From: a bacterium
GTDB taxonomy: Bacteria > Campylobacterota > Campylobacteria > Campylobacterales > Sulfurimonadaceae
DNA: 64,000 nt
Assembly (NCBI GenBank): GCA_018824305.1
Contig: JAHJGM010000026.1
Span: forward strand, 62,001 to 126,000
Reading direction: 5' to 3'
This document shows, one piece after another, positions 1-64,000 of the stretch (its first letter is position 1; the number at the start of each line of letters is the position of its first letter). The notes under the pieces are model-generated. The model searched no databases and was not told where the DNA came from. It saw only the letters and a list, made by a program, of their open reading frames with translations. The position numbers were made by a program, and so were the translations under genes.

Positions 1-759
1 GATCTTCACCGCACCGTTGATGTCAGTAAGATTGTTGAAACTCGCTTCGCCTTTTAACGTCGTGAAGTTTTTAGAGAAGTATTTGTCAAACTCGTAAAGC
101 GCACCTTTTTGGTGTGGGTTTTCCCCGTAACGAGTATCCATAACTTTGTTTCCTACGATGAACTGCTTTTCGCCCATACCGTTGTTAAAACGGCTGTTCA
201 TGTAGTTTGCTATCATAGAATCATACGCCGCTGTATGCTCATACGCTTTTATCATCAGTGAACGGCGGAACTCTACCGTGTTTGTATCGCTCTCAATAGC
301 GTTTAGCACTAAAGAGTAGTCAGACGGGTCAGTCACGATGATAACGCTGTCAAAGTTCTTTGCAGCACTTCTTACCATCGCAGGTCCGCCGATGTCGATG
401 TTTTCGATGATCTCTTCAAAATCATCAGTTCTCTCGATAGTCGCTTTAAAAGGGTAAAGGTTTACACACACAAGATCAATTGCCTCGACGCCAAGCTCTT
501 TTGCCTGATCCAGGTGAGACTGCTTGTCGCGACGATGTAAGATACCGCCGTGAACGTACGGGTTTAATGTCTTTACACGCCCCTCAAAACATTCAGGAAA
601 CTTCGTCACCTCATCTATTTCTATCGCTTTGATGCCGTTTTCAACGAGAATCTTATATGTTCCGCCTGTAGAGATTATCTCAAAACCGTTGTTTACTAGC
701 GACTTTGCAAATTCTACGATATTGCTTTTGTCACTGACACTTAGTAATGCACGTTTCAT
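1..759 (-). CDS. purH: PurH, bifunctional AICAR transformylase / IMP cyclohydrolase (N-terminal part)
   Basis: This is the first 253 codons of PurH, which catalyses the last two steps of IMP synthesis; the rest lies beyond base 1. The start ATG is at 759-757, and the protein opens [18 protein letters not shown], followed by STGGT and [14 protein letters not shown]. These belong to the MGS-like IMP cyclohydrolase domain. [16 protein letters not shown] and [13 protein letters not shown] mark the passage to the transformylase half. The reading frame is open across the whole segment. It sits near purL, while purC, purS and purQ are elsewhere in the window, so the purine genes are dispersed. Confidence 0.96.
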
Positions 760-878
760 TTCTTTCCTTGAGGGTTAAGTATCGGTACTTAAAATTTAAA
801 TGAAATTTTACCGACTTTTTTATACAGATAAGCTTATTCATGCTAACATATTTCTCACACTTACCAGAAGGACAGATC

Positions 879-1190
879 ATGTACAAACTCGCCTACTTTG
901 TACCAGCCGAAGCAAAAGAAAAGACAAAACAAGCTCTTTTTGAGATAGGTGCCGGAAGATACGCAAACTATGAGTGCTGCAGTTTTGAGACGCTGGGACA
1001 CGGGCAGTTCAAGCCCATAAAAGGTGCCAATCCGCACATAGGGGAGTTGGACAGACTCGAGGTTGTCGAGGAGTATAAAGTCGAGATGATATGTGATGAT
1101 GAGATCATCAAGAAAGCTGTGGAAGTACTAAAAGCAGCTCATCCTTATGAAGAGGTTGCGTATGAAGTTTTTAAAATGGAAAAATTTTAG
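879..1190 (+). CDS. CutA/NIF3-insert-like (YqfO-type) small protein
   Basis: A 103-aa protein of the ferredoxin-fold family related to CutA1 and to the insert domain of NIF3/YqfO proteins. Visible signatures are YKLAYFVP at the N terminus, GHGQFKPIKGANPHIG in the middle and AHPYEEVAYEV at the C terminus. The ATG at 879 is preferred over an in-frame ATG at 840 because AGAAGGA lies about seven bases upstream and the family starts there. It is transcribed divergently from purH. Its last 63 bases overlap the 3' end of an opposite-strand gene. Stand-alone members are conserved, but their molecular role is not established. Confidence 0.85.
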   Translation: MYKLAYFVPAEAKEKTKQALFEIGAGRYANYECCSFETLGHGQFKPIKGANPHIGELDRLEVVEEYKVEMICDDEIIKKAVEVLKAAHPYEEVAYEVFKMEKF

Positions 1191-1676
1191 TTTTTTAGAC
1201 TTATCTTCTATAGTATCACGAAGAACACGTGTACTTCGTATCTCTCTGACCGGATCATATTTTCTACAACAACTTCGTGCAATATATGTATATGTTTTGC
1301 CTAAGTCATCATTGATAACTACTTTACATAAAAATGGTTCACCCCATACATTTTTATAAAGCTTTTCCAATTCTGTTGGTGAACAACACTGAAAAGACAA
1401 TATAACACTTGCTGTTCTTATAATACCTTTTTTAAATCCGCGCACTTCCAATTGTCTCATTAAAAAGTCATAATAAAATTTAGTTGCACTATTGATATCA
1501 TTTTCTATCGATTCTTCTAATGGATACAAATCTAATATTAATGTGTTGGTATTCATTTCATACGCTTTTTTGTATAATTTCCCCATTCCCCAATAACCGT
1601 CGATATCATTATTTCGAGAGATAAAACTTGTGGCCATCCCTTCAACAACACTCTTTAATTCTTTTCGTCTTGGCAT
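1128..1676 (-). CDS. Conserved hypothetical protein, AT-rich
   Basis: A 182-aa protein of unknown function. It opens MPRRKELKSVVEGMATSF, then SRNNDIDGYWGMGKLY, has a cysteine pair in the middle (QCCSPTELEKLY) and another near the C terminus (RSCCRKYD). No catalytic motif or membrane segment is evident. The gene looks more AT-rich than its neighbours and faces a 550-bp non-coding stretch. It overlaps the 3' end of the CutA-like gene by 63 bases on the other strand. Its last residues (FKNFIRNLFIRMSCF) are therefore read through antisense coding sequence and may be an accidental extension. The N-terminal motif resembles hypothetical proteins I have seen in diverse bacteria, but I cannot assign a role. 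Confidence 0.6.
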   Translation of the reverse strand: MPRRKELKSVVEGMATSFISRNNDIDGYWGMGKLYKKAYEMNTNTLILDLYPLEESIENDINSATKFYYDFLMRQLEVRGFKKGIIRTASVILSFQCCSPTELEKLYKNVWGEPFLCKVVINDDLGKTYTYIARSCCRKYDPVREIRSTRVLRDTIEDKSKKLKFFHFKNFIRNLFIRMSCF

Positions 1677-1750
1677 TACTTTTCTTCTCTTTTTTTATTT
1701 ACTGAATAAACATTATATTCATTATATGTTTATATGTAAAGATTTTACTC

Positions 1751-2140
1751 CATACTTTTTGTCCGCAAAAAGTACACAAAAACTCTTGCAACGGCTTCGA
1801 GCTTGACTACGTCAAGTTCCCAAGAAAGAGTAATTCCACTCCTAAAAATGCAAAACTCGGCAAGCCTCAAACAGTTGCATTTTTTTAACGTCATTACTTT
1901 ACTATTTCTCGGCTCTGCAGGGGTTGCAACTGACGAAGAGGTTTGGTCGGCGTTTTCTTGGTGTCACTTTGGATTTTAGTCTTTTTGACCGAGTGGAGTC
2001 GTTAAGAAAATGCAACTGTTTGAGGGAGTGTACGACCGAGTTTTGTATTTTTAGACGGAATGACCGAAAAAAGGCGTAAAGAAATCCAACTGCTGACACG
2101 AGCTTTTTTGCATACTTTTTTTGCGGCAAAAAAAAGTATG
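1751..2140. repeat. 390-bp hairpin-bounded intergenic inverted-repeat element
   Basis: This fills most of the only gene-free stretch over 300 bases (1677-2228). It is bounded by two similar hairpins: ACTTTTTG/CAAAAAGT at 1754-1773 and a longer CATACTTTTTTTGC hairpin at 2111-2140. Inside, the stretch 1843-1890 is repeated inverted at about 2000-2053; both arms share AAAACTCGG and CCTCAAACAGTTGCATTTT. No convincing coding frame runs through it. A short minus-strand open frame (1902-2129) is compositionally odd. The architecture suggests a non-autonomous repeat or structured intergenic element. Copies elsewhere in the genome cannot be seen from here. Confidence 0.5.
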
Positions 2141-2186
2141 AGAGAAGTCAGTAAAAGTATTAAAAAATATGTTTACATGTAAGAGA

Positions 2187-2211
2187 TTTCCCCGCTAAAA
2201 AGTGCGGAGAA
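2187..2211 (-). terminator. Possible terminator hairpin downstream of purL
   Basis: Just past the purL stop, the minus strand reads CTCCGC, an ACTTTTTA-type loop, then GCGGGG, forming a six-pair stem with one G-T wobble. The following bases (AAATCTCTTAC) give only a weak T-run, so this may be a terminator or simply a 3' protective hairpin. Confidence 0.35.
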
Positions 2212-2228
2212 AAAGTAGAGAAGAAAGA

Positions 2229-4442
2229 TTATACGTCTTGGTTGATGACACTTGCGAAAGTGTTGTAGTAGTTGTCTTGAAGCTCTTTCAGAGACATGAA
2301 AACATTGTTACATGTAAAGTGCTCTCCACCGACTGTACCTATCTTCTGAACAGTCAGTTTAGAAGCCATCTCTTCAAACGCTTTTGCGTTTTCAGGTTTT
2401 ACCTCTATGACAGCACGTGAGAAACTCTCTGAGAAGATATCTCTCTCATCAGTTACGTCCATACCCGCATTACATCCAAGTCCGCTTACCGCACTCATCT
2501 TAGCTAGAGCCATCGCCGCTCCGCCTGAGCTACAGTCTTTTGCACACTCTAGTAGACCTTTTTTGTTTGCCTCGATGACTAAGTCCCAAAGCGCAAGCTC
2601 TTTTACGTAGTTGATCTCAGGCATCTTGCCTGCTACTACGTTGTAAAGCTCTTTCATGTAAAGAGACCCGCCGAACTCGCTTTTTGTGTCACCCACAAGG
2701 TAAAGAAGGTTTCCATCTTTTTGAAAGCTTGACATCAACACTTTGTTTTGGTCTTCGTTCACACCTACAGTCGCGATAGACGGTGTAGGGAAAACTGAAA
2801 TCTTGTCCGTTTCGTTGTAAAGAGAGACGTTTCCGCCGATGACCGGAGTCGTAAGCTCTGAACACGCCTCTTTGATACCTTCACACCCTTGTGCGAACTG
2901 CCACATAACTTCCGGGTTCTCAGGGTTTCCGTAGTTTAGACAGTCTGTGATAGCAAGAGGTCTAGCACCGCTCATCGCTACGTTTCTTCCGCTCTCGATG
3001 ACCGCAGCTGCAGCACCGTTTCTCGGATCAACATAACAGTAACGCACATTACAGTCAGCACTCATAGCAAGTGCCGCGCCGTTCTCTTTTACACGGATAA
3101 CCGAAGCATCTAAGCTTCCGCCTTTTTTGATCGTGTTGGTCTGTACCATAGAGTCGTACTGCTCATATATCCAAGACTTGTCTACCACTTCCATAGATTT
3201 TATGAGTTTGGCAAACGCGTCTTGGTTGCTTACTTTGTCAAAGTCGTTCAGTGTCACGTCGCGGATCTCGTCCAGGTATGCAGGACGAGTGGTCGGACGG
3301 TCAAGTACAGGTGCTTCTTCACTTACAGGGTCAACCGGAACGTCTGCACACTTCTCTCCGTGCCAAAAAAGCTCCATTCTACCAGTAGCTGTTACTTCAC
3401 CTACGACTGCTGCATCAAGATCCCATTTTTCAAAGATATCGATGATCGCTTGTTCACTTCCTTTTTTCGCACAAAGAAGCATACGCTCCTGAGACTCACT
3501 AAGCATGAACTCATACGGAGTCATCCCCTCTTCGCGAGCAGGGACTTTGTCAAGATGCATGATCATACCCGAACCTGAACGTCCCGCCATCTCGAACGAG
3601 CTTGATGTAAGACCCGCAGCACCCATATCTTGGATACCTACGACGTAGTCAGTTTTGAAAAGCTCTAAACACGCTTCTAGAAGAAGTTTTTCAGTGAACG
3701 GGTCACCCACTTGAACAGTAGGACGAAGAGATTTAGACTCCTCTGTAAAGCTGTCAGAGCTCATAACAGCTCCGCCAAGACCGTCGCGCCCAGTCTTGCT
3801 TCCTACATAGATAACAGGATTGCCGATACCCTCGGCTTTTCCGTAAAATATCTCATCGCTTTTTGCAAGACCCAAAGTAAACGCGTTAACAAGGATGTTG
3901 CCGTTGTAACAGTCGTCAAAACTCGTCTCACCGCCGATAGTCGGTACACCCATACAGTTACCGTAACCACCGATCCCAGCTACTACACCACGAACCAAAA
4001 AACGTTGGTGTGCGCTGACTTTATCGCCGCGAAGCACATTTCCAAAACGAAGTGCGTTCAGGTTTGCTATAGGACGTGCACCCATAGTAAAGACGTCACG
4101 CATGATACCGCCCACACCAGTCGCTGCACCTTGATAAGGCTCGATGAAACTCGGGTGGTTGTGTGACTCCATCTTAAAGACAGCCGCGTATCCGCCGCCG
4201 ATATCGATGACACCTGCATTTTCTCCCGGACCTTGGATGACCCACGGTGCGCTGACAGGGAAACCTCTTAAATATTTTTTAGAAGATTTATAACTGCAGT
4301 GTTCGCTCCACATAGCTGAGAAGATACCCAGTTCTACCAGGTTCGGTTCACGATTTAATATCTTTTTGATGTTTGCGTAATCTAGCTGAGAAAGCTTATG
4401 TTGAGATAATAGTGTATCTATATTTTCAAGTTGTTGGCTCAC
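2229..4442 (-). CDS. purL: PurL, phosphoribosylformylglycinamidine synthase subunit II
   Basis: The ATP-dependent synthetase subunit of the three-protein FGAM synthase (PurS, PurL, PurQ). It converts FGAR and glutamine-derived ammonia to FGAM. The 737-aa length is that of the short PurL, and separate purS and purQ genes at 41.4-42.4 kb fit this. Signatures include [20 protein letters not shown] near residue 35, [32 protein letters not shown] and, C-terminally, [13 protein letters not shown] of the AIR-synthase-like fold. A TATAAT box lies 35 bp upstream of the start. The gene stands apart from the other purine genes, as is common in this phylum. Confidence 0.97.
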
Positions 4443-4476
4443 GTAGGGTTCCTAAAGTTTTGGTTTTTAAAGGCAG

Positions 4477-4482
4477 ATTATA
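4477..4482 (-). promoter_or_regulatory. Candidate -10 box for purL
   Basis: A perfect TATAAT reads on the minus strand about 35 bases before the purL ATG in an AT-rich gap. No clear -35 is visible, which is usual for sigma-70 promoters of Campylobacterota. Confidence 0.5.
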
Positions 4483-4543
4483 TCTAAAGAGTTGTAAAAA
4501 TTTTATGAAACAAAAATATTTTTAAATTAAAGGTATGGAGTTT

Positions 4544-5068
4544 TTACTGAAATCCAAAATCTTTTTTTGTACGGATATTCTTTTTGCGTTCAAAAATGGG
4601 GATGTAAGAGATACTGACGATCTCATACTCTTTTTTACCGTTTGGAAGATGGATATAAAATTGGTCTTCTTCCTCTTTTCCTATCACCTGTTTTGCCAGC
4701 GGAGAGTGTACGGAGATAAGTCCGTTTTCGGGCTCGGCTTCCAATACTCCGCAGATAGTGTATATCTCACTGCTGTTGTCCGCCAGATTTTCCAGCTCGA
4801 CCGTAGAACCGAAATGCACACGGGTGTGATCTAGCGATGAGGGGTCGATGACGACGGCTTTTTCTATCATGGAGTTGAGATAAAAAAGTCTTTTATCTAT
4901 ATGGCGGAGCTGCTCTTTTGCAGCGTGATACTCTGCATTTTCACTTCTGTCGCCCTGAGCAGCGGCAACCTGTTTTTCATGTGTGACACGAGGTTTTTCC
5001 ACTTCTCGAAGATATTTGAACTCTTCTAAGAGCAGATCATACCCCTGCAGTGTCATCGGCTCTTTCAA
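4544..5068 (-). CDS. greB: GreA/GreB-family transcript cleavage factor, GreB-like
   Basis: A 174-aa RNA polymerase secondary-channel factor that rescues backtracked complexes. The N-terminal coiled coil carries QGDRSENAEYHAAKEQLR at about residues 38-55, with the acidic D/E pair at the tip. The C-terminal FKBP-like domain shows VHFGSTVEL and GLISVHSPLAKQVIGKEE. GDRSEN and the ISVHSPLA segment are closer to GreB than to GreA. The start is the TTG at 5068, abutting the stop of the upstream gene, with GGAA ten bases before it. An in-frame ATG at 5056 would remove the usual KEPMT start. The last 20 residues (ERKKNIRTKKDFGFQ) are an extra basic tail. Confidence 0.85.
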   Translation of the reverse strand: MKEPMTLQGYDLLLEEFKYLREVEKPRVTHEKQVAAAQGDRSENAEYHAAKEQLRHIDKRLFYLNSMIEKAVVIDPSSLDHTRVHFGSTVELENLADNSSEIYTICGVLEAEPENGLISVHSPLAKQVIGKEEEDQFYIHLPNGKKEYEIVSISYIPIFERKKNIRTKKDFGFQ

Positions 5069-5401
5069 TTACAGTTCCTTGCCGAAACCTATAATGTAAA
5101 ATGTGTCTTTTCCGTCGACTTTATTCAGTTCCACTTTGAATTTTGTCGCAAAATGTTCTATCTTTTCTAAAGCTTCCTCTCTCAAGGCTTCATTTGCCGC
5201 TTCTACTTTGATCTTTAAAAAATCGTTCGAGTTTGACATTGCGATATATCCGCCGATCGGTTTTAGTGCATCGTTTAAATCCATTATATGCTTTTCTATT
5301 TTCTCATATCCGACCGTATTTTGTTTGATACGTCTGTATTGATCCACTAAAGTGTCGTTTGGCATATATCCCAACTGATTTAACATTGCGCTTGTCTGCA
5401 T
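5069..5401 (-). CDS. Small hypothetical protein upstream of greB-like gene
   Basis: A 110-aa soluble protein of unknown function, MQTSAMLNQLGYMPND at the N terminus and a basic/acidic alternating middle (KVEAANEALREEALEKIEH) that should form helix. There is no signal peptide, membrane segment or metal motif. Its stop codon directly abuts the TTG start of the Gre factor, so the two are almost certainly translated from one mRNA. Its function could relate to transcription, but that is inference from position only. Confidence 0.7.
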   Translation of the reverse strand: MQTSAMLNQLGYMPNDTLVDQYRRIKQNTVGYEKIEKHIMDLNDALKPIGGYIAMSNSNDFLKIKVEAANEALREEALEKIEHFATKFKVELNKVDGKDTFYIIGFGKEL

Positions 5402-5528
5402 TTATAATTTCCTTTTATATAACCGACTATCTCGAATTTATTACACAAATAGAGTAAGAGTAGTTCTGTTTTTATGAAATTTTAACATATTTAGTTTTAA
5501 TTTTAATTTTACTTTACGTTTGCTGTAA

Positions 5529-5534
5529 TATAAT
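5529..5534 (+). promoter_or_regulatory. Candidate -10 box for the HDOD gene
   Basis: TATAAT preceded by GTAA, 31 bases before the ATG at 5565, in a strongly AT-rich intergenic region. It probably drives the HDOD-rnr-holA run. No separate -35 box stands out. Confidence 0.5.
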
Positions 5535-5564
5535 GCTATTAAAATAAATGTATCAGGATAGTAT

Positions 5565-6368
5565 ATGAACGATAGACTACTTCAACAGATAAGACAACTT
5601 CCGCCTCTTCCAGAGTCTGCAATTAAAATAGAAGCTGTATATCAAAATCCTAACTCGACATTTAACGATATGGTCAAGATCTTAGAAAAAGACCCTCTTT
5701 TAACGGCAGACATCTTAAAAGCTGCAAACTCTCCGCTTTACGGATTCTCTCGTGAGATAAATGCTATCAGTCAGGCTGTTGGTCTATTTGGTATGGGGAC
5801 TGTTCGCGGGTTTGCTCTTGCGAGTATCGTCAAAAAGAGTTTTCCTCTGGATCTTTCTTCTTACGGTATCACAAATGCGCAGTTTGCAGAACTCTCAAGC
5901 AAACAACATGCGATCGTCACATCGTGGTACATAAGAAAAGACCCTAAACTGCTTGGCACATTATCTCCTGCGGCATTTTTGGTCGAGATCGGAAAAGTAT
6001 TGATCTCACAATACATCATCGAAGAAAAAGCACAAGAAAAGTTCAGAGATGCTCTTAAAAATATAGGCAATGTCGAATCTGCCGAGATCGAGATCGTAGG
6101 TGTCCATGCGCCGGAAGTAAGTGCGACTATCTTTACTCATTGGAAGTTTGAGGAGAAACTGATCGAGACGATACGCCATTGTGTTGAACCGGAGAATGCA
6201 AGTGATGACATCAAAAAAGCTGCCCAGAGCCTACATGTAGTACGTGTTGCCGTCCCGATAAACGGTGTACTTACAGAAGCCAGTATAGAAGAGGCTAAAC
6301 AGCTTGTCAGTAAATATGGTCTAGATATGGAAAGCTTTACAAAAGCTATTGAAACTGTACTTGCATAA
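5565..6368 (+). CDS. HDOD-domain signalling protein
   Basis: A 267-aa protein made essentially of one HDOD domain, an HD-related output domain found in bacterial signalling that usually lacks phosphohydrolase activity. The start MNDRLLQQIRQLPPLPESAIKI is the family's characteristic LPxLP entry. EKDPLLTADILKAANSPLYG and ISQAVGLFGMGTVRGFAL follow in the expected order. The classical HD metal pair is not evident. No receiver or GGDEF domain is fused, so its input must come from a partner. Three bases separate its stop from the rnr start, indicating co-transcription with rnr and holA. Confidence 0.88.
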   Translation: MNDRLLQQIRQLPPLPESAIKIEAVYQNPNSTFNDMVKILEKDPLLTADILKAANSPLYGFSREINAISQAVGLFGMGTVRGFALASIVKKSFPLDLSSYGITNAQFAELSSKQHAIVTSWYIRKDPKLLGTLSPAAFLVEIGKVLISQYIIEEKAQEKFRDALKNIGNVESAEIEIVGVHAPEVSATIFTHWKFEEKLIETIRHCVEPENASDDIKKAAQSLHVVRVAVPINGVLTEASIEEAKQLVSKYGLDMESFTKAIETVLA

Positions 6369-6371
6369 AAA

Positions 6372-8312
6372 TTGAAATCTCTTCTCATACGCCTCACCCT
6401 TGGTCTTTATGACCAAGATATCGCCGCGCAGGAACGCCCTTTCGTAGATGAGTGGCTCAACAAAAGCTACGTTATAAAAGATGGTCTTCAATACAGGTTT
6501 CACTCCAAATACCGTGCGGGAGAGATCACTCTGGCACAAAACGGTACAGCCTACTTAAGTAGTATAGGATTGAACGTCAAAGACCTTTTTATAGATGACG
6601 GTGATCTGGCAGATGCAAAAAACGGCGATCTCGTCATTGCCAAAAGACTGCTTGCAAAACGCGGCACACCGAGTGCGAAGGTCGTTGAAGTCGTAGGACG
6701 GGCACAGACTTACAGTGTCGCATTTATCTCATACAAAGAAAACCGTAAATCACTTCTTGATATAAGGACTCTTCATCCTGCAGGCGTCATTATGGATGAA
6801 AAAGAGCTAAACACTTATGAGACCGGTACCGTCTTTAAAATAGACAATCTCACATCAACCGTTATGGAAGTCTTGGGGAATCTGAACGATCCGCTCGTGG
6901 ATGAGAAGATCGTCTTAGCCCAGTACAATAAACATGACGCCTTTAGCGATGAAGTGATAGAGCTGGCAAAATCGTTCCAAGAGGTCGATGCGTCTTTTTA
7001 TCCTGAAAGAAAAGATCTGCGCCACCTGCCGTTTTGTACCATCGACCCCGTTACGGCAAAAGATTTCGATGATGCCATCTGCTGGGATGATAAAAACTAC
7101 ATCCTTTATGTCGCTATCGCAGATGTCAGCGAGTATGTCAAACCCTTCGGTCCAATAGATGCAGAAGCGATATACAGAGGTTTTTCTATCTACCTGCCGC
7201 ACCGCTCGATCCCGATGCTGCCGCGTCAGCTGAGTGAGACCCTATGTTCCTTGCAGCCACATGTAGACAGACTGAGTTTTGCTTTTGAGATCCACTTGGA
7301 CAAAGAGACTTTGGAAGTGACGCACAGCGATGTGTATGAGACGATCATCCATTCAAAAAGAAGATTCAACTATGAAGAGATCGATGAATACTTCGAAGGA
7401 AAACTAAAGCCTAAAAACGACGCTGAAAAAGAGGTCTTAGCCTACATAAATCCTCTGCGCAAGATCACTGACAGACTCAGGGAAAAAAGACTCAAAGTCG
7501 GGTTTGATTTCAGGTCTGATGAGATCGAGATGAAACTAGACAACGAGGGTAATATCATCTCTACCACTGTCTCGGAGGAAACCCCTTCACATTCACTCAT
7601 AGAGGACTGTATGCTCCTTGCCAACAAAGCGGCAGCTGCGATGTATGAAAGAGGCGTGTTTAGGATCCATGAACCGCCTAGCCAGACGAAGATACAGTCA
7701 CTTTACAATGAACTCGCAGGTATAGGCATCTTTGTAGAACCTCAGGAAAATATGAGAGAGACGATCGGTTTTATCCAGAAAAAGGCCAGAGAGATGAACA
7801 TCGAGTCCGATGTGGACACACTTATCATCCAAGCCCAACGCCGCGCAAGATATTCACCCGACAATCACGGTCACTTTGGACTCGGGTTTGAAAAATACAC
7901 GCACTTTACCTCACCGATCCGCCGCTACTCTGACCTCATAGTTCACAGGCTCATCAAAGCGATAAAAGCAAACGACACCGAAGAGGGTTCGTATGTACTT
8001 AGAAACATCGAGTCACTCACGATCGCCGTCAGTGAAAAAGAGCGTGAGAGTGCGGATGTCGAGTTTCGTTTTATGGACAGAAAATATGCCCGCTGGGCGC
8101 AAAAGAACATAGGCAAAAAATTTAAAGCGCGCATCGAAGCCACAGACCCCCACCTTATAGCAAAACTCACCGATGAGATCACGGGTGCGACATTACATGT
8201 AAGGTCTCAGGTACCGATCATGCTTTTTGATGATGTGGAAGTGATAATCGAAGAGGTCGATATAGCGACGACGAAGATCAGTACCACTGTCGTACAAAAA
8301 ATATCAAAGTAG
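6372..8312 (+). CDS. rnr: RNase R/RNase II-family 3'-5' exoribonuclease
   Basis: A processive hydrolytic exoribonuclease of 646 aa, the length usual for Helicobacter and Campylobacter Rnr and shorter than E. coli RNase R. A cold-shock-like region precedes the RNB domain. The metal-binding cluster DPVTAKDFDDA lies near residue 225, followed by YVAIADVSEYV and SIPMLPRQLSETLCSL. GHFGLGFEKYTHFTSPIRRY closes the catalytic domain, and the C-terminal S1-like part is short. The start is TTG at 6372, three bases after the HDOD stop. No strong ribosome-binding site is seen, so translation may be coupled. holA follows after four bases. Confidence 0.93.
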   Translation: MKSLLIRLTLGLYDQDIAAQERPFVDEWLNKSYVIKDGLQYRFHSKYRAGEITLAQNGTAYLSSIGLNVKDLFIDDGDLADAKNGDLVIAKRLLAKRGTPSAKVVEVVGRAQTYSVAFISYKENRKSLLDIRTLHPAGVIMDEKELNTYETGTVFKIDNLTSTVMEVLGNLNDPLVDEKIVLAQYNKHDAFSDEVIELAKSFQEVDASFYPERKDLRHLPFCTIDPVTAKDFDDAICWDDKNYILYVAIADVSEYVKPFGPIDAEAIYRGFSIYLPHRSIPMLPRQLSETLCSLQPHVDRLSFAFEIHLDKETLEVTHSDVYETIIHSKRRFNYEEIDEYFEGKLKPKNDAEKEVLAYINPLRKITDRLREKRLKVGFDFRSDEIEMKLDNEGNIISTTVSEETPSHSLIEDCMLLANKAAAAMYERGVFRIHEPPSQTKIQSLYNELAGIGIFVEPQENMRETIGFIQKKAREMNIESDVDTLIIQAQRRARYSPDNHGHFGLGFEKYTHFTSPIRRYSDLIVHRLIKAIKANDTEEGSYVLRNIESLTIAVSEKERESADVEFRFMDRKYARWAQKNIGKKFKARIEATDPHLIAKLTDEITGATLHVRSQVPIMLFDDVEVIIEEVDIATTKISTTVVQKISK

Positions 8313-8316
8313 TTTT

Positions 8317-9282
8317 ATGTATAAAAAAGAGTTAGACCAGCATATAAGTAATGATTCTCTTGCAAATTCTGTCATCCTGTTTGGTGAGAGCCATTTTTTT
8401 ATAGACAAATATGCAAAAGCGCTCTCAGATATGGAAGATGCTTCAAAACTGACTTTCTACCATGATGAGTATAATTTCTCAACCGCTTATGCCCATCTTT
8501 CACAAGGTTCTCTTTTTGGTGATGCTAACGTCCTTTTGATAAAATCAGAGAAAAAAGTACCAAAAGCAGACCTTGACAAACTTGTAGAGGTGTGCCAAAA
8601 AAATCCTACAAACAGATTTATCTACGCTTATTACGGAAGCGACTACAAGACCTGCGACAAGTCATTTAGTGCAAAGTCCGGCGGTATGAGCGTAAGGTTT
8701 TTTGATCCTACTCACGGCGAAGCCATAGCATTTATAGCCCAAGAGGCTCAAAGTGCGGGCATTAAGATGGATAAATATACCATCAACCACCTTCTACAGG
8801 TCCAAAACAGCGATCTTTCTCTTGCTGCATCCGAACTCGATAAACTCAAACTGTTCGATAAAGAGATAACGACGAAAGATATAGATGAACTTGTATACGG
8901 CTTGGCACATGTCACCGTCGAGCAGCTCATAGACAAGGTTCTCTTAAAACATGATTTTAAAGAGAGTCTGGAAAAGATACTCGAGGGCGGTGAAGATGAA
9001 GTACGCATCATCACTGCACTCAGTGCATACGTGACACAGCTTTATCTTTTCAATATCTATATCCGTGTAAACGGTGCGCCTGATTCCATGGCAATACTGG
9101 GGTATAATCTGCCGCAGTTCATCCTGAAGGAAAAAGCCACTTTTTCACTAAAATTCAAGCCTTCGGCTTACAAAAACATGTTGGATCTTCTGCTATCCTC
9201 AGAACTAAAGATCAAGTCAAGCAACATTGATAAAGAAGCTATTTTATTTTCCACTCTTATCAAACTGCAAAAAATCATATAA
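8317..9282 (+). CDS. holA: HolA, DNA polymerase III delta subunit
   Basis: The 321-aa clamp-loader subunit that opens the beta clamp. It shows NSVILFGESHFFIDKYAKAL at the N terminus, GDANVLLIKSEKK, a middle domain around HLLQVQNSDLSLAASELDKL and a helical C-terminal collar domain. The AAA+ core is degenerate and has no Walker A, as expected for delta. rnr-holA adjacency matches Campylobacter. There holA is followed by rpsF-ssb-rpsR, whereas here that cluster is 14 kb away. Confidence 0.9.
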   Translation: MYKKELDQHISNDSLANSVILFGESHFFIDKYAKALSDMEDASKLTFYHDEYNFSTAYAHLSQGSLFGDANVLLIKSEKKVPKADLDKLVEVCQKNPTNRFIYAYYGSDYKTCDKSFSAKSGGMSVRFFDPTHGEAIAFIAQEAQSAGIKMDKYTINHLLQVQNSDLSLAASELDKLKLFDKEITTKDIDELVYGLAHVTVEQLIDKVLLKHDFKESLEKILEGGEDEVRIITALSAYVTQLYLFNIYIRVNGAPDSMAILGYNLPQFILKEKATFSLKFKPSAYKNMLDLLLSSELKIKSSNIDKEAILFSTLIKLQKII

Positions 9283-9378
9283 ATTTAACTCCATAAACTA
9301 ACTATAATATTTTAAAATATGTTATCATACGATAAGGTACAATAACACTTTAAAACATACTTATCACAGGAATTAGAT

Positions 9379-9834
9379 ATGGACAAGAACGAAGCACTCG
9401 AACATCTCAGAGATGCAAAAAAAGCTCACCTAAAATGGCTTCAGCGTGCCAAGGCTTTGATCTCAAATATTCCGGTAGAAAAGGATGCTATTCCGGTCGA
9501 TTATACGGAATGTGCATTTGGACAATGGTTTTACAGCGAAGGACAGGAGATAGCTCTTATGCCGGGTATGGATTCTATCGGCGAGATCGGTAAAAAACAT
9601 GAAGAACTGCATGATGAATATATCAAGATCTTTAAAATCTATTTCGGCGACGCAAACAAAACACTGTTTTCAAAACTGTTCAATCTAAGGAAAAAAGTGA
9701 CTGATGCAGAGCAGGATGTCGCAAGAAGATACTACAGCAATCTCAAAGATATATCCGATGAACTTTTAAAGCACATAGAAAAGCTTGAAAGACGTATAAA
9801 CGCATTACCTCAATCCGCTTTTGACAGAGATTGA
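9379..9834 (+). CDS. Stand-alone CZB (chemoreceptor zinc-binding) domain protein
   Basis: A 151-aa helical protein with the CZB zinc-site pattern. H17 lies in KKAHLKW, Cys46 in ECAFGQWFYSEG, and two histidines in KKHEELHDEY near residues 75-80. CZB domains usually sit at the end of chemoreceptors or diguanylate cyclases and bind zinc with the 3His-1Cys set. Here nothing else is fused, apart from a helical C-terminal tail (SDELLKHIEKLERRINAL). TATAAT at 9304-9309 and AGGA at 9368-9371 mark its own promoter and ribosome-binding site. It may act in trans on a receptor or cyclase. Confidence 0.87.
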   Translation: MDKNEALEHLRDAKKAHLKWLQRAKALISNIPVEKDAIPVDYTECAFGQWFYSEGQEIALMPGMDSIGEIGKKHEELHDEYIKIFKIYFGDANKTLFSKLFNLRKKVTDAEQDVARRYYSNLKDISDELLKHIEKLERRINALPQSAFDRD

Positions 9835-9844
9835 TAAAAAAAAA

Positions 9845-10993
9845 CTACTTATAAAAAGCATCTCTTACATGTAGAGCTTGTACATGCTCGTATACATCGT
9901 GCGCTCTTATGATGGAAGCTCCGTTATCGATCGCCCTTAGATGCAGGGCAAGCGTACCTGCGAGTCTGTCTTTTGTCTCGGATTTGCTTATCTCGTTTAT
10001 CATCGACTTTCTGCTGGCTCCCACTAAAAGGGGATACCCCAGATAAAGAAAATGTTCCAGATTTTTTATGAGTTCCAGATTGTGAGACAGCCTCTTGCCA
10101 AAGCCGATCCCCACATCAAGTACAATATCTTTGATACCGAAATCTTTTGCTTTAGCTATCCTCTCTTTAAAAAAATCCTCTACATGTAACACGACGTTAT
10201 CATACACAGGGTCTTTTTGCATATCTTGAGGCGTACCCTTCATATGCATAATAACAGCAGTCGCACCATACGATGCACAAAGTCTGCACACCTCATCATC
10301 GGCAAGTCCTGTGATATCGTTAACAATCTTAAATCCGCGCTCCAGTACATAAGAGATAACGCTAGACTCATAACTGTCGATGCTGAGAAGAGTTTTTTCA
10401 TAGATCTTCTCTTCATATAATGCATCGACGATCGGTTTGATGCGCTCTAACTCATCCTGGGCACTCACAACCGCACTGCCCGGACGGGATGAGACACCGC
10501 CTATATCTATAATAGAGGCACCCTGCTCCAGCATCTCGTAGATTTTCCCTACTGCCTGGGAATTTTTAAATCTGCTTCCCTCAAAGAAACTATCCTCATT
10601 GGCATTGACGATACCCATGATATCGACTTTTTTTGGCATGACGGATCTTGAAAAAAGTTTTAACTGATGTGCCAGCTCTTTGAGACCAAAAGGCTGAGCC
10701 AGCTCTTTTTTGCTAAGTTCGACAAGCTGTTTTTGCGTTACGATAAGAATGGCGTCCACTTTATCCTGTTTTGCGACGACGGTTCCTTTTGGGACTGCCA
10801 GATCCGCACCGATGGAGAGAGCGTCCTGTTTTAATATATTTGCAGCACCAACATGTAGGTCTTTGATATAAAAAAGATGATGTCTCATCTTTGAAGCAAG
10901 GATGTTTACACCGCCTCCATCGACTCCGATCTCTTCTAGAACTCTTTTATAGTCTATATCGTTTGAAACTCTTTCAATCCACATCTTTGCCAC
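9845..10993 (-). CDS. folP: FolP, dihydropteroate synthase (long form)
   Basis: Condenses pABA with hydroxymethyl-dihydropterin pyrophosphate in folate synthesis. At 382 aa it exceeds the usual 270-280. The first ~120 residues are an N-terminal extension also found in other Campylobacterota. The catalytic core begins at KVDIMGIVNANEDSFFEGS (the family's NxTPDSF region, here NANEDSF). It continues with GASIIDIGGVSSRPG, LLSIDSY, IVNDITG, AVIMHMKG and LVGASRKSMI, ending with SIIRAHDV. The start overlaps the holB 3' end by 20 bases. It is the last gene of the rppH-lysC-hobA-holB-folP operon. Confidence 0.93.
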   Translation of the reverse strand: MAKMWIERVSNDIDYKRVLEEIGVDGGGVNILASKMRHHLFYIKDLHVGAANILKQDALSIGADLAVPKGTVVAKQDKVDAILIVTQKQLVELSKKELAQPFGLKELAHQLKLFSRSVMPKKVDIMGIVNANEDSFFEGSRFKNSQAVGKIYEMLEQGASIIDIGGVSSRPGSAVVSAQDELERIKPIVDALYEEKIYEKTLLSIDSYESSVISYVLERGFKIVNDITGLADDEVCRLCASYGATAVIMHMKGTPQDMQKDPVYDNVVLHVEDFFKERIAKAKDFGIKDIVLDVGIGFGKRLSHNLELIKNLEHFLYLGYPLLVGASRKSMINEISKSETKDRLAGTLALHLRAIDNGASIIRAHDVYEHVQALHVRDAFYK

Positions 10994-11621
10994 CGCCTAT
11001 GAAACTCATCAATACCAAAGCGAATACGCTTTGGACTCTTGAATTGAGTTCTATCAGTCTGTATGCTTTGTCAAAACACTCAAGCTGATACTTGGTCAAG
11101 ATCAATTGATCAATTACCGTCGCTCTGTAAAAAAGCGCTTCAAGTATCTCTTTTGCTTCATTTCTTTTGACTCTGTCATACTCTTTTAAAAACGCAAATA
11201 TCATAGCATTGTCTATCTTTGAAAAATCAAAATCTATCTCTTTGATCTTTTGATGATGTGCATTTTTCAGTATCGGCATACGAGAACGTATGGTCGGCAA
11301 CAGGATAGATTTTGAGGGGACAATGATGATAAAGACGATATTTCTAGGAGGTTCTTCAAAGATCTTGAGTAATGCATTTTGAGAGATCGAGTTAAAATTT
11401 TTTGTAGCAATGATAATGTATTTTAGATTTTCTTCACTGATGTAGGCTTCGGCAACGACCGCCTTGGCATGTTCGACTTTAAAATCCTCTTCGACAAAGG
11501 TTATGACTCTTGAACTTTTAAGCTCTTGAGAGAGGGCTACAAGAGTCTCTTCGACCTCTTGATTGATGATAATATGCGAACCAAGATCATTCAACTTCAA
11601 CTTCTCCAAAAAGTACGGCAC
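10974..11621 (-). CDS. holB: HolB, DNA polymerase III delta' subunit (short epsilon form)
   Basis: A truncated-type clamp-loader delta' subunit of up to 215 aa, lacking the zinc module and collar found in E. coli. Recognisable segments are KYIIIATKNFNSISQNALLKIFEEPPRN, interrupted only by neighbouring residues, and ILLPTIRSRMPI. These match the sensor-1 and SRC-like part of clamp loaders. No ATG lies in frame at the start. The GTG at 11621 overlaps hobA by 35 bases, and TTG codons at 11600 or 11594, after GGAG, are plausible alternatives. The gene is nested between hobA and folP in the same order as Helicobacter HP1230-HP1232. Confidence 0.85.
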   Translation of the reverse strand: MPYFLEKLKLNDLGSHIIINQEVEETLVALSQELKSSRVITFVEEDFKVEHAKAVVAEAYISEENLKYIIIATKNFNSISQNALLKIFEEPPRNIVFIIIVPSKSILLPTIRSRMPILKNAHHQKIKEIDFDFSKIDNAMIFAFLKEYDRVKRNEAKEILEALFYRATVIDQLILTKYQLECFDKAYRLIELNSRVQSVFALVLMSFIGGGKDVD

Positions 11622-12132
11622 TTAAAGAGAGATTGAAAATATTAAAAAGCTGCAGGAGTTTTATATCAAGCAGGGAATCATAAGACTTCATCGTAAACGA
11701 GTTGTGAAAATCTTCGTCAAATATCCATAAAAAACTCGTGTCTTTACGTTTTGCAATATCGACTCTTTTATCTTCCCCTTTTCCGATGTACCAAAAAAAG
11801 TAATCCTCTTTATAAGACATACTGAGCATATCGTCGATCATATCGATCATCTTGGCACCCGAAATATCCTCATAATGACAATACAGGCTGTCAATACTGA
11901 CAATTGGGATGATCGGGCGGTCTGTATTGAGTTTGTTCAAAGAGGTAAGAATATATTTTTCAAACCACTTTCTTTCTCTGTCAGTGATAAGGACGATGGT
12001 CTTGCCCTCCATGATCTGAGAAACGGCAAGTTCTACTACTGTCGTCCATTCAAACCTGTGTTCTTCAAGCCAACTCAAACTTGCACCATCGCTGCGGATG
12101 GTGTCTAAAGTCCATTTCTCAAAATCTTGCAC
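11587..12132 (-). CDS. hobA: HobA, DnaA-binding initiation factor
   Basis: A 181-aa structural homologue of DiaA that tethers DnaA protomers at oriC and is restricted to Campylobacterota. It begins MQDFEKWTLDTIRSDGASLSW and continues with WLEEHRFEW, ITDRERKWFEKYIL and PIVSIDSLY. Position is strong support: lysC on one side, holB and folP on the other, exactly as around HP1230 in Helicobacter pylori. The gene is six bases downstream of lysC and overlaps holB, so a replication initiator partner and a clamp-loader subunit are produced together. Confidence 0.88.
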   Translation of the reverse strand: MQDFEKWTLDTIRSDGASLSWLEEHRFEWTTVVELAVSQIMEGKTIVLITDRERKWFEKYILTSLNKLNTDRPIIPIVSIDSLYCHYEDISGAKMIDMIDDMLSMSYKEDYFFWYIGKGEDKRVDIAKRKDTSFLWIFDEDFHNSFTMKSYDSLLDIKLLQLFNIFNLSLSAVLFGEVEVE

Positions 12133-12137
12133 GGTGC

Positions 12138-13349
12138 TTATTTATCCAAAGAGTATGCGTTATGAAGTGAACGTACTGCAAGTTCTGCGTATTTTTCACT
12201 GATCACCATAGAAACTTTGATCTCAGAAGTAGAGATCATAAGAATATTGATGTTTTCTTCAGCCATAGTCGAAAATGCTTTTGCGGCAACGCCCGTATGA
12301 GATTTCATACCTACACCGACTATCGAGACCTTACAGATAGAGTCATCATAAGAGACATCTTGGACTTCATGAGCTTCCAAAAATGTATCCATTACAGATT
12401 TTGCATCCATGATCTCATTCTTAGGCACGGTAAAATCAAGATTTGTCATCCCGTCATGACCTAAAGTTTGGATGATCATATCTATATTCACATTGTTTTT
12501 AGCCAATTTTGTAAATATATCCGAAGCTATTCCCGGACGGTCTTTTACTCCGATCAAAGAGATACGTGATTGATTTTTATCTAATGCAATACCGCTGACT
12601 AGTGGTTTTTCCATAATATTTTCTTCCTTAGTAATTAATGTTCCCTCTTCGTCCGTAAAACTTGTGCGAGTCACAAGATTTACATTCAACTTTTTCGCCA
12701 ACTCTACAGAACGGTTCTGTAGTACTTTAGCACCAAGACTTGCAAGTTCTAGCATCTCATCATACGAGATACGGTCAAGCTTCTTCGCTTTTGGCTCGAT
12801 GCGCGGGTCTGTCGTATAGATGCCGCTGACATCTGTGTATATCTCACAAAGATCGGCTTCAAGTGCTCCTGCGATAGCCACAGCCGAAAGATCGCTTCCG
12901 CCGCGTCCGAGTGTTGTCACGTTTCCGTTTTCATCTACACCCTGAAAACCTGCGACGACTACGATCTTTCCTGCATTGAGCTCATTATGCATTCTTGTCG
13001 GATCGATCTTCTCGATTCTTGCTTTCGTGTGGACTGCATCTGTCACGATCCCTGCTGCACGTCCCGTCATAGAGACCGAAGGCAAGCCCATCTCGTTTAA
13101 AGCGATCGAAAGAAGTGCCGCCGTGACTCGCTCGCCCGAACTCAGTAACATATCCACTTCATTTCTTGACGGATTATTACTAAAATGTTCAGCATACCCC
13201 AAAAGCTTATTTGTCTCACCGCTCATAGCCGATACTACGACTACGACTTTGTGACCCTCTTTTACACTCTTGCTTACACGGTTTGCAACATTTTGGATTC
13301 TATCTAGATCTCCAACGCTTGTGCCACCAAACTTTTGTACAATTAACAT
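12138..13349 (-). CDS. lysC: LysC, aspartate kinase
   Basis: Phosphorylates aspartate at the entry to lysine, threonine and methionine synthesis and to diaminopimelate for the wall. The 403 aa open with IVQKFGGTSVGD, carry GRGGSDLSAVAIA and ITDVSGIYTTDPR-type kinase motifs (here EIYTDVSGIYTTDPR), and end with two ACT domains from about residue 265. These begin at GIALDKNQSRISLIGVKDRPG and SKVSIVGVGMKSHTGVA (SICKVSIVGVGMK in full context). The ACT pair implies allosteric feedback. The start ATG shares its last base region with the rppH stop (one-base overlap). Confidence 0.96.
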   Translation of the reverse strand: MLIVQKFGGTSVGDLDRIQNVANRVSKSVKEGHKVVVVVSAMSGETNKLLGYAEHFSNNPSRNEVDMLLSSGERVTAALLSIALNEMGLPSVSMTGRAAGIVTDAVHTKARIEKIDPTRMHNELNAGKIVVVAGFQGVDENGNVTTLGRGGSDLSAVAIAGALEADLCEIYTDVSGIYTTDPRIEPKAKKLDRISYDEMLELASLGAKVLQNRSVELAKKLNVNLVTRTSFTDEEGTLITKEENIMEKPLVSGIALDKNQSRISLIGVKDRPGIASDIFTKLAKNNVNIDMIIQTLGHDGMTNLDFTVPKNEIMDAKSVMDTFLEAHEVQDVSYDDSICKVSIVGVGMKSHTGVAAKAFSTMAEENINILMISTSEIKVSMVISEKYAELAVRSLHNAYSLDK

Positions 13350-13819
13350 TATAAATAACCCTCTGATTTAAAATATTCAATCACCTTATTGTAAACAGGT
13401 TTTTTAAACTCCGCCGTGATGTTCATCACCTCATCAAGCGAAACATACTTGTATTTCACGAACTCCGGATGCTTTGTATCTAGATTGACAACTGCTTTTT
13501 TCTTGAGTCTCACAAGATAGTATCTTTGTGTCTGACCATGAAAAGGTTTCATCTTTTCCATGATATGTTTTGGAAAATCGTAAGATATCCATTCAGGGTA
13601 CTCGGCAATTATCTTTATATCATTTGTACCTATCTCCTCTTTCAGCTCGCGATAAAGGGCATCTTCTGCAGATTCTCCCTTGTCGATCCCGCCTTGAGGA
13701 AACTGCCAAACACCCAAAAGATCGGAACGCTCTGCTATAAATATCTCTTTTTTATCAGGATATGCACTTGATAAGATTATAGCTGAAACGTTTGGACGAT
13801 ACGGTTTTGTGTTTGTCAT
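13349..13819 (-). CDS. rppH: RppH, Nudix RNA pyrophosphohydrolase
   Basis: A 156-aa Nudix enzyme that removes pyrophosphate from 5' triphosphorylated mRNA and so triggers decay; it may also hydrolyse dinucleoside polyphosphates. The complete Nudix box begins at GGIDKGESAEDALYREL and continues KEEIG, near residues 42-64. The RppH-like start YRPNVSAIIL and VWQFPQGG are present. It corresponds to the gene called invA/nudA in Helicobacter, beside lysC and hobA as here. It is the first gene of the operon that runs to folP. Confidence 0.93.
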   Translation of the reverse strand: MTNTKPYRPNVSAIILSSAYPDKKEIFIAERSDLLGVWQFPQGGIDKGESAEDALYRELKEEIGTNDIKIIAEYPEWISYDFPKHIMEKMKPFHGQTQRYYLVRLKKKAVVNLDTKHPEFVKYKYVSLDEVMNITAEFKKPVYNKVIEYFKSEGYL

Positions 13820-13878
13820 AAAAAATCCTAAAGTTAATAACGCGATTATAGTAAAAAAGTAATTAAATTAATATAACT

Positions 13879-15084
13879 CTAGACAACAAAAATGATCGTA
13901 AATATATTTTTTTCATCTTTATGATGATATTCCAACTTAAAACCGTGCTTTATCACTATTTTGCTTACGATATTCAGACCCAGTCCAAACCCGTTTTGCA
14001 CCCTGTTTTTTTGCGTAAAAGCCTGAGTATAGTATTTGAACTCGTTTTCCAATCTCTCGCCGCTGCTTATAACCGATATTGCTTTTTCTTTTGCCTCTAT
14101 GACTACCGGTTTTGATGTCGAATATTTCAATGCGTTGTCTATAAGATTTTTCAGCGCAGTGGTAAGATAATGCAAATCGCCGTATATCTCGAAATCTTCT
14201 ATCTCGACTTGTATCTCTTCCTCGTTTTCGATGTAAAGTTTTGACAGAGCTTCAGCAATAAGGGTCTGTGCCTTAAATCTTGTATACTCAAACAGATCCT
14301 CTTTGTTTAAAAGCTGCATCTGAAGTATTTCGCTTGTGAGATTGTCCAACTCATTGAGAACTCCTTTTAATATCTCCTTTTCTTTTGAGTCAAATATTCC
14401 CTCCAGTGCAAATTTTCCCTTTGCGATGGGCGTTCTCAGTTCATGTCCCACGTCTCTTAAGAGTTCCTCTCTTACATGTAACGCTTCTTGGAGTTTGGAT
14501 GCCATCTCGTTAAAGTTATATGAGACGTCGCCTATCTCGTCTTTTGTACTGACAACGGCGCGAACCGACAGATCGCCTTTGGAAAACTGTTTCATCTTTT
14601 GACTTATATATCTCAAAGGAGAAAGGATTTTTAGGATAACCAGATAGATGACAAGCATCAAAATCACATCTAAAAACACAAGTGCATTTGTCACATAACG
14701 CTCATTTATATTTTCTTCTTGAGCATCATCGTATAAAAGCAGTTCAAAATTGAGATATTTCATGTAAAGATAGTATTTATCGGAGTGTTTTAATATTTTC
14801 AAAGCACCGAACGTATGAGGCTGTTCAAAAATGATTTGTGCATTTTTCACTATGTTTGTATCATCGACCCTACTAAGCCCCAGTTCGGATATCTTGTTCT
14901 CTAGTTGCCGGATCTGTCTGTTAATGAGAGATGAAAACAACTCTTTTGCACTTGTTCTATAGCTATTTTGCTGAATGATCTCGGCTTTTTGAAGGCTCGT
15001 CTTTTCGACCCAGTATCCGATGAGGCTCATAGTCACAAGACTGCTAAGAAAGAGTATGGTTATCTTTTTTTGTATAGACATCAT
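13879..15084 (-). CDS. Sensor histidine kinase of the SHP-cytochrome operon
   Basis: A 401-aa membrane kinase. A transmembrane helix at residues 8-22 and a second at about 133-152 enclose a periplasmic sensor of roughly 110 residues. A HAMP linker (FSKGDLSVRAVV) precedes the dimerisation domain with the phospho-acceptor in GHELRTPIAKGK. The ATPase domain has LIDNALKYS (N box) and GFGLGLNIVSKIV (G2 box). It resembles the ArsS/CpxA class. It is last in a six-gene operon; the cognate regulator stops one base before its start. The sensed stimulus is unknown, but the Spy-like and heme proteins upstream suggest envelope or redox stress. Confidence 0.9.
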   Translation of the reverse strand: MMSIQKKITILFLSSLVTMSLIGYWVEKTSLQKAEIIQQNSYRTSAKELFSSLINRQIRQLENKISELGLSRVDDTNIVKNAQIIFEQPHTFGALKILKHSDKYYLYMKYLNFELLLYDDAQEENINERYVTNALVFLDVILMLVIYLVILKILSPLRYISQKMKQFSKGDLSVRAVVSTKDEIGDVSYNFNEMASKLQEALHVREELLRDVGHELRTPIAKGKFALEGIFDSKEKEILKGVLNELDNLTSEILQMQLLNKEDLFEYTRFKAQTLIAEALSKLYIENEEEIQVEIEDFEIYGDLHYLTTALKNLIDNALKYSTSKPVVIEAKEKAISVISSGERLENEFKYYTQAFTQKNRVQNGFGLGLNIVSKIVIKHGFKLEYHHKDEKNIFTIIFVV

Positions 15085-15756
15085 CTATCCTATAAATTTA
15101 TATCCTATGCCCCAAACAGATTTAATATATTTTGCCTCTTTGGAATCATCGCCTATCTTTTGACGGATATTGCTGATGTGCATATCAATAGTCCTGTTCT
15201 TTGTGTCTTCATGAAGGGAAGTCGCATTGACAAGCTGCTCTCTTGAGACTACTTTATTGTGATTTTTTAAGAGATGGACAAAGATCTCAAACTCCACTTT
15301 TGTCAACTCTATGGGATACTCTTGCAGCAATACTTCATGACTGGATTCATCGACGGTAAAATCGGATATTTTCAATCTGTCGCTTTTTTGCGCGCGTTTA
15401 AGCACCGCTTCTATGCGCAGTACGAGTTCTCTTGGCTCATAGGGCTTTGCAAGATAATCGTCCGCACCGATCTCAAAACCGTGTATCTTGTTTCCGATAT
15501 CGCCTCTGGCAGAAGAGATGATAATGGGTATATCGCCGTATTGTTTGAGTGTTTTGCATACGTCAAAACCGTCCATCTCGGGAAGCATCAGATCCAAGAT
15601 GACTATGTCGTATCGCTCTTTGTTCTTTTTAAAATCCTCTATGGCATCTTTGGGATTGATATATGGCGTGACCTCATAACCGTAGTTCACCAGATAATTG
15701 ACGATGAGTTCCTGCATCTGTGTTTCATCTTCGATGAGAAGAATCTTTTTACTCAA
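15085..15756 (-). CDS. OmpR-family response regulator
   Basis: A 223-aa regulator with an N-terminal receiver domain and a C-terminal winged helix. The acidic pocket (IEDE), phospho-acceptor Asp55 in VILDLMLPEMDG and a conserved Lys in YLAKPYEPRELVLR are visible. The DNA-binding half shows LTKVEFEIFVHLL and ends VWGIGYKFIG, typical of OmpR/PhoB. It overlaps the Spy-like gene by eight bases and abuts the kinase. A tandem 11-bp repeat in the operon's promoter region (18321-18342) has the geometry this family binds, so autoregulation is likely but inferred. Confidence 0.93.
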   Translation of the reverse strand: MSKKILLIEDETQMQELIVNYLVNYGYEVTPYINPKDAIEDFKKNKERYDIVILDLMLPEMDGFDVCKTLKQYGDIPIIISSARGDIGNKIHGFEIGADDYLAKPYEPRELVLRIEAVLKRAQKSDRLKISDFTVDESSHEVLLQEYPIELTKVEFEIFVHLLKNHNKVVSREQLVNATSLHEDTKNRTIDMHISNIRQKIGDDSKEAKYIKSVWGIGYKFIG

Positions 15757-16138
15757 CTTCCCACTCCCTGATATAGTATAAAAAGAGTTCTCTTTGCTTT
15801 GGAGTCAAGACGTCGTGAATATTTTTAAACATATCTGCCTCTATATTTATCGACTCGCTCTTTAACTCCATCAAGAGTTTTGTATATCCCTCTTTATCAA
15901 AATCATCGTCTAAAAACAGGCGTTTTATCTTCATCTGCGTGAGTTCTTTTTGCTCATGAAGCTCTTGGAGCTTTTTGCTGTTTTTTGAAAGGATCTGAGA
16001 TATTTTTTCCTGTTGTTCATGATCGAGATGCAGATATCCAAGGTCTCTTGGCATATGAAATTCATGCTCTTCATGCTGATGTTTCTCTTTGCCAAACGCA
16101 AAAGAAAAAAGAAGTAAAAAAGCTAAAACTATCTTCAT
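15749..16138 (-). CDS. Spy/CpxP-like periplasmic protein
   Basis: A 129-aa exported helical protein. The signal peptide is MKIVLAFLLLFSFAFG, followed by a histidine-rich stretch (KEKHQHEEHEFHM) that could bind metal. The helical body begins at LGYLHLDHEQQEKISQIL, and an LTPKQRELF segment near the C terminus matches the LTxxQ motif of the Spy/CpxP/CnrX group. Such proteins act as periplasmic chaperones or as inhibitors or sensors for two-component systems. Encoded immediately before a response regulator and kinase, it is a good candidate accessory sensor. It overlaps the cytochrome b gene by four bases (ATGA). Confidence 0.82.
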   Translation of the reverse strand: MKIVLAFLLLFSFAFGKEKHQHEEHEFHMPRDLGYLHLDHEQQEKISQILSKNSKKLQELHEQKELTQMKIKRLFLDDDFDKEGYTKLLMELKSESINIEADMFKNIHDVLTPKQRELFLYYIREWEVE

Positions 16139-17250
16139 ATCGTCTCTTTTATCCGAGGTATCTTTATATCCGTATCTTCAATAAGCCCGCTCTCTATATT
16201 TTTGTGACAGGCTTTACAGTTTGCTTTAGATTTTATCTCATTTGAGCTAAATATATTTTTATCTATGCTCTCATGTCTCTTTTTCCAATAGGGTGTCTGT
16301 GTTATGGCTATTATATCTTTATTCTCCTGCATCGATTTTAGAATATAAAACGCGCTCTCTTTTGTGGAGCTTTCAGCCGAATTACTCAGCAGATATTCTT
16401 TTATGGACAGCCTTGTCTTATCATCTAGTGAAGCATCGTCGCCAAAATGGTTTTGTAAATCATCCATCACTTTGCTCCATGACTCACGAGATAACAGGTG
16501 CGGCGGATACAGAGTATGGCAAGAGCCGCATTCCGCTACGAAAGCGGGATGCTCTTTAGCATAAGAGATTGCGCTGTACTGACTCTTTGTCAGAACAGAG
16601 TTAAAAAAAAGCGAATAAAAAAGCACCCCTGCCGCCAAACCGAGGGCAAAAAGTGAAAACAGTTTTTGAAACCAGTTCAACGTTACACTCGGTGCATCTA
16701 TGTTTTTGTGCCCGTTTACGATAGAACCCAAAGTATCGGTCTTTTTGTCTATGAGTCTGTCAAATGCCACTCCGCCTAGATGTGCGGCTATGAGTATCAT
16801 CAACAGTGTCGAAAAAAACTCATGTATCTCTTTAAAAAGTTTCATCTCTTTAAAGTAAGGAGAGTTCAAAAAGCCGAGTATCCCTCGTCCCTCTTGGATG
16901 CCGTATGCAAGTATTCCTGTAACTACCGTTAAAAACACAACACCAATCATACTTATCATCACAAAAGAGGCAGCAGGATTGTGTCCCGCATATTTTTTAT
17001 GATCGAAGATGTTAAAGACAAACTCTTTTAGCTCTTGAATCCTCAAAGGAAAATCGGAAAATCTTGAATATTTCGGTCCGATAAATCCCCAGATAATTCT
17101 GTATATGACAAGCACGCCTACCACGTAGCCCAGACTTGCATGGATATTTAAAAGATTGTCCTCATCTCCGCTCAAAAATGCTGCCACTATAAAACCAGCG
17201 AACATCATATGAAACACGCGCGTAGGAACGCTCCAGATATATGCCTTCAT
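16135..17250 (-). CDS. Cytochrome b561-type membrane protein fused to a diheme cytochrome c
   Basis: A 371-aa fusion. Residues 1-180 form a four-helix cytochrome b561 (SHP-type b) with candidate heme ligands in RVFHMMF, NIHASLGY, the HEFFSTLL helix and AAHLGG. A further transmembrane helix (FALGLAAGVLFYSLFF) leads to a periplasmic domain with two heme c sites, CGSCH and CKACH. That domain resembles the separate diheme cytochrome encoded next door (ESWSKVMDDLQNHFG against RSWSKMMDTLDNHFE). It could pass quinol-derived electrons to the diheme protein and SHP. A repeated, fused DHC-like domain is unusual and suggests duplication. Confidence 0.88.
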   Translation of the reverse strand: MKAYIWSVPTRVFHMMFAGFIVAAFLSGDEDNLLNIHASLGYVVGVLVIYRIIWGFIGPKYSRFSDFPLRIQELKEFVFNIFDHKKYAGHNPAASFVMISMIGVVFLTVVTGILAYGIQEGRGILGFLNSPYFKEMKLFKEIHEFFSTLLMILIAAHLGGVAFDRLIDKKTDTLGSIVNGHKNIDAPSVTLNWFQKLFSLFALGLAAGVLFYSLFFNSVLTKSQYSAISYAKEHPAFVAECGSCHTLYPPHLLSRESWSKVMDDLQNHFGDDASLDDKTRLSIKEYLLSNSAESSTKESAFYILKSMQENKDIIAITQTPYWKKRHESIDKNIFSSNEIKSKANCKACHKNIESGLIEDTDIKIPRIKETI

Positions 17251-17259
17251 TTAGACTCC

Positions 17260-17835
17260 TTAGTCGTCCCATCTTCCGTAGTTTGGAATATTTATAGCTC
17301 TTTCAGAGTAAATCCCCTGATTCGCTGTCGTATGACATGCAGCACAGTTTGCAATGCTTTTGACCTCTTTTTGTTCGATAAGACGTTTTGGTATGCCTCT
17401 ATGCTCTTTCATAAAGTACGGCGTCTGGCTGATTCTCAGCGGTGCTTCATCTCTTGGCACACTGTTTGACATCTTTGAAAAATGCTTCGTGGTATATTTA
17501 GAATCCCCTGCATTGCTTGTCAGATATGTCAAAATTGTCTTATGGTCATTTACATCAAGCGTTGCATCGGTCTCAAAATGGTTATCAAGTGTATCCATCA
17601 TTTTGCTCCATGAGCGTTTTGGCAAGAACTCCGGCTGATATGCCATGTGACAAGAGCCGCACTCTTTTTGATAAAGAGTTTCAAACTCGTTTAACTTCTT
17701 CTTTGGCATATCCGGCTGAACTGCTTTTTCACTTTTTGCATACACTTTTCTTTCATATCTTTCATCGTCCGCAAAAAGTGCTACTCCGCCGATGAGTGTT
17801 GCAGCACTTACTGCCATTATCAAATACTTTTTCAT
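17260..17835 (-). CDS. Diheme cytochrome c (DHC-like)
   Basis: A 191-aa periplasmic protein with a signal peptide (MKKYLIMAVSAATLIGGVALF) and two heme-binding sites, CGSCHMAYQPEFLPKRSW near residue 57 and CAACH near residue 167. Paired with a DUF1924/SHP cytochrome and a b-type cytochrome, this matches the diheme cytochrome c that reduces SHP in Rhodobacter and Shewanella. It is nine bases from the membrane fusion gene and 13 bases from SHP. The C-terminal half of the b561 fusion repeats its domain plan. Confidence 0.9.
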   Translation of the reverse strand: MKKYLIMAVSAATLIGGVALFADDERYERKVYAKSEKAVQPDMPKKKLNEFETLYQKECGSCHMAYQPEFLPKRSWSKMMDTLDNHFETDATLDVNDHKTILTYLTSNAGDSKYTTKHFSKMSNSVPRDEAPLRISQTPYFMKEHRGIPKRLIEQKEVKSIANCAACHTTANQGIYSERAINIPNYGRWDD

Positions 17836-17848
17836 CTTTTTTTCCTTT

Positions 17849-18253
17849 TTAATAATTTCGTATAAATGTTAGGACATCACCTTTTTCAAGAGCTGTCCCT
17901 TCTCTGTTATAGACGTCGTTAAAATTACGTCTCAACCATTTTTTTACATTTTTGACATCGCTCAGTCTCTCTTTATTGGCCTTTGGTGAAAGAGGGTCGA
18001 TCACTTTTGCCGTAAACACGTTTTCTCCGGCTTTGTTCAGGTCATTCGTATGACAGCTGGCACAAGAGATCTTTTTGCCTTTTTTGCCTACATGTTCGGA
18101 GAAAAACAGCTTTTCTCCCCTTTTTGCATCAAAACCGCTAAACGATGCATCCGTTTTTTTTGCCTCATCCGCTAGAGTCTGCATATATCCCTCGATCGGA
18201 GCTGCAAGACCCAGTGTTGCTGATAACCATAAAACTGTTAAAACTTTTTTCAT
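17849..18253 (-). CDS. SHP-type monoheme cytochrome c (DUF1924)
   Basis: A 134-aa secreted c-type cytochrome with signal peptide MKKVLTVLWLSATLGLAAP and a single CASCH site near residue 64. The pattern RGEKLFFSEHVGKKGKKISC followed by TNDLNKAGEN and a C-terminal VKKWLRRNFNDVYNR matches the sphaeroides heme protein (SHP, DUF1924) family. Characterised SHPs are high-spin and bind O2 and NO with an Asn ligand; the Asn residues after CASCH could serve. It heads the operon, with AGGAG before the ATG. Confidence 0.88.
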   Translation of the reverse strand: MKKVLTVLWLSATLGLAAPIEGYMQTLADEAKKTDASFSGFDAKRGEKLFFSEHVGKKGKKISCASCHTNDLNKAGENVFTAKVIDPLSPKANKERLSDVKNVKKWLRRNFNDVYNREGTALEKGDVLTFIRNY

Positions 18254-18285
18254 ACTCTACTCCTGAAATTATCTTTACAATCAAA

Positions 18286-18291
18286 ATTATC
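18286..18291 (-). promoter_or_regulatory. Candidate -10 box for the SHP operon
   Basis: GATAAT on the minus strand, 33 bases upstream of the SHP ATG. The position where a -35 should be (AGGCCA) does not match the consensus, so the promoter would need an activator. Tandem repeats lie directly upstream. Confidence 0.3.
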
Positions 18292-18320
18292 ACGCAAAAC
18301 AATCAAGATGGCCTGCACAG

Positions 18321-18342
18321 TTTCTTGACACTTTCTTGACAC
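18321..18342. promoter_or_regulatory. Tandem 11-bp direct repeat, candidate response-regulator operator
   Basis: TTTCTTGACAC occurs twice in perfect tandem (18321-18331 and 18332-18342) between the divergent SHP operon and hemW. On the minus strand each unit reads GTGTCAAGAAA. Two 11-bp direct repeats, one helical turn apart, is the site geometry of PhoB/OmpR regulators, and the operon encodes one. For the SHP operon the repeats fall just upstream of the presumed -35, while for hemW they supply TTGACA hexamers. Confidence 0.5.
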
Positions 18343-18349
18343 ATTGCGT

Positions 18350-18355
18350 TATAAT
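18350..18355 (+). promoter_or_regulatory. Candidate -10 box for hemW
   Basis: TATAAT lies six bases before the hemW ATG at 18361, with TTGACA 19 bases further upstream inside the tandem repeat. If this is the promoter, the transcript is almost leaderless; a second start further into the gene cannot be excluded. Confidence 0.45.
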
Positions 18356-18360
18356 TTCGG

Positions 18361-19416
18361 ATGCTACTTTATATACACATCCCATTTTGCGATTCCAAAT
18401 GTTCATACTGCTCTTTTAACTCTTATGTGGACAAGTTCCATCTCAAAGAGAAATATATGCGATCCTTGCATCTGCAGCTTGCCCATGAACTCAAAAAGTT
18501 TGACGTAAAAGAAAAAGAGATCGAAACTGTTTTCATCGGCGGGGGGACTCCATCGACTGTTCCTGCGAAGCTCTATGAAAAGATTTTTGACCTCATAAGC
18601 CCTTATCTCCAAGATGATGCGGAGATAACCACAGAAGCCAATCCAAACAGTGCCTCGCGCTCTTGGATAGAGGGGATGAAAGCTCTGGGTATCAACCGTA
18701 TCAGTTTCGGAGTGCAAAGTTTTGACAATAAAAAACTCAAGTTTTTAAACCGCGCGCACAATAGAGATGATGCCATCCGTGCTGTTACCGATGCCTCACA
18801 TGTAGGGATACAAAACATCTCCATAGATATCATCTACGCAACGATGCTAGATACCAAAGAGCTTCTGCAAGAGGACTTCAAACAGGCATTTTCATTACCT
18901 ATCAACCACATCAGTGCTTATGCACTTACCATCGAAGAGGGTACGCCTTTTGAAAAGACTCCCGATGTCGCACGTGAAAAGCTTTCTTTGACAAACTTTG
19001 TCTTTGAGACAATCAAAAAACATGGGTTTTCCCAATATGAGATATCAAACTTCGGAACCTACAAAAGCAGACACAACCTCGGATACTGGCAGTATAAGAA
19101 CTACATCGGTGCTGGAAGCGGAGCCGTGGGATGTAAAGATGGAGTGAGGTACTATCCTTCGACGGACATAGAATTTTACATACAAAACCCTTTACATGTA
19201 AGAGAGGAAAATCTAAGCGCAGATGAACAAAAAGCAGAAAAACTGTTTTTGGGGCTTAGAAGCATCGTCGGGGTGGATGAGAAGATTTTCTCTCACGATG
19301 AATTACAAAGAGCAAACCTGCTTGTAAGTGAAAAAAAACTTCTAAAAAACGAGTCTGTCTTTTATAATAGAGATTATTTACTCAGCGATGAGATAGCTCT
19401 ATTTATCTTAAACTGA
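18361..19416 (+). CDS. hemW: HemW-like radical SAM protein (heme chaperone)
   Basis: A 351-aa radical SAM protein of the HemN/HemW family. The 4Fe-4S cluster motif is CDSKCSYCSF (Cys10, 14, 17). FIGGGTPSTVPAKLYEKIF, ITTEANPNS, RISFGVQSFDNKKLKFLNRAH and IDIIYATM follow the family order. The lack of the extra HemN cysteine and the length favour HemW, a heme-binding chaperone that inserts heme into respiratory enzymes, rather than the coproporphyrinogen oxidase. It is divergent from the SHP cytochrome operon, which may share its promoter region. Confidence 0.9.
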   Translation: MLLYIHIPFCDSKCSYCSFNSYVDKFHLKEKYMRSLHLQLAHELKKFDVKEKEIETVFIGGGTPSTVPAKLYEKIFDLISPYLQDDAEITTEANPNSASRSWIEGMKALGINRISFGVQSFDNKKLKFLNRAHNRDDAIRAVTDASHVGIQNISIDIIYATMLDTKELLQEDFKQAFSLPINHISAYALTIEEGTPFEKTPDVAREKLSLTNFVFETIKKHGFSQYEISNFGTYKSRHNLGYWQYKNYIGAGSGAVGCKDGVRYYPSTDIEFYIQNPLHVREENLSADEQKAEKLFLGLRSIVGVDEKIFSHDELQRANLLVSEKKLLKNESVFYNRDYLLSDEIALFILN

Positions 19417-19520
19417 TAAAATATCGACATCCTTTTGCCGACCATTACCGAAGTATCTATAAGTGGTTTCAAATAATATTTGGGATAAAATCAGAAAAAT
19501 TTTTTTATAGGGAACAATAA

Positions 19521-19904
19521 ATGTTTGGTATGGGTTTCACTGAATTACTACTTATCGCCGTTGTAGCAATAATATTTTTAGGGCCAGATAAGCTTCCTCA
19601 AGCCATGGTAGAGATTGCAAGAACAATAAAAAAAGTTAAAAAGGTCATAGCAACCGCAAAAGATTCGATCGAAGAGGAACTTCATTTAGCGGATATCAAA
19701 GATGAGGCTCTTGCATATAAAAACGAACTGGCAAAAGCCAGCAATGAGATAAAAAGTATCAACCCGATCAATAATATCAAACAGGACCTCTATGACGCTA
19801 CAGTAGAAAAGTCTGTTCCAAAAGCTACTCAAGACACTTCCAAAACCGTAGAAGAAGTCACTTTCAAGAAAAAAGAAAAAACACCAACAGAAGAGAATAA
19901 TTAA
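19521..19904 (+). CDS. tatB: TatB, twin-arginine translocase subunit
   Basis: A 127-aa single-span protein. MFGMGFTELLLIAVVAIIFLGPDKLP is spread over the membrane helix and the FLGPDKLP hinge, then comes an amphipathic helix (AMVEIARTIKKVKKVI) and a long charged cytoplasmic tail. The glutamate in the membrane helix and the length indicate TatB rather than TatA. Its TAA overlaps the tatC ATG by one base. No tatA is seen in this window. TatBC is the receptor for folded, cofactor-loaded exports. Confidence 0.92.
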   Translation: MFGMGFTELLLIAVVAIIFLGPDKLPQAMVEIARTIKKVKKVIATAKDSIEEELHLADIKDEALAYKNELAKASNEIKSINPINNIKQDLYDATVEKSVPKATQDTSKTVEEVTFKKKEKTPTEENN

Positions 19905-20716
19905 TGTTTGAAGATTTAAAACCGCATCTTGCCGATTTGAGAAAGAGACTGACCATATCGGCGATCTCTCTTTTTGTTATGTTTATGATCATGTTTTATT
20001 TTCATGAGCCGCTTCTTACATGGATGGTAGCACCTCTAAATCAGGCACTCATCGACGTTGGTAAAGTCTCAGTCCTTGCAGCAAACGGTATGGTAACGAC
20101 CAGTCAAGTCGGAGGAGCATTCTTTGTCGCGATGAGAGTCGCTTTCTTTGCTGCAATTTTAGGAGCGCTTCCTATCATACTTTCTCAAATATGGCTTTTT
20201 GTCGCACCGGGACTGTATGATAATGAAAAGAAGATGCTTCTTCCTTTCGTATTCGGCGGGACTACTATGTTTGCTATCGGTGTTGCTTTTGCGTACTACG
20301 TGGTCACACCTTTTGGTTTTGATTTTCTTATTACATTTGGTAGTTTTAAATTTACTCCGCTTATCAATATAGAGGATTATATAGGATTTTTCACAAAGAT
20401 CATGTTTGGTTTTGGAATCGCTTTTGAACTTCCTGTCTTTGCATACTTTTTAGCACTTCTTGGCATGATCACGGATAGAACACTTATCTCATTTTTCAAA
20501 TATGCGATCGTGCTTATCTTTATCATCGCGGCACTTTTAACACCGCCTGACGTCTTAACGCAGATGTTAATGGCTATCCCGCTTATAATGCTTTACGGTC
20601 TATCTATCATAATCGTAAAATTTGTAAATCCTGCTCCAAAAGAGGATGAAGATGAAGATGAAGATGAAGATGAAGACGATGAAGATGAGATCAAGGATGA
20701 AAAAACGAGTGAATAG
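19904..20716 (+). CDS. tatC: TatC, twin-arginine translocase subunit
   Basis: A 270-aa six-helix membrane protein that recognises twin-arginine signal peptides. It starts MFEDLKPHLADLRKRLTISA, the conserved N-terminal HLxELRxR-like segment. FVAPGLYDNEKKMLLPFV, FGIAFELPVF and AALLTPPDVLTQMLMAIPL follow. The C terminus is odd: five GATGAA hexanucleotides encode a run of alternating Glu and Asp, about 20 acidic residues in all. This tail overlaps the start of queA. Confidence 0.95.
   Translation: MFEDLKPHLADLRKRLTISAISLFVMFMIMFYFHEPLLTWMVAPLNQALIDVGKVSVLAANGMVTTSQVGGAFFVAMRVAFFAAILGALPIILSQIWLFVAPGLYDNEKKMLLPFVFGGTTMFAIGVAFAYYVVTPFGFDFLITFGSFKFTPLINIEDYIGFFTKIMFGFGIAFELPVFAYFLALLGMITDRTLISFFKYAIVLIFIIAALLTPPDVLTQMLMAIPLIMLYGLSIIIVKFVNPAPKEDEDEDEDEDEDDEDEIKDEKTSE
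20645..20689 (+). repeat. GATGAA hexanucleotide tandem repeat in the tatC tail
   Basis: Five perfect GATGAA units (20645-20674) followed by diverged units encode the acidic TatC tail. Being a multiple of three, copy-number changes would alter tail length without frameshift. In the next frame the same bases read as alternating Met-Lys codons, which makes the queA start hard to place. Confidence 0.8.
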
Positions 20717-21739
20717 CCTCGATCCTTATCTTACTTCAAGCTATGACTTTAAGCTCCCGAGTGAGCTTATTGCCACGCACCCCGCAGAACCAAGAGACAC
20801 TGCAAAACTACTAGTCTACGACAGAGCTTCAGACACGCTGAGTCATACATATTTTTATGAACTTGAGAACTTCATCCCAAAAGACACCGCTTTGATATTT
20901 AACGATACAAAAGTCATAAAAGCGCGTCTGTACGGTAAAAAAGAGAGCGGCGGCAAGATCGAACTCCTCATCAACAGACCTCTGAACGCAACTGAGATAA
21001 ACGTATATATCAGAGGAAAAGTAAAAGAAGAGACAAAAGTCCATTTTGATGATGGCCTTTATGCAAAAGTGATCAAACTCCATGATGACGGTTCCCGTGA
21101 TGTTCTTTTTTACCAAAATGAAAAGATATTGCGTTTTGAAGAGCTGCTTCCCCTCATCGACAAGATAGGTCATATCCCGCTTCCCCCTTACATGCAAAGA
21201 GATGATGCACAAGAGGATGAAAAAGACTATCAAAGCGTATTTGCCCAGTATGAGGGAGCCGTCGCCGCTCCGACCGCATCGCTTCACTTTACAAAAGAGC
21301 AGCATTACAGAATCTGCAAAAATTTCCAACACGCCTATGTAACGCTACATGTAGGTGCGGGAACATTTAAGCCTGTAGAGGAAGAGGAGATACTCAAACA
21401 TCCGATGCATAGTGAGTATTATGATATCTCAAACACTGCGTTGGAGATATTGGACTCAAAAACTCCGATACTCTGTGTAGGCACGACATCCACAAGAACG
21501 GTAGAGTATTATATACAGCACGGGAAAAAATAAAAGGCGAAGCAAATCTGTTCTTACATCCAAACAATCCGCCCCAACGTGTGAACCATCTCTTAACCAA
21601 CTTTCACCTGCCAAAATCAACGCTGTTGATGCTGGTAGCTTCATTTGTGGGTGTAGAAAAAGCCTTGTCTCTTTATGAAGAAGCCATAAAGAACAATTAT
21701 CGTTTCTACTCTTACGGCGATGCTATGCTCATTCTCTAG
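20709..21739 (+). pseudogene. queA: QueA, SAM:tRNA ribosyltransferase-isomerase, split by a one-base frameshift
   Basis: QueA adds the cyclopentenediol part of queuosine to tRNA. Frame one runs from GTG 20709 (NSLDPYLTSSYDFKLPSELI) through TASLHFT, HVGAGTFKPV and VGTTSTRTVEYY, then stops at 21531-21533 directly after GGGAAAAAA. The remaining conserved C terminus (GEANLFLHPNNPP, LLTNFHLPKSTLLMLVASF, YRFYSYGDAMLIL) continues in the -1 frame to a TAG at 21737-21739. Joined, the product is about 343 aa, normal for QueA. One missing A in the run would explain it. A sequencing error, a true mutation or slippage are all possible. The start overlaps tatC, and the end overlaps convergent dprA by four bases. 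Confidence 0.85.
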
Positions 21740-22509
21740 GTCAAATATATTTTTCCGTTTTGCACACGTATCTGACCCTCAAGTTCGGCTTCAAAGACTC
21801 TGTCTTTATATTTGAGCATTGCCTCATCATAAAACGGATCGGTTTTGCAAAACTCTAAAAACTCGTCTTGTAAGACATCATGTCGTTTTACATCTGCAAA
21901 TTCAGTCACAAATGCATCTATATCGTATATGACTTTTGCAAGACCCTTTTCTAAAAGCCCGTTTGTGCCTTCGCTCTCACCGAGTCTGTGAGGCAGGACA
22001 TATATCTCTTTACCCATCTCTAAAGCAAACTCTACACTTCTCATGCTTCCGCTGTTTAAGTCTGCCTGAGTAACGATAAGCACCTCTCCCAAAGAGACTA
22101 CCAACTCGTTTCTAACGACAAAACTCCAGTTTGTAGCTTGAAAGGCAGGCTCAAACTGACTCATACTCAGACCTTTTTGCTCAATACTTTCCAATAATGA
22201 TCTGTTGATCGCCGGATACCGCAGATCGATCCCGCATGGCAATACCGCAATAGTATTCTCACTGCCGGCTCCTTTATGAGCGATCGCATCGACTCCCATC
22301 GCCCCGCCGCTGACTACGACAACACCGAGTTTAGATAACTCGTTTGCAATCTTATACGTTATAGACTGCACATATTGATTTGGCCTTCGACTGCCAATGA
22401 TCGAGATTTTTCGTCTACTCAACAGATCGCGCTTGCCTTTATAGTAAAGCATCTGAGGATAACTTTTCATGCTGTCTAACTCGTGAATATGAAAATCAAG
22501 AATATTCAT
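21736..22509 (-). CDS. dprA: DprA, DNA-processing protein
   Basis: A 257-aa single-stranded-DNA-binding protein that protects incoming DNA and loads RecA during natural transformation. The Rossmann-like core shows ISIIGSRRPNQYVQSIT, GVVVVSGGAMGVDAIAHKGA, TIAVLPCGIDLRYPA, NRSLLESI and GLVEQADLNSGS-like VTQADLNSGSMRSVEFAL. The usual C-terminal winged helix is short or absent. The window's over-represented TACATGTA palindrome makes a competence gene here of interest. It converges on queA. Confidence 0.92.
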   Translation of the reverse strand: MNILDFHIHELDSMKSYPQMLYYKGKRDLLSRRKISIIGSRRPNQYVQSITYKIANELSKLGVVVVSGGAMGVDAIAHKGAGSENTIAVLPCGIDLRYPAINRSLLESIEQKGLSMSQFEPAFQATNWSFVVRNELVVSLGEVLIVTQADLNSGSMRSVEFALEMGKEIYVLPHRLGESEGTNGLLEKGLAKVIYDIDAFVTEFADVKRHDVLQDEFLEFCKTDPFYDEAMLKYKDRVFEAELEGQIRVQNGKIYLT

Positions 22510-22656
22510 AAAAATCCTTATTTGATCTACAAATATAGCATTTTCATTTTTATATCTATTTTTTTATGACGGATTGACATATTTCGTCAGTATCACTCCG
22601 ATAGGTCACCGAACAGATTTTATAAAAGAAGAGTTGCGATCTGCAATACGCGCACT

Positions 22657-23691
22657 CTATATTTTATTTATCTTCACAAGATCGACTTGAGAAAGTATAT
22701 CTTTTGATTCTCGCAACGCCTCTAAAGTATTTTCATGCGGATGACCTATTGCCACTGCATAACCTTTGATTTTTGCGATTTTCACAGCTTCTTTTATCTG
22801 CTGTTTGACATACTCGACTTCCATCTTATGATCTAAAAAGACATCTCTTGCTATATATCTCTCGCCGTAAGCCTTCATCACTTTTGGTACTTTTGTCTCA
22901 GCTATAGTCCTGCTGTCCACAAACTCGATCTTGTATTTGTTCAAAGCAAAGATAAGCCTGTTCATAGCCACTTCGTTGGAAGTAAACTTACTGCCTGTAT
23001 GATTATTTATATATTTGACTCTCGGAAACAGAGATACGATTTTATCGACTCTGCTCATTATGACCTGTTGCGAATCTTTTACATTGAGCGTTATAGGTTC
23101 TTTTGCTTGAAAATTCATAGCTTCCATAGGCAAGTGGACCATATAAAACGGCTCTTTGGAGGCTAAAACAGCAGAATCCGGATGTATCGCATTTGGCGGT
23201 AAAAAAGACATCGTCACATTCAGGTTTAAACTTTTTATCTCTCTCACATCTCTTGCAAAAGAGACATCGTCTATGATGATCGCGAGTTTCGGTCTCACTT
23301 TTTCTTGTTTGACCACTTTGACTACAGGCGGATGTCCCAACTTTTCAGGTGGCTGTTCAAGCTGCTCCGGACTCTCTTCATACTCATGAGAAGCTCCCTC
23401 TTGTGCATATCTGTTTTGCTCCTCTTGCAAGACACTCTTCAGCCTCTCTTTGATATCTTCCTCTTTTGCAGAGGGAATTACGCTCTTTTCGACTTTTGCT
23501 ATCTCTTTGAGCGGTTTTTCTTTCGGTTTAACGACACTGATACTGCCGTATTTCAGCCCATCTTCATAACCGAGGTAATACCCTGCTCCGATAGATGCGA
23601 TCAATCCCAATATAATCAATAAAAACCAAACTATAATCTTTAATAATCTGTCTGTCGTAATATTGCTTTTTGTATTTTTTTTCTTTTTCAT
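22657..23691 (-). CDS. Divergent polysaccharide deacetylase family protein
   Basis: A 344-aa membrane-anchored protein of the divergent polysaccharide deacetylase (YibQ, formerly DUF610) family. A basic N terminus and transmembrane segment (IIVWFLLIILGLIASIGAG) lead to a charged, proline-rich linker. The NodB-like barrel starts near residue 133 with PKLAIIIDDVSFARD. FYMVHLPMEAMNF, YINNHTGSKFTSN and YAVAIGHPHENTLEAL follow. The acidic pair and histidines suggest a metal site; the substrate is unknown but probably a cell-envelope glycan. Neighbouring dprA and, further on, ilvC and ruvX keep an order seen in Campylobacter. Confidence 0.85.
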   Translation of the reverse strand: MKKKKNTKSNITTDRLLKIIVWFLLIILGLIASIGAGYYLGYEDGLKYGSISVVKPKEKPLKEIAKVEKSVIPSAKEEDIKERLKSVLQEEQNRYAQEGASHEYEESPEQLEQPPEKLGHPPVVKVVKQEKVRPKLAIIIDDVSFARDVREIKSLNLNVTMSFLPPNAIHPDSAVLASKEPFYMVHLPMEAMNFQAKEPITLNVKDSQQVIMSRVDKIVSLFPRVKYINNHTGSKFTSNEVAMNRLIFALNKYKIEFVDSRTIAETKVPKVMKAYGERYIARDVFLDHKMEVEYVKQQIKEAVKIAKIKGYAVAIGHPHENTLEALRESKDILSQVDLVKINKI

Positions 23692-23794
23692 AATAGCATT
23701 AGACCAAAATTGAACTAAGAAAAGACTTATTATGACATTTTGCCATCCACTTTTTTACGATTTTGAGTAAAAGCAGAATTAAGTAAAATTTTTG

Positions 23795-23800
23795 TATAAT
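23795..23800 (+). promoter_or_regulatory. Candidate -10 box for rpsF-ssb-rpsR
   Basis: TATAAT preceded by TTTG, about 110 bases before the rpsF ATG. It would give a long structured leader that could be used for ribosomal-protein autoregulation. Confidence 0.5.
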
Positions 23801-23820
23801 CACGCGTTCCTTTCTCTTTG

Positions 23821-23900
23821 TATTACACAAACGTTGTAATGTATTGATATCCGAAAGGGAAACAAAAGCCTAAATTTAGGCCTATATTCCAAGGGGAGAC
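23821..23900 (+). promoter_or_regulatory. Structured rpsF leader, candidate S6:S18 autoregulatory RNA
   Basis: The leader contains ATTACA/TGTAAT (23822-23840) and a perfect 14-base palindrome GCCTAAATTTAGGC (23868-23881), flanked by ATAT arms. An unpaired CCG at 23851-23853 follows the left arm. A bulged CCG next to a stem is the hallmark of the known S6:S18-binding leader found upstream of rpsF in many phyla. The match here is by eye only. AAGGGGAG then serves as ribosome-binding site. Confidence 0.4.
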
Positions 23901-23908
23901 TATACTCT

Positions 23909-24307
23909 ATGAGACATTACGAAAACCTAGTAATCGTAAAACCAACATTAACAGAAGAAGAGATCAAAAACAGCATCGCTGCTGTTGAAGAAGTGATCAC
24001 ATCAAACGGCGGTGAAATAGCTGCACGTGACGCAATGGGAATCCGTAAACTTGCATACCCAATCGCTAAAAACGAGCGTGGATATTTTTACGTAATCTAT
24101 TACACAGGTGAACCATCTACAATCAGCGAGATTGAAAGACGTTTTAGAATCAACGAAGAACTTTTACGTTTCGTTACTATCAAATATGATACAAAACGTG
24201 AAGTAACAGCTTGGAATCAACTAGTTGACAAAGTAAACAACCCTAAAAAAGCTCCGGCTAAAGAGGTAGTTGCTACTGAAGAAGCAACAGAAGAAGCTGA
24301 CGCGTAA
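23909..24307 (+). CDS. rpsF: Ribosomal protein bS6
   Basis: A 132-aa small-subunit protein that pairs with bS18 on the platform of the 30S subunit. MRHYENLVIVKPTLTEEEI, DAMGIRKLAYPIAKNERGYF and IERRFRINEELLRF are diagnostic. An alanine/glutamate-rich tail (KAPAKEVVATEEATEEADA) extends beyond the globular domain, as is common. AAGGGGAG lies about ten bases before the ATG. It is first in the rpsF-ssb-rpsR operon. Confidence 0.97.
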   Translation: MRHYENLVIVKPTLTEEEIKNSIAAVEEVITSNGGEIAARDAMGIRKLAYPIAKNERGYFYVIYYTGEPSTISEIERRFRINEELLRFVTIKYDTKREVTAWNQLVDKVNNPKKAPAKEVVATEEATEEADA

Positions 24308-24325
24308 ATTTAAGAGGAGATCTCC

Positions 24326-24862
24326 ATGTTTAATAAGATCATATTGGTAGGAAACTTAACTCGTGACATCGAACTAAGATATTCACAAGCAGGAATGGGT
24401 ATAGCAAAAACTGCTATGGCTACATCTCGTAAATTCTCTACAAACGGAGAAAAAAAAGAGGAAGTCTGTTTTGTTGATATCACTTTCTTTGGACGCAGTG
24501 CCGAAGTCGCCAACCAATATCTTCGTAAGGGTAGTAAGATACTTGTCGAAGGAAGATTGACATTTGAACAATGGGTAGATCAAAATGGACAAAAACGCTC
24601 AAAGCATTCTGTAACTGTTGAAACTATGCAGATGCTTGATTCAAAAGGCGATAATAGCGGTGGAGCTGCTTATCCTACTGATATAGATCAGGATTATACA
24701 CAGCCTCAAAACTATTCTCAACCGAATCAATCATACAGCGCTCCTCAGCAAAAATATGCTGAACCGGCGCGCCAACAGCCGTCTGCACAACAACCGAGAA
24801 AAGTTATGCCTGAGCCGAATATTCCAGTAATTGACATCGATGAAGATGAAATTCCGTTCTAG
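24326..24862 (+). CDS. ssb: Single-stranded DNA-binding protein
   Basis: A 178-aa SSB. The OB fold spans residues 1 to about 110 (MFNKIILVGNLTRDIELRY, VDITFFGRSAEVANQYLRKG, LVEGRLTFEQW). The linker is rich in Gln, Pro, Ser and Tyr. The acidic C-terminal tip DIDEDEIPF is the docking peptide for replication and repair proteins. It lies between rpsF and rpsR with short gaps, the arrangement conserved across most bacteria. Confidence 0.97.
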   Translation: MFNKIILVGNLTRDIELRYSQAGMGIAKTAMATSRKFSTNGEKKEEVCFVDITFFGRSAEVANQYLRKGSKILVEGRLTFEQWVDQNGQKRSKHSVTVETMQMLDSKGDNSGGAAYPTDIDQDYTQPQNYSQPNQSYSAPQQKYAEPARQQPSAQQPRKVMPEPNIPVIDIDEDEIPF

Positions 24863-24884
24863 AAAATAATATAAGGAAAAACCT

Positions 24885-25148
24885 ATGGCAGAAAAAAGAA
24901 AATACAAAAAAAGATTTTGTAAATATTGTGAAGCAAAAATAGACTTCATGGACTACAAAGATGTTGCATCTTTACGTTTCTCTCTTTCAGAGCGTTACAA
25001 AATTATGCCTCGTCGTCTTACAGGTAACTGTAAACGTCACCAAGATATGATATCTACAGTTATCAAACGTGCTCGTGCAGCTGCATTAGTACCATATACT
25101 GTAACTCGTAAAGCAGTTGTAACTGCACCATTTGAAAATCTACGTTAA
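24885..25148 (+). CDS. rpsR: Ribosomal protein bS18
   Basis: An 87-aa small-subunit protein. It begins [19 protein letters not shown] and contains [18 protein letters not shown] and [19 protein letters not shown]. The cysteine set (CKYC and the later Cys) is that of zinc-type S18. ATAAGGA precedes the start. A strong hairpin follows the stop at 25157-25179. Confidence 0.97.
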
Positions 25149-25156
25149 GTAGAGAC

Positions 25157-25179
25157 TGCGAGTGTTTTAAACACTCGCA
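25157..25179 (+). terminator. Strong hairpin after rpsR
   Basis: TGCGAGTGTTT and AAACACTCGCA form an 11-bp stem around a single T, nine bases after the rpsR stop. It probably ends or stabilises the rpsF-ssb-rpsR message. It lacks the T-run of a textbook intrinsic terminator on this strand. Confidence 0.55.
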
Positions 25180-25282
25180 AACCTTACAAAACACTTTCTT
25201 AACTCACCTATCTTTTTATTTAAAACAAAAAAATCCGATTATGTATATAAAATAGCTTTATTATACAAAGGGGATGCTTTCT

Positions 25283-26671
25283 ATGCCGTTTATGCAAAGA
25301 CTTCAAAGTGCTATGATTTTAAAGACATCATTACATCACGATTATGAAACAAACATTATAGAGCACCCTGAGAAGAAGATCTATAAAGCGATCGAGCAAA
25401 ACGATGTCAAAAAGATCCAATACATGATATATAACGGCTACGACGTCGATTTAAAAAGCTCACATCATATACCTGCACTCATATACGCGACCATTCATAA
25501 CAGAGTCGATTGTATCAACCTCCTTTTAGAAAACGGCGCAAATATCAATATCACGGACAAGAATCAAAGAACTGCCCTTCATTTTGCTGTAAATTTATGT
25601 TTATATGAGGTAATGTATCTGCTTATAAAATATGGTGCAGATAAAGACCAGCAAGACGATAAAGGTCTTGGGGCGATCGAATATGCCAAAAACTACAAAG
25701 ACTCAAGAAGCATCAAACTACTTCAAACAACAAAAGAGATACCTCTTTTTAGCACAGATATAGCTACATGTATCAAAAATGCAAAACTCTACGACCTCTC
25801 TAGAAACCTTAAAAATAGAGCGCTTCTATTTGAAAAAAACAGTATCGGACAAACATATTTACATGCAGCTGTCCTCACCGGTGATATCAAGCTCATTAAC
25901 TACCTATACAACAAAGGGCTGAACATCGATGAAAAAGATGTCAACCTAAACTCCCCTCTTATTTATGCTATTTTAAACTCCGCTCCTCTACATGTAATAG
26001 AGTTTTTATGCAATAAAGGTGCAAGTCTGGATGTAAAGAACAGACACTCAGAATCTCCGCTTTTGCTCTGTTTGAGATATGGTTTTGACGATATAGCCAA
26101 TTTTTTAATCGATATAGGTGCTAATGTAAATGTTGCCGAGGGTGTGAACACATCTTTGACACTTTGTCATTTTGCCATCCATGCCTATAAAGAACATGCA
26201 GAAAAATTCAGACTGATACAAACGAAACTAATCGCAAAAGGGGCATCTGTTGATCTTAGTATAAACAAATTGAATTGGACTCCGTTAATGCATTGCTGTA
26301 CACAAAAAGAGTCTGCCGTTATAAGAGATCATTTTGAGATTTTAATCCAGCTCGGTACGAATCTCAACAAAAAAGATACAAACGGAAGAACGCCGTTAAT
26401 GCTTGCGGCATCCGTAGGCAATAGATATTTTTTAAAGAGAATGATAGAGAATTATGCAAATATAGATATGGTAGATGATTTCGGATGGAGCGCACTGATA
26501 TTCGCTGCCTATTATTCTCATTATCATATAGTAAAAGAACTCCTTGATGCAGGCTGTAACGCGACCATTGTAACTAAGGGAGGACAATCGGCTTTACAGA
26601 TAGCGACACAACAGCAAAATAGAGATATTATGGCTCTTTTAAAAGATTACGGAACATACAGGCAACCCTAA
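25283..26671 (+). CDS. Ankyrin-repeat protein
   Basis: A 462-aa protein built of ankyrin repeats. Clear units begin RVDCINLLLENGANINITD, TALHFAVNLCLYEVMYLL, TYLHAAVLTGDIKLINYL, LIYAILNSAPLHVIEFL, RTPLMLAASVGNRYFLK and ALIFAAYYSHYHIVKELL, giving about ten repeats. There is no signal peptide or enzymatic domain. The ATG at 25283 is favoured over 25274 because AAAGGGG ends right at the latter. It sits between ribosomal genes and a propeller/OmpA-like gene in a stretch where related genomes have none of these. Repeat proteins of this kind bind other proteins; the partner is unknown. Confidence 0.88.
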   Translation: MPFMQRLQSAMILKTSLHHDYETNIIEHPEKKIYKAIEQNDVKKIQYMIYNGYDVDLKSSHHIPALIYATIHNRVDCINLLLENGANINITDKNQRTALHFAVNLCLYEVMYLLIKYGADKDQQDDKGLGAIEYAKNYKDSRSIKLLQTTKEIPLFSTDIATCIKNAKLYDLSRNLKNRALLFEKNSIGQTYLHAAVLTGDIKLINYLYNKGLNIDEKDVNLNSPLIYAILNSAPLHVIEFLCNKGASLDVKNRHSESPLLLCLRYGFDDIANFLIDIGANVNVAEGVNTSLTLCHFAIHAYKEHAEKFRLIQTKLIAKGASVDLSINKLNWTPLMHCCTQKESAVIRDHFEILIQLGTNLNKKDTNGRTPLMLAASVGNRYFLKRMIENYANIDMVDDFGWSALIFAAYYSHYHIVKELLDAGCNATIVTKGGQSALQIATQQQNRDIMALLKDYGTYRQP

Positions 26672-26716
26672 AAAATAAGGAATACTATTTGCTACTTAAA
26701 TCTAAAAAGATTTAAT

Positions 26717-28408
26717 ATGAGATATATCCTACTTCTATGCTTTTTATCGATCTGGCTCAATGCCGTCGAAAATAATTATGAATTGATCATCAAAAAAAAA
26801 TTTGACAGTAACCTTTATGGGATAGTTCAAGATAATGACGACCAGATAAGTGCTGTCGGTTTTATCAATGATTATAAAACTATAGATCCCAAAAAGAAAT
26901 TAAATGATCCTTTAAACGATGCTGCATTCGGAACACAGATGGAGCTTGTAAGAACAGATAAAAATGCAAAGATAACACTTGATATCAACGCCCATCTAGC
27001 CCCGTTTAACAAAGCGGTCTCAGTGATCAAAACCCCACAAAACGACTACTATGTAGGCGGCTATACTCTTGATGGCGAGTTTTTTATAGCAAAGCTCAAT
27101 TCTCTCGGCCGTAAAATATTTTTAAAAGAGTTTGGAACAAAAAACTACGACAAGATGAATAAACTTGTAGCACTGAAAGACGGCGGAGTTTTAACCATAG
27201 GTTCATCCATGACTACAAGAGATCAAAGTGATCCCATCTATGAAACTGGTCTAGGACTCAATGACATCTTCATAAGCAGGTTTTCAAGAGACGGTGAATT
27301 ATTGTGGAGCAAAAAGTATGGAACGCAAAATGACGATGTAGGCTACGACGCAGTGGAAGCGTTTGACGGTTCTATAATTGTTTTGGGTTCTACGACTGAG
27401 GGCATGACTAAAGATGCCGCCTTGATGAGAATCAATGAACGCGGTGATCAGATATGGTTTAAAACATATTCACTGAACAAACAATTAAATCCTTATGCAC
27501 TGATTGCACTCAAAGACAACAGTTTCTTAGCATCGATAGGTTCTATCGAAGACAATAACAAAGAGCAGATAAATCTTTTAAAATTCGATCTTCAGCAAAA
27601 CATCATAGCACATAAAACGATACACACTTTTTACCCTTCTGCCCTTTATGATATTAAAGAGAGTTCAAACGGTTCCATCATCGGTGTAGGCTATGTCACA
27701 GATTACGAAAAGTCAAATACCGATGCACTTGCAATGCAGTTCAGTGCTTCACTGCAACTTGTCTGGCAGGAGCATTTTGGAAATGACAATTACGATACAT
27801 TTCATAAAGTGGCAGTTTTAAGAGACGGACAGTATGTCGCCGTTGGAGCCAAAACTCTCAATAACAGCGAAGTGACCAACATGTGGATAGTAAAATTCAA
27901 TAAAAATGGAAATATAGCTAAAATACCGACACTGACGCTTTATGAATATCTTTGTAAGGTCTTTAAGGAAGAGATAGATGCAAAAAAAATAACGATTACC
28001 AAAGATCTGACTATCTCGTTTATTGAAAAAGGTATAAATTACAAACCGCTAAAATCTTCGTTAACATTCAAACAAAAAGCATTTTTAACAAGATTTTGGA
28101 AAAAATTCCTGCCTGCTATAGAAAAATACAAGAAAAATATTAAAGCGCTTGAGATCAATGGACATACTTCAAGCGAATGGATCACCAGCAGTTTTTCAAA
28201 AAGATATCTTCATAATGCTAATCTCTCAAATAGAAGAGCGTTTGAAGTGACGCGTTACATATTTAATAAAAATGATTACAAGACCCAAAAATGGCTGACC
28301 GAGATCCTCAAACAAAGCGGTTACAGCTACTCTAAAAAAATAGTTGAACCTAACGGTACAGAAGATCAAGAGAGTTCAAGAAGAGTGACTTTTAAAATCT
28401 ATATATAA
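26717..28408 (+). CDS. Exported beta-propeller protein with C-terminal OmpA-like domain
   Basis: A 563-aa exported protein with signal peptide MRYILLLCFLSIWLNAVE. Residues ~20-400 contain repeated blade-like units with the pattern W.K.YG or FGNDNYD plus a following D(A/K)..L.DG.....G. Examples are LLWSKKYGTQNDDVGYDA, VWQEHFGNDNYDTFHKV and the FLKEFGTKNYDKMNKLV stretch. Residues ~440-563 resemble an OmpA/MotB peptidoglycan-binding domain: EINGHTSSEW, LSNRRAFEVTRYIF and ESSRRVTFKIYI. It follows the ankyrin gene by 45 bases. The fusion suggests a periplasmic scaffold tied to peptidoglycan. Confidence 0.75.
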   Translation: MRYILLLCFLSIWLNAVENNYELIIKKKFDSNLYGIVQDNDDQISAVGFINDYKTIDPKKKLNDPLNDAAFGTQMELVRTDKNAKITLDINAHLAPFNKAVSVIKTPQNDYYVGGYTLDGEFFIAKLNSLGRKIFLKEFGTKNYDKMNKLVALKDGGVLTIGSSMTTRDQSDPIYETGLGLNDIFISRFSRDGELLWSKKYGTQNDDVGYDAVEAFDGSIIVLGSTTEGMTKDAALMRINERGDQIWFKTYSLNKQLNPYALIALKDNSFLASIGSIEDNNKEQINLLKFDLQQNIIAHKTIHTFYPSALYDIKESSNGSIIGVGYVTDYEKSNTDALAMQFSASLQLVWQEHFGNDNYDTFHKVAVLRDGQYVAVGAKTLNNSEVTNMWIVKFNKNGNIAKIPTLTLYEYLCKVFKEEIDAKKITITKDLTISFIEKGINYKPLKSSLTFKQKAFLTRFWKKFLPAIEKYKKNIKALEINGHTSSEWITSSFSKRYLHNANLSNRRAFEVTRYIFNKNDYKTQKWLTEILKQSGYSYSKKIVEPNGTEDQESSRRVTFKIYI

Positions 28409-28415
28409 AAAGATA

Positions 28416-29165
28416 CTAGTGAACTAAATTTGCCCACAAGATACCGATATATTCATGTACGGCGATCTGTGAATTTTCAAAATATACAATACTCGGTGCA
28501 CAAAAGACAGAGTCGACTTTCATTTTTTTGAAGTCCGTAGGTGCTGCAATGGGCCTCATCCCAAACGTTTCAAAAAGCTTCATTGAACGCGGCATGTGTG
28601 TGGCGGATGTCACTAATATAAACGGCTCATCTTTAGCAATCGTTTTTGTAAACAGAACCTCCTCTTTTGTATCATGAGGCTGAGGATTGATGATCATCAT
28701 CTCTTTTTTTACACCTAGCGAAGAAGCAAGATCAGAATTCACAACAGCATTTGCCAGTGTAGTAGCTCCCTCATATCCGGTAAAAATAAGCTTTGCATTC
28801 GGATATCTTTTTTGAATAATCACACCTTCGACAACTCTTTTCAGGCTTGAATCTCCAAGCATGCTTGAAAGAGGCTGAGTATAATCATCATTGTTGCCGC
28901 TTCCAAGTACATGAATATATGAAACATTCAGATCGGTGGACTCAAACTTCGAGTATCGACTCTCTAAGCCTGTGACAAGCATATTTGAAAAAGGAAGATA
29001 TGAAAATAAAAACAGCAATAAAAAAGATAAAGACGTAAAAAGCTTAGCTTTTGTATAACTGTTTTTATACAGGAAAAAAAGACCGAGAGTTAGAAAAAAT
29101 AGAACCATACCAAAGGGCTCGACAAAAAAAGCGATAAATTTTTTAATAAAAAAAAGTATTTCCAT
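28416..29165 (-). CDS. DUF218 / YdcF-ElyC-like membrane protein
   Basis: A 249-aa protein with two N-terminal membrane helices (KKFIAFFVEPFGMVLFFLTL and the LFTSLSFLLLFLFSYLPF region). The DUF218 domain begins at VSYIHVLGSGNN. Family motifs RVVEGVIIQKRYPNAKLIFTG, THDTKEEV-like PHDTKEEVLFTK and LVTSATHMPRSMKLFE are present. ElyC and its relatives affect envelope polysaccharide and undecaprenyl-phosphate metabolism; the reaction is not known. The C terminus HEYIGILWANLVH fits the family. Convergent with the propeller gene, with only seven bases between stops. Confidence 0.88.
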   Translation of the reverse strand: MEILFFIKKFIAFFVEPFGMVLFFLTLGLFFLYKNSYTKAKLFTSLSFLLLFLFSYLPFSNMLVTGLESRYSKFESTDLNVSYIHVLGSGNNDDYTQPLSSMLGDSSLKRVVEGVIIQKRYPNAKLIFTGYEGATTLANAVVNSDLASSLGVKKEMMIINPQPHDTKEEVLFTKTIAKDEPFILVTSATHMPRSMKLFETFGMRPIAAPTDFKKMKVDSVFCAPSIVYFENSQIAVHEYIGILWANLVH

Positions 29166-29196
29166 AATACAACCTTACATGTAAGACTTATAAGAA

Positions 29197-30330
<1,134 letters not shown>

Positions 30331-30374
30331 TTATAAACGAGCTAAGATAACCTTATACTCTTTAGATTTTGCGA

Positions 30375-30380
30375 ATTATA
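30375..30380 (-). promoter_or_regulatory. Candidate -10 box for ilvC
   Basis: TATAAT preceded by GGAG on the minus strand, about 60 bases before the ilvC ATG. No attenuator leader peptide was seen in the intervening sequence. Confidence 0.45.
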
Positions 30381-30444
30381 CTCCAATTAAGCAAAAATTT
30401 TCATTATACGAAAATTATTTAAGAATATTGTATTTTATAATAAG

Positions 30445-30450
30445 TATAAT
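30445..30450 (+). promoter_or_regulatory. Candidate -10 box for the hypothetical gene at 30473
   Basis: TATAAT preceded by AAG, 23 bases before the ATG at 30473, followed by GAGG as ribosome-binding site. Confidence 0.45.
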
Positions 30451-30472
30451 GCCACAAAAAGAGGTATCTAAT

Positions 30473-31123
30473 ATGAAAAAATTCAATCTTTTTAATGAAA
30501 TAATAGTTATGTCCAAAAATGAACTGCTACAAGCGATAAACTCGGGTAAAATATTTGCCGTTAATACCCATGGTAAGGTAGTATTTCCACCCTACACAGA
30601 CAATGAAATACTTATCTATGAAGGCGCACACAGCGCAGATCAAAATATCGGTATCGTTACGCCTAAACCACTAAACCTTGAAACTGCTTTGGGAAAAGAC
30701 CTGAAAGTTGTTGTAGATGATGAGCGAGTCCTTATTAAAGCGGCTCCTGCATGGCAAAACATCATAAAACTAAATGTTTTAAGAGCCTCTTATGATGACA
30801 CCACTGGTGATGGAATATCTGAATTTTCAAACAAAGACCTAGAAGACTTAGGCTGGCACGCGACTGAATTTAATATAAGTTATAGAGAGCTGGTCGAACT
30901 TTTAGAGGAGAGTTGTGAAGGTACGCTCATCTGCATTGAGCAGAAAGAGCCTTACCAGTTCAGCGGATTAGGGTTTATAACCGACAATAAAAAAGCGTAT
31001 GAGATTTTGTACAACTACTCTCAAGAAAAAGTAAAATATCTGATACAAAACGATGAAGATTTTGCAAAAGAAAACCTGACAGACGATGAGCTTGAAGCAG
31101 CAGAATATTTTAAGGCTGTATAG
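30473..31123 (+). CDS. Conserved hypothetical protein
   Basis: A 216-aa soluble acidic protein. I recognise no enzyme family. It starts MKKFNLFNEIIVMSKNELLQ; the start at 30473 is chosen because GAGG precedes it, and the 15 codons upstream overlap the presumed promoter. Features are GKIFAVNTHGKVVFPPYTD, the YDDTTGDGISEFSNKDLEDLGWHATEF region and an acidic C terminus (ENLTDDELEAAEYF). No membrane or signal segment is visible. Its 3' end overlaps ruvX on the opposite strand by 14 bases. Function unknown. Confidence 0.75.
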   Translation: MKKFNLFNEIIVMSKNELLQAINSGKIFAVNTHGKVVFPPYTDNEILIYEGAHSADQNIGIVTPKPLNLETALGKDLKVVVDDERVLIKAAPAWQNIIKLNVLRASYDDTTGDGISEFSNKDLEDLGWHATEFNISYRELVELLEESCEGTLICIEQKEPYQFSGLGFITDNKKAYEILYNYSQEKVKYLIQNDEDFAKENLTDDELEAAEYFKAV

Positions 31124-31505
31124 CTCGTAAAAACCTCTCTAAAATAATCATTGCAGAGATGGAATCTACTCTTCCGTCTCTTTTATATCGCATCTTTCCC
31201 TTCATCATCTCCTCGGCTTCAAGAGATGAATTGCTTTCATCCTGATAAAAGATCTGACCTTTAAAATTGAGTAGATTCATAAAATGTGCCACGCGGCGAC
31301 GCATCTCATCTTCAGAACTTCCGCCTATGGGTATGCCTATAACGACTGCATCAACGTCCCACTCATCCAATACGGCTTTTACAGCCTTTGAAGCCTGATC
31401 CCTGTTTTTTCTCTCTACGGCATCAAGCGGTGTCACCATCTTTGCATCCGGAGAATAGGCCAGTCCGATACGTTTTAGTCCAAGATCTATAGCAATATAT
31501 TTCAA
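31110..31505 (-). CDS. ruvX: RuvX/YqgF, RNase H-fold nuclease
   Basis: A 131-aa RNase H-like protein thought to process pre-16S rRNA 5' ends; formerly called a putative Holliday junction resolvase. MKYIAIDLGLKRIGLAYS carries the first catalytic Asp. VIGIPIGGSSEDEMRRRVAHF and QDESNSSLEAEEMM follow, and the C-terminal acidic motif is in RVDSISAMIILERFL. It abuts mnmE in the rpmH-mnmE operon. Confidence 0.92.
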   Translation of the reverse strand: MKYIAIDLGLKRIGLAYSPDAKMVTPLDAVERKNRDQASKAVKAVLDEWDVDAVVIGIPIGGSSEDEMRRRVAHFMNLLNFKGQIFYQDESNSSLEAEEMMKGKMRYKRDGRVDSISAMIILERFLRAIQP

Positions 31506-32849
31506 CTATTTACCCAGGCAAAAACTGCCGAACATCTTGTCAAGCATCTCATCAGTCTCAAAAGGTCTCGTTATCGAACTCATCGCATTGATCGCTTCGA
31601 TGACATGAAATGAAAATATTTCAAGCTCTCCGTCGACTAACGGTTCTTTTGCCTCTTCAATCGATCTGATCGTTTTTTTGACAGCTTCGATCTGACGCAA
31701 AGAGATCAGCATCATCTCATCGGAGGCATTATTTTTATCCATGATCTTTTCTAAATTATCAACCAGTTTTTCAGCACTCTCTTTGGAGTTTTGCTCAATA
31801 TACTGATATTTACTAAGCTTTGAAATATCAAATTTAGACGGCAGATCGACTTTATTTAATATAACGATTATCTCTTTGGTATCTTGATACTTTTCAAGCC
31901 ACTGGAGTATCACTTCATCTTCACCGTCACACTCTCTTGCGTTATCAAAAAGCGCTACGACGATCTCGCTTTTTTCTATCGCTTCTATAGAGCGTTCTAT
32001 TCCTATACGTTCTATCTCATCACTCGCATCACGTATCCCTGCCGTATCGATGATGCGAATAAGATGCGTGCCTATCTTGACCTGTTCCTCGATCGTATCA
32101 CGCGTCGTTCCAGCTATCTCACTGACAATGGCACGATTATAGTTTAAAAGCATATTTAAAAGGGAACTTTTACCGACATTGGGCTTGCCGATGATCGAGA
32201 CCTTAAACCCCTGCATCAGTCCCTGTCTTGATTCACTTGCACGGAGCGTCTTTGTGAGTCTTACATGTAAGGCATCGAGTTTGGCGATTATCTGCTGTAT
32301 CAAATCCTCAGGCAGGTCTTCCTCGGCATAATCGATACTGACCTCAGAATATGCCAGTATATGAAGCATCTCATCGCGTACCTCTTCGATATAGTTTTTG
32401 AGCGAACCCTTCATCTGCGTCGCAAGTATCTTTGCCGCATCTTCGCTTTTTGCCTCGATGAGTTTAGATATCGCTTCGGCTTCGCTCAAGTCTATCCTGC
32501 CGTTAAAGAATGCACGTTTGCTAAACTCTCCGGGATTTGCGAGTCTCGCACCTGCATCAAGTGTCGCTTTTAAGATCAACTCAGCTACGATCATACCGCC
32601 GTGGCACTGTATCTCTATAACATCTTCGGCTGTAAAACTATGGGGTGCTTTAAAATGTATGATGATGACTTCATCGAGAAGTTCATTTTTTTGATTGTAG
32701 ATCGGAGTAAGCGTTGCGTGTCTGACTTCAAAATCGGACTTGCGTGAAAGTGTTTTGGCAATATCAAGTGCTTTATCGCCGCTAATGCGTATAATGGCGA
32801 TAGAACCTATCCCATGTGCCGTAGCAACGGCACTGATGGTATCTTGCAT
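31506..32849 (-). CDS. mnmE: MnmE (TrmE), tRNA-modification GTPase
   Basis: A 447-aa GTPase that, with MnmG, makes the 5-carboxymethylaminomethyl group on wobble uridine. The N-terminal tetrahydrofolate domain (TISAVATAHGIGSIAIIRIS) and helical domain (CHGGMIVAELIL, ANPGEFSKRAFFNGRIDLSE, partly) precede the G domain. That domain has GKPNVGKSSLLN, TRDTIEEQ, DTAGIRDASDEIE and NKVD. The C terminus is CLGK, the catalytic C-x-G-K motif. It is four bases downstream of khpB. Confidence 0.97.
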   Translation of the reverse strand: MQDTISAVATAHGIGSIAIIRISGDKALDIAKTLSRKSDFEVRHATLTPIYNQKNELLDEVIIIHFKAPHSFTAEDVIEIQCHGGMIVAELILKATLDAGARLANPGEFSKRAFFNGRIDLSEAEAISKLIEAKSEDAAKILATQMKGSLKNYIEEVRDEMLHILAYSEVSIDYAEEDLPEDLIQQIIAKLDALHVRLTKTLRASESRQGLMQGFKVSIIGKPNVGKSSLLNMLLNYNRAIVSEIAGTTRDTIEEQVKIGTHLIRIIDTAGIRDASDEIERIGIERSIEAIEKSEIVVALFDNARECDGEDEVILQWLEKYQDTKEIIVILNKVDLPSKFDISKLSKYQYIEQNSKESAEKLVDNLEKIMDKNNASDEMMLISLRQIEAVKKTIRSIEEAKEPLVDGELEIFSFHVIEAINAMSSITRPFETDEMLDKMFGSFCLGK

Positions 32850-32853
32850 AATT

Positions 32854-33801
32854 TTAATATCCGTTATAGTCGTTGATGATGATAAATTTTAGCCCATCAC
32901 GAGTCGAACGAATAGCTACATACTTATCAGGATATGTATTGCGCAGTTGTTTAAGCGCGATCTGGACAAGGACACCGTCAAGTATCTTCGTCTGCGCACG
33001 CCCTTCTCTTTCAACAGTTTCACATACCCCTACAAGATATCTTGACACAGATTCCTCTTGATTTTTTAAGAACTCTGCGATCTCCAAACGAAGCTGCAAT
33101 TGATATTTTGAATTGATCCAGTTGAATATCATATAGGAAAGAGCTTTATATCTATACCCCTCTTTTCCAATCAAAAGAGCCGAATCCTCTCCCGTGATCT
33201 CGATTAAAAGTGTTGATTCGTCATAAGCTTTAACATCAATGGCATCTATATCAAAACAGATATGTCTAAATAGCTGATTTATCTCCCGTTTGACTATCGG
33301 TGCCACTTCATTGATACTATAGACTTCATCTATGATCTCATCATTGCGCTCATCATAAAAATAGTTTTTATCCAAGTCATCACTATAACTGTTTTTATAC
33401 TCTTGAGCTGAAAGTTCTTCCTCATAATATTCATCGTCTTGATCGCTTACAAATGATGTCGGAAGGATTGTATCGTTTAAAATATTTTGTTTTGTGTATT
33501 TTTTTTCTTTTGGTTTAGCAGCGGGGGTCTCTTTTTTTTCTTCTACATATTTTGGTTTTTCAGGCCTCTGTTTTTCTACTTTTGGCGGAGGCGTCTCTTT
33601 TTTAGCTCTTTCTTGAACTTCAGGTTTTACAAAACCGTTTTTGCAAGAAGCGACAATAATCGCAGACTTTTTAAAAAATCCTAAAAATCCAGAACTTGGA
33701 TGTTGTAAAACCTCCACCTGCAGTTCTGTCACAGAGCAGCTATAATGCATAGCTGCTTTTTCGTAAGCATCCTGCAATGTAGCTGATTCTATCTTAATCA
33801 T
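32854..33801 (-). CDS. khpB: KhpB/Jag-type RNA-binding protein (KH-R3H)
   Basis: A 315-aa homologue of Jag/SpoIIIJ-associated protein. The Jag-N domain is residues 1-50 (GFLGFFKKSAIIVA). A long Lys/Pro/Glu-rich linker follows and then an acidic stretch. The KH domain (LLIGKEGYRYKALSYMIFNW) and C-terminal R3H domain lie after about residue 200. The R3H signature is degenerate (RYLVGVCETVEREG). Jag proteins bind RNA and influence cell-wall and division processes; linkage with yidC is widely conserved. It overlaps yidC by eight bases. Confidence 0.9.
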   Translation of the reverse strand: MIKIESATLQDAYEKAAMHYSCSVTELQVEVLQHPSSGFLGFFKKSAIIVASCKNGFVKPEVQERAKKETPPPKVEKQRPEKPKYVEEKKETPAAKPKEKKYTKQNILNDTILPTSFVSDQDDEYYEEELSAQEYKNSYSDDLDKNYFYDERNDEIIDEVYSINEVAPIVKREINQLFRHICFDIDAIDVKAYDESTLLIEITGEDSALLIGKEGYRYKALSYMIFNWINSKYQLQLRLEIAEFLKNQEESVSRYLVGVCETVEREGRAQTKILDGVLVQIALKQLRNTYPDKYVAIRSTRDGLKFIIINDYNGY

Positions 33802-35392
33802 TTTTGTTCTCCGCTTTTGTCTCTGCCGCTATTGCTTCTGCCGTTTGAAACTGTTTATTTACTATAAACTGTTGCGCAATTGAGAATAGGTTGTTTACAA
33901 ACCAGTATAGTACCAAACCTGATGGGAATGTCACAAAGAAGAATGTAAATATCACCGGTAGAAATTTAAATACCTTTTCTTGCAACGGATCGGTAAAATT
34001 ACTTGGAGTGATTTTTTGCTGATAATACATCGTTGCACCCATCAAAATAGGTAAAATGAACAGATGATCCATACGTGAAAGATCCTGTACCCAAAGTATC
34101 CATGGAGCGCCCTGAAGTTCGGGAGCATTTAAAAACACGCGGTACATAGCAAAGAACACAGGTATTTGTAAGACCATAGGCAGACATCCGCCTAGTGGGT
34201 TGGCACCATGTTTTTTATACATCTCCATAACAGCAGCGTTCATTCGTTGAGGATCGCCTTTGTATTTTGCCTGAACCTCTTTGATCTTAGGTGCTATCTG
34301 CTTCATCTTTTGCATAGACACCATACCTTTGTATGTCAGCGGATACAAGACGAAACGTACAAGCGCAGTAAGACCGATAATAGCCCATCCCCAGTTGCCG
34401 AAGATCGAATGTAGCCATGCAAGCACTGCAAAAAGCGGACGAGATGCGAATGTGAACCAGCCGTATTCTATTGCATTTACCAAAACAGGATCGATCGTTT
34501 TTAACGTCGTATATGTTTTTGGTCCTACATAACCATGAAATTCCATCTCTTTTGATGCATCGATATAAACACGAGGATCACCTTTGACGTCACGGTCGAC
34601 CAAAATATTTAGATTTTTGTCAAATCCATAGATAATATTTGCAAAGTATTGATCAAATGCCGAGATAAGATGAACATCGGTAAAAGTAGAACGACCTTCA
34701 ACATCACCGTCTTCAAAGATCTTAGTCTTGTTATCGGAATAATATACCATAGCACCGGCTACCGTCATCATCTTAGCTTCGATACGAGGACGCTGACCAA
34801 GATCCATATAATAACGAGCATCTTTAGAGAGTGAAACTTTTGCGTCATAATGACCGTCTTTGTAGAACGTAAAGCTTTTAGTGACTGTCAGTTCTGACAA
34901 TTTTTGAGTCAGCACGATCGTTGCAGGTTTGTCAGCAAGAGTTACATCAGAGCACTCACAGCTGTACGGAGTCTTCATCGCTTCTTGATTGAGTGCATCA
35001 TCCGCGAATCTGACCAAAAGCGGTTTTACACTCTCTGAATCGACAAGCTCTGCATGTTGTCCTTCACTTTTATCATACTTTTTTTCTAAAAGAACATCTG
35101 AGGATATACGTCCCAATGTATCTATTTTTAAAACGAAATCATCTGATTTTATTGTTACCAGATCACCTTTGCTGCTTGTTTTAAGACTGTTGTCAAGCTT
35201 GCTTGATTCATCTGCAATAACAATCTTTTTATCTTCAACGACACCCTCTTTAACACTACTTGCCTGCTTAGTCGCATTCGCGTCCAACTGTACAGGTTTT
35301 GGAGGAAATATTGTTGTATAACCTATAAAAAACACAAACGATAGCCCCACAGCTACCAATAATCTCTGATTTGATGTCAACTTGTCAAACAC
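33794..35392 (-). CDS. yidC: YidC, membrane protein insertase
   Basis: A 532-aa insertase with the Gram-negative plan. The first membrane helix (LLVAVGLSFVFFIGYTTIF) precedes a large periplasmic domain (~residues 30-310). The conserved five-helix core follows, starting at FGNWGWAIIGLTALVRFVLYP with the positively charged groove arginine. Then come KMKQIAPKIKEVQAKYKGDPQ, GGCLPMVLQIPVFFAMYRVF and FVTFPSGLVLYWFVNNLF. It lies two bases after yidD in the rpmH operon. Confidence 0.96.
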   Translation of the reverse strand: MFDKLTSNQRLLVAVGLSFVFFIGYTTIFPPKPVQLDANATKQASSVKEGVVEDKKIVIADESSKLDNSLKTSSKGDLVTIKSDDFVLKIDTLGRISSDVLLEKKYDKSEGQHAELVDSESVKPLLVRFADDALNQEAMKTPYSCECSDVTLADKPATIVLTQKLSELTVTKSFTFYKDGHYDAKVSLSKDARYYMDLGQRPRIEAKMMTVAGAMVYYSDNKTKIFEDGDVEGRSTFTDVHLISAFDQYFANIIYGFDKNLNILVDRDVKGDPRVYIDASKEMEFHGYVGPKTYTTLKTIDPVLVNAIEYGWFTFASRPLFAVLAWLHSIFGNWGWAIIGLTALVRFVLYPLTYKGMVSMQKMKQIAPKIKEVQAKYKGDPQRMNAAVMEMYKKHGANPLGGCLPMVLQIPVFFAMYRVFLNAPELQGAPWILWVQDLSRMDHLFILPILMGATMYYQQKITPSNFTDPLQEKVFKFLPVIFTFFFVTFPSGLVLYWFVNNLFSIAQQFIVNKQFQTAEAIAAETKAENKND

Positions 35393-35394
35393 AT

Positions 35395-35733
35395 CTACCC
35401 TTTAAAAGCAAAATTTTTAATTATATAAAACCGGTTTTTTTTATTTGGAACCAACCAATATTTAATAGTATCAACATCCAGTTTTTCGGGCTTTAAAGAG
35501 AGTTTATCCAGGAGCGGATAATCTATTCCTCCGTCAAAAAGCTGATTGCATCTGAGTATTCTAGTCAAAGTGTGGTAAAAAGCACTTGAAATTTTATTAT
35601 TTTCGAACTCCCATTTTGCATATTCGCTGCAAGTTGGGTAATATCTACAACTTCCGTAACCGATTAAAGTAAAAAATCTTTGATAGAGATGTAAAAATGA
35701 TAGAAAAAACTTCTTAAGCATTGCGTAAAGCAC
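35395..35733 (-). CDS. yidD: YidD, membrane protein insertion efficiency factor
   Basis: A 112-aa, inner-membrane-associated protein. The family core is intact: FLSFLHLYQRFFTLIGYGSC and then CRYYPTCSEYAKWEF with conserved cysteines, followed by RILRCNQLFDGGIDYP. It is longer at the C terminus than typical ~70-85-aa YidD. The start overlaps rnpA by 20 bases, giving translational coupling between RNase P protein and the insertion factor. Confidence 0.92.
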   Translation of the reverse strand: MLYAMLKKFFLSFLHLYQRFFTLIGYGSCRYYPTCSEYAKWEFENNKISSAFYHTLTRILRCNQLFDGGIDYPLLDKLSLKPEKLDVDTIKYWLVPNKKNRFYIIKNFAFKG

Positions 35734-36031
35734 CTATTTTTGTCAAAACTTTTTTGAAATCATTTTTGAGTGAGAGATAAGATGTTTCTTTTAATGTCAC
35801 TTTCGCGACAAAAATATAAGTACCATCATTTAATGAAGAAGCATATTCGCTAAAGAGTGCTCTAAATCTTCTTTTAGAACGATTTCGGATAACTGCATTG
35901 CCGACTTTTTTAGTGGCCGTGAATCCTACTTTCTTAACTCCGTTAGCTTGAAGATAAAAAAGGACAACACTGCTTGAGTGTGCATTTTTACCTTTGTTAT
36001 ACACATATTGAAACTCCTTATGTTGTTTCAA
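35714..36031 (-). CDS. rnpA: RNase P protein component
   Basis: A 105-aa basic protein that assists the M1 RNA in 5' maturation of tRNA. The start MKQHKEFQYVYNKGKNAHS and the RNR signature in GNAVIRNRSKRRFRALF near residues 45-61 are diagnostic. It is 14 bases downstream of rpmH, the order conserved throughout bacteria. Confidence 0.95.
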   Translation of the reverse strand: MKQHKEFQYVYNKGKNAHSSSVVLFYLQANGVKKVGFTATKKVGNAVIRNRSKRRFRALFSEYASSLNDGTYIFVAKVTLKETSYLSLKNDFKKVLTKIGALRNA

Positions 36032-36045
36032 TAATGAAAATTGAC

Positions 36046-36180
36046 TTAAACTGTCAATGATTTACGACCTTTAGCGCGACGAGCGTTGATTATTTTACGA
36101 CCGTTTTTTGTAGCCATACGTGCTCTGAAACCATGAGTACGTTTACGTGGCGTATTATGCGGTTGGTATGTTCTTTTCAT
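36046..36180 (-). CDS. rpmH: Ribosomal protein bL34
   Basis: A 44-aa basic protein. Translation of the minus strand gives [18 protein letters not shown], then [20 protein letters not shown] and a short tail RKSLTV. This is the universally conserved L34 sequence. It heads the rpmH-rnpA-yidD-yidC-khpB-mnmE-ruvX operon. No dnaA or DnaA-box cluster is visible beside it, unlike in many bacteria. Confidence 0.97.
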
Positions 36181-36274
36181 GCCAAATCCTCTTTTAAAAT
36201 TTTAAGTCCGCAATGTTACAAAAATATTACTTAAATATCGGTTAATGTTTATGATTTAGGCATAAACACTCTCT

Positions 36275-36622
36275 TTAAAAATGTAAAAAATCCTTAAGCG
36301 GCTGTTCTTTTGATTGTTGTGCAGGCGCTGAAAAAAGTTCCTCTTTCATTTTCATATGACAATCTCTACAGCCTCGGATAACTTTATGTTCGGCTATATT
36401 GGGTTTTTCTATCTTTTCTACACTATGGCATGCAAAGCAATCACTTCCGCAGTCTGCCATCTTTTGCGGATCTGCAGGATGACATTTTATACATGTAAGC
36501 ATGGACTTATGGTTAGTATCCTCATGAATCGTAGGAACAAGTTTTGGATGGCATGTAAGACAATCGCCCGTACATGCCGTCAATGATATATAAGCTGTAA
36601 AAATTAAAGTTATTATTTTCAT
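36275..36622 (-). CDS. Small tetraheme cytochrome c
   Basis: A 115-aa exported protein with four heme c sites, CLTCH, CIKCH, CFACH and CRDCH, and further histidines (HEDTNHKS, AEHK) as likely distal ligands. The signal peptide is MKIITLIFTAYISLTACTG; the cysteine in TACTG could make it a lipoprotein, though it is close to the first heme site. The C terminus is proline/glutamine-rich. It is a single gene with its own TATAAT between rpmH and clpB. Probably a periplasmic electron carrier; partner unknown. Confidence 0.88.
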   Translation of the reverse strand: MKIITLIFTAYISLTACTGDCLTCHPKLVPTIHEDTNHKSMLTCIKCHPADPQKMADCGSDCFACHSVEKIEKPNIAEHKVIRGCRDCHMKMKEELFSAPAQQSKEQPLKDFLHF

Positions 36623-36628
36623 GGCAAA

Positions 36629-36634
36629 ATTATA
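36629..36634 (-). promoter_or_regulatory. Candidate -10 box for the tetraheme cytochrome
   Basis: TATAAT on the minus strand only six bases before the ATG, in the 25-base gap to clpB. Such spacing would give a near-leaderless message. Confidence 0.35.
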
Positions 36635-36647
36635 ACCGTTTTTTTAT

Positions 36648-39227
36648 TTACGATACAGTGACCTTTATCTCTCCGTTCTCTGCACCAAAGGTGACTTTTG
36701 AGCCCTCCTCGACTTCTCCGCCGAGGATAAGATCTGCCAGTCTATCCTCTACGATCTCATAAAGTGCACGTTTTAAAGGTCTTGCTCCATATACAGGATC
36801 AAAGCCGGCTTCAGCGATAAGCTCTTTAGCTTCTTCACTCAGACTTATGGTTATATCCCTTTCTTCGACTTTTGCCACGATCTCGCTAAAGAAAAGATCC
36901 ACGATCCCTTTGATCTGTGAGCTTCCAAGCGGATTGAAGATAACAATATCGTCAAGTCTGTTTAAAAACTCCGGTTTGAATGCCATCTTCAGCTCACCCA
37001 TCACGGCATCTTGCATCTTGTCATAGTCACTGTTTAAACTCATGATCTTATCACTTGCAATATTGCTCGTCATGATGATGATCGTATTGGTAAAGTCTAC
37101 CGTCACACCTTTATTGTCTGTCAAACGCCCGTCATCAAGCACTTGAAGCAGGATGTTAAATACATCGGGATGCGCTTTTTCCACTTCATCTAAAAGCACG
37201 ACGCTGTAAGGTTTACGGCGCACCGCTTCAGTGAGCTGTCCGCCCTCATCATACCCGACATACCCAGGAGGAGCACCGACCAGACGTGAAACGGCATGTT
37301 TCTCCATATATTCACTCATATCTATTCGCACCATCGCTTCTTCGGTATCAAAGAGGAATTTTGCCAACGTCTTAGCCGTCTGTGTTTTACCTACACCCGT
37401 AGGTCCAAGGAAAAGAAAACTTCCTATGGGTCTGTTTTTATCGGAGAGACCCGCTTTATTTCTCTTGATCGCACGAGCCACGGCATGTGTTGCACGCTCT
37501 TGACCGATGACCGAGATGTTAAGTTCATCCTCTACATGTAAGATCTTCTCTTTCTCGCTTTGAAGCATCTTGTTTACAGGAATCCCAGTCCAACGACTTA
37601 TAATGGAAGCTATCGCGTCTTCATCGACACTGTTTTTAAGCAGTGTTCCCTCTTTCTGCATCTCTTTCCATTTTTCCTGTAATGTTTTTTCTTCCTCTAA
37701 CAGTTTTGGAACGATACCATACTCTATCTCTGCGGCTTTGTTATAGTCACCGCCGTTTTTTGCCTGTTCTGCTTCACGTTTTTTAGCTTCTACATCCGAT
37801 TTTATCGTAGCGATATTCTCAAAAATCGTTTTTTCATGATTGAACTGAGACTCTAATGCGCGTTTTTCCTCTTCGGCATCTGCAAGTTCTTTGACGATCT
37901 CTTCGATTCTTTTCGTATTGCTTGCAGATTCTTCCATCTTCAAAGCTTCACGTTCGACATTCAGTTCTTGTATCTTTCTTTTAATCGATGCCAACGCATT
38001 TGGCTCACTCTCTATCTGCATCTTAAGTTCTGCTGCCGCTTCATCTATAAGATCGATCGCTTTGTCCGGTAAAAATCTGTCCGTGATGTACCTCTCACTG
38101 AGTTTTGCCGCTGCTACAAGTGCAGAATCGGTGATAGTGATATTATGATACGCTTCAAGATTTTCTTTGATACCGCGGAGTATCTGCAACGCTTGATTTA
38201 TGCTCGGTTCATCCACACGAATCGGCTGAAAACGTCTTTGAAGTGCCGCATCCTTTTCAAAATACTTTCTATACTCTTTTAAAGTCGTTGCACCGATTGT
38301 ACGAAGCTCACCGCGGGCAAGTGCCGGTTTTAGGATATTTGCCGCATCCATACTCCCCTCACTCGCTCCTGCGCCGATTATGGTGTGTATCTCATCTATA
38401 AACAAGATGATATTTGCACTCTGTTTTACTTCATCGATGACCGCTTTGAGCCTGTCTTCAAACTCCCCGCGATATTTTGCACCAGCAATCAATGCACTCA
38501 TATCAAGGGCGATAACACGTTTGTTTTGAAGCGAAAGGGGAACCTCTTTATTATAGATACGCTGAGCCAGTCCCTCCACTAAAGCAGTTTTACCGACACC
38601 CGGTTCACCTAAAAGAATAGGATTATTTTTTGTCTTACGTATCAGTATCTGCATCGCGCGGTTTATCTCTTCATCACGTCCGATTACAGGAGAGAGTTTG
38701 CCCTCGGCAGCCTCTTTTGTCAGGTCAATACCATACTTTGACAATGCTTCAAGATTTTCATCTGCCGTTTGAGATTCTATCTTCTGTCCTGCGCGGAATG
38801 ATTCAAGTGTTTTTGTCAGATCCACTATATTGACATATTTGGTAATAACCTCTTTAAACGGTGATTCATTGAGATTTGCGATGATATAACTGTCTACTGC
38901 TAAAAACGAATCGCCGTTTTTAGTCATCTCTCCTGCACCGCGTTGCAGAGAATCTACGAATTTTTTCGACAGTTTTATGTTTTCTTTGTTCACCGATGAT
39001 GATGTAGGAAATTTGTTTGCCATACTTTTTATATCTAGTTCGATCGCTGTCTTATCTACATTCATCTTATTAAACGCCTGATTTAAAACAGAGTTTGTAT
39101 TTGTTAACTGTGCCCATAAAAAGTGTGTAGGGTCGACCTCCATATTTTTATTGTGCAAAGCTAATGATATAGACGATTCGATGGCTTGGGTCATATTATG
39201 CGTGAGTTTTTCAAAAATATTATTCAT
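36648..39227 (-). CDS. clpB: ClpB, disaggregase chaperone
   Basis: An 859-aa Hsp100 ATPase that with DnaK extracts proteins from aggregates. The Clp N domain is followed by AAA-1 with [19 protein letters not shown] (Walker A near residue 205). The long coiled-coil middle domain spans about residues 400-530. AAA-2 has [20 protein letters not shown] and ends with [20 protein letters not shown]. The middle domain distinguishes it from ClpA and ClpC. The promoter carries an HspR-type operator (39265-39285). Confidence 0.97.
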
Positions 39228-39254
39228 TTTTCAACCTTTTTTCTAAGATAAAAA

Positions 39255-39285
39255 ATTATATCTAATTGAGTCACTTGTTGTCAAG
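39255..39285 (-). promoter_or_regulatory. clpB promoter with a HAIR-like HspR operator
   Basis: On the minus strand TTGACA (39284-39279) and TATAAT (39260-39255) are 18 bases apart. Across the -35 and spacer is CTTGACA-N7-ACTCAAT (39285-39265), which matches the HAIR consensus CTTGAGT-N7-ACTCAAG at 11 of 14 positions with the exact seven-base spacer. HspR represses clpB in Campylobacter and Helicobacter, so heat-inducible derepression is likely. Confidence 0.65.
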
Positions 39286-39366
39286 TTCTTTTAGTCTATT
39301 TTCATAATCAATATATAAACCCTCAAGAGGATATAAAATTTTATTGTTATGTAAATGAGTTTTAAG

Positions 39367-39372
39367 TATAAT
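39367..39372 (+). promoter_or_regulatory. Candidate -10 box for ctpA-purC operon
   Basis: TATAAT preceded by TTTTAAG, 37 bases before the ctpA ATG. It is divergent from the clpB promoter and separated from it by about 80 bases. Confidence 0.5.
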
Positions 39373-39408
39373 ATCCAATCTTAAAATTCAACACTTGCTA
39401 GGTAAATA

Positions 39409-40722
39409 ATGCTAAATAAAAAATTTCTAACGATGGGTTTCATTTCGACTGCTGCTGCGCTTAGTTTATTCTACTCTACATCACTTTTTGCAACAACGCA
39501 ACAAAAGCCGACAAATGAAGCGTCAAGACTTCAAGCTTTGGCAAAATTCACTAAAGTTCTAGGAATTGTTGAAGAATACAATGTCGATGATGTAACACTG
39601 CAAGAACTTATCGACAAATCTCTTCAAGGACTTATGACCAACCTTGACGCACACTCTACCTTCTTAAATAAAAAAAGCTTTGACAGTCTGAAAGTACAAA
39701 CAGACGGAGAGTTCGGGGGACTTGGGATCACGGTAGGAATGAAAGACGGCGCACTGACCGTCATCGCTCCAATTGAAGGAACACCTGCTGATAAAGCCGG
39801 ATTAAAAGCAGAAGATATCATCCTCAAAATAAACAACAAATCCACATTAAATATGACTATTGACGATGCAGTCAATCTTATGCGTGGAAAAGTCGGAACA
39901 CCGATCGACATCACGATTGTCAGAAAAAGTGAAGCAAAACCTTTACATGTGCATATCGTCAGAGGCAACATCAAGATCCAGTCTGTGTATACAAAACAGA
40001 TAGATGACAACATACTCTATATCAGAGTCACAAGTTTTGATAAAAAAGTCGTCGATGGTGTCAAAAAAGCTGTCAATCAATACAAAAACAAAGACAAAGG
40101 GATCATCTTAGATCTTAGAAACAATCCCGGCGGCCTACTAGACCAAGCTGTGGGACTGGTGGATCTTTTTGTAGATAAAGGCACTATCGTTTCACAAAAA
40201 GGACGTACTAAAGAGGAAGACAAAACATACCGTGCGACTTCAAGCGCCACTATCACAGATATGCCGATGGTAGTACTCATCAACGGAGGAAGTGCGAGTG
40301 CATCCGAGATAGTCTCCGGTGCATTACAAGATGACAGACGTGCCGTTTTAGTCGGTAAAAAAAGTTTTGGAAAAGGGAGTGTTCAAGTCATTCTCCCAAT
40401 TTCTGAAGATGAAGCTATAAAACTGACTATCGCAAGATACTACCTGCCAAGCGGACGTACGATACAAGCCGTGGGTGTCACACCGGATATAGAAGTAGAT
40501 GCGGGTGAGATAAAGACTGACGACAACGAATTTATGATCAAAGAAGCGGATCTTAAAAAACATCTTGAAAAAGAGCTACAAAAAGATTCCGGAAAAACTG
40601 TAGAGAAAAATACGGCTAAAACAAATAAAGAGCAGACGATCACGACTGAACAGCTTCATAAAGATCTGCAGTTAAAAGAAGCGGTCGGAATAATAAAAGC
40701 ATTAATCATAACAAAAGGATAA
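39409..40722 (+). CDS. ctpA: CtpA/Prc, S41 C-terminal processing protease
   Basis: A 437-aa periplasmic serine protease. The signal peptide ([18 protein letters not shown]) is followed by a helical region. The PDZ domain ([20 protein letters not shown]) covers about residues 105-185. The catalytic Ser lies in [16 protein letters not shown], and the Lys in [33 protein letters not shown] is the conserved S41 strand. A charged tail follows. It precedes purC by seven bases, the order seen in Campylobacter. Confidence 0.95.
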
Positions 40723-40729
40723 GACAAAA

Positions 40730-41443
40730 ATGGAAAAACGTGAACTTCTTTATGAAGGAAAAGCTAAAAAACTGTTTACGACAGATGATAAAGATTTGGT
40801 GATTTCTGAGTTTAAAGATGATTTAACTGCCTTCAACGGCTTAAAAAAAGCAAGCGAGGCCGGCAAAGGTGCCCTTAACAACAAAATCTCTACAGAGCTG
40901 TTTAAGCTGCTTGAAGCAAACGGTATTCAGACTCACTTTGTAAAGATGCTTGATGACAACCATATGCTACACAAAAAAGTTGACGTTATCCTTATCGAAG
41001 TTATCGTACGTAACATCGCAACCGGTAGTCTAAGTAAAAATCTGGGCATCGAAGACGGGAAAGTCCTTCCTTTCACTTTAGTCGAGTTTGATTATAAAAA
41101 CGATGCGTTGGGTGACCCGAAACTTAATGATCAACATGCTTTGATATTAGGTCTGGTAAAGTACCAAGACGAGCTTGACAAGATCCGCCGTATGGCAAGA
41201 CAGATCAATGATATCCTGCGCCCGTATTTTGCAGACAAAGGTCTAAATCTTGTTGACTTTAAACTTGAGTTTGGAAAAGACAGCAGCGGAAATATCATTT
41301 TAATTGATGAAATTTCTCCGGACAACTGTCGTTTTTGGGATGCAAAAACAGGTGAAAAGATGGATAAAGACCGTTTCCGTCAAGGTCTTGGCGGGCTAAA
41401 AGTGGCTTATGAAGAAGTTTTAAATAGAATATTAGGAAAATAA
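40730..41443 (+). CDS. purC: PurC, SAICAR synthase
   Basis: A 237-aa ATP-dependent ligase joining CAIR and aspartate. [58 protein letters not shown], then [11 protein letters not shown] and [12 protein letters not shown] are the family blocks in order. The length is that of the short bacterial enzyme. It is followed after two bases by purS. Confidence 0.97.
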
Positions 41444-41445
41444 AA

Positions 41446-41688
41446 ATGACAGCAATAGTAAATGTATCTCTAAAAAACGGTGTTCTTGATTCTCAGGGAA
41501 AAGCGGTCCATCATGCACTTGATTCTCTTCATTTTGAAGGGATCAAAGATGTTAGAGTAGGCAAACAGATAGTTTTAAAACTTGATACTGACGATCATGA
41601 CAAAGCACGTGCCGATGTTACCAAGATGTGTGAAGACCTTCTTGCAAACACTGTCATCGAAGATTACGATATAGAGCTGATAAAATGA
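41446..41688 (+). CDS. purS: PurS, FGAM synthase small subunit
   Basis: An 80-aa protein that bridges PurL and PurQ in the three-part FGAM synthase. TAIVNVSLKNGVLDSQGKAV, then ALDSLHFEGIKDVRVGKQI, are characteristic. Its stop overlaps the purQ start by four bases (ATGA). It confirms that PurL at 2.2-4.4 kb is of the short, multi-subunit type. Confidence 0.96.
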   Translation: MTAIVNVSLKNGVLDSQGKAVHHALDSLHFEGIKDVRVGKQIVLKLDTDDHDKARADVTKMCEDLLANTVIEDYDIELIK

Positions 41689-42359
41689 AAGTAGCAGTAC
41701 TGCAATTTCCGGGTACGAACTGTGAGTATGATACAGTTTATGCATTTAAAAAATTGGGTGCAGAAACACAGGTTATCTGGCATAAAGAGGAATCTTTACC
41801 TAGCGACACGGACCTAGTCGTAGTCGCAGGCGGATTTAGCTATGGAGATTACCTTAGAAGCGGTGCTATCGCTAAGTTCTCACCTATTATGAAAGCTGTC
41901 AAAGAGTATGCGAACAAAGGCGGCAAAGTCCTTGGAATCTGTAACGGTTTTCAGGTATTGACAGAGTCCAGACTTCTTCCCGGCGCATTAAAAAGAAATG
42001 AAAGCCTTCATTTCATCTCTCGTCATCACCATCTTAAAGTGGTCTCTAATGACAATATATTTTTAGAAAAACTATCTGTCGATGATGTTATCAATGTCCC
42101 TATCGCTCACCACGATGGAAACTACTACATCGATGAAGAGAGTTTAAAAGAACTTTATGCAAATAAGCAAGTCCTTTTAAAATATACTGATGCAGAGGGT
42201 AATATCTCAAATCCAAACGGTTCGATCGACTCTATCGCAGGTATCTGTAACAAAGAGAAAAATGTATTTGGTCTAATGCCTCACCCTGAGCGTGCTATGG
42301 AAATGTTACTCGGCAGTGATGACGGAGTCAAAATGCTAGAGGGATTTTTAAGCGCGTGA
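41685..42359 (+). CDS. purQ: PurQ, FGAM synthase glutaminase subunit
   Basis: A 224-aa class I glutamine amidotransferase supplying ammonia to PurL. VAVLQFPGTNCEYDTVYAF opens the protein, VVVAGGFSYGDYLRSGAIA follows, and the nucleophile Cys is in LGICNGFQVL. The His-Glu pair is in LMPHPERAME. It overlaps both purS and the next gene by four bases. Confidence 0.97.
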   Translation: MKVAVLQFPGTNCEYDTVYAFKKLGAETQVIWHKEESLPSDTDLVVVAGGFSYGDYLRSGAIAKFSPIMKAVKEYANKGGKVLGICNGFQVLTESRLLPGALKRNESLHFISRHHHLKVVSNDNIFLEKLSVDDVINVPIAHHDGNYYIDEESLKELYANKQVLLKYTDAEGNISNPNGSIDSIAGICNKEKNVFGLMPHPERAMEMLLGSDDGVKMLEGFLSA

Positions 42360-43453
42360 TACGCTTTATACTTGCTCTCTTACTCATCTTCGGTCTATCT
42401 TTTGCCCAAGATGAGATCGTACAATCTCAAGATAATATGCCGACAGCTCCTAAGATATTATATCTATCTTATGAGGGTATTCCAGAGAGAGTTATCAACG
42501 GCGAAGTATTTCCAATAACGATCAAATCATTATCGACAAAATCAAACTATCAAGATATCTCGTTCCTGTTTGAAAACGGCAACGGTGTCAAGCTTATCGA
42601 AGAAAACTCTAACCATACAAAAAACGGAAAATATTTTTATGATACTTTTTATTTTCAAGCTACGCAAGAGGATGCGGTCTTACCCGATTTTGAAGTTTCT
42701 GCATCCGATGCAAACGGTGTCACCTATCCGACTTCCACAACCCTAAAGGGTAAAAAACTCAACGTCATCACACTCAATCCAAATGATGACTTCTCAAATA
42801 TTATCGCCGATTCTTTCAGCATCAGCAATTATAAGATAACCAGTTATGATAAAAACTTCAATATCGTCCTTTTTATGGCCAATGCATCAAGAAGCGATTT
42901 GGCAAATATACATATAAACAATGTAAAAAAACAGGGCATAGAATCTTTGGATAACAGTTTTATGAGTCCAAGTATCACTTACTATGCGATAATCAAAAAG
43001 GATATTGAAAGCTTTACTTTTTCCTATTTCAATCTTCAAGAACAAAAATTCAAAAAGATATCGCTTCCTGTTATTGTCGACGATGACAGAGTGACTACAC
43101 AAAGCGATCTTAAACCAAAAGATCAGCAGTTTTCAACGATAAAGATCCTCATAGCGACAGCCGTCTTGATCATCCTTTTGATCTTGATCGTATGGAGAAG
43201 AAAATATATATATCTGGTCATATTGACCATACCGATCGCATACATTCTCTACTCTTTAAAACCATCGGAGTTCATCTGTGTCAACGAGGGAACAAATATC
43301 TATCTCCTTCCGCTGGAAAACGGAACCGTGTTTGAACAACTGCCTATAAAAGAATCTCTAGAAGTAGAGGGAACGACAAAGGGTTATAAAAAAATAAAAT
43401 TGGATAACAATAAAATAGGATGGGTCAGAAATGAAGATATTTGCTCGAATTAG
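42356..43453 (+). CDS. Membrane protein with exported N-terminal region and C-terminal SH3-like domain
   Basis: A 365-aa protein of unknown function. Signal peptide MIRFILALLLIFGLSFA leads to a ~230-residue extracytoplasmic beta-rich region. Two membrane helices (IKILIATAVLIILLILIVW and YIYLVILTIPIAYILYSL) follow. The final ~60 residues are a bacterial SH3-like domain (FICVNEGTNIYLLPLENGT, WVRNEDICSN). The overall layout resembles BatD/oxygen-tolerance-like membrane proteins. It is translationally linked to purQ and overlaps plsC by 23 bases, a block conserved in Campylobacter. Confidence 0.8.
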   Translation: MIRFILALLLIFGLSFAQDEIVQSQDNMPTAPKILYLSYEGIPERVINGEVFPITIKSLSTKSNYQDISFLFENGNGVKLIEENSNHTKNGKYFYDTFYFQATQEDAVLPDFEVSASDANGVTYPTSTTLKGKKLNVITLNPNDDFSNIIADSFSISNYKITSYDKNFNIVLFMANASRSDLANIHINNVKKQGIESLDNSFMSPSITYYAIIKKDIESFTFSYFNLQEQKFKKISLPVIVDDDRVTTQSDLKPKDQQFSTIKILIATAVLIILLILIVWRRKYIYLVILTIPIAYILYSLKPSEFICVNEGTNIYLLPLENGTVFEQLPIKESLEVEGTTKGYKKIKLDNNKIGWVRNEDICSN

Positions 43454-44129
43454 TTGGGCATACGCCACCTTTATAATATTTAGTGCTATGGCATTAATGA
43501 TAGCAATATTCAAGCTTATACCAAAACCAAAAGCACAGAAGATAGCGTCAAAATTCATACAACTCTCTACATTCTGGTCATATGAGAAGATCGGAAATGA
43601 AGATCCTCAGGCACAGATGTTTTTAATCAACCATCAAAGTGATCTTGATATCGCTCTTATGGAGCTTTTAAGTTCAAGGGATCTGGCTTGGGTAGCAAAA
43701 AAAGAACTTTTTGACATCCCGTTTTTCGGTTTGACTCTTCGTTTGCCAAATGATATTCCCATAGAACGTGAAAGTAAGAGTTCGCTTGTAAAGCTCTTAA
43801 AAGCGAGTAAAGACAGACTTGACAATGGAAGAGTCATAACGATCTTTCCCGAAGGTACAAGAAGTACAAGCGGCAAGATGCTAAAATTTAAACCGGGTGC
43901 AAAGTTGGTAGCCGACAAATATGCTCTGCGTGTTCAGCCGATAGTCTTTATTGCGACATCATCTTGCTATAATATAAAGAAGTATTACTACAAACCAAAA
44001 AAGATAAAAGCAATATTTTTAGATTCATTTGTAGCCGATAAAGAAGATAGCGAGTGGCTGAACAATTTAAGAACTAAGATGCAAAAGGTGTATGATGATG
44101 AGTTGGCAAACAATACTGGCAATAGGTAG
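43431..44129 (+). CDS. plsC: PlsC-like 1-acylglycerol-3-phosphate acyltransferase
   Basis: A 232-aa membrane acyltransferase that makes phosphatidic acid. An N-terminal hydrophobic helix (WAYATFIIFSAMALMIAIF) precedes the HX4D catalytic motif in LINHQSDLDIALM. The glycerolipid-binding motif is IFPEGTRSTSGKMLKFKPGA. Length and motif spacing are standard. It overlaps both the SH3 gene upstream and crcB downstream. Confidence 0.93.
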   Translation: MKIFARISWAYATFIIFSAMALMIAIFKLIPKPKAQKIASKFIQLSTFWSYEKIGNEDPQAQMFLINHQSDLDIALMELLSSRDLAWVAKKELFDIPFFGLTLRLPNDIPIERESKSSLVKLLKASKDRLDNGRVITIFPEGTRSTSGKMLKFKPGAKLVADKYALRVQPIVFIATSSCYNIKKYYYKPKKIKAIFLDSFVADKEDSEWLNNLRTKMQKVYDDELANNTGNR

Positions 44130-44496
44130 CGGCGGCTTTATCGGAGCTGTGCTTCGTTCATATTTAAACGGTGTCATCTCTCATAAAGTACCTCACGACC
44201 TGCCCTTTGGAACACTCGGCGTCAATCTTATAGGCAGTTTTATAATGGGTCTGCTTTTTGCCTACTTTATGTATACCTCATTCTTTTCTTTACATGTAAA
44301 GAGCTTTTTATCCACAGGGATACTCGGAGCATTGACGACCTACTCCACTTTTGCCATTGAGAGCTTTATGCTCTTGGAGGGTGGAAGTGTCACATTGGCT
44401 TTTATCAATATGGGGCTGAATCTTTTTGGAACCGTTATGATGGCCGGGGGCGGATTTTATCTGGCAAAGTTCATTATCAAACCCGCTCTTAGCTGA
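44092..44496 (+). CDS. crcB: CrcB/Fluc fluoride channel
   Basis: A 134-aa four-helix protein forming a dual-topology fluoride exporter. GSGGFIGAVLRSYLNG, FGTLGVNLIGSFIMGL and GALTTYSTFAIESFML contain the conserved Arg, Asn and the Phe-box region (TTYSTF). Three successive ATG codons at 44092, 44095 and 44098 are possible starts, with AAGG a few bases upstream. No fluoride riboswitch could sit upstream, because the start overlaps plsC by 38 bases. Confidence 0.94.
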   Translation: MMMSWQTILAIGSGGFIGAVLRSYLNGVISHKVPHDLPFGTLGVNLIGSFIMGLLFAYFMYTSFFSLHVKSFLSTGILGALTTYSTFAIESFMLLEGGSVTLAFINMGLNLFGTVMMAGGGFYLAKFIIKPALS

Positions 44497-45064
44497 TCTT
44501 TATTACCTCATCGGCACACCATGATGCGAGTTCCATATCATGGGTTATTAAAAGCATACCCGCCTTTGGCAGGTGTGTTAAAAGCATCTTCATCACATCA
44601 AGCTGTATCACGTTATCAAGAGCGGACGTAGGCTCGTCTAAAAGAAGCAGTTCGGGTTTCATCAAAAGCGCTCTTACGATAGAGGCACGCTGAAGCTGTC
44701 CGCCTGAAAGTTCATGAGGTAATTTATGCAACTCTGAGAGTTCTAGATTCATCGTGTCTAAATACGCTTGAATATCTGCCGTATCTGCCACATCTTCTAT
44801 CTGATTTATGATCTTGTAACTGGGATGAAAAGAGCTGTAAGGGTCTTGAAAGACTTGGGCTGCCCGTTTAGATGTGATCAAACCTTTCTGAGGAGAGAGA
44901 TTGCCATGTATGAGTTCAAAAAAAGTAGATTTTCCAGAGCCACTCTCTCCAACTATCGCTTTGATCTCCCCTACATGTAAAGACAAAGAGAAATCTTTAT
45001 ACAAAAGTTTATCTCTGCTGTATCCGAAAGTCAGATCTTCTACATGTAGGACTTGTTGTTTCAA
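44489..45064 (-). CDS. Orphan ABC-transporter ATPase (Opp/Dpp-like)
   Basis: A 191-aa ATP-binding subunit. Walker A is GESGSGKSTFFELI, the Q loop is AQVFQDPYSSFHP, the signature is LSGGQLQRASIVRALL and Walker B is LLLLDEPTSALD; the H loop is LLITHDMELA. The FQDPYSS segment is typical of peptide/nickel (OppF/NikE) ATPases. It lacks the usual C-terminal oligopeptide domain and is short by about 60-130 residues. No permease gene is adjacent. Its start overlaps the proA stop by four bases; its end overlaps crcB by eight. Confidence 0.88.
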   Translation of the reverse strand: MKQQVLHVEDLTFGYSRDKLLYKDFSLSLHVGEIKAIVGESGSGKSTFFELIHGNLSPQKGLITSKRAAQVFQDPYSSFHPSYKIINQIEDVADTADIQAYLDTMNLELSELHKLPHELSGGQLQRASIVRALLMKPELLLLDEPTSALDNVIQLDVMKMLLTHLPKAGMLLITHDMELASWCADEVIKIS

Positions 45065-46293
45065 CGTATCTGACCGCTTCCGTATATTTTGTATTTATAT
45101 GTCGTCAGCCCCTCTATGCCCATAGGTCCGCGGGCATGAAGCTTGTTTGTGCTGATGCCTACCTCTGCGCCAAAACCGAATGCTCCGCCGTCTGTGAATC
45201 TTGTAGATGCATTCAGATATACTGCTGCTGCATCAATGGAGTTTAAAAACTTCTCAGCCGTCGTTACGTTTTGAGTGATGATCGATTCAGAGTGCCCAGA
45301 ACCGAATCTTACGATATGCTCTATCGCACCCTCGACTCCCTCGACTACTTTTATATTCAGGATATTTGCGAGGTATTCCGTGTCAAAATCCTCATCGGTA
45401 GCACGGGCAACTGTAATGATCTCCTGCGTAGATGCACACCCTTTCAGTGACGTCCCTGCTGCATCAAAAGCCTCTTTTATCTTTGGCAATGTATCTTTTG
45501 CTATCGCTTTATCGACAAGAAGCGTTTCCATAGAGTTACAAACACCCGGACGCTGAACTTTGGCATTGATAGCGATCTTGATCGCGTCATCGATCTTCGC
45601 TTCTTTATCAATGTAAGTGTGGCACTGTCCCTTGTCGTGTTTGACGACAGGAACCGTAGCGTTGTCACTCACGTAGCGTATGAGCCCTTCCCCGCCGCGA
45701 GGAACTATGAGGTCGACATACTTGTCCATCTTAATAAGTTTTGCCACACCCTCGCGTGAAGAGTCAGGCAGGAGTGATATCATCGATTTTGGCAGCTTAT
45801 TGTTCTCCAGCACGCCGCGCAGTGCATCGGCTATGGCAACATTGGAATTTTCAGCCTCTTTGCCGCCTTTTAATACACAGACGTTTGAACTTTTAAAGCA
45901 TAATGCAGCCGTATCGCTCGTGACATTCGGGCGAGATTCATAGATAATGCCGATCACGCCGATAGGGATGGAGACCTTCTCGATTTTAAGCCCCTCTTCG
46001 GTCACCCAGCCATCAAGTATGCGTCCCACAGGCTCTTTTAGCGCCGCGATCTCTTCAATGGCTGTTGCCATCGCTTCTATGCGTTTTTCATCAAGATAAA
46101 GTCTGTCTTTTAATGCTGATGAGAGATCGTTTGCATCGGCATCTCTCATATCCAGCGCATTTGCCTCGATGATATTCATCGTGTTTGAACGAAGAGAGTT
46201 AGCCATTTCACGCAAGATTCTATTTTTATCCGCTCCGCTGAGTTCGTTTAAAACTCTGCTTGATTGTTTCGCTTCTTTTAAAAAATTTTCCAT
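45061..46293 (-). CDS. proA: ProA, gamma-glutamyl phosphate reductase
   Basis: A 410-aa NADPH-dependent enzyme of proline synthesis. PIGVIGIIYESRPNVTSDTA, VVKHDKGQCHTYIDKEA, the catalytic Cys in QRPGVCNSMETLLVD and GPMGIEGLTTYKYKIYG are diagnostic. It is one base downstream of the dUTPase gene and overlaps the ABC ATPase gene. proB is not in the window. Confidence 0.97.
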   Translation of the reverse strand: MENFLKEAKQSSRVLNELSGADKNRILREMANSLRSNTMNIIEANALDMRDADANDLSSALKDRLYLDEKRIEAMATAIEEIAALKEPVGRILDGWVTEEGLKIEKVSIPIGVIGIIYESRPNVTSDTAALCFKSSNVCVLKGGKEAENSNVAIADALRGVLENNKLPKSMISLLPDSSREGVAKLIKMDKYVDLIVPRGGEGLIRYVSDNATVPVVKHDKGQCHTYIDKEAKIDDAIKIAINAKVQRPGVCNSMETLLVDKAIAKDTLPKIKEAFDAAGTSLKGCASTQEIITVARATDEDFDTEYLANILNIKVVEGVEGAIEHIVRFGSGHSESIITQNVTTAEKFLNSIDAAAVYLNASTRFTDGGAFGFGAEVGISTNKLHARGPMGIEGLTTYKYKIYGSGQIR

Positions 46294-46294
46294 A

Positions 46295-46984
46295 TTAATC
46301 CTCTAGATTGTCGTAGACTTCTTTCATCTTTTTATACAGGATCTCGGGCTTGATATCGCCGTTTTCTTCCCAGATGCGTTTCATTATAACATTATCTTCA
46401 AGACCGTTCCAAACTTTTATATATGTTCCGTCTTTATAACCGTGGTCTTGACGAAACTGATTTAAGATATTTTTTCCTACGTATAAGCGGTATAAACCGG
46501 TAATATCAAGTCCGCTCATGACGACAAGCTCAAAAAAGTGATTGACCATTGCCGTAATATCAAGACTCTTGCGGCTCAGTGCATCGATCATCAGCAGTTC
46601 GACTTTGGCAATGATCTCTTTTTGAGAAGCAAATGAGTTATTTGTTTTTTGTATTTTCTCATAAGATGGAAGTTCTGCAATCTGATTTGCCATATCTTCT
46701 AGTTGACCGCGCATATTTTTCGCGTAATCTTCAATAGCAAGACTCATAATAAAATGCCAGACGTCGACGACCTCTATTTTGAGATTGTCCCAGTCAGGTT
46801 CTTGAGATATGTTTTTCCAGTGTTTCCACGAAAAACTGTCTATCATCTCGGCACATTCCATATAAATACATCTTTTCCAGTTGATCTCTTTGCCGTTTTT
46901 TGTGATACCCTCTGTCCAGTTTTCACCGTTTGTCGCATCATTTAATTGTTGTTGCAGTTGTAACATCATTAATATTTTATCCAT
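46295..46984 (-). CDS. dut: Dimeric all-alpha dUTPase
   Basis: A 229-aa enzyme of the MazG/dimeric dUTPase superfamily, hydrolysing dUTP to dUMP and keeping uracil out of DNA. Metal-binding motifs appear as YMECAEMIDSFSWKHWK near residue 40 and VVDVWHFIMSLA near residue 73 (ExxE and ExxD patterns). The NWKRCIYMECAE context is typical of Campylobacter/Leishmania-type dUTPases. It leads the dut-proA-ABC transcription unit. The trimeric Dut family is not related. Confidence 0.9.
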   Translation of the reverse strand: MDKILMMLQLQQQLNDATNGENWTEGITKNGKEINWKRCIYMECAEMIDSFSWKHWKNISQEPDWDNLKIEVVDVWHFIMSLAIEDYAKNMRGQLEDMANQIAELPSYEKIQKTNNSFASQKEIIAKVELLMIDALSRKSLDITAMVNHFFELVVMSGLDITGLYRLYVGKNILNQFRQDHGYKDGTYIKVWNGLEDNVIMKRIWEENGDIKPEILYKKMKEVYDNLED

Positions 46985-47075
46985 ATAAAACCTTTAAAAA
47001 ATCTCTGTTTGTATTCTACTGGTTTATTAATAAAAAGATTATGATAAAATTTTGTAAAAAAGAAAAGAAAGTTTT

Positions 47076-47255
47076 ATGCAACGTATTAATTGCCGCAGAT
47101 GTGCTTATTATTTTGTCACTTGGAATGCCTCTCAGCCGCATGGGTGTAAAGCATACGGATTTAAATCCAAGATGATACCATCCATGGTCGTAAAACAAAG
47201 CAGCGGAGTCGATTGCTCATTTTTTACTCCAAAATCTGTTCCCGCTCCCAAATAA
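47076..47255 (+). CDS. 59-aa conserved four-cysteine protein
   Basis: A very small gene whose product starts MQRINCRRCAYYFVTWNASQ, with CRRC at residues 6-9, then PHGCKAYGFKSKM (Cys24) and GVDCSFFTPK (Cys47). The four Cys and the YYFVTW/PHGCKAYGF pattern suggest a zinc ribbon or cluster-binding mini-protein. I recall similar small proteins, sometimes labelled as uracil-DNA glycosylase without good reason. GAAAG lies a few bases before the ATG. The last 32 bases overlap, on the opposite strand, the 3' end of the PNPOx-like gene. Function unknown. Confidence 0.75.
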   Translation: MQRINCRRCAYYFVTWNASQPHGCKAYGFKSKMIPSMVVKQSSGVDCSFFTPKSVPAPK

Positions 47256-47640
47256 GTTTTTTTCCAAAACCGAGGTTATTGTCAGTCATCTTGAAATAAT
47301 CTACTCTGATGCACCACAAAGTAGGATCCATAGCCAAAGCATACGGAAACCTCTTTAGATAGATCCTGTTTTCATCCCTACACGGCAGCATCTCACCCTT
47401 GAACTGGACACCCTGTATCTTGCCTACTATATTTGTCTGCAGATAGAGTGTTCCTGAGACTTTGCTATTTAATAAGACATTTTGAATATGTTCCGTCTTT
47501 GCATCGGATGCGACGATAAAAGAGTTCGTCTCACTCTCATACGCATAAAAAAGCGTACATGTAGAGGGTTCATTATCCTTACATGTAGAGAGCGAAAGCG
47601 TGTGATGTTTTTGGATAAACTCGACTATCTTTTCTAACAT
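47224..47640 (-). CDS. PNPOx-like flavin-binding split-barrel protein (YhbP/UPF0306-like)
   Basis: A 138-aa split-barrel protein. HTLSLSTCKDNEPSTCTLFY at residues 13-32 and SFIVASDAKTEHIQNVL match the pyridoxamine-phosphate-oxidase-like fold. The Thr-Lys-His region normally contacts FMN phosphate. YhbP-like proteins have no settled reaction. Here the gene overlaps the PLP lyase by seven bases, making it the third member of the ovothiol operon. A redox role on ovothiol or its intermediates is conceivable but unproven. Confidence 0.8.
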   Translation of the reverse strand: MLEKIVEFIQKHHTLSLSTCKDNEPSTCTLFYAYESETNSFIVASDAKTEHIQNVLLNSKVSGTLYLQTNIVGKIQGVQFKGEMLPCRDENRIYLKRFPYALAMDPTLWCIRVDYFKMTDNNLGFGKKLIWEREQILE

Positions 47641-48815
47641 AAAAACTCTCTCAAAGCATCGTCCAACTGTCTCACTGCTTGGCTCATAATATCTGTCGAG
47701 ACTGCGAAATTGAGTCGCATAAATCCGCTTCCCTCTTTAGAAAATGAAGTTCCGGCAGAGAGTCCGAGCTTCGCTTTGCTCACAAAAAAGTCTCTTAGTT
47801 CTTTGTCGCTCAAGCCCATTTTTGAACAATCAAGCCAAGCAAGATAGGTCCCCTCCGGTGCGATAAATGAGATTTTATCTTGATGCTTTAAACAGATGTT
47901 CTCTAGCATCTCTATGTTTTTTTGCAGATGGGTCTTTAGTTCCAAAAGCCACTCTGCACCCTGCATGTAAGCACTTTGCATCGCCGTATGTCCTAAGATA
48001 GTCCCTTGTGCAAAATGGATATTTTCATGCACTTTTTTGAACTTTTTTCTCAACTCTTTATTTGGGATCGCGACGGTACTGATGGCAAATCCCGCAAGAT
48101 TAAAAGTTTTTCCCGTACCCAAAGCCGTAACAGTTATATCACGCACCTCCTGGCTTAGACCTGCAAAAGAGATATGTTTATTTGGCTCATAGACCAGATC
48201 ACTGTGGATCTCATCGGAAAAGACGACGATATTGTGTTTTAGACACACCTCTGCTATCAGCTCTAACTCTTCTCTATGCCAGACACGTCCCACAGGATTA
48301 TGCGGTGAACAAAGAAGAAGCAGTTTTGTATCTTTATCTATTTTTGAGACCATGTCTTTGACGTCAAAACCGTATTTCCCATTTTCATCTTGCACAAGAG
48401 GGTTAAAAAGAACTTTTCTGTTATGACTTGTTACACTCTTAAAAAACGGAGGATACACAGGTGTTTGGACGATTACCTTGTCTCCCTCATTACTAAACGC
48501 TTCAATGGCAGTATTGATGCTTGCTACAACAGAGTGTGAATATAACAGTTCATCTTCACTAAATGTGATGCCATGATGCTTTTTCATCCACTCTATCTGC
48601 GCAGCATAGACGGATGAGGGAATCTCTTCATATCCGAAGTTTGGAAACTCCAGTCTTTTTTTGAGTGCCTCGATGATAAAGGGCGGTGTGTCTATATCCA
48701 TATCCGCCACCCACATCGGAAGCACCTCATCCGTACCGAAAAGCTTTCTTTTTAAAGTGTATTTTTCCGCATTTGTGCCTGCTCTTTTTGCAGACTTAGA
48801 AAAGTCATACTTCAT
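47634..48815 (-). CDS. ovoB: OvoB-like PLP-dependent C-S lyase (PatB/MalY fold)
   Basis: A 393-aa fold-type I PLP enzyme. VLPMWVADMDIDTPPFIIEA, LLLLCSPHNPVGRVWHREEL (Asn173), VFSDEIHSDLVY (Asp201) and the Schiff-base Lys236 in LGTGKTFNLAGFAIST are family landmarks of the MalY/PatB group. Alone it would be called cystathionine beta-lyase. Its four-base overlap with ovoA argues that it is OvoB, which cleaves 5-histidylcysteine sulfoxide to 5-thiohistidine. Substrate is thus inferred from context. A second role in general cysteine/cystathionine lysis cannot be excluded. Confidence 0.8.
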   Translation of the reverse strand: MKYDFSKSAKRAGTNAEKYTLKRKLFGTDEVLPMWVADMDIDTPPFIIEALKKRLEFPNFGYEEIPSSVYAAQIEWMKKHHGITFSEDELLYSHSVVASINTAIEAFSNEGDKVIVQTPVYPPFFKSVTSHNRKVLFNPLVQDENGKYGFDVKDMVSKIDKDTKLLLLCSPHNPVGRVWHREELELIAEVCLKHNIVVFSDEIHSDLVYEPNKHISFAGLSQEVRDITVTALGTGKTFNLAGFAISTVAIPNKELRKKFKKVHENIHFAQGTILGHTAMQSAYMQGAEWLLELKTHLQKNIEMLENICLKHQDKISFIAPEGTYLAWLDCSKMGLSDKELRDFFVSKAKLGLSAGTSFSKEGSGFMRLNFAVSTDIMSQAVRQLDDALREFLC

Positions 48816-50917
48816 CGTTTTTTCCAGATGCTCATCTGCGATATCGTATGTTGATATTTTCTTGCCGTTTCTTTGATAACAAAAGGGATATCTTCCAAAT
48901 AAATAAGCTCAAACTTCTCACCCAGAATCTTTTTGAGCTTCTCTATAGTTCTTATTTCATTGCCTGATTCATCTTTATATCCGCCAAGCCAAAACTCTTT
49001 TGCAGTAGAGCTTTCCTGCCAAGTGTAAGGCGAAGTCAGAACTAGGATCCCATCTTTGTTTAGCCTTGTTTCTATCGTGTCCAAAAAGAGCCTTGGATTA
49101 TAAAGCCTGTCTATAAGGTTCGTCGCCATAACGAGATCGTAGCCGTTGAGATTTGGCTTGAGATTACAAGCGTCACCCTGCCAAAAAGTCACTTTTTCTT
49201 TGATCTTTTCATACCCAAGCTCTTTGATGGTCACTTTTTTCGTACTTGTAATATCACCCTCTTCTACCGAATGATAAGCGATATATCCCTCGTCCTTAAG
49301 TCTTACGGCGACTGAGATGAACCTTGCGGAAAAATCGACTCCTTCGACCTCATCGAACTCTTTTGCCAATTCGTAAGAGGCACGTCCCGTCGCACAGCCA
49401 AGGTCTAGTGCTTTTGTTTTATTTGGCACAAACGATGAAGCTATCCTTGCACATGTAAGCGCAAAGTTTTTCACTCCAAAATGCTCATTGCCGTATTGAA
49501 ATTCACAGTACTGGGAGACAAGCTCGTCACTCTCATAGATATCAACGGTTTTTTCATCGGTAGGAATAGAATTTATGACATATCTAAAGCCCGCATGTTG
49601 ATAGAAATGTCTACGAAACGCATAGCGGGAATGCTTCATGATCTCGTTGCCCGTACTTATAAATGAGCCGCCTTTGATAAGATTGTGTTTACCGTCAAAC
49701 GTAGGAGTCGAAAAATCATCATATGCATAGTGAACTTTAAACCCTTCAAAGCCGTCTATGGGTGTATCGCTCCACTGCCAGACATTGCCGACCACATCAT
49801 AGATGCCGTTAAACTCAAACCTATCAACTGAACAGGCAGAGACTGCGTGAGAAAGATTGATATTTGCCGCTTTATCGTCAAACTCAGGGACATCCTTTAG
49901 TCCGGCATGTTCATAGAGTCTGTACCATTGTGCTTCACTCGGAAGCGAATAGATAACACCGTCGCGTCTTGAGATATATCTGCAGTATGCCTGTGCTTCA
50001 AGGGCATTGACATCCACAGGCCAGTTCATCGGCATATCGATAATCCGACTCAGACTTCGGTATCTGTATTCACCTTTTTCCAGCACCCAAAAAGTCGGAT
50101 GCGCAGCACCGCTTATCTCCAAAAACTTCACGCCCTCTTCATCCCAAAGAGACCTGTCCTTATAACCGCCGTTTTCTACAAACTCCATAAACTCGCCGTT
50201 GCTGACCAAAAACTTCGAGACTTTAAAATCATCCACCCTACATGTAAGAGTTCCGTACTCATTGTCCCATCCGTAAAGATGATGATCGGTCTCTTTTCCC
50301 AAAGTAAGAGTGTTACCCGCGATATCGACCATCATGTTTTCAGGAAAGGATGGTTTTGCATCATCGGAGATGTCAAACTCACTAACATCTTTAATAAACT
50401 CTATGGGCATTTGACGATGAAGTACGGATGACGTCTCTATGTGGATACGCTCATGCTCGATCCCCATAAGTATGATCCAAAACGGGTCATCCCATTTGAT
50501 AGGCAGAGTCAAAGGAAGCGTACCTATCAGATGATCCACGAGCTCTCTTACCTTGTCTCTGTATTCTCTGACTTCACTTACTTTTGGCCATCTGTAGTGG
50601 GATTCATCTAGATCGTCCCATACCATCTCGTCCACGCCGATAGCAAAGATCGATTCAAACTCCGGATTGATCCTCTCTTTGATGATACCCGAGAGAATGA
50701 GTTTATTTATAAAAAAAGTCGCGGTATGTCCGAAATAAAATATCATAGGATGGCGTGAGGGTTCGGACTGTCTATAAAAGACGCTCTCATCTTTTAAAAG
50801 CTCAAAAAGCTTTTCAAAAGTGTCATAACTATTGTGAAAGTATCTGCGTATCTCTTCACGTTTATTACCATTATCTGTCAATGTAGGCGGATAACTATAA
50901 TACTTGTTCAAGATCAA
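48812..50917 (-). CDS. ovoA: OvoA, 5-histidylcysteine sulfoxide synthase with methyltransferase domain
   Basis: A 701-aa bifunctional enzyme of ovothiol A biosynthesis. The N-terminal DinB-like domain carries the presumed iron triad His64 (FYFGHTATFF), His155 and His159 (GIEHERIHIETSS). A formylglycine-generating/sulfatase-modifying domain covers about residues 190-450 (PVDVNALEAQAYCRYIS, IYDVVGNVWQWSDTP, IKGGSFISTGNEIM). The C-terminal SAM methyltransferase starts near residue 490 with ALDLGCATGRASYELA and has MATNLIDRLYNP. EgtB lacks this last domain, so OvoA is the better call. It leads an overlapping three-gene unit. Confidence 0.92.
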   Translation of the reverse strand: MILNKYYSYPPTLTDNGNKREEIRRYFHNSYDTFEKLFELLKDESVFYRQSEPSRHPMIFYFGHTATFFINKLILSGIIKERINPEFESIFAIGVDEMVWDDLDESHYRWPKVSEVREYRDKVRELVDHLIGTLPLTLPIKWDDPFWIILMGIEHERIHIETSSVLHRQMPIEFIKDVSEFDISDDAKPSFPENMMVDIAGNTLTLGKETDHHLYGWDNEYGTLTCRVDDFKVSKFLVSNGEFMEFVENGGYKDRSLWDEEGVKFLEISGAAHPTFWVLEKGEYRYRSLSRIIDMPMNWPVDVNALEAQAYCRYISRRDGVIYSLPSEAQWYRLYEHAGLKDVPEFDDKAANINLSHAVSACSVDRFEFNGIYDVVGNVWQWSDTPIDGFEGFKVHYAYDDFSTPTFDGKHNLIKGGSFISTGNEIMKHSRYAFRRHFYQHAGFRYVINSIPTDEKTVDIYESDELVSQYCEFQYGNEHFGVKNFALTCARIASSFVPNKTKALDLGCATGRASYELAKEFDEVEGVDFSARFISVAVRLKDEGYIAYHSVEEGDITSTKKVTIKELGYEKIKEKVTFWQGDACNLKPNLNGYDLVMATNLIDRLYNPRLFLDTIETRLNKDGILVLTSPYTWQESSTAKEFWLGGYKDESGNEIRTIEKLKKILGEKFELIYLEDIPFVIKETARKYQHTISQMSIWKKR

Positions 50918-50925
50918 TCCTTCTG

Positions 50926-52908
50926 TTATTTTATATAAAATGTTATCGGCTCCGGTTTTCCTACGTAAAAACCTTGAGCATAATCGACTCCGAGTGATTT
51001 TACCGTTTCAAATATCTCTTGTGAGGACACGAACTCTGCGATTGTCTCGATGTTCATCTTATGAGCCAGATCCACTATCGTCTCGACCATGATCTGAGAG
51101 TTTTTGTCCCTATCGATATTGGATATGATAGAAGCATCAATCTTAATATAATCGATCGGCAGGTTCAGTGCATGTGAAAAGTTCGAATAACCGCTTCCAA
51201 AATCATCAAGCGCTATCTTGGCACCGTAGGATCTTACTTTTTTACAAAACTCGAAAACTTCCTCATAATCCTTAAAATCTTCGGTTTCTAAAAGTTCTAT
51301 GGTAATAAGCTCACTATGTTCAAAATGATCAAGTTTTTTATAGATAAAATCCAGAGTCTGTTTATTCATAATATCATCGATGGAGATATTGATGGAACAG
51401 GGTACTTTAAACTGTTTTATAACATCCAAAGTGTTTTCTATCACGACTTGGGTAAGTTTTGAATAGAGCCTATGTTTTTTTGCTACATCGATAAATGCCA
51501 CAGGAGGTATAATCTTGCCATCTTCTAAAATTCTTACAAGTGATTCGTACTTTTGTGTTTTTGAGGTGTCGCGAAGCGGCAGTATCGGTTGGAAATAGGA
51601 GATGATCGTATTGTTGTCAAAAGATTTCAGAAGCGTATTGTAACACTCAAGCATTTTAATATGCTCCTCTTCTATCTTTTTATCATCCTCGAAAATTCCT
51701 ACGGAGATATTTCTTTTCTTAGCGTTTTTTAACGCCATATCCGCATAAGCAAGGATTTTTGAAGCACCGCTAAATGAAACTCCTGCACTCATAATAAGAT
51801 TAAACTTCTTATTTTCATACCTGAACTCATTATTTTTATAACTCTCCAGAAGTTCTTCGATCTTAGTGATAAAATCCGTCTTTGAAAGCTTTTTGTCATT
51901 CGTTGCGATAACGAACTCATCACCGGAAGTGTGATAAAGCGTACATATATCTTGGGAGATAAATCTGCTGATAAATTCAGCACTCATGCGGATCGCGATA
52001 TTCCCGAACTCTTCGCCGTAGATGTCGTTAAACTGCTGAAATTTATCAATATCCAATATCGCCATGTAAAGAAAACTCTGCTCTTGCATATCAACAAGAA
52101 GCTGATTTCTGTTTGGCAGTCCGCTAAGATAATTTGTATATATCTTAGAATGCAGTTCCATTGTTTTTTTCTCTATCTCTTTTTCTAGATCATCATTATA
52201 TTTTGCAAGTTCACTTTTTAGATAGCGCTGCTCTTTTTCCGCATCTTCAGTACGTTTTAACTGAATTTTTACCTTATCGTTTAGCGAAAGAAGTTTATAG
52301 ATGGAGAAGAAAATGATAAAGAACGAAACACTAAAAGACAGGAATATTCTGACTTTCATATCACTGTTCGTGATCTTGAGATTGCGAATATCCGTTTGAA
52401 GCTCCTCTTTTACTAAAGTAAGCAAGTTATTTGTGTCTTCTGTAAATTTCTTGTTTATTTTGCTAAATCCAAGCAAAGCGTCTTCGATATCCTCTTTATT
52501 GTTAACGTTCAACGCTTCATTTATCGATTCGCTGACAGCCTCGTATCCGACGACTCTACGTTTGATGATATCGACAGTCTTCATTAATTCATCATGTTTA
52601 AAATGGATATCTTTAAAGAATTCATCTATACTCTGTATGTCGCTTTTTATATTTTTGAAAGATTCTTGAACATTTTCTCTTGTCTTCGGATTGTTGAGGA
52701 TAATGGCAGTAAGCACATCGGAATGGTTTAATTTAATATCATTGTCTAATTTATAAGAGAATTCGGAGAGTTTCATCTGTTCATTGATGATAAAGTCGGT
52801 GATGACCGATGTCGTCCTTATACTTTGAATACTCAGGTACAAAGGTACAAGCATAAGGATAATTCCAATGGAAAGGTAAAAATAGAGCTTTCTTCTAAAT
52901 TTTATCAT
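50926..52908 (-). CDS. Membrane GGDEF-EAL cyclic-di-GMP protein
   Basis: A 660-aa protein. Two membrane helices (YFYLSIGIILMLVPLYLSI and IFLSFSVSFFIIFFSIYKLL) flank a ~175-residue helical periplasmic domain. A coiled coil leads to the GGDEF domain, whose signature is TSGDEFVIA, so the first glycine is Ser. The EAL domain retains YESLVRI, NISIDDI, ELLETEDF, DDFGSGYSNF, YIKIDASII, the Glu in TIAEFVSS and AQGFYVGKP. It is thus probably a phosphodiesterase with a weak or regulatory GGDEF. It overlaps the small secreted protein gene by four bases. Confidence 0.92.
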   Translation of the reverse strand: MIKFRRKLYFYLSIGIILMLVPLYLSIQSIRTTSVITDFIINEQMKLSEFSYKLDNDIKLNHSDVLTAIILNNPKTRENVQESFKNIKSDIQSIDEFFKDIHFKHDELMKTVDIIKRRVVGYEAVSESINEALNVNNKEDIEDALLGFSKINKKFTEDTNNLLTLVKEELQTDIRNLKITNSDMKVRIFLSFSVSFFIIFFSIYKLLSLNDKVKIQLKRTEDAEKEQRYLKSELAKYNDDLEKEIEKKTMELHSKIYTNYLSGLPNRNQLLVDMQEQSFLYMAILDIDKFQQFNDIYGEEFGNIAIRMSAEFISRFISQDICTLYHTSGDEFVIATNDKKLSKTDFITKIEELLESYKNNEFRYENKKFNLIMSAGVSFSGASKILAYADMALKNAKKRNISVGIFEDDKKIEEEHIKMLECYNTLLKSFDNNTIISYFQPILPLRDTSKTQKYESLVRILEDGKIIPPVAFIDVAKKHRLYSKLTQVVIENTLDVIKQFKVPCSINISIDDIMNKQTLDFIYKKLDHFEHSELITIELLETEDFKDYEEVFEFCKKVRSYGAKIALDDFGSGYSNFSHALNLPIDYIKIDASIISNIDRDKNSQIMVETIVDLAHKMNIETIAEFVSSQEIFETVKSLGVDYAQGFYVGKPEPITFYIK

Positions 52909-53162
52909 AATCCGGACACTCTTGGTTGATTGGAATCAGCTGCATGTTTGAGCAGATACTCTTTAAGACGCATTTTTTGTATCTCATCCAAGCTGTTTAT
53001 ACCGTACTGCATCTGTCGTTGTTCACTAGAAAATATTCTCGACCACTGTAACGTGGACTTTGTCCCTGCTAAAAGATTCATTTTAAGGGCAAGCTGCTCT
53101 ATATTATTTGCAGCCAAGATCATCGGGATCAATATAAACAGAAATTTCAATACCAACCTCAC
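52905..53162 (-). CDS. Small secreted protein coupled to the GGDEF-EAL gene
   Basis: An 85-aa protein with signal peptide MRLVLKFLFILIPMILAANN and a ~65-residue mature part. The C terminus RLKEYLLKHAADSNQPRVSG resembles the helix that ends small cytochrome-like proteins (YLLKHAADSDQP type), but there is no CxxCH, so no heme. Its stop overlaps the GGDEF-EAL start (ATGA). A periplasmic ligand or regulator of that protein's sensor domain is a reasonable guess. Confidence 0.7.
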   Translation of the reverse strand: MRLVLKFLFILIPMILAANNIEQLALKMNLLAGTKSTLQWSRIFSSEQRQMQYGINSLDEIQKMRLKEYLLKHAADSNQPRVSGL

Positions 53163-53175
53163 TAAACTTTTGGAC

Positions 53176-55026
53176 TCATATTGTATCAGAATCTCTGTGA
53201 ACCGTTAAAGCATTGACCTTATCGGCTAACTGCTTAGGGCGTATGCCAAGATACTCTTCAACAAGTATCGTATTACCATGTTTGATAAAGTTGTCTTCAT
53301 ATTCAAAACTTGTCACTTCAACATCAGAGAGATGATTTTCTGCCAAAAATTCCAGTATCGCACTGCCTACTCCACCGGCTTTAGAACTGTCGCTAAAAAC
53401 AAACCATTGTTTGTGTTTACTCGCCAGATCACTGAGCATCTCCCCGTCCAAAGGTTTTACAAATCTAAGATCAAGCAAAGAGACTTCATTTTCTAACAAT
53501 TGCATCGTCTGATATGCGCGGCCTACACCGTTCCCGTAACCGATAAAGAGGATATCGCTTTTATTACTGACCAAAAGCTGAGACTTCCCGAGTTCAAAAG
53601 GGATTGGCTCGGGAAGCTGCGATTCCATAAAAGAGCCTCTTGGATAACGTACGGCACATGGATGCTCGTAAGTCGACGCAAAACCGATGGCCTGATGGAA
53701 TGATTTTTCATTATGCGGCGCCAAAAGCGTCATATTCGGTATGGCTCTTAAAAAGCTTATATCAAAAGTGCCTTGATGCGTCTCACCGTCCTCACCGACT
53801 ATTCCCGCACGGTCAAGTGCAAAGACCACAGGCAGATCCATCAGACACACGTCATGGATCACCTGATCATATCCGCGTTGCAAAAATGTCGAATAGATCG
53901 TACAAAAAGGTTTAAACCCCTCTTTGGCCATCGCTGCCATCGAAGTGACTGCATGCTGCTCTGCAATAGCCACATCCCAAAAACGATTCGGGTATTTTTC
54001 CATCAATTCACTCAAACCCGTACCGCTTGGCATAGCTGCAGTGACACCTACGATCTTCTCGTTTTTATCCGCTACATGCAAAAGAGCTTCTGTATATATC
54101 TGTGTTGCGGATTTTGCAGGTGATTTTTTATAACTGTCTCCGCTTTGTATATTAAAAGGCCCTACACCATGCCATTTTTCATGTTTTCCCTCAGCGATCT
54201 CATATCCCTTGCCTTTAAGAGTCTGGGCATGGATGATCACGGGTTTTTTCATCCCTTTAGCACGTTCTAAAATATCTATGAGAGATTTCAAATCATGTCC
54301 GTCAACCGGACCGATATAATCTATACCCATCTCTTCAAACATGATTCCAGGAGTTATGAGTTTTAAAGACTCTTCGAGTCTTTTTGCGATGTATCTCGCA
54401 CCCTCTCCGAAGTTATCGACGAACTGTTCGGTTCTTTTTTTAAACTTTTGATAAAAAGGCGATGCCATCGCGGAGCTAAGCATACGGCTTACTGCACCGA
54501 TAGGTGCAGCGATACTCATTTCGTTATCGTTTAGGATGATGACCATCGGATATTTTCGATCACCTAACTCGTTTAATGCTTCATACACCATACCCGCTGT
54601 CATAGAACCGTCACCTATCATAATGACAGGTATTCTTTCATCCTGTTCACCTTTAAGTGCTATGGCTTTTGCAGCACCGACACCAAGAGATATAGATGTA
54701 GAACTATGTCCTGCTACGAAGTAATCGTCTTCACTTTCGCTCGGTTTTGTATATCCGCTTATTCCGTTGAACTCTCTTAGCGTATCAAACTCATCCCAAC
54801 GCCCTGTTAAGAGCTTATGCGCATACGCTTGATGTGAAACATCAAATATAAACGGGTCTTTTGATGAATCAAATACTTTATGCATAGCGACTATCAGTTC
54901 CGTTGCACCGAGTGTTGAACTTAGATGCCCGCCGTTTTTACTGACTACTTCTAAAATTTTTTCTCTGATATCTTTACATAATTTATTTAATTGTTCTATA
55001 CTGTATAACTTAATTTCTGTCTTCAT
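53176..55026 (-). CDS. dxs: Dxs, 1-deoxy-D-xylulose-5-phosphate synthase
   Basis: The thiamine-pyrophosphate enzyme starting the MEP isoprenoid pathway, 616 aa. Diagnostic segments are HQAYAHKLLTGRWDEFDTLR, the TPP motif beginning GDGSMTAGMVYEALN with the later NDNEMSIAAPIGAVS, IDYIGPVDGHD, the transketolase C half with AEQHAVTSMAAMAKEG and DRAGIVGEDGETHQGTFD. It lies at the end of the lysA-fliFGH-dxs unit, a position also seen in Campylobacter. Confidence 0.97.
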   Translation of the reverse strand: MKTEIKLYSIEQLNKLCKDIREKILEVVSKNGGHLSSTLGATELIVAMHKVFDSSKDPFIFDVSHQAYAHKLLTGRWDEFDTLREFNGISGYTKPSESEDDYFVAGHSSTSISLGVGAAKAIALKGEQDERIPVIMIGDGSMTAGMVYEALNELGDRKYPMVIILNDNEMSIAAPIGAVSRMLSSAMASPFYQKFKKRTEQFVDNFGEGARYIAKRLEESLKLITPGIMFEEMGIDYIGPVDGHDLKSLIDILERAKGMKKPVIIHAQTLKGKGYEIAEGKHEKWHGVGPFNIQSGDSYKKSPAKSATQIYTEALLHVADKNEKIVGVTAAMPSGTGLSELMEKYPNRFWDVAIAEQHAVTSMAAMAKEGFKPFCTIYSTFLQRGYDQVIHDVCLMDLPVVFALDRAGIVGEDGETHQGTFDISFLRAIPNMTLLAPHNEKSFHQAIGFASTYEHPCAVRYPRGSFMESQLPEPIPFELGKSQLLVSNKSDILFIGYGNGVGRAYQTMQLLENEVSLLDLRFVKPLDGEMLSDLASKHKQWFVFSDSSKAGGVGSAILEFLAENHLSDVEVTSFEYEDNFIKHGNTILVEEYLGIRPKQLADKVNALTVHRDSDTI

Positions 55027-55032
55027 AACTTC

Positions 55033-55824
55033 CTAATCTTCTTTTAATGCCGCTTGTTTGACCCGCTCATAACGATTTAATATTTGTGCATCTATATTTC
55101 CGGCATCACTGATGGCTATCACACCGCCGGGGCTTACTGCCCTGTCCGAGATTATCTCAATATTTTGCAAAGACCCGACTTTCTCAGAAAGAGCACCGTG
55201 ATCGCTTGGGTTAACTTTAAGTTTTATCTTACTCGCACTCTGTAAGTCTTTGATCAACTCATGCGCCAACGTGATTGCGACTTTAGAGGAGTTTGTACTC
55301 AGTTCGACTTCAATAACCTCTTTTGCAATATCAAGCGCAGCTTCTAAAAGTTCTTTTTTAATCCCTTCAAGGACCGTTTTATATTCATTCGCACTCTCTT
55401 CAAGTTTTGATACCGACTGTGAAAACTGCTCGATTGCTTTTGCCTTGTCATTGTCAAGCTTAGCATTAAACTGCTCTTTTGCATCGTTTAACCCGTTTTG
55501 ATAAGCCTCTTTTTTAGCCGACTCCAACTTCTTTTGACACTCCTCTTCAGAGTCTTCAAGCTTCATTTGAAGTTTTATAAAGTTCGACGACATCTCATCG
55601 GTTTTTTTCAAGAGTGATTCGACAAGTTCGTCTCTGTTTCCTATACTTGCACGCTCAGGCTCTGCATCTTCTTGATTCTGTGTGTCAAACTGTTTAAAGA
55701 TCTCTTTTGGAGCATCTGCATCATCTTGGTTTCTCAGCTCTTTATCACCACCTGCAAATACTTTAAATTTGTATTTGTCAATCGTGTGGTTTTCTAAATT
55801 ACCCTTTATGATTAGACTATCCAT
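55033..55824 (-). CDS. fliH: FliH, flagellar export ATPase regulator
   Basis: A 263-aa protein that binds the FliI ATPase and the C-ring in the flagellar type III export apparatus. The N-terminal third is variable, with an acidic, coiled-coil middle (QMKLEDSEEECQKKLESAKK). The conserved C-terminal domain contains AALDIAKEVIEVELSTNSSK, VAITLAHELIKDLQ and the ISDRAVSPGGVIAISDAGNI region. Its start abuts the fliG stop by one base. Confidence 0.9.
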   Translation of the reverse strand: MDSLIIKGNLENHTIDKYKFKVFAGGDKELRNQDDADAPKEIFKQFDTQNQEDAEPERASIGNRDELVESLLKKTDEMSSNFIKLQMKLEDSEEECQKKLESAKKEAYQNGLNDAKEQFNAKLDNDKAKAIEQFSQSVSKLEESANEYKTVLEGIKKELLEAALDIAKEVIEVELSTNSSKVAITLAHELIKDLQSASKIKLKVNPSDHGALSEKVGSLQNIEIISDRAVSPGGVIAISDAGNIDAQILNRYERVKQAALKED

Positions 55825-56849
55825 TATTCGATCATCTCTTCTGATTCACCCATTTGGACTAGTCCTTGTTCAGACAACTGTGTTACGACTTCAACAATTT
55901 TACGCTGTGCCGTTTCAACATCTTTCATTTTAACTGCACCCATATACTGCATCTCTTCTTCAAATGTATCACGCGCACGTTGAGACATATTTGCGAAAAA
56001 TTTCTCTTTAAGGTCTTCAGCCGCACTTTTAAGAGCCAGCATAAGATCCTGTTTATCAGAAGCTTTGAGTATCTCACGAACCGCATTATTATCAAGTTTA
56101 GAGATATCTTCAAACGTAAACATCATCTCTTTAATAGCAGATGCAAGTTCTTCATCGATCTGCTCAATAGAGCTAAGAGTCGCTTTGGAAGCTTTTGCAC
56201 CAAGACGGTTAAATACATCGGCAACCGCACGCGGTCCGCCGACTTCGACTTTGTAGCTTGCAAGAGATTCAAGTTTAGACTCAAGCACGGCACTGACGCG
56301 CTTGATGACAGACGGAGAGATATCCCCGAGTTTTGCCATCCTCATCGCGACTTCCGCACGCAAGTCATCTGAAAAATATCCTAGTACGTCAGCAGCAGCC
56401 GAAGCATCCATATGTGCCAAGATAAGGGCAATAGTCTGTGGATGCTCGTTGACGATAAAGTCTGAAAGCTGTTGCGGCTTGATCTTTGAAAGGTATGCAA
56501 AGTTTTGAGAGTTTTGCATACTTTTTGAGAGTTTTTCCAAAACTTTTTTTGCTTCTTCCGGACCTAAAGTACGATACAACAACTCTCTTGCATACTCCAT
56601 ACCGCCCGATGTCAGATACTGGCTTGACTGAACGATCGCATGGAACTCTTCTAGAATCGCTGTTGCTACCGCCTTGTCGATAGATCTATTGGTTGCTATA
56701 TATTTAGAGACCTCGGTAATCGCATCAACACTTAAATGTGAGAATATGTTTGCAGTGATATCTTCACCTAACTGCAATAATAAAATCGCAATCTTCTCAG
56801 ACATCGACATCTCTTCAAACTGAGCTTGTTGACTTGCTGACAGATTCAT
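55824..56849 (-). CDS. fliG: FliG, flagellar motor switch protein
   Basis: A 341-aa C-ring protein. The FliF-binding N domain (EKIAILLLQLGEDITANIF), the middle armadillo domain with NEHPQTIALILAHMD and the torque domain are all present. Examples from the torque part are DVFNRLGAKAS, MFTFEDISKLDNNAVREIL and the charged helix SQRARDTFEEEMQYMG. The last residues carry the usual KIVEVVTQL. It is between fliF and fliH with no gap. Confidence 0.96.
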   Translation of the reverse strand: MNLSASQQAQFEEMSMSEKIAILLLQLGEDITANIFSHLSVDAITEVSKYIATNRSIDKAVATAILEEFHAIVQSSQYLTSGGMEYARELLYRTLGPEEAKKVLEKLSKSMQNSQNFAYLSKIKPQQLSDFIVNEHPQTIALILAHMDASAAADVLGYFSDDLRAEVAMRMAKLGDISPSVIKRVSAVLESKLESLASYKVEVGGPRAVADVFNRLGAKASKATLSSIEQIDEELASAIKEMMFTFEDISKLDNNAVREILKASDKQDLMLALKSAAEDLKEKFFANMSQRARDTFEEEMQYMGAVKMKDVETAQRKIVEVVTQLSEQGLVQMGESEEMIE

Positions 56850-58580
56850 CTATAAGGCCTCCGTTGATTTTTTGTAAGATGGTGCGCTGCTTACGACCTC
56901 TTCTGCCAAAAGACTTTGGATCAATGTCGCAATATCTTCTGGATGATCTTCCGCGATCGTTTTCACTTTCTCTAAAAGAACATCGTAGCGCAGCTCATCC
57001 TCATTAAAGTTTTGACCGACACCCAATTGGTCTTCGACTTTTTTACGCATCTCTTGGACTCTTTCTACAAGATCGTCATCTTCGTCATCCTCTATAGCCA
57101 GCACTGGTCTTTCAGTTTCATCTTCCTCTTTTGATACCTCAAGCATTCTCTCTGCAAACGGAGAGATCACTTTTTTGTACAACACTACAAGAATGATGAT
57201 TACAAAGATATATTTAAATACTCCGGAAAACGGCGTTATATAAGTATCTGAGAATGACACGAACTTACTGACACCGCTAACTCCTGCCATTGCACTACTT
57301 GAACTTTTGAATTGAAAGTTCTTGATCGAGACCTGATCGCCTCTGTCTTGATTGATTCCGATTGATTGGGAAACAAGTGAACTTATGGCATCCAATTGTG
57401 ATTGGTCTAGTGCTATATATTCCAGCTCGTCGGTAGGAATACCGTCCTTATCGACCTTATGCTGATATTTTCCATCGACAACGACTGCGGCAGTAATTCT
57501 TTTTATTCGAGCAAACTGATCTTTTTGTACGGAAACAGTTTTTGAGACCTCATAGTTTGTCGTACCGCTCGTTTTTTGATATTTATCCGTCGTCGCATTA
57601 TTTTTCAATCCTTGAACAGGACCGATGTTGCTTACAGTCCCTGGAACCCCGCCAACATCTGCAGGAGTAGAACCCTCACGCTTCTCTTCTAAAGTCTGTT
57701 CGCTTCTTACGACATTTTCAGGATCATATTTTTCGGATGTGGAACTTTTTTGAGAAAAATCATATTCGATGCTGACTTTAGCGACCACATGATCGCTACC
57801 GCCCAGAAAAGGAGCCAAAACATCGACTATCTTCTCTTCGCTCTTTTTCTCCTCTTTTGTCTTATATTTTTGTTCCACGACTGAGAGTTCGCCAAGTTGT
57901 GCCGAATCATCATTGTCACCCAAAATATCACCGTTACTGTCTATCAAAGCGACATTTTCTATCGTAAGTTTAGGAACTGCGGATGCAACAAGGTTTTTGA
58001 TCCCTTTGATCTGTTTTGAGGAGAGTGTTCTGCTTTCTTTGAGTTTGACCATTATTGAAGCTGTTGGTTCCGTCTGCTTTGAAACGAAGAGTGTTTCTTT
58101 TGGTAGAGCGAGTGAGACACTCGCACCTTCTACAGGCTCAAGTGCAGATATAGTGCGAGAGAGTTCACCCTCTAGTGCTCTTAAATATTTGACATTCTGG
58201 TCAAAACTCGTAGCACCGAACTCTTGCGAATCAAAAAGTTCAAAACCGACATTTTTATTTGCCGGGATACCCATAGAAGCGATCGAGATACGTTGTTTAT
58301 ATACTATATCTTTGGGGACTTTGATGGTATTGTTCTCGGATAATGAATATGGTATATTGTCTTTATCCAGCTGCTGCACCACTTTTGATGCGTCTTCATT
58401 GCTAAGCTTTTCAAATAAAACTTCATAATTGTTCTTGAGCTCGCCTTTTGATGTAAAAACTATCAAAAAAGACAAAAATGCAATAATTCCGACAATAGCA
58501 CTGCCGATAATAATGCGCTGAGCCTTGCTGAGCTTCGAATAAAGTACAACCAGCTGTGAAAAAAGTACCTTAAAATCCAT
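56850..58580 (-). CDS. fliF: FliF, flagellar MS-ring protein
   Basis: A 576-aa inner-membrane ring protein. The first helix (IIIGSAIVGIIAFLSFLIVF) is near residue 25. The YscJ/FliF domain shows LDKDNIPYSLSENNTIKVPK and EGELSRTISALEPVEGASV. The second helix (GVFKYIFVIIILVVLYKKV) is near residue 445. The C-terminal FliG-binding segment ends about DIATLIQSLLAEE. Nine bases separate it from hisC, so flagellar basal genes share a message with amino-acid genes. Confidence 0.96.
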   Translation of the reverse strand: MDFKVLFSQLVVLYSKLSKAQRIIIGSAIVGIIAFLSFLIVFTSKGELKNNYEVLFEKLSNEDASKVVQQLDKDNIPYSLSENNTIKVPKDIVYKQRISIASMGIPANKNVGFELFDSQEFGATSFDQNVKYLRALEGELSRTISALEPVEGASVSLALPKETLFVSKQTEPTASIMVKLKESRTLSSKQIKGIKNLVASAVPKLTIENVALIDSNGDILGDNDDSAQLGELSVVEQKYKTKEEKKSEEKIVDVLAPFLGGSDHVVAKVSIEYDFSQKSSTSEKYDPENVVRSEQTLEEKREGSTPADVGGVPGTVSNIGPVQGLKNNATTDKYQKTSGTTNYEVSKTVSVQKDQFARIKRITAAVVVDGKYQHKVDKDGIPTDELEYIALDQSQLDAISSLVSQSIGINQDRGDQVSIKNFQFKSSSSAMAGVSGVSKFVSFSDTYITPFSGVFKYIFVIIILVVLYKKVISPFAERMLEVSKEEDETERPVLAIEDDEDDDLVERVQEMRKKVEDQLGVGQNFNEDELRYDVLLEKVKTIAEDHPEDIATLIQSLLAEEVVSSAPSYKKSTEAL

Positions 58581-58589
58581 ATATACCCG

Positions 58590-59684
58590 TTATAAAAATT
58601 GTGGAGTCAATTCAAAAAATTTATCGTTTTGAAAAGGTGTACCGATAGTCACCCTAATAGCATTAAGACCGTAACCGCTTAAATCTCTTACAATCATACC
58701 CTTTTTAAGCAGAGAATCAGCTAATTGTGATGAATTTTGGGTGTCATTTAAACACAATGTAACAAAGTTGGTATAACTTTGTATTATTTCAATAGAGTTC
58801 GTTAAAGCGAACTCTTCATATCTTTTCATTTCATTAAAATTATTTTCGATACTGTCTTCTACAAACTCTTCATCTTCCAGAGCAACACTTGCAGCTTCAA
58901 GAGAGAGTGTCGTAATATTAAAGGGTGGACGAAGCTTATAAAGAGGATTGATGATAGACTCACATGCAACCCCGTATCCCACGCGCATACCGCCAAGTCC
59001 GTAAGCTTTGGAAAAAGTTCCGAGATAGATGACATTGTTAAAACTATCTACTATCTGTTTTGGAGTGATCTCTTTAGATTTGTCTTTACCGATCGCATAC
59101 TCCATATAAGCACCGTCAATTACGACCAAAGTATTCTCATCGATTTTTGATAAAAATTCCAAAAGAGATTTTGCATCTACGGCATCTCCTGTCGGATTAT
59201 TCGGAGTACATATAAAGATAACAGAGGGTTTATGCGTTTTATACATCTCGTAAAACTCATCAAGATCATGCTCTTGTGATGATGTTCTAACGATTTTCGC
59301 ACCCACTTGTTTTGCATATATCTCATACATCGCAAATGTTATACTGTTCATCAATACGCTCGAGTTTTCATCAAGCTTTGCATGGACTATAAACTCAATC
59401 ACCTGATCGCTTCCGGAGCCTATTATGATATTTTTCACATCTACGCGAAATCTTTTTGCCAATGCATTTTTCAACTTAAGCATCGAATCATCAGGATAGA
59501 GCGCCATGTTTTTTACTATCTTCGATACTGCATCCTGAACTGTCTTTGAGCATCCAAAAGGGTTTTCGTTACTTGCAAGTTTGATGATATCTTTTGGATC
59601 AAGACCAAATTCGCGTACAACAAGTTCTATAGGCTTGCCAGCTTCATAACTTTTTATATTTTCTAAATGCTTATTAAATTCCAT
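58590..59684 (-). CDS. hisC: HisC, histidinol-phosphate aminotransferase
   Basis: A 364-aa PLP aminotransferase. [66 protein letters not shown], the [11 protein letters not shown] Asp and the PLP Lys in [17 protein letters not shown] are diagnostic. In this phylum such an enzyme may also transaminate aromatic keto acids, and it lies directly after pheA. It overlaps pheA by 11 bases. Confidence 0.94.
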
Positions 59685-60762
59685 ATTTTTCCTTTACATA
59701 ACTTCCAAGCCAAGTAACCTCTTTAGGATGCTTGGCAACGACTCTTTGAACCGCTTCATCATCTATATGACCGAAGAAATCTATAAAAAACCAGTAACCC
59801 ATCTTGTTTTTCTCTTTTGAAGGACGTGATTCTATTTTAGAAAGATTTATCTTTTCATCATTGAAGTCTTGTAAAAAATTCACAAGCGCTCCCGCTTTTA
59901 ACGGATCTTTCAATTTTACCAGAATTGATGTCTTGTCATCTTTGCTGATGTCGTTTTTAAAATCACTCAGTATCACAAATCTCGTCGTATTATCTACCGT
60001 GTCCTGTACATTTTCAAACATCGTAGGGACACCGTAAAGTTTTGCCGCTATATGACTGCATATTGCTGCTGCTTCAGGGTCTGCCGCTGCAAGTATGGCA
60101 GCTTTTGCCGTTGATTCCACCGGAATCTGCTCGACATTTATCAGTTCATGCTCTTGAAGAAACTCTCTGCACTGCCCGAACCCTTTGTCTTTTGAATAGA
60201 TGCGTTTTACATCTTTGAGTTCTCTCGCTTTTGATGCAAAAGCCATATGGATCGGCATATAAAGTTCTGAGACGATTTTAATCGATGATTTTGCAAGAAG
60301 ATCCAATGTCTCTCCCACAACACCGTCACGAGAGTTTTCAACGGGGACAACACCGAATTTCGCACGTCCCGCTTCTATGGTTTTAAAAACAGACTGTATA
60401 GAACTCAGCGAAAGGTAACTGCTCATCGCTCCAAAACGGCTCTCAGCCGCTTGATGCGTAAAGCTTCCCTCCGGTCCAAGATAGGCGATGCGCTCAGGAA
60501 GTTCCAGATTACGCGCTACGGCAAAGATCTCTAAATAGATCGCTTCTATAGCAGAATCGTTTAGCAGTCCTCCCTCGTTTCTGTTTTTCAGACTTAGACG
60601 CTTTATGATCGCTTTTTCACGCTCAGGTCTGTAAATAGCACCGCCCGTCTCGTTTTTGATCTCTCCGACACGTTCGACGACCTTCATACGTTTGTTTAAA
60701 AGATTTAAAATCTCATCATCTATCTTATCGATGTGCTGTCTGCATTCATCTAAGGTTTTCAT
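59674..60762 (-). CDS. pheA: PheA, chorismate mutase / prephenate dehydratase
   Basis: A 362-aa bifunctional enzyme of phenylalanine synthesis. The AroQ-type mutase is residues 1-90 ([31 protein letters not shown]). The dehydratase starts at [15 protein letters not shown] and includes [20 protein letters not shown] and NTTRFVIL. The ACT domain near residue 275 carries [20 protein letters not shown], the feedback-inhibition motif. The start overlaps the HAD gene by four bases. Confidence 0.97.
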
Positions 60763-61562
60763 AATTTCTCCATTACTTCTTGCATATCATCAAACACAAA
60801 ATCCGGCTTTTCATCATCACTCAAAAAGGGGATGATCTCATCAGCATGTTTGTACTTTCCGCTTAAGACGAAAACTGTCTGCATCCCAAATATTGCCGCA
60901 CCTGTGAGATCCCCTTTGACATCGTCGCTGATGATCGTTATATCGCTAAAATCAATCGAACTATCTTGTTTTTGTACTCGTTCAAGTGCTTCTTTGTAAA
61001 AGTTGTCGCTTGGTTTTCCCACTACCTCATAGTTTACAGAGCTAGCAAATGAAAGCATCTTAAGTATAGCCCCTACTCCGGGATATCTTTTTGAGCTCTT
61101 TGCGTAGATAGTCGTCTCATGCATACCCACAAGCTTTGCGCCGCTTAGCAAAAAATCTATGATCTGGGCGTACTCTTCCGAGTTATAATCATTTTTGATC
61201 GACACCAAAACCGTTTTAGGGTTTTCATAATCCAATGAATACCCCATAGATATGACTACATCCAAAAACTCTTTTGTTCCGTACGCTGCCAGCCCCTCCG
61301 ATTTGTCTATCTTACTTTCAAGAAGCATCAAAGGATCTAAATAATGCTCTTTTTTAATATCCAAGCCGATGCTGTTTAGATATTTCAAAAACTCTTCACT
61401 GGAGTGCTTTGTATTGTTCGTAATTACCATATACGGAGTTTTAAGCCTATTTAAACTATCGATAAACTCTCTGCTTCCACGAATCGGCAATCTATGCACA
61501 TCGTCTATGAGAGTCCCTTGAACATCGATAAAATAGGTTTTTGGCTTCGTGATATTACTCAT
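60759..61562 (-). CDS. HAD-IIA (NagD-like) family protein with altered motif I
   Basis: A 267-aa NagD-type HAD protein. Motif I reads FIDVQGTLIDDVHRLPIRGS, in place of the usual DxDGT. The second Asp, the acid/base in phosphatases, is Gln. Motif II is MVITNNTKHS, motif III's Lys is in EVVGKPSDNFY, and motif IV is ITIISDDVKGDLTGAAIFGM. Phosphatase activity may be reduced or the reaction different. It lies between lysA and pheA as in Campylobacter, suggesting a conserved link with amino-acid metabolism. Confidence 0.85.
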   Translation of the reverse strand: MSNITKPKTYFIDVQGTLIDDVHRLPIRGSREFIDSLNRLKTPYMVITNNTKHSSEEFLKYLNSIGLDIKKEHYLDPLMLLESKIDKSEGLAAYGTKEFLDVVISMGYSLDYENPKTVLVSIKNDYNSEEYAQIIDFLLSGAKLVGMHETTIYAKSSKRYPGVGAILKMLSFASSVNYEVVGKPSDNFYKEALERVQKQDSSIDFSDITIISDDVKGDLTGAAIFGMQTVFVLSGKYKHADEIIPFLSDDEKPDFVFDDMQEVMEKL

Positions 61563-61567
61563 CTTCG

Positions 61568-62782
61568 TTATTTGTCTTCTTTTAAATAATCTTTTTCTAA
61601 AGCTATTATATCTTCAAACGACTCACGTCTGCGGATAATTCTGTCCTCACCTTTTTCAACGGCGATCTCGGCACTTCTTCCGCGCGTATTATAATTGCTT
61701 CCCATACCAAACCCGTAAGCCCCTGCACTGTGGACGACTAAAATATCATTATGTGAAAGTGCAGGCAGTTCATAATCTTTTGCCAAGAAGTCACCGCTTT
61801 CACAAACCGGTCCTACTATGTCTGCTTTTGTCTTTTCATCGCTTTGTCTAAGTGCTTCTATCTTATGGTACGCATTGTACAGACTCGGACGGATAAGATC
61901 GTTCATCGCTCCGTCTACGATAACAAAACGCTTATCTTTATTCGTTTTTTCATAAAGGACTTTTGTCAAGAAATATCCTGCATTTGCAGTTAAAAATCTG
62001 CCCGGTTCACACACGACTGTAAGATCAAGTCCTGTCAAAGTCGATAAAATAGCCTGTGCATAATCATACGGTGTGATAGTCGTTTCTGCTTTGTATTTTA
62101 CACCGATACCGCCGCCTATATCAAAAAATTTCAGCTCAATATCGATCACTTTTAATGAACGCACCAAGTCGGCAACTATCTCTGCCGATTCACGGATAGG
62201 GTCAAGCTCTGTAAGCTGACTTCCTATATGAAAATGGATACCCACTGGATCAAGGTTTGCAGAGTTCTTGGCAAAAATATACATGCGTTTTGCACTGTCG
62301 ATATCAACACCAAACTTGTTCGCACTAAGACCGGTTGAGATATAAGGGTGAGTCTTTGGATCGATATTAGGATTGACTCTCACACTGATGCGACAGATCT
62401 TGTCCTGTTCACGTGCGATCATATCTATGCGTTCAAGCTCTGCGATACTCTCCGCGTTAATATATAAAATATCATGTTCGATGGCTTCACGGATCTCATC
62501 ATCGCTTTTTCCCACACCGCTGAAAAGTATCTTATACGGAGCGATTCCGGCCATCAATGCACGTCTTACTTCACCGATCGAGACACAGTCCGCACCGCTT
62601 CCAAGAGATGCGAAATGTTTTACGACACTCAGGTTTGAGTTTGCTTTTACGGCGTACGCCAAAAGTGATTTTCTACCTCTGAACGCTTCTTTTAACGAAT
62701 TGTATTGTTCACTCATATAATCAAAATCATAGACATAAAGAGGAGTTTTATATTTATCGGCAAGTTCTTGAAAATTTATCAC
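61568..62782 (-). CDS. lysA: LysA, diaminopimelate decarboxylase
   Basis: The last enzyme of lysine synthesis. The PLP Lys is in LLAYAVKANSNLSVVKHFAS. GSGADCVSIGEVRRALMAG, VGIHFHIGSQLTELDPI, FFDIGGGIGVKY, CEPGRFLTANAG, GPVCESGDFLAKD and GAYGFGMGSNYNTRGR are present. The start is taken as GTG at 62782 (404 aa) with TAGGAA six bases upstream. An ATG at 62815 adds 11 residues (MDKIKKKLGIF) that overlap a likely -10 (TAAAAT at 62810-62805). It heads the long minus-strand unit down to dxs. Confidence 0.93.
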   Translation of the reverse strand: MINFQELADKYKTPLYVYDFDYMSEQYNSLKEAFRGRKSLLAYAVKANSNLSVVKHFASLGSGADCVSIGEVRRALMAGIAPYKILFSGVGKSDDEIREAIEHDILYINAESIAELERIDMIAREQDKICRISVRVNPNIDPKTHPYISTGLSANKFGVDIDSAKRMYIFAKNSANLDPVGIHFHIGSQLTELDPIRESAEIVADLVRSLKVIDIELKFFDIGGGIGVKYKAETTITPYDYAQAILSTLTGLDLTVVCEPGRFLTANAGYFLTKVLYEKTNKDKRFVIVDGAMNDLIRPSLYNAYHKIEALRQSDEKTKADIVGPVCESGDFLAKDYELPALSHNDILVVHSAGAYGFGMGSNYNTRGRSAEIAVEKGEDRIIRRRESFEDIIALEKDYLKEDK

Positions 62783-62962
62783 AAATATTCCTAATTTTTT
62801 TTTGATTTTATCCAAAATTTGCTTAAGTAGATATGTAATAATGAATGAGAAAACGGCAATCTTTTCTTAGATAAAATCAAAGAACCACAAGTGCCAAGAG
62901 CTCACGGCTGAGATGCCAAAATCTAGAATTGAGGGATTTTAGAGCATTATGTTTGGTAACTG

Positions 62963-64000
62963 CTAGCGGATATTGAAACGTTTATATTGTATTATGGACG
63001 CAAGGATCAGTATAAATATCGGAAGGATTATGCCCACTTCGCTGGAAAGTGTTTTGTTATTTGCATATTCTATCATCATAAAAAGAATTCCCCAGACGAC
63101 AAGTGTTGCAAGTATCGCAATAAAGCTGAAGAAAGAGACATTTAAAAATCTGCTGCTTGGCGGAACGAAGAAAAATATGATCGTTATAAGTGCGGGAACA
63201 AAGAACGGATATACAAATATCTTATAAAGAGAACTTTTTATCTGCGATGTATTGATGTTCTGATTTTTTAACAGATAAAGAGCGTCTAATGCATCACCGA
63301 TAGTAAAATTGACTTTCCCCTCATAAACCTGATCCAAGATCTTTGGCTGGAACTCATGTAAAATCGCAAGATCCTTTTTGTCCGATATCTTGATCTCACT
63401 GTTTTTTAATCCCACTACGCTCGGCTTTTCTATAATATGAGCATTTTGAAGATGCCAGTCATTACCAAGGTAAACAGCTGTCTTTGATGTGATCACCTCG
63501 CTTAAAGCGCCATCTTTAACACTAAAGACCCGTACATCCGTCGCTCTTTTTTGAAGAGGGGAAAGTTTGCCGAAATATATATATTTATCCTCATACGTAA
63601 AGAACAGATCTTTTGTAGGATTTAAATACTGCTGTGTTTTTCTAATATTATTTGCAAACTCATCTGCCCTTGCAAAGTTTGTGGCATGTGCCCCGATGAA
63701 GAGGAAAATGATCATGGTCGAAACGACTATAAAGGGTCTTAAAATATCCGTACGGGAGTATCCAAGCGAAAAAAACGAGACAAGTGCATTTGATCTTATC
63801 AAAAATATCTTTGTCGATATCATCGCAAATACAAGAGCAAGCGGAAGCAACATATCGATGGCGAAAAAGACTCTGTAGACCAGATAGATAAGCAACAAGT
63901 TGGCAGATTTTGGGAGGTCATTGATATTTTGAAGATAATCAAAACCGACCATAAACATCACAAGTGCGATCATAATGACCAAAAAATATTTTAGATAATG
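62963..64000 (-). CDS. LptF/LptG-family LPS-export permease (5' end outside window)
   Basis: The C-terminal 345 codons of a permease in the YjgP/YjgQ family, which with LptB drives lipopolysaccharide to the outer membrane. Reading continues to the window edge with HYLKYFLVIMIALVMFMVGF, so the true start is beyond base 64000. Six membrane segments in all are expected; those visible include the first pair (with LPLALVFAMISTKIFLIRSN), a periplasmic domain of about 150 residues and three C-terminal helices (FFVPALITIIFFFVPPSSR, FIAILATLVVWGILFMMI and GIILPIFILILASII). Assignment to F or G is uncertain. Confidence 0.9.
   Translation of the reverse strand, partial: HYLKYFLVIMIALVMFMVGFDYLQNINDLPKSANLLLIYLVYRVFFAIDMLLPLALVFAMISTKIFLIRSNALVSFFSLGYSRTDILRPFIVVSTMIIFLFIGAHATNFARADEFANNIRKTQQYLNPTKDLFFTYEDKYIYFGKLSPLQKRATDVRVFSVKDGALSEVITSKTAVYLGNDWHLQNAHIIEKPSVVGLKNSEIKISDKKDLAILHEFQPKILDQVYEGKVNFTIGDALDALYLLKNQNINTSQIKSSLYKIFVYPFFVPALITIIFFFVPPSSRFLNVSFFSFIAILATLVVWGILFMMIEYANNKTLSSEVGIILPIFILILASIIQYKRFNIR

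Follow-up and report, generated by a model that had tools for sequence, protein, structure and literature searches.

A six-gene operon on the minus strand of the window (the 64,000-nucleotide stretch of DNA analysed here), running from 18253 to 13879, probably encodes an electron branch that leads from quinol to SHP and governs its own expression (probability about 0.7). The gene order is SHP, DHC, a fusion of cytochrome b561 with DHC, a Spy-like protein, an OmpR-type regulator and an ArsS-family kinase (Table 1). The preliminary description had proposed six genes joined by overlaps or short gaps, and the six open reading frames were confirmed at their coordinates and strand, with +13, +9, -4, -8 and 0 bp between consecutive genes. 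Comparison of neighbourhoods in the family of the window and in a named set of loci showed that the order recurs widely, in 43 of the 49 SHP loci of the family and in 61/64 loci of the named set, which overlaps the family set in part and was counted for loci with at least 3.9 kb of downstream sequence. This is far beyond chance and rules out a chance arrangement or annotation artefact; the operon is real.

Table 1. Features of the SHP operon and its upstream region (positions in the window).
Feature	Position	Strand	Remarks
SHP, monoheme c-type cytochrome (DUF1924)	17849..18253	-	N110 at sixth-ligand position; disulfide cysteines absent
DHC, soluble diheme cytochrome c	17260..17835	-	PF09626; PDB DHCs
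Cytochrome b561 + second DHC domain (CytB/mDHC chimera)	16135..17250	-	In frame in the window
Spy/CpxP-like periplasmic protein	15749..16138	-	His-rich N terminus; family profile
OmpR/PhoB-type response regulator	15085..15756	-	TTG start as called
ArsS-family membrane histidine kinase	13879..15084	-	NCBIfam
11-bp direct repeat TGTCAAGAAAG TGTCAAGAAAC (T), candidate response-regulator box	18319..18341	-	Conservation in relatives
Candidate promoter: TTGATT (18306-18301) and -10-like GATAAT (18291-18286)	18286..18306	-	Column conservation

Much of this arrangement has precedents. The SHP operons of proteobacteria were described by Meyer, Kyndt and Cusanovich in 2010 (PMC2909971), in agreement with the preliminary description, which had treated SHP-DHC-b clusters as a known type. 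That study reported the b/DHC chimera in Campylobacter fetus, Arcobacter butzleri, Sulfurospirillum and Wolinella, and found kinase and regulator genes in most SHP operons. Its epsilon group resembles the window in having SHP, sDHC, the CytB/mDHC chimera, an operon kinase and regulator, and no C89-C97 disulfide, but its accessory Orf1 accompanies a kinase of a different type (SK1). Most of the operon interpretation is therefore already published, namely the SHP operons, the chimera, the missing disulfide and the operon-borne kinases. The Spy-like gene and a regulator box are unmentioned in the text of that paper, figures aside.

The first gene product is an SHP cytochrome of the DUF1924 type with a CxxCH motif (PF09086, 4.6e-35; R. 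sphaeroides SHP 1dw0, 3e-17), and genes for DHC and cytochrome b adjoin it. Alignment to 1dw0 places Asn at the sixth-ligand position, as in all 49 family loci, and the C89-C97 disulfide is absent from the alignment across the family loci. Three epsilon SHPs were likewise reported to lack this disulfide, which Meyer et al. linked to release of the sixth ligand (PMC2909971). For this reason, O2/NO binding by the SHPs of Campylobacterota is only putative, and the sixth ligand could stay bound. DHC matches PF09626 (5e-39) and the PDB DHCs 3u99 and 2fw5. The fusion protein has a cytochrome b561 domain (PF01292) at residues 6-179 and a second DHC domain at residues 238-355 (3e-32), so that the fused extra diheme domain of the preliminary description is present, but as the published chimera and not as a peculiarity of the window.

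Evidence for self-regulation comes from the region upstream of SHP. A repeat with the consensus TGTCAAGAAAn TGTCAAG (spacing 11) is found there in 46/48 family loci. It occurs at a period of 11 in 65/78 upstream regions of the named set, where each of nine other periods gave 0 or 1/78, and in 3/224 other upstream regions. Several of the upstream regions without it (2/48 in the family, 13/78 in the named set) resemble degenerate forms. The window's own genome has a single site within 1 mismatch of TGTMAAGARANTGTMAAG, at the SHP promoter, as would be expected of a two-component system that is dedicated to this operon and regulates itself. One family locus (L048) has an operon without two-component genes, and the repeat is missing there as well. 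The 'self-regulated' label of the preliminary description holds up to this extent, but an operon-borne kinase is not peculiar to the window (PMC2909971). Nearer to the gene, the TTGATT of the window is TTGACA in most relatives, and promoter columns A52 and T56 are each conserved in 44/47. TTGACA and TATAMT were rejected as a standard -35/-10 pair because just 9 bp separate them. A weaker -10 located 17 bp on could have TTGACA as its -35 element; alternatively, TTGACA may be an inverted third half-site.

The kinase scores 280 bits against NCBIfam NF038389, 'ArsS family sensor histidine kinase', where the cut-off is 250, and the same kinase is found in the Aliarcobacter loci of the named set. 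Its sensor fold was modelled with low confidence (pLDDT 70.5), and structure comparison with this model gave no usable match. The family assignment is also evidence for a different reading, in which the Spy-like protein, regulator and kinase form an ArsS-type sensor of acid or general envelope stress and the SHP branch is one output beside porins and small membrane proteins; passages of PMC2736386 on H. pylori and W. succinogenes describe orthologues of ArsS that respond to acid. A looser form of the repeat pattern, which counts against self-regulation, was found in 13/150 SHP-negative genomes of the family and, in the 11 that were opened, seven sites lie inside coding sequence and four between genes. 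The repeat precedes porin-like genes in three genomes, next to a Spy-regulator-kinase module lacking SHP in G132, about 48 kb from such a module on the same contig in G080, and also in G100; in G058 it precedes a small ORF, with similar promoters in G016 and G130. The modules of G132 and G080 are evidence for the self-controlled branch as well. Against the stress-sensor reading, the window's genome has no further site at up to 1 mismatch, and a general stress sensor of this kind is possible but doubtful.

The fourth protein was described beforehand as a His-rich Spy/CpxP-like protein, and both parts of that description were upheld. Alone, it falls under the Pfam cut-offs (PF13801, 26.6 vs 29.2 bits; PF07813, 21.2 vs 24.3 bits), while its family profile (A2) matches the solved structures of Spy (4.5e-10) and CpxP (6.7e-4) and indicates that the protein is related to Spy. 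The subfamily is present in 57/63 SHP-bearing genomes of the order, always within 3 kb of SHP, and in only 4/235 genomes without SHP, counts that ignore kinship between genomes. Exceptions are thus six SHP genomes without it and four genomes with it but no SHP. Where a close Spy relative occurs without SHP in G099, G126, G130 (contig C66) and, as one copy, G132 (C18), the genes are operon fragments at contig ends; Spy-regulator-kinase modules without SHP are found in G132 (C13), G146 and G080 (C3). The Spy/CpxP-like protein is a constant member of the operon in Campylobacterota, which is new here.

Properties of this protein also bear on a metal-stress reading, under which its His-rich segment would bind Cu, Zn or Ni as CnrX and ZraP do and the cytochrome branch would repair or avoid damage. 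Compared for the hooked helical-hairpin fold of the Spy/CpxP family, its model (pLDDT 87.4) has CnrX chains as the top VIA matches (Z 9.4), against 8.4 for Spy and 7.7 for CpxP, but unrelated helical chains reach up to 8.7, and a Z below 13 may reflect only the common arrangement of helical bundles. Metal_resist is the commonest Pfam family over 45 members (36/45), H108 is invariant, and metal efflux genes adjoin SHP operons in Ruegeria and Caballeronia, as well as in Chromatiaceae (PMC2909971). The His-rich N terminus, however, is poorly conserved across the family loci, and the genes flanking the operon change from genus to genus in the size comparison that was made; a metal-stress system seems unlikely. 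It is highly improbable that the sensor genes merely hitch-hike while the regulator acts elsewhere: they are missing from some SHP operons (R. sphaeroides, PMC2909971; L048) and SHP-free modules exist, but many genera have the repeat in front of SHP, and in the window's genome it occurs only there.

In the preferred reading, a self-controlled electron branch, quinol would give electrons to the b561 hemes, as known families suggest, and these would reach SHP by way of the fused diheme domain and then soluble DHC. The Asn-ligated heme of SHP may become accessible to O2, NO or a different small ligand. In R. sphaeroides, SHP is reported to receive electrons from DHC (work cited in PMC2909971). 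Judging from the anatomy of the operon, the Spy-like protein and the kinase would form a periplasmic sensor, as with CpxP, ZraP and CnrX; the kinase would phosphorylate the regulator, which in turn would bind the tandem 11-bp repeat ahead of SHP and so turn on the entire operon, including the regulator's own genes. The signal is most likely periplasmic redox, metal or misfolding stress, and the 'redox-sensing or detoxifying' role given in the preliminary description is a guess.

CpxP-CpxAR, Spy, ZraP-ZraSR and CnrX share with the operon the pairing of a small, helical protein of the periplasm with an envelope sensor. In contrast to these systems, the sensor of the window is internal to an operon and tied to a cytochrome branch, and its kinase is of the ArsS type rather than CpxA. 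In Ruegeria sp. THAF33, the genes for cytochrome b, SHP and DHC likewise have those of a periplasmic accessory protein, a regulator and a kinase, in that order, next to them. There, however, the accessory protein is annotated as PepSY, and the cytochrome genes run b-SHP-DHC with the sensor genes placed upstream of b. The Spy-like protein of Campylobacterota occupies the place that a PepSY protein has in Ruegeria, a hint that this one branch was coupled to periplasmic sensors of different kinds in different lineages.

Outside the window, Arcobacteraceae-type orthologues of the fused cytochrome gene are strong candidates for programmed +1 frameshifting. The lineage of the window keeps the gene in frame, but 28 of 44 Arcobacteraceae-type orthologues have a +1 frame break, at the same codon of TAT-CCC-[AT]CC in all 28, immediately downstream of the first heme motif in the fused diheme domain. 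Over 105 codons, the +1 frame is free of stops in every split locus while the other frames contain them in all 28, and the codon-position signature follows the +1 frame downstream of the break. The shift site is CCC_TCC in 19/28 and CCC_ACC in 9/28. The tRNAs of one genome (G207) are limited to UGG for Pro, UGU for Thr, and UGA and GCU for Ser. A 7-bp hairpin lies just upstream in all 28 split genes and in 12/16 in-frame genes, and no downstream stimulatory structure was found at the break (mean z about -0.2). A tree of the pre-break part requires nine changes of state, five of them forced by well-supported branches, with gains and losses indistinguishable; none of the bootstrap trees had just one change. 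Four genomes contain 20 other places with TATCCCWCC. None of these is read in frame as TAT CCC WCC, a control that shows little because only three are on the coding strand.

Sequencing error was ruled out, since the identical break occurs in 28 genomes, many with a single contig. Gene fission was rejected because the second piece, in the part that was read, lacks a signal peptide and because the break falls in the middle of the diheme domain. Transcript slippage was rejected too, the break site having no long homopolymer run. Most Arcobacter-family orthologues probably make the full b561-diheme protein only by a +1 shift at UAU_CCC_[U/A]CC; that the shift is regulatory is less likely than the shift itself, and rather doubtful. 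Passages of PMC5009743 describe a +1 frameshift at CCC_UCC in Listeria phage PSA, with which these genes share the commoner site (19/28), a low-GC host and rare CCC. They differ in being cellular respiratory genes, in the ACC second codon of 9/28 and in that a downstream structure was not found. Literature searches did not find Arcobacter together with 'ribosomal frameshift' or 'programmed frameshift'. The words cytochrome, Arcobacter, CCC, proline and Campylobacter are absent from the main text of the GeneTack paper (PMC3711429), and the passages of the A. butzleri genome paper (PMC2147049) reached by a term search do not touch on the fused cytochrome gene. The putative one-base ribosome skip in Arcobacter relatives appears to be new, as does the candidate regulator box of the SHP operon.

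If the shift is real, its site would determine how much of a short cytochrome b form is made relative to the complete electron carrier, and confirmation would make it a case of conserved +1 recoding in a cellular gene for respiration, of which few are of this kind. With a unique promoter box and a dedicated three-part sensor, the purpose of SHP becomes testable through the signal that drives the promoter.

The six ORFs of the SHP operon lie exactly where the preliminary description had placed them. Pfam and PDB sequence searches identified the SHP, its diheme partner (DHC), the b561/DHC fusion, the OmpR-type regulator and the kinase, the last of which also scores above the ArsS-family threshold of NCBIfam. 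The Spy-like protein of the window, searched alone, fell under the Pfam cut-offs, and a profile built from 45 operon homologues found E. coli Spy (4.5e-10) and CpxP (6.7e-4). Its structure model (pLDDT 87.4) aligned best with CnrX (Z 9.4), Spy (8.4) and CpxP (7.7); for helical bundles, such values support, short of proof, a predicted Spy-type fold.

Locations of the operon, its promoter box and related features
Feature	Location	Strand	Description
SHP operon	window 18253-13879	minus	SHP, DHC, b561/DHC fusion, Spy-like protein, OmpR-type regulator, kinase
Promoter box	window 18319-18341	minus	11-bp direct repeat upstream of SHP
Box and start of hemW	window 18319-18361		hemW divergent
Second Spy-like module	contig C13 of the window's genome, L269:6108-9061		Spy-like (LTXXQ) gene, DUF4405 membrane protein, OmpR-type regulator, kinase
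Similar box/promoter sequence	L263 (genome G016), near 7080
Similar box/promoter sequence	L257 (genome G130), near 6901
Split fused cytochrome genes	L304-L306, L308-L314, L316, L318-L334; named L160, L162, L164, L179, L201, L210

Of 200 genomes from the family to which the window belongs, 50 contain the SHP domain (PF09086); one of these 50 (G178) has a weak match without the operon, and 49 loci, including the window, were scored. All five partner genes are near SHP and on the same strand in 43 of the 49. Of the remaining six, four are at a contig edge, L064 has no DHC detected in the scan of family loci, and L048 is a divergent operon (order DHC-SHP-cytochrome b) without the sensor genes. A second set, which shares members with the family set, comprised the best 80 of 175 loci from named genomes. 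Of these, 64 have 3.9 kb or more of downstream sequence, and 61 of the 64 keep the order DHC, cytochrome b, Spy-like protein, regulator, kinase, the exceptions being L188, L196 and L208. At L220, SHP is followed directly by the Spy-like, regulator and kinase genes; DHC and cytochrome b are encoded on the opposite strand. Among the 298 genomes scanned from the order, SHP scored above cut-off in 63 and the Spy subfamily in 61; they occur together in 57, always within 3 kb, and singly in 6 and 4, respectively (Fisher P 4e-49, kinship ignored). The cytochrome b/DHC gene of L078 contains a 417-aa ORF, which may be a mobile element that has inserted there.

An asparagine aligns with the ligand asparagine of R. 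sphaeroides SHP in all 49 family loci, and both cysteines of the disulfide of that protein are absent from all 49. The disulfide is likewise lost in three epsilonproteobacteria (Meyer et al. 2010, PMC2909971), and in cytochrome c'', an SHP homologue, the sixth ligand stops leaving when the disulfide is reduced (PMC2909971). Because of the missing disulfide and this behaviour of cytochrome c'', the label 'O2/NO-binding type' is a family resemblance for the window SHP, putative as a property. Electrons would pass from quinol through b561, the fused diheme domain and soluble DHC to SHP, following the scheme of Meyer et al. (PMC2909971).

The Spy-like protein most likely belongs to the sensor, since in the window its gene shares 8 bp with that of the regulator, and since it is retained with regulator and kinase in SHP-free modules (G132, G146, G080). 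The phosphorylated regulator would be expected to bind the candidate box and activate the operon. In Ruegeria, genes for a PepSY protein, a regulator and a kinase lie upstream of cytochrome b, the PepSY protein being an alternative periplasmic partner for an SHP branch; in Caballeronia, regulator and kinase are present and no periplasmic partner is annotated. The window's genome carries a second set of Spy-like and two-component genes, adjoining a b-type-cytochrome-like gene.

The box consists of the tandem repeat TGTCAAGAAAG TGTCAAGAAAC, with the 11-bp spacing expected for OmpR-type regulators. It is present in 46 of 48 family SHP upstreams of sufficient length; the two without it are L048, which lacks the sensor genes, and L049, whose contig stops short of them. 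In named upstreams (from the best 80 of 175 loci), 65 of 78 carry it at period 11, nine other periods giving 0 or 1 of 78 each, and the repeat precedes other ORFs of these loci in 3 of 224 cases. The window's genome has a single site for TGTMAAGARANTGTMAAG with at most one mismatch, namely the SHP box. A looser 17-base pattern was found in 39 of 50 SHP-positive versus 13 of 150 SHP-negative family genomes, and its reversed control in 1 of 200; of 11 of the 13 SHP-negative cases inspected, seven are within coding sequence and four intergenic. Box and promoter also precede a porin-like gene in L108 (G100), L254 (G132) and L261 (G080), that of G132 adjoining the SHP-free sensor module, and a small hydrophobic ORF of about 34 codons in G058 (L083). 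Since box promoters occur elsewhere in relatives, the regulon of other species may take in more genes. About 20 bp separate the window's box from the start of hemW (TIGR00539), a heme-chaperone gene, so heme handling could also come under the regulator. The four other SHP-bearing members of the genus that were fetched likewise have a divergent neighbour of 351 aa.

The fused cytochrome gene, in frame in the window, was matched in 69 of 104 Arcobacteraceae-type genomes. Forty-seven loci were analysed, other matches being distant or partial; with G576 unparsable and G542b and G575 of a more distant type, 44 orthologues remained, 16 in frame and 28 split. The break is at the identical codon in all 28, where CxxCHTLY, ending in TAT, is followed by CCC TCC (19) or CCC ACC (9); the 16 in-frame genes have CCT, CCA or ACT there. 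In 27 of 28, frame 0 reaches a stop at the sixth codon past CCC (further on in G477). Over the downstream 105 codons, the +1 frame is free of stops in every split gene and both other frames contain them; substitutions by codon position (0.33, 0.19, 0.49) match the +1 prediction, and mean pairwise protein identity is 0.64 before the break and 0.68 after it. In all 17 split loci retrieved with wide flanking sequence, each of the other five operon genes is present. Proline codons are seldom CCC (137 of 1636, break sites included), and the complete genome G207 has a single proline tRNA (UGG). ACC and TCC are also wobble-read, because the Thr tRNA found there is UGU only and the Ser tRNAs UGA and GCU only. 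CCC_UCC is the published +1 site of Listeria phage PSA (PMC5009743), the same as CCC TCC at 19 of the 28 breaks. The motif with its upstream codons occurs in 14 of 398 genomes of the order, all of the Arcobacteraceae-type family; split and in-frame states are found within genera, with at least five changes on the tree. The break is also in 6 of the 80 named loci (best 80 of 175), including A. cryaerophilus, Malaciobacter halophilus and Poseidonibacter lekithochrous. Strong comparative evidence argues for decoding by a +1 shift, a candidate programmed frameshift that may be regulatory or simply tolerated.

SHP clusters were already known, as the preliminary description had noted, and the chimera, operon-borne kinases and missing disulfide are likewise in PMC2909971. 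The Spy-like member and the box are unmentioned in the text of that paper, so the operon is of a known kind with new features.
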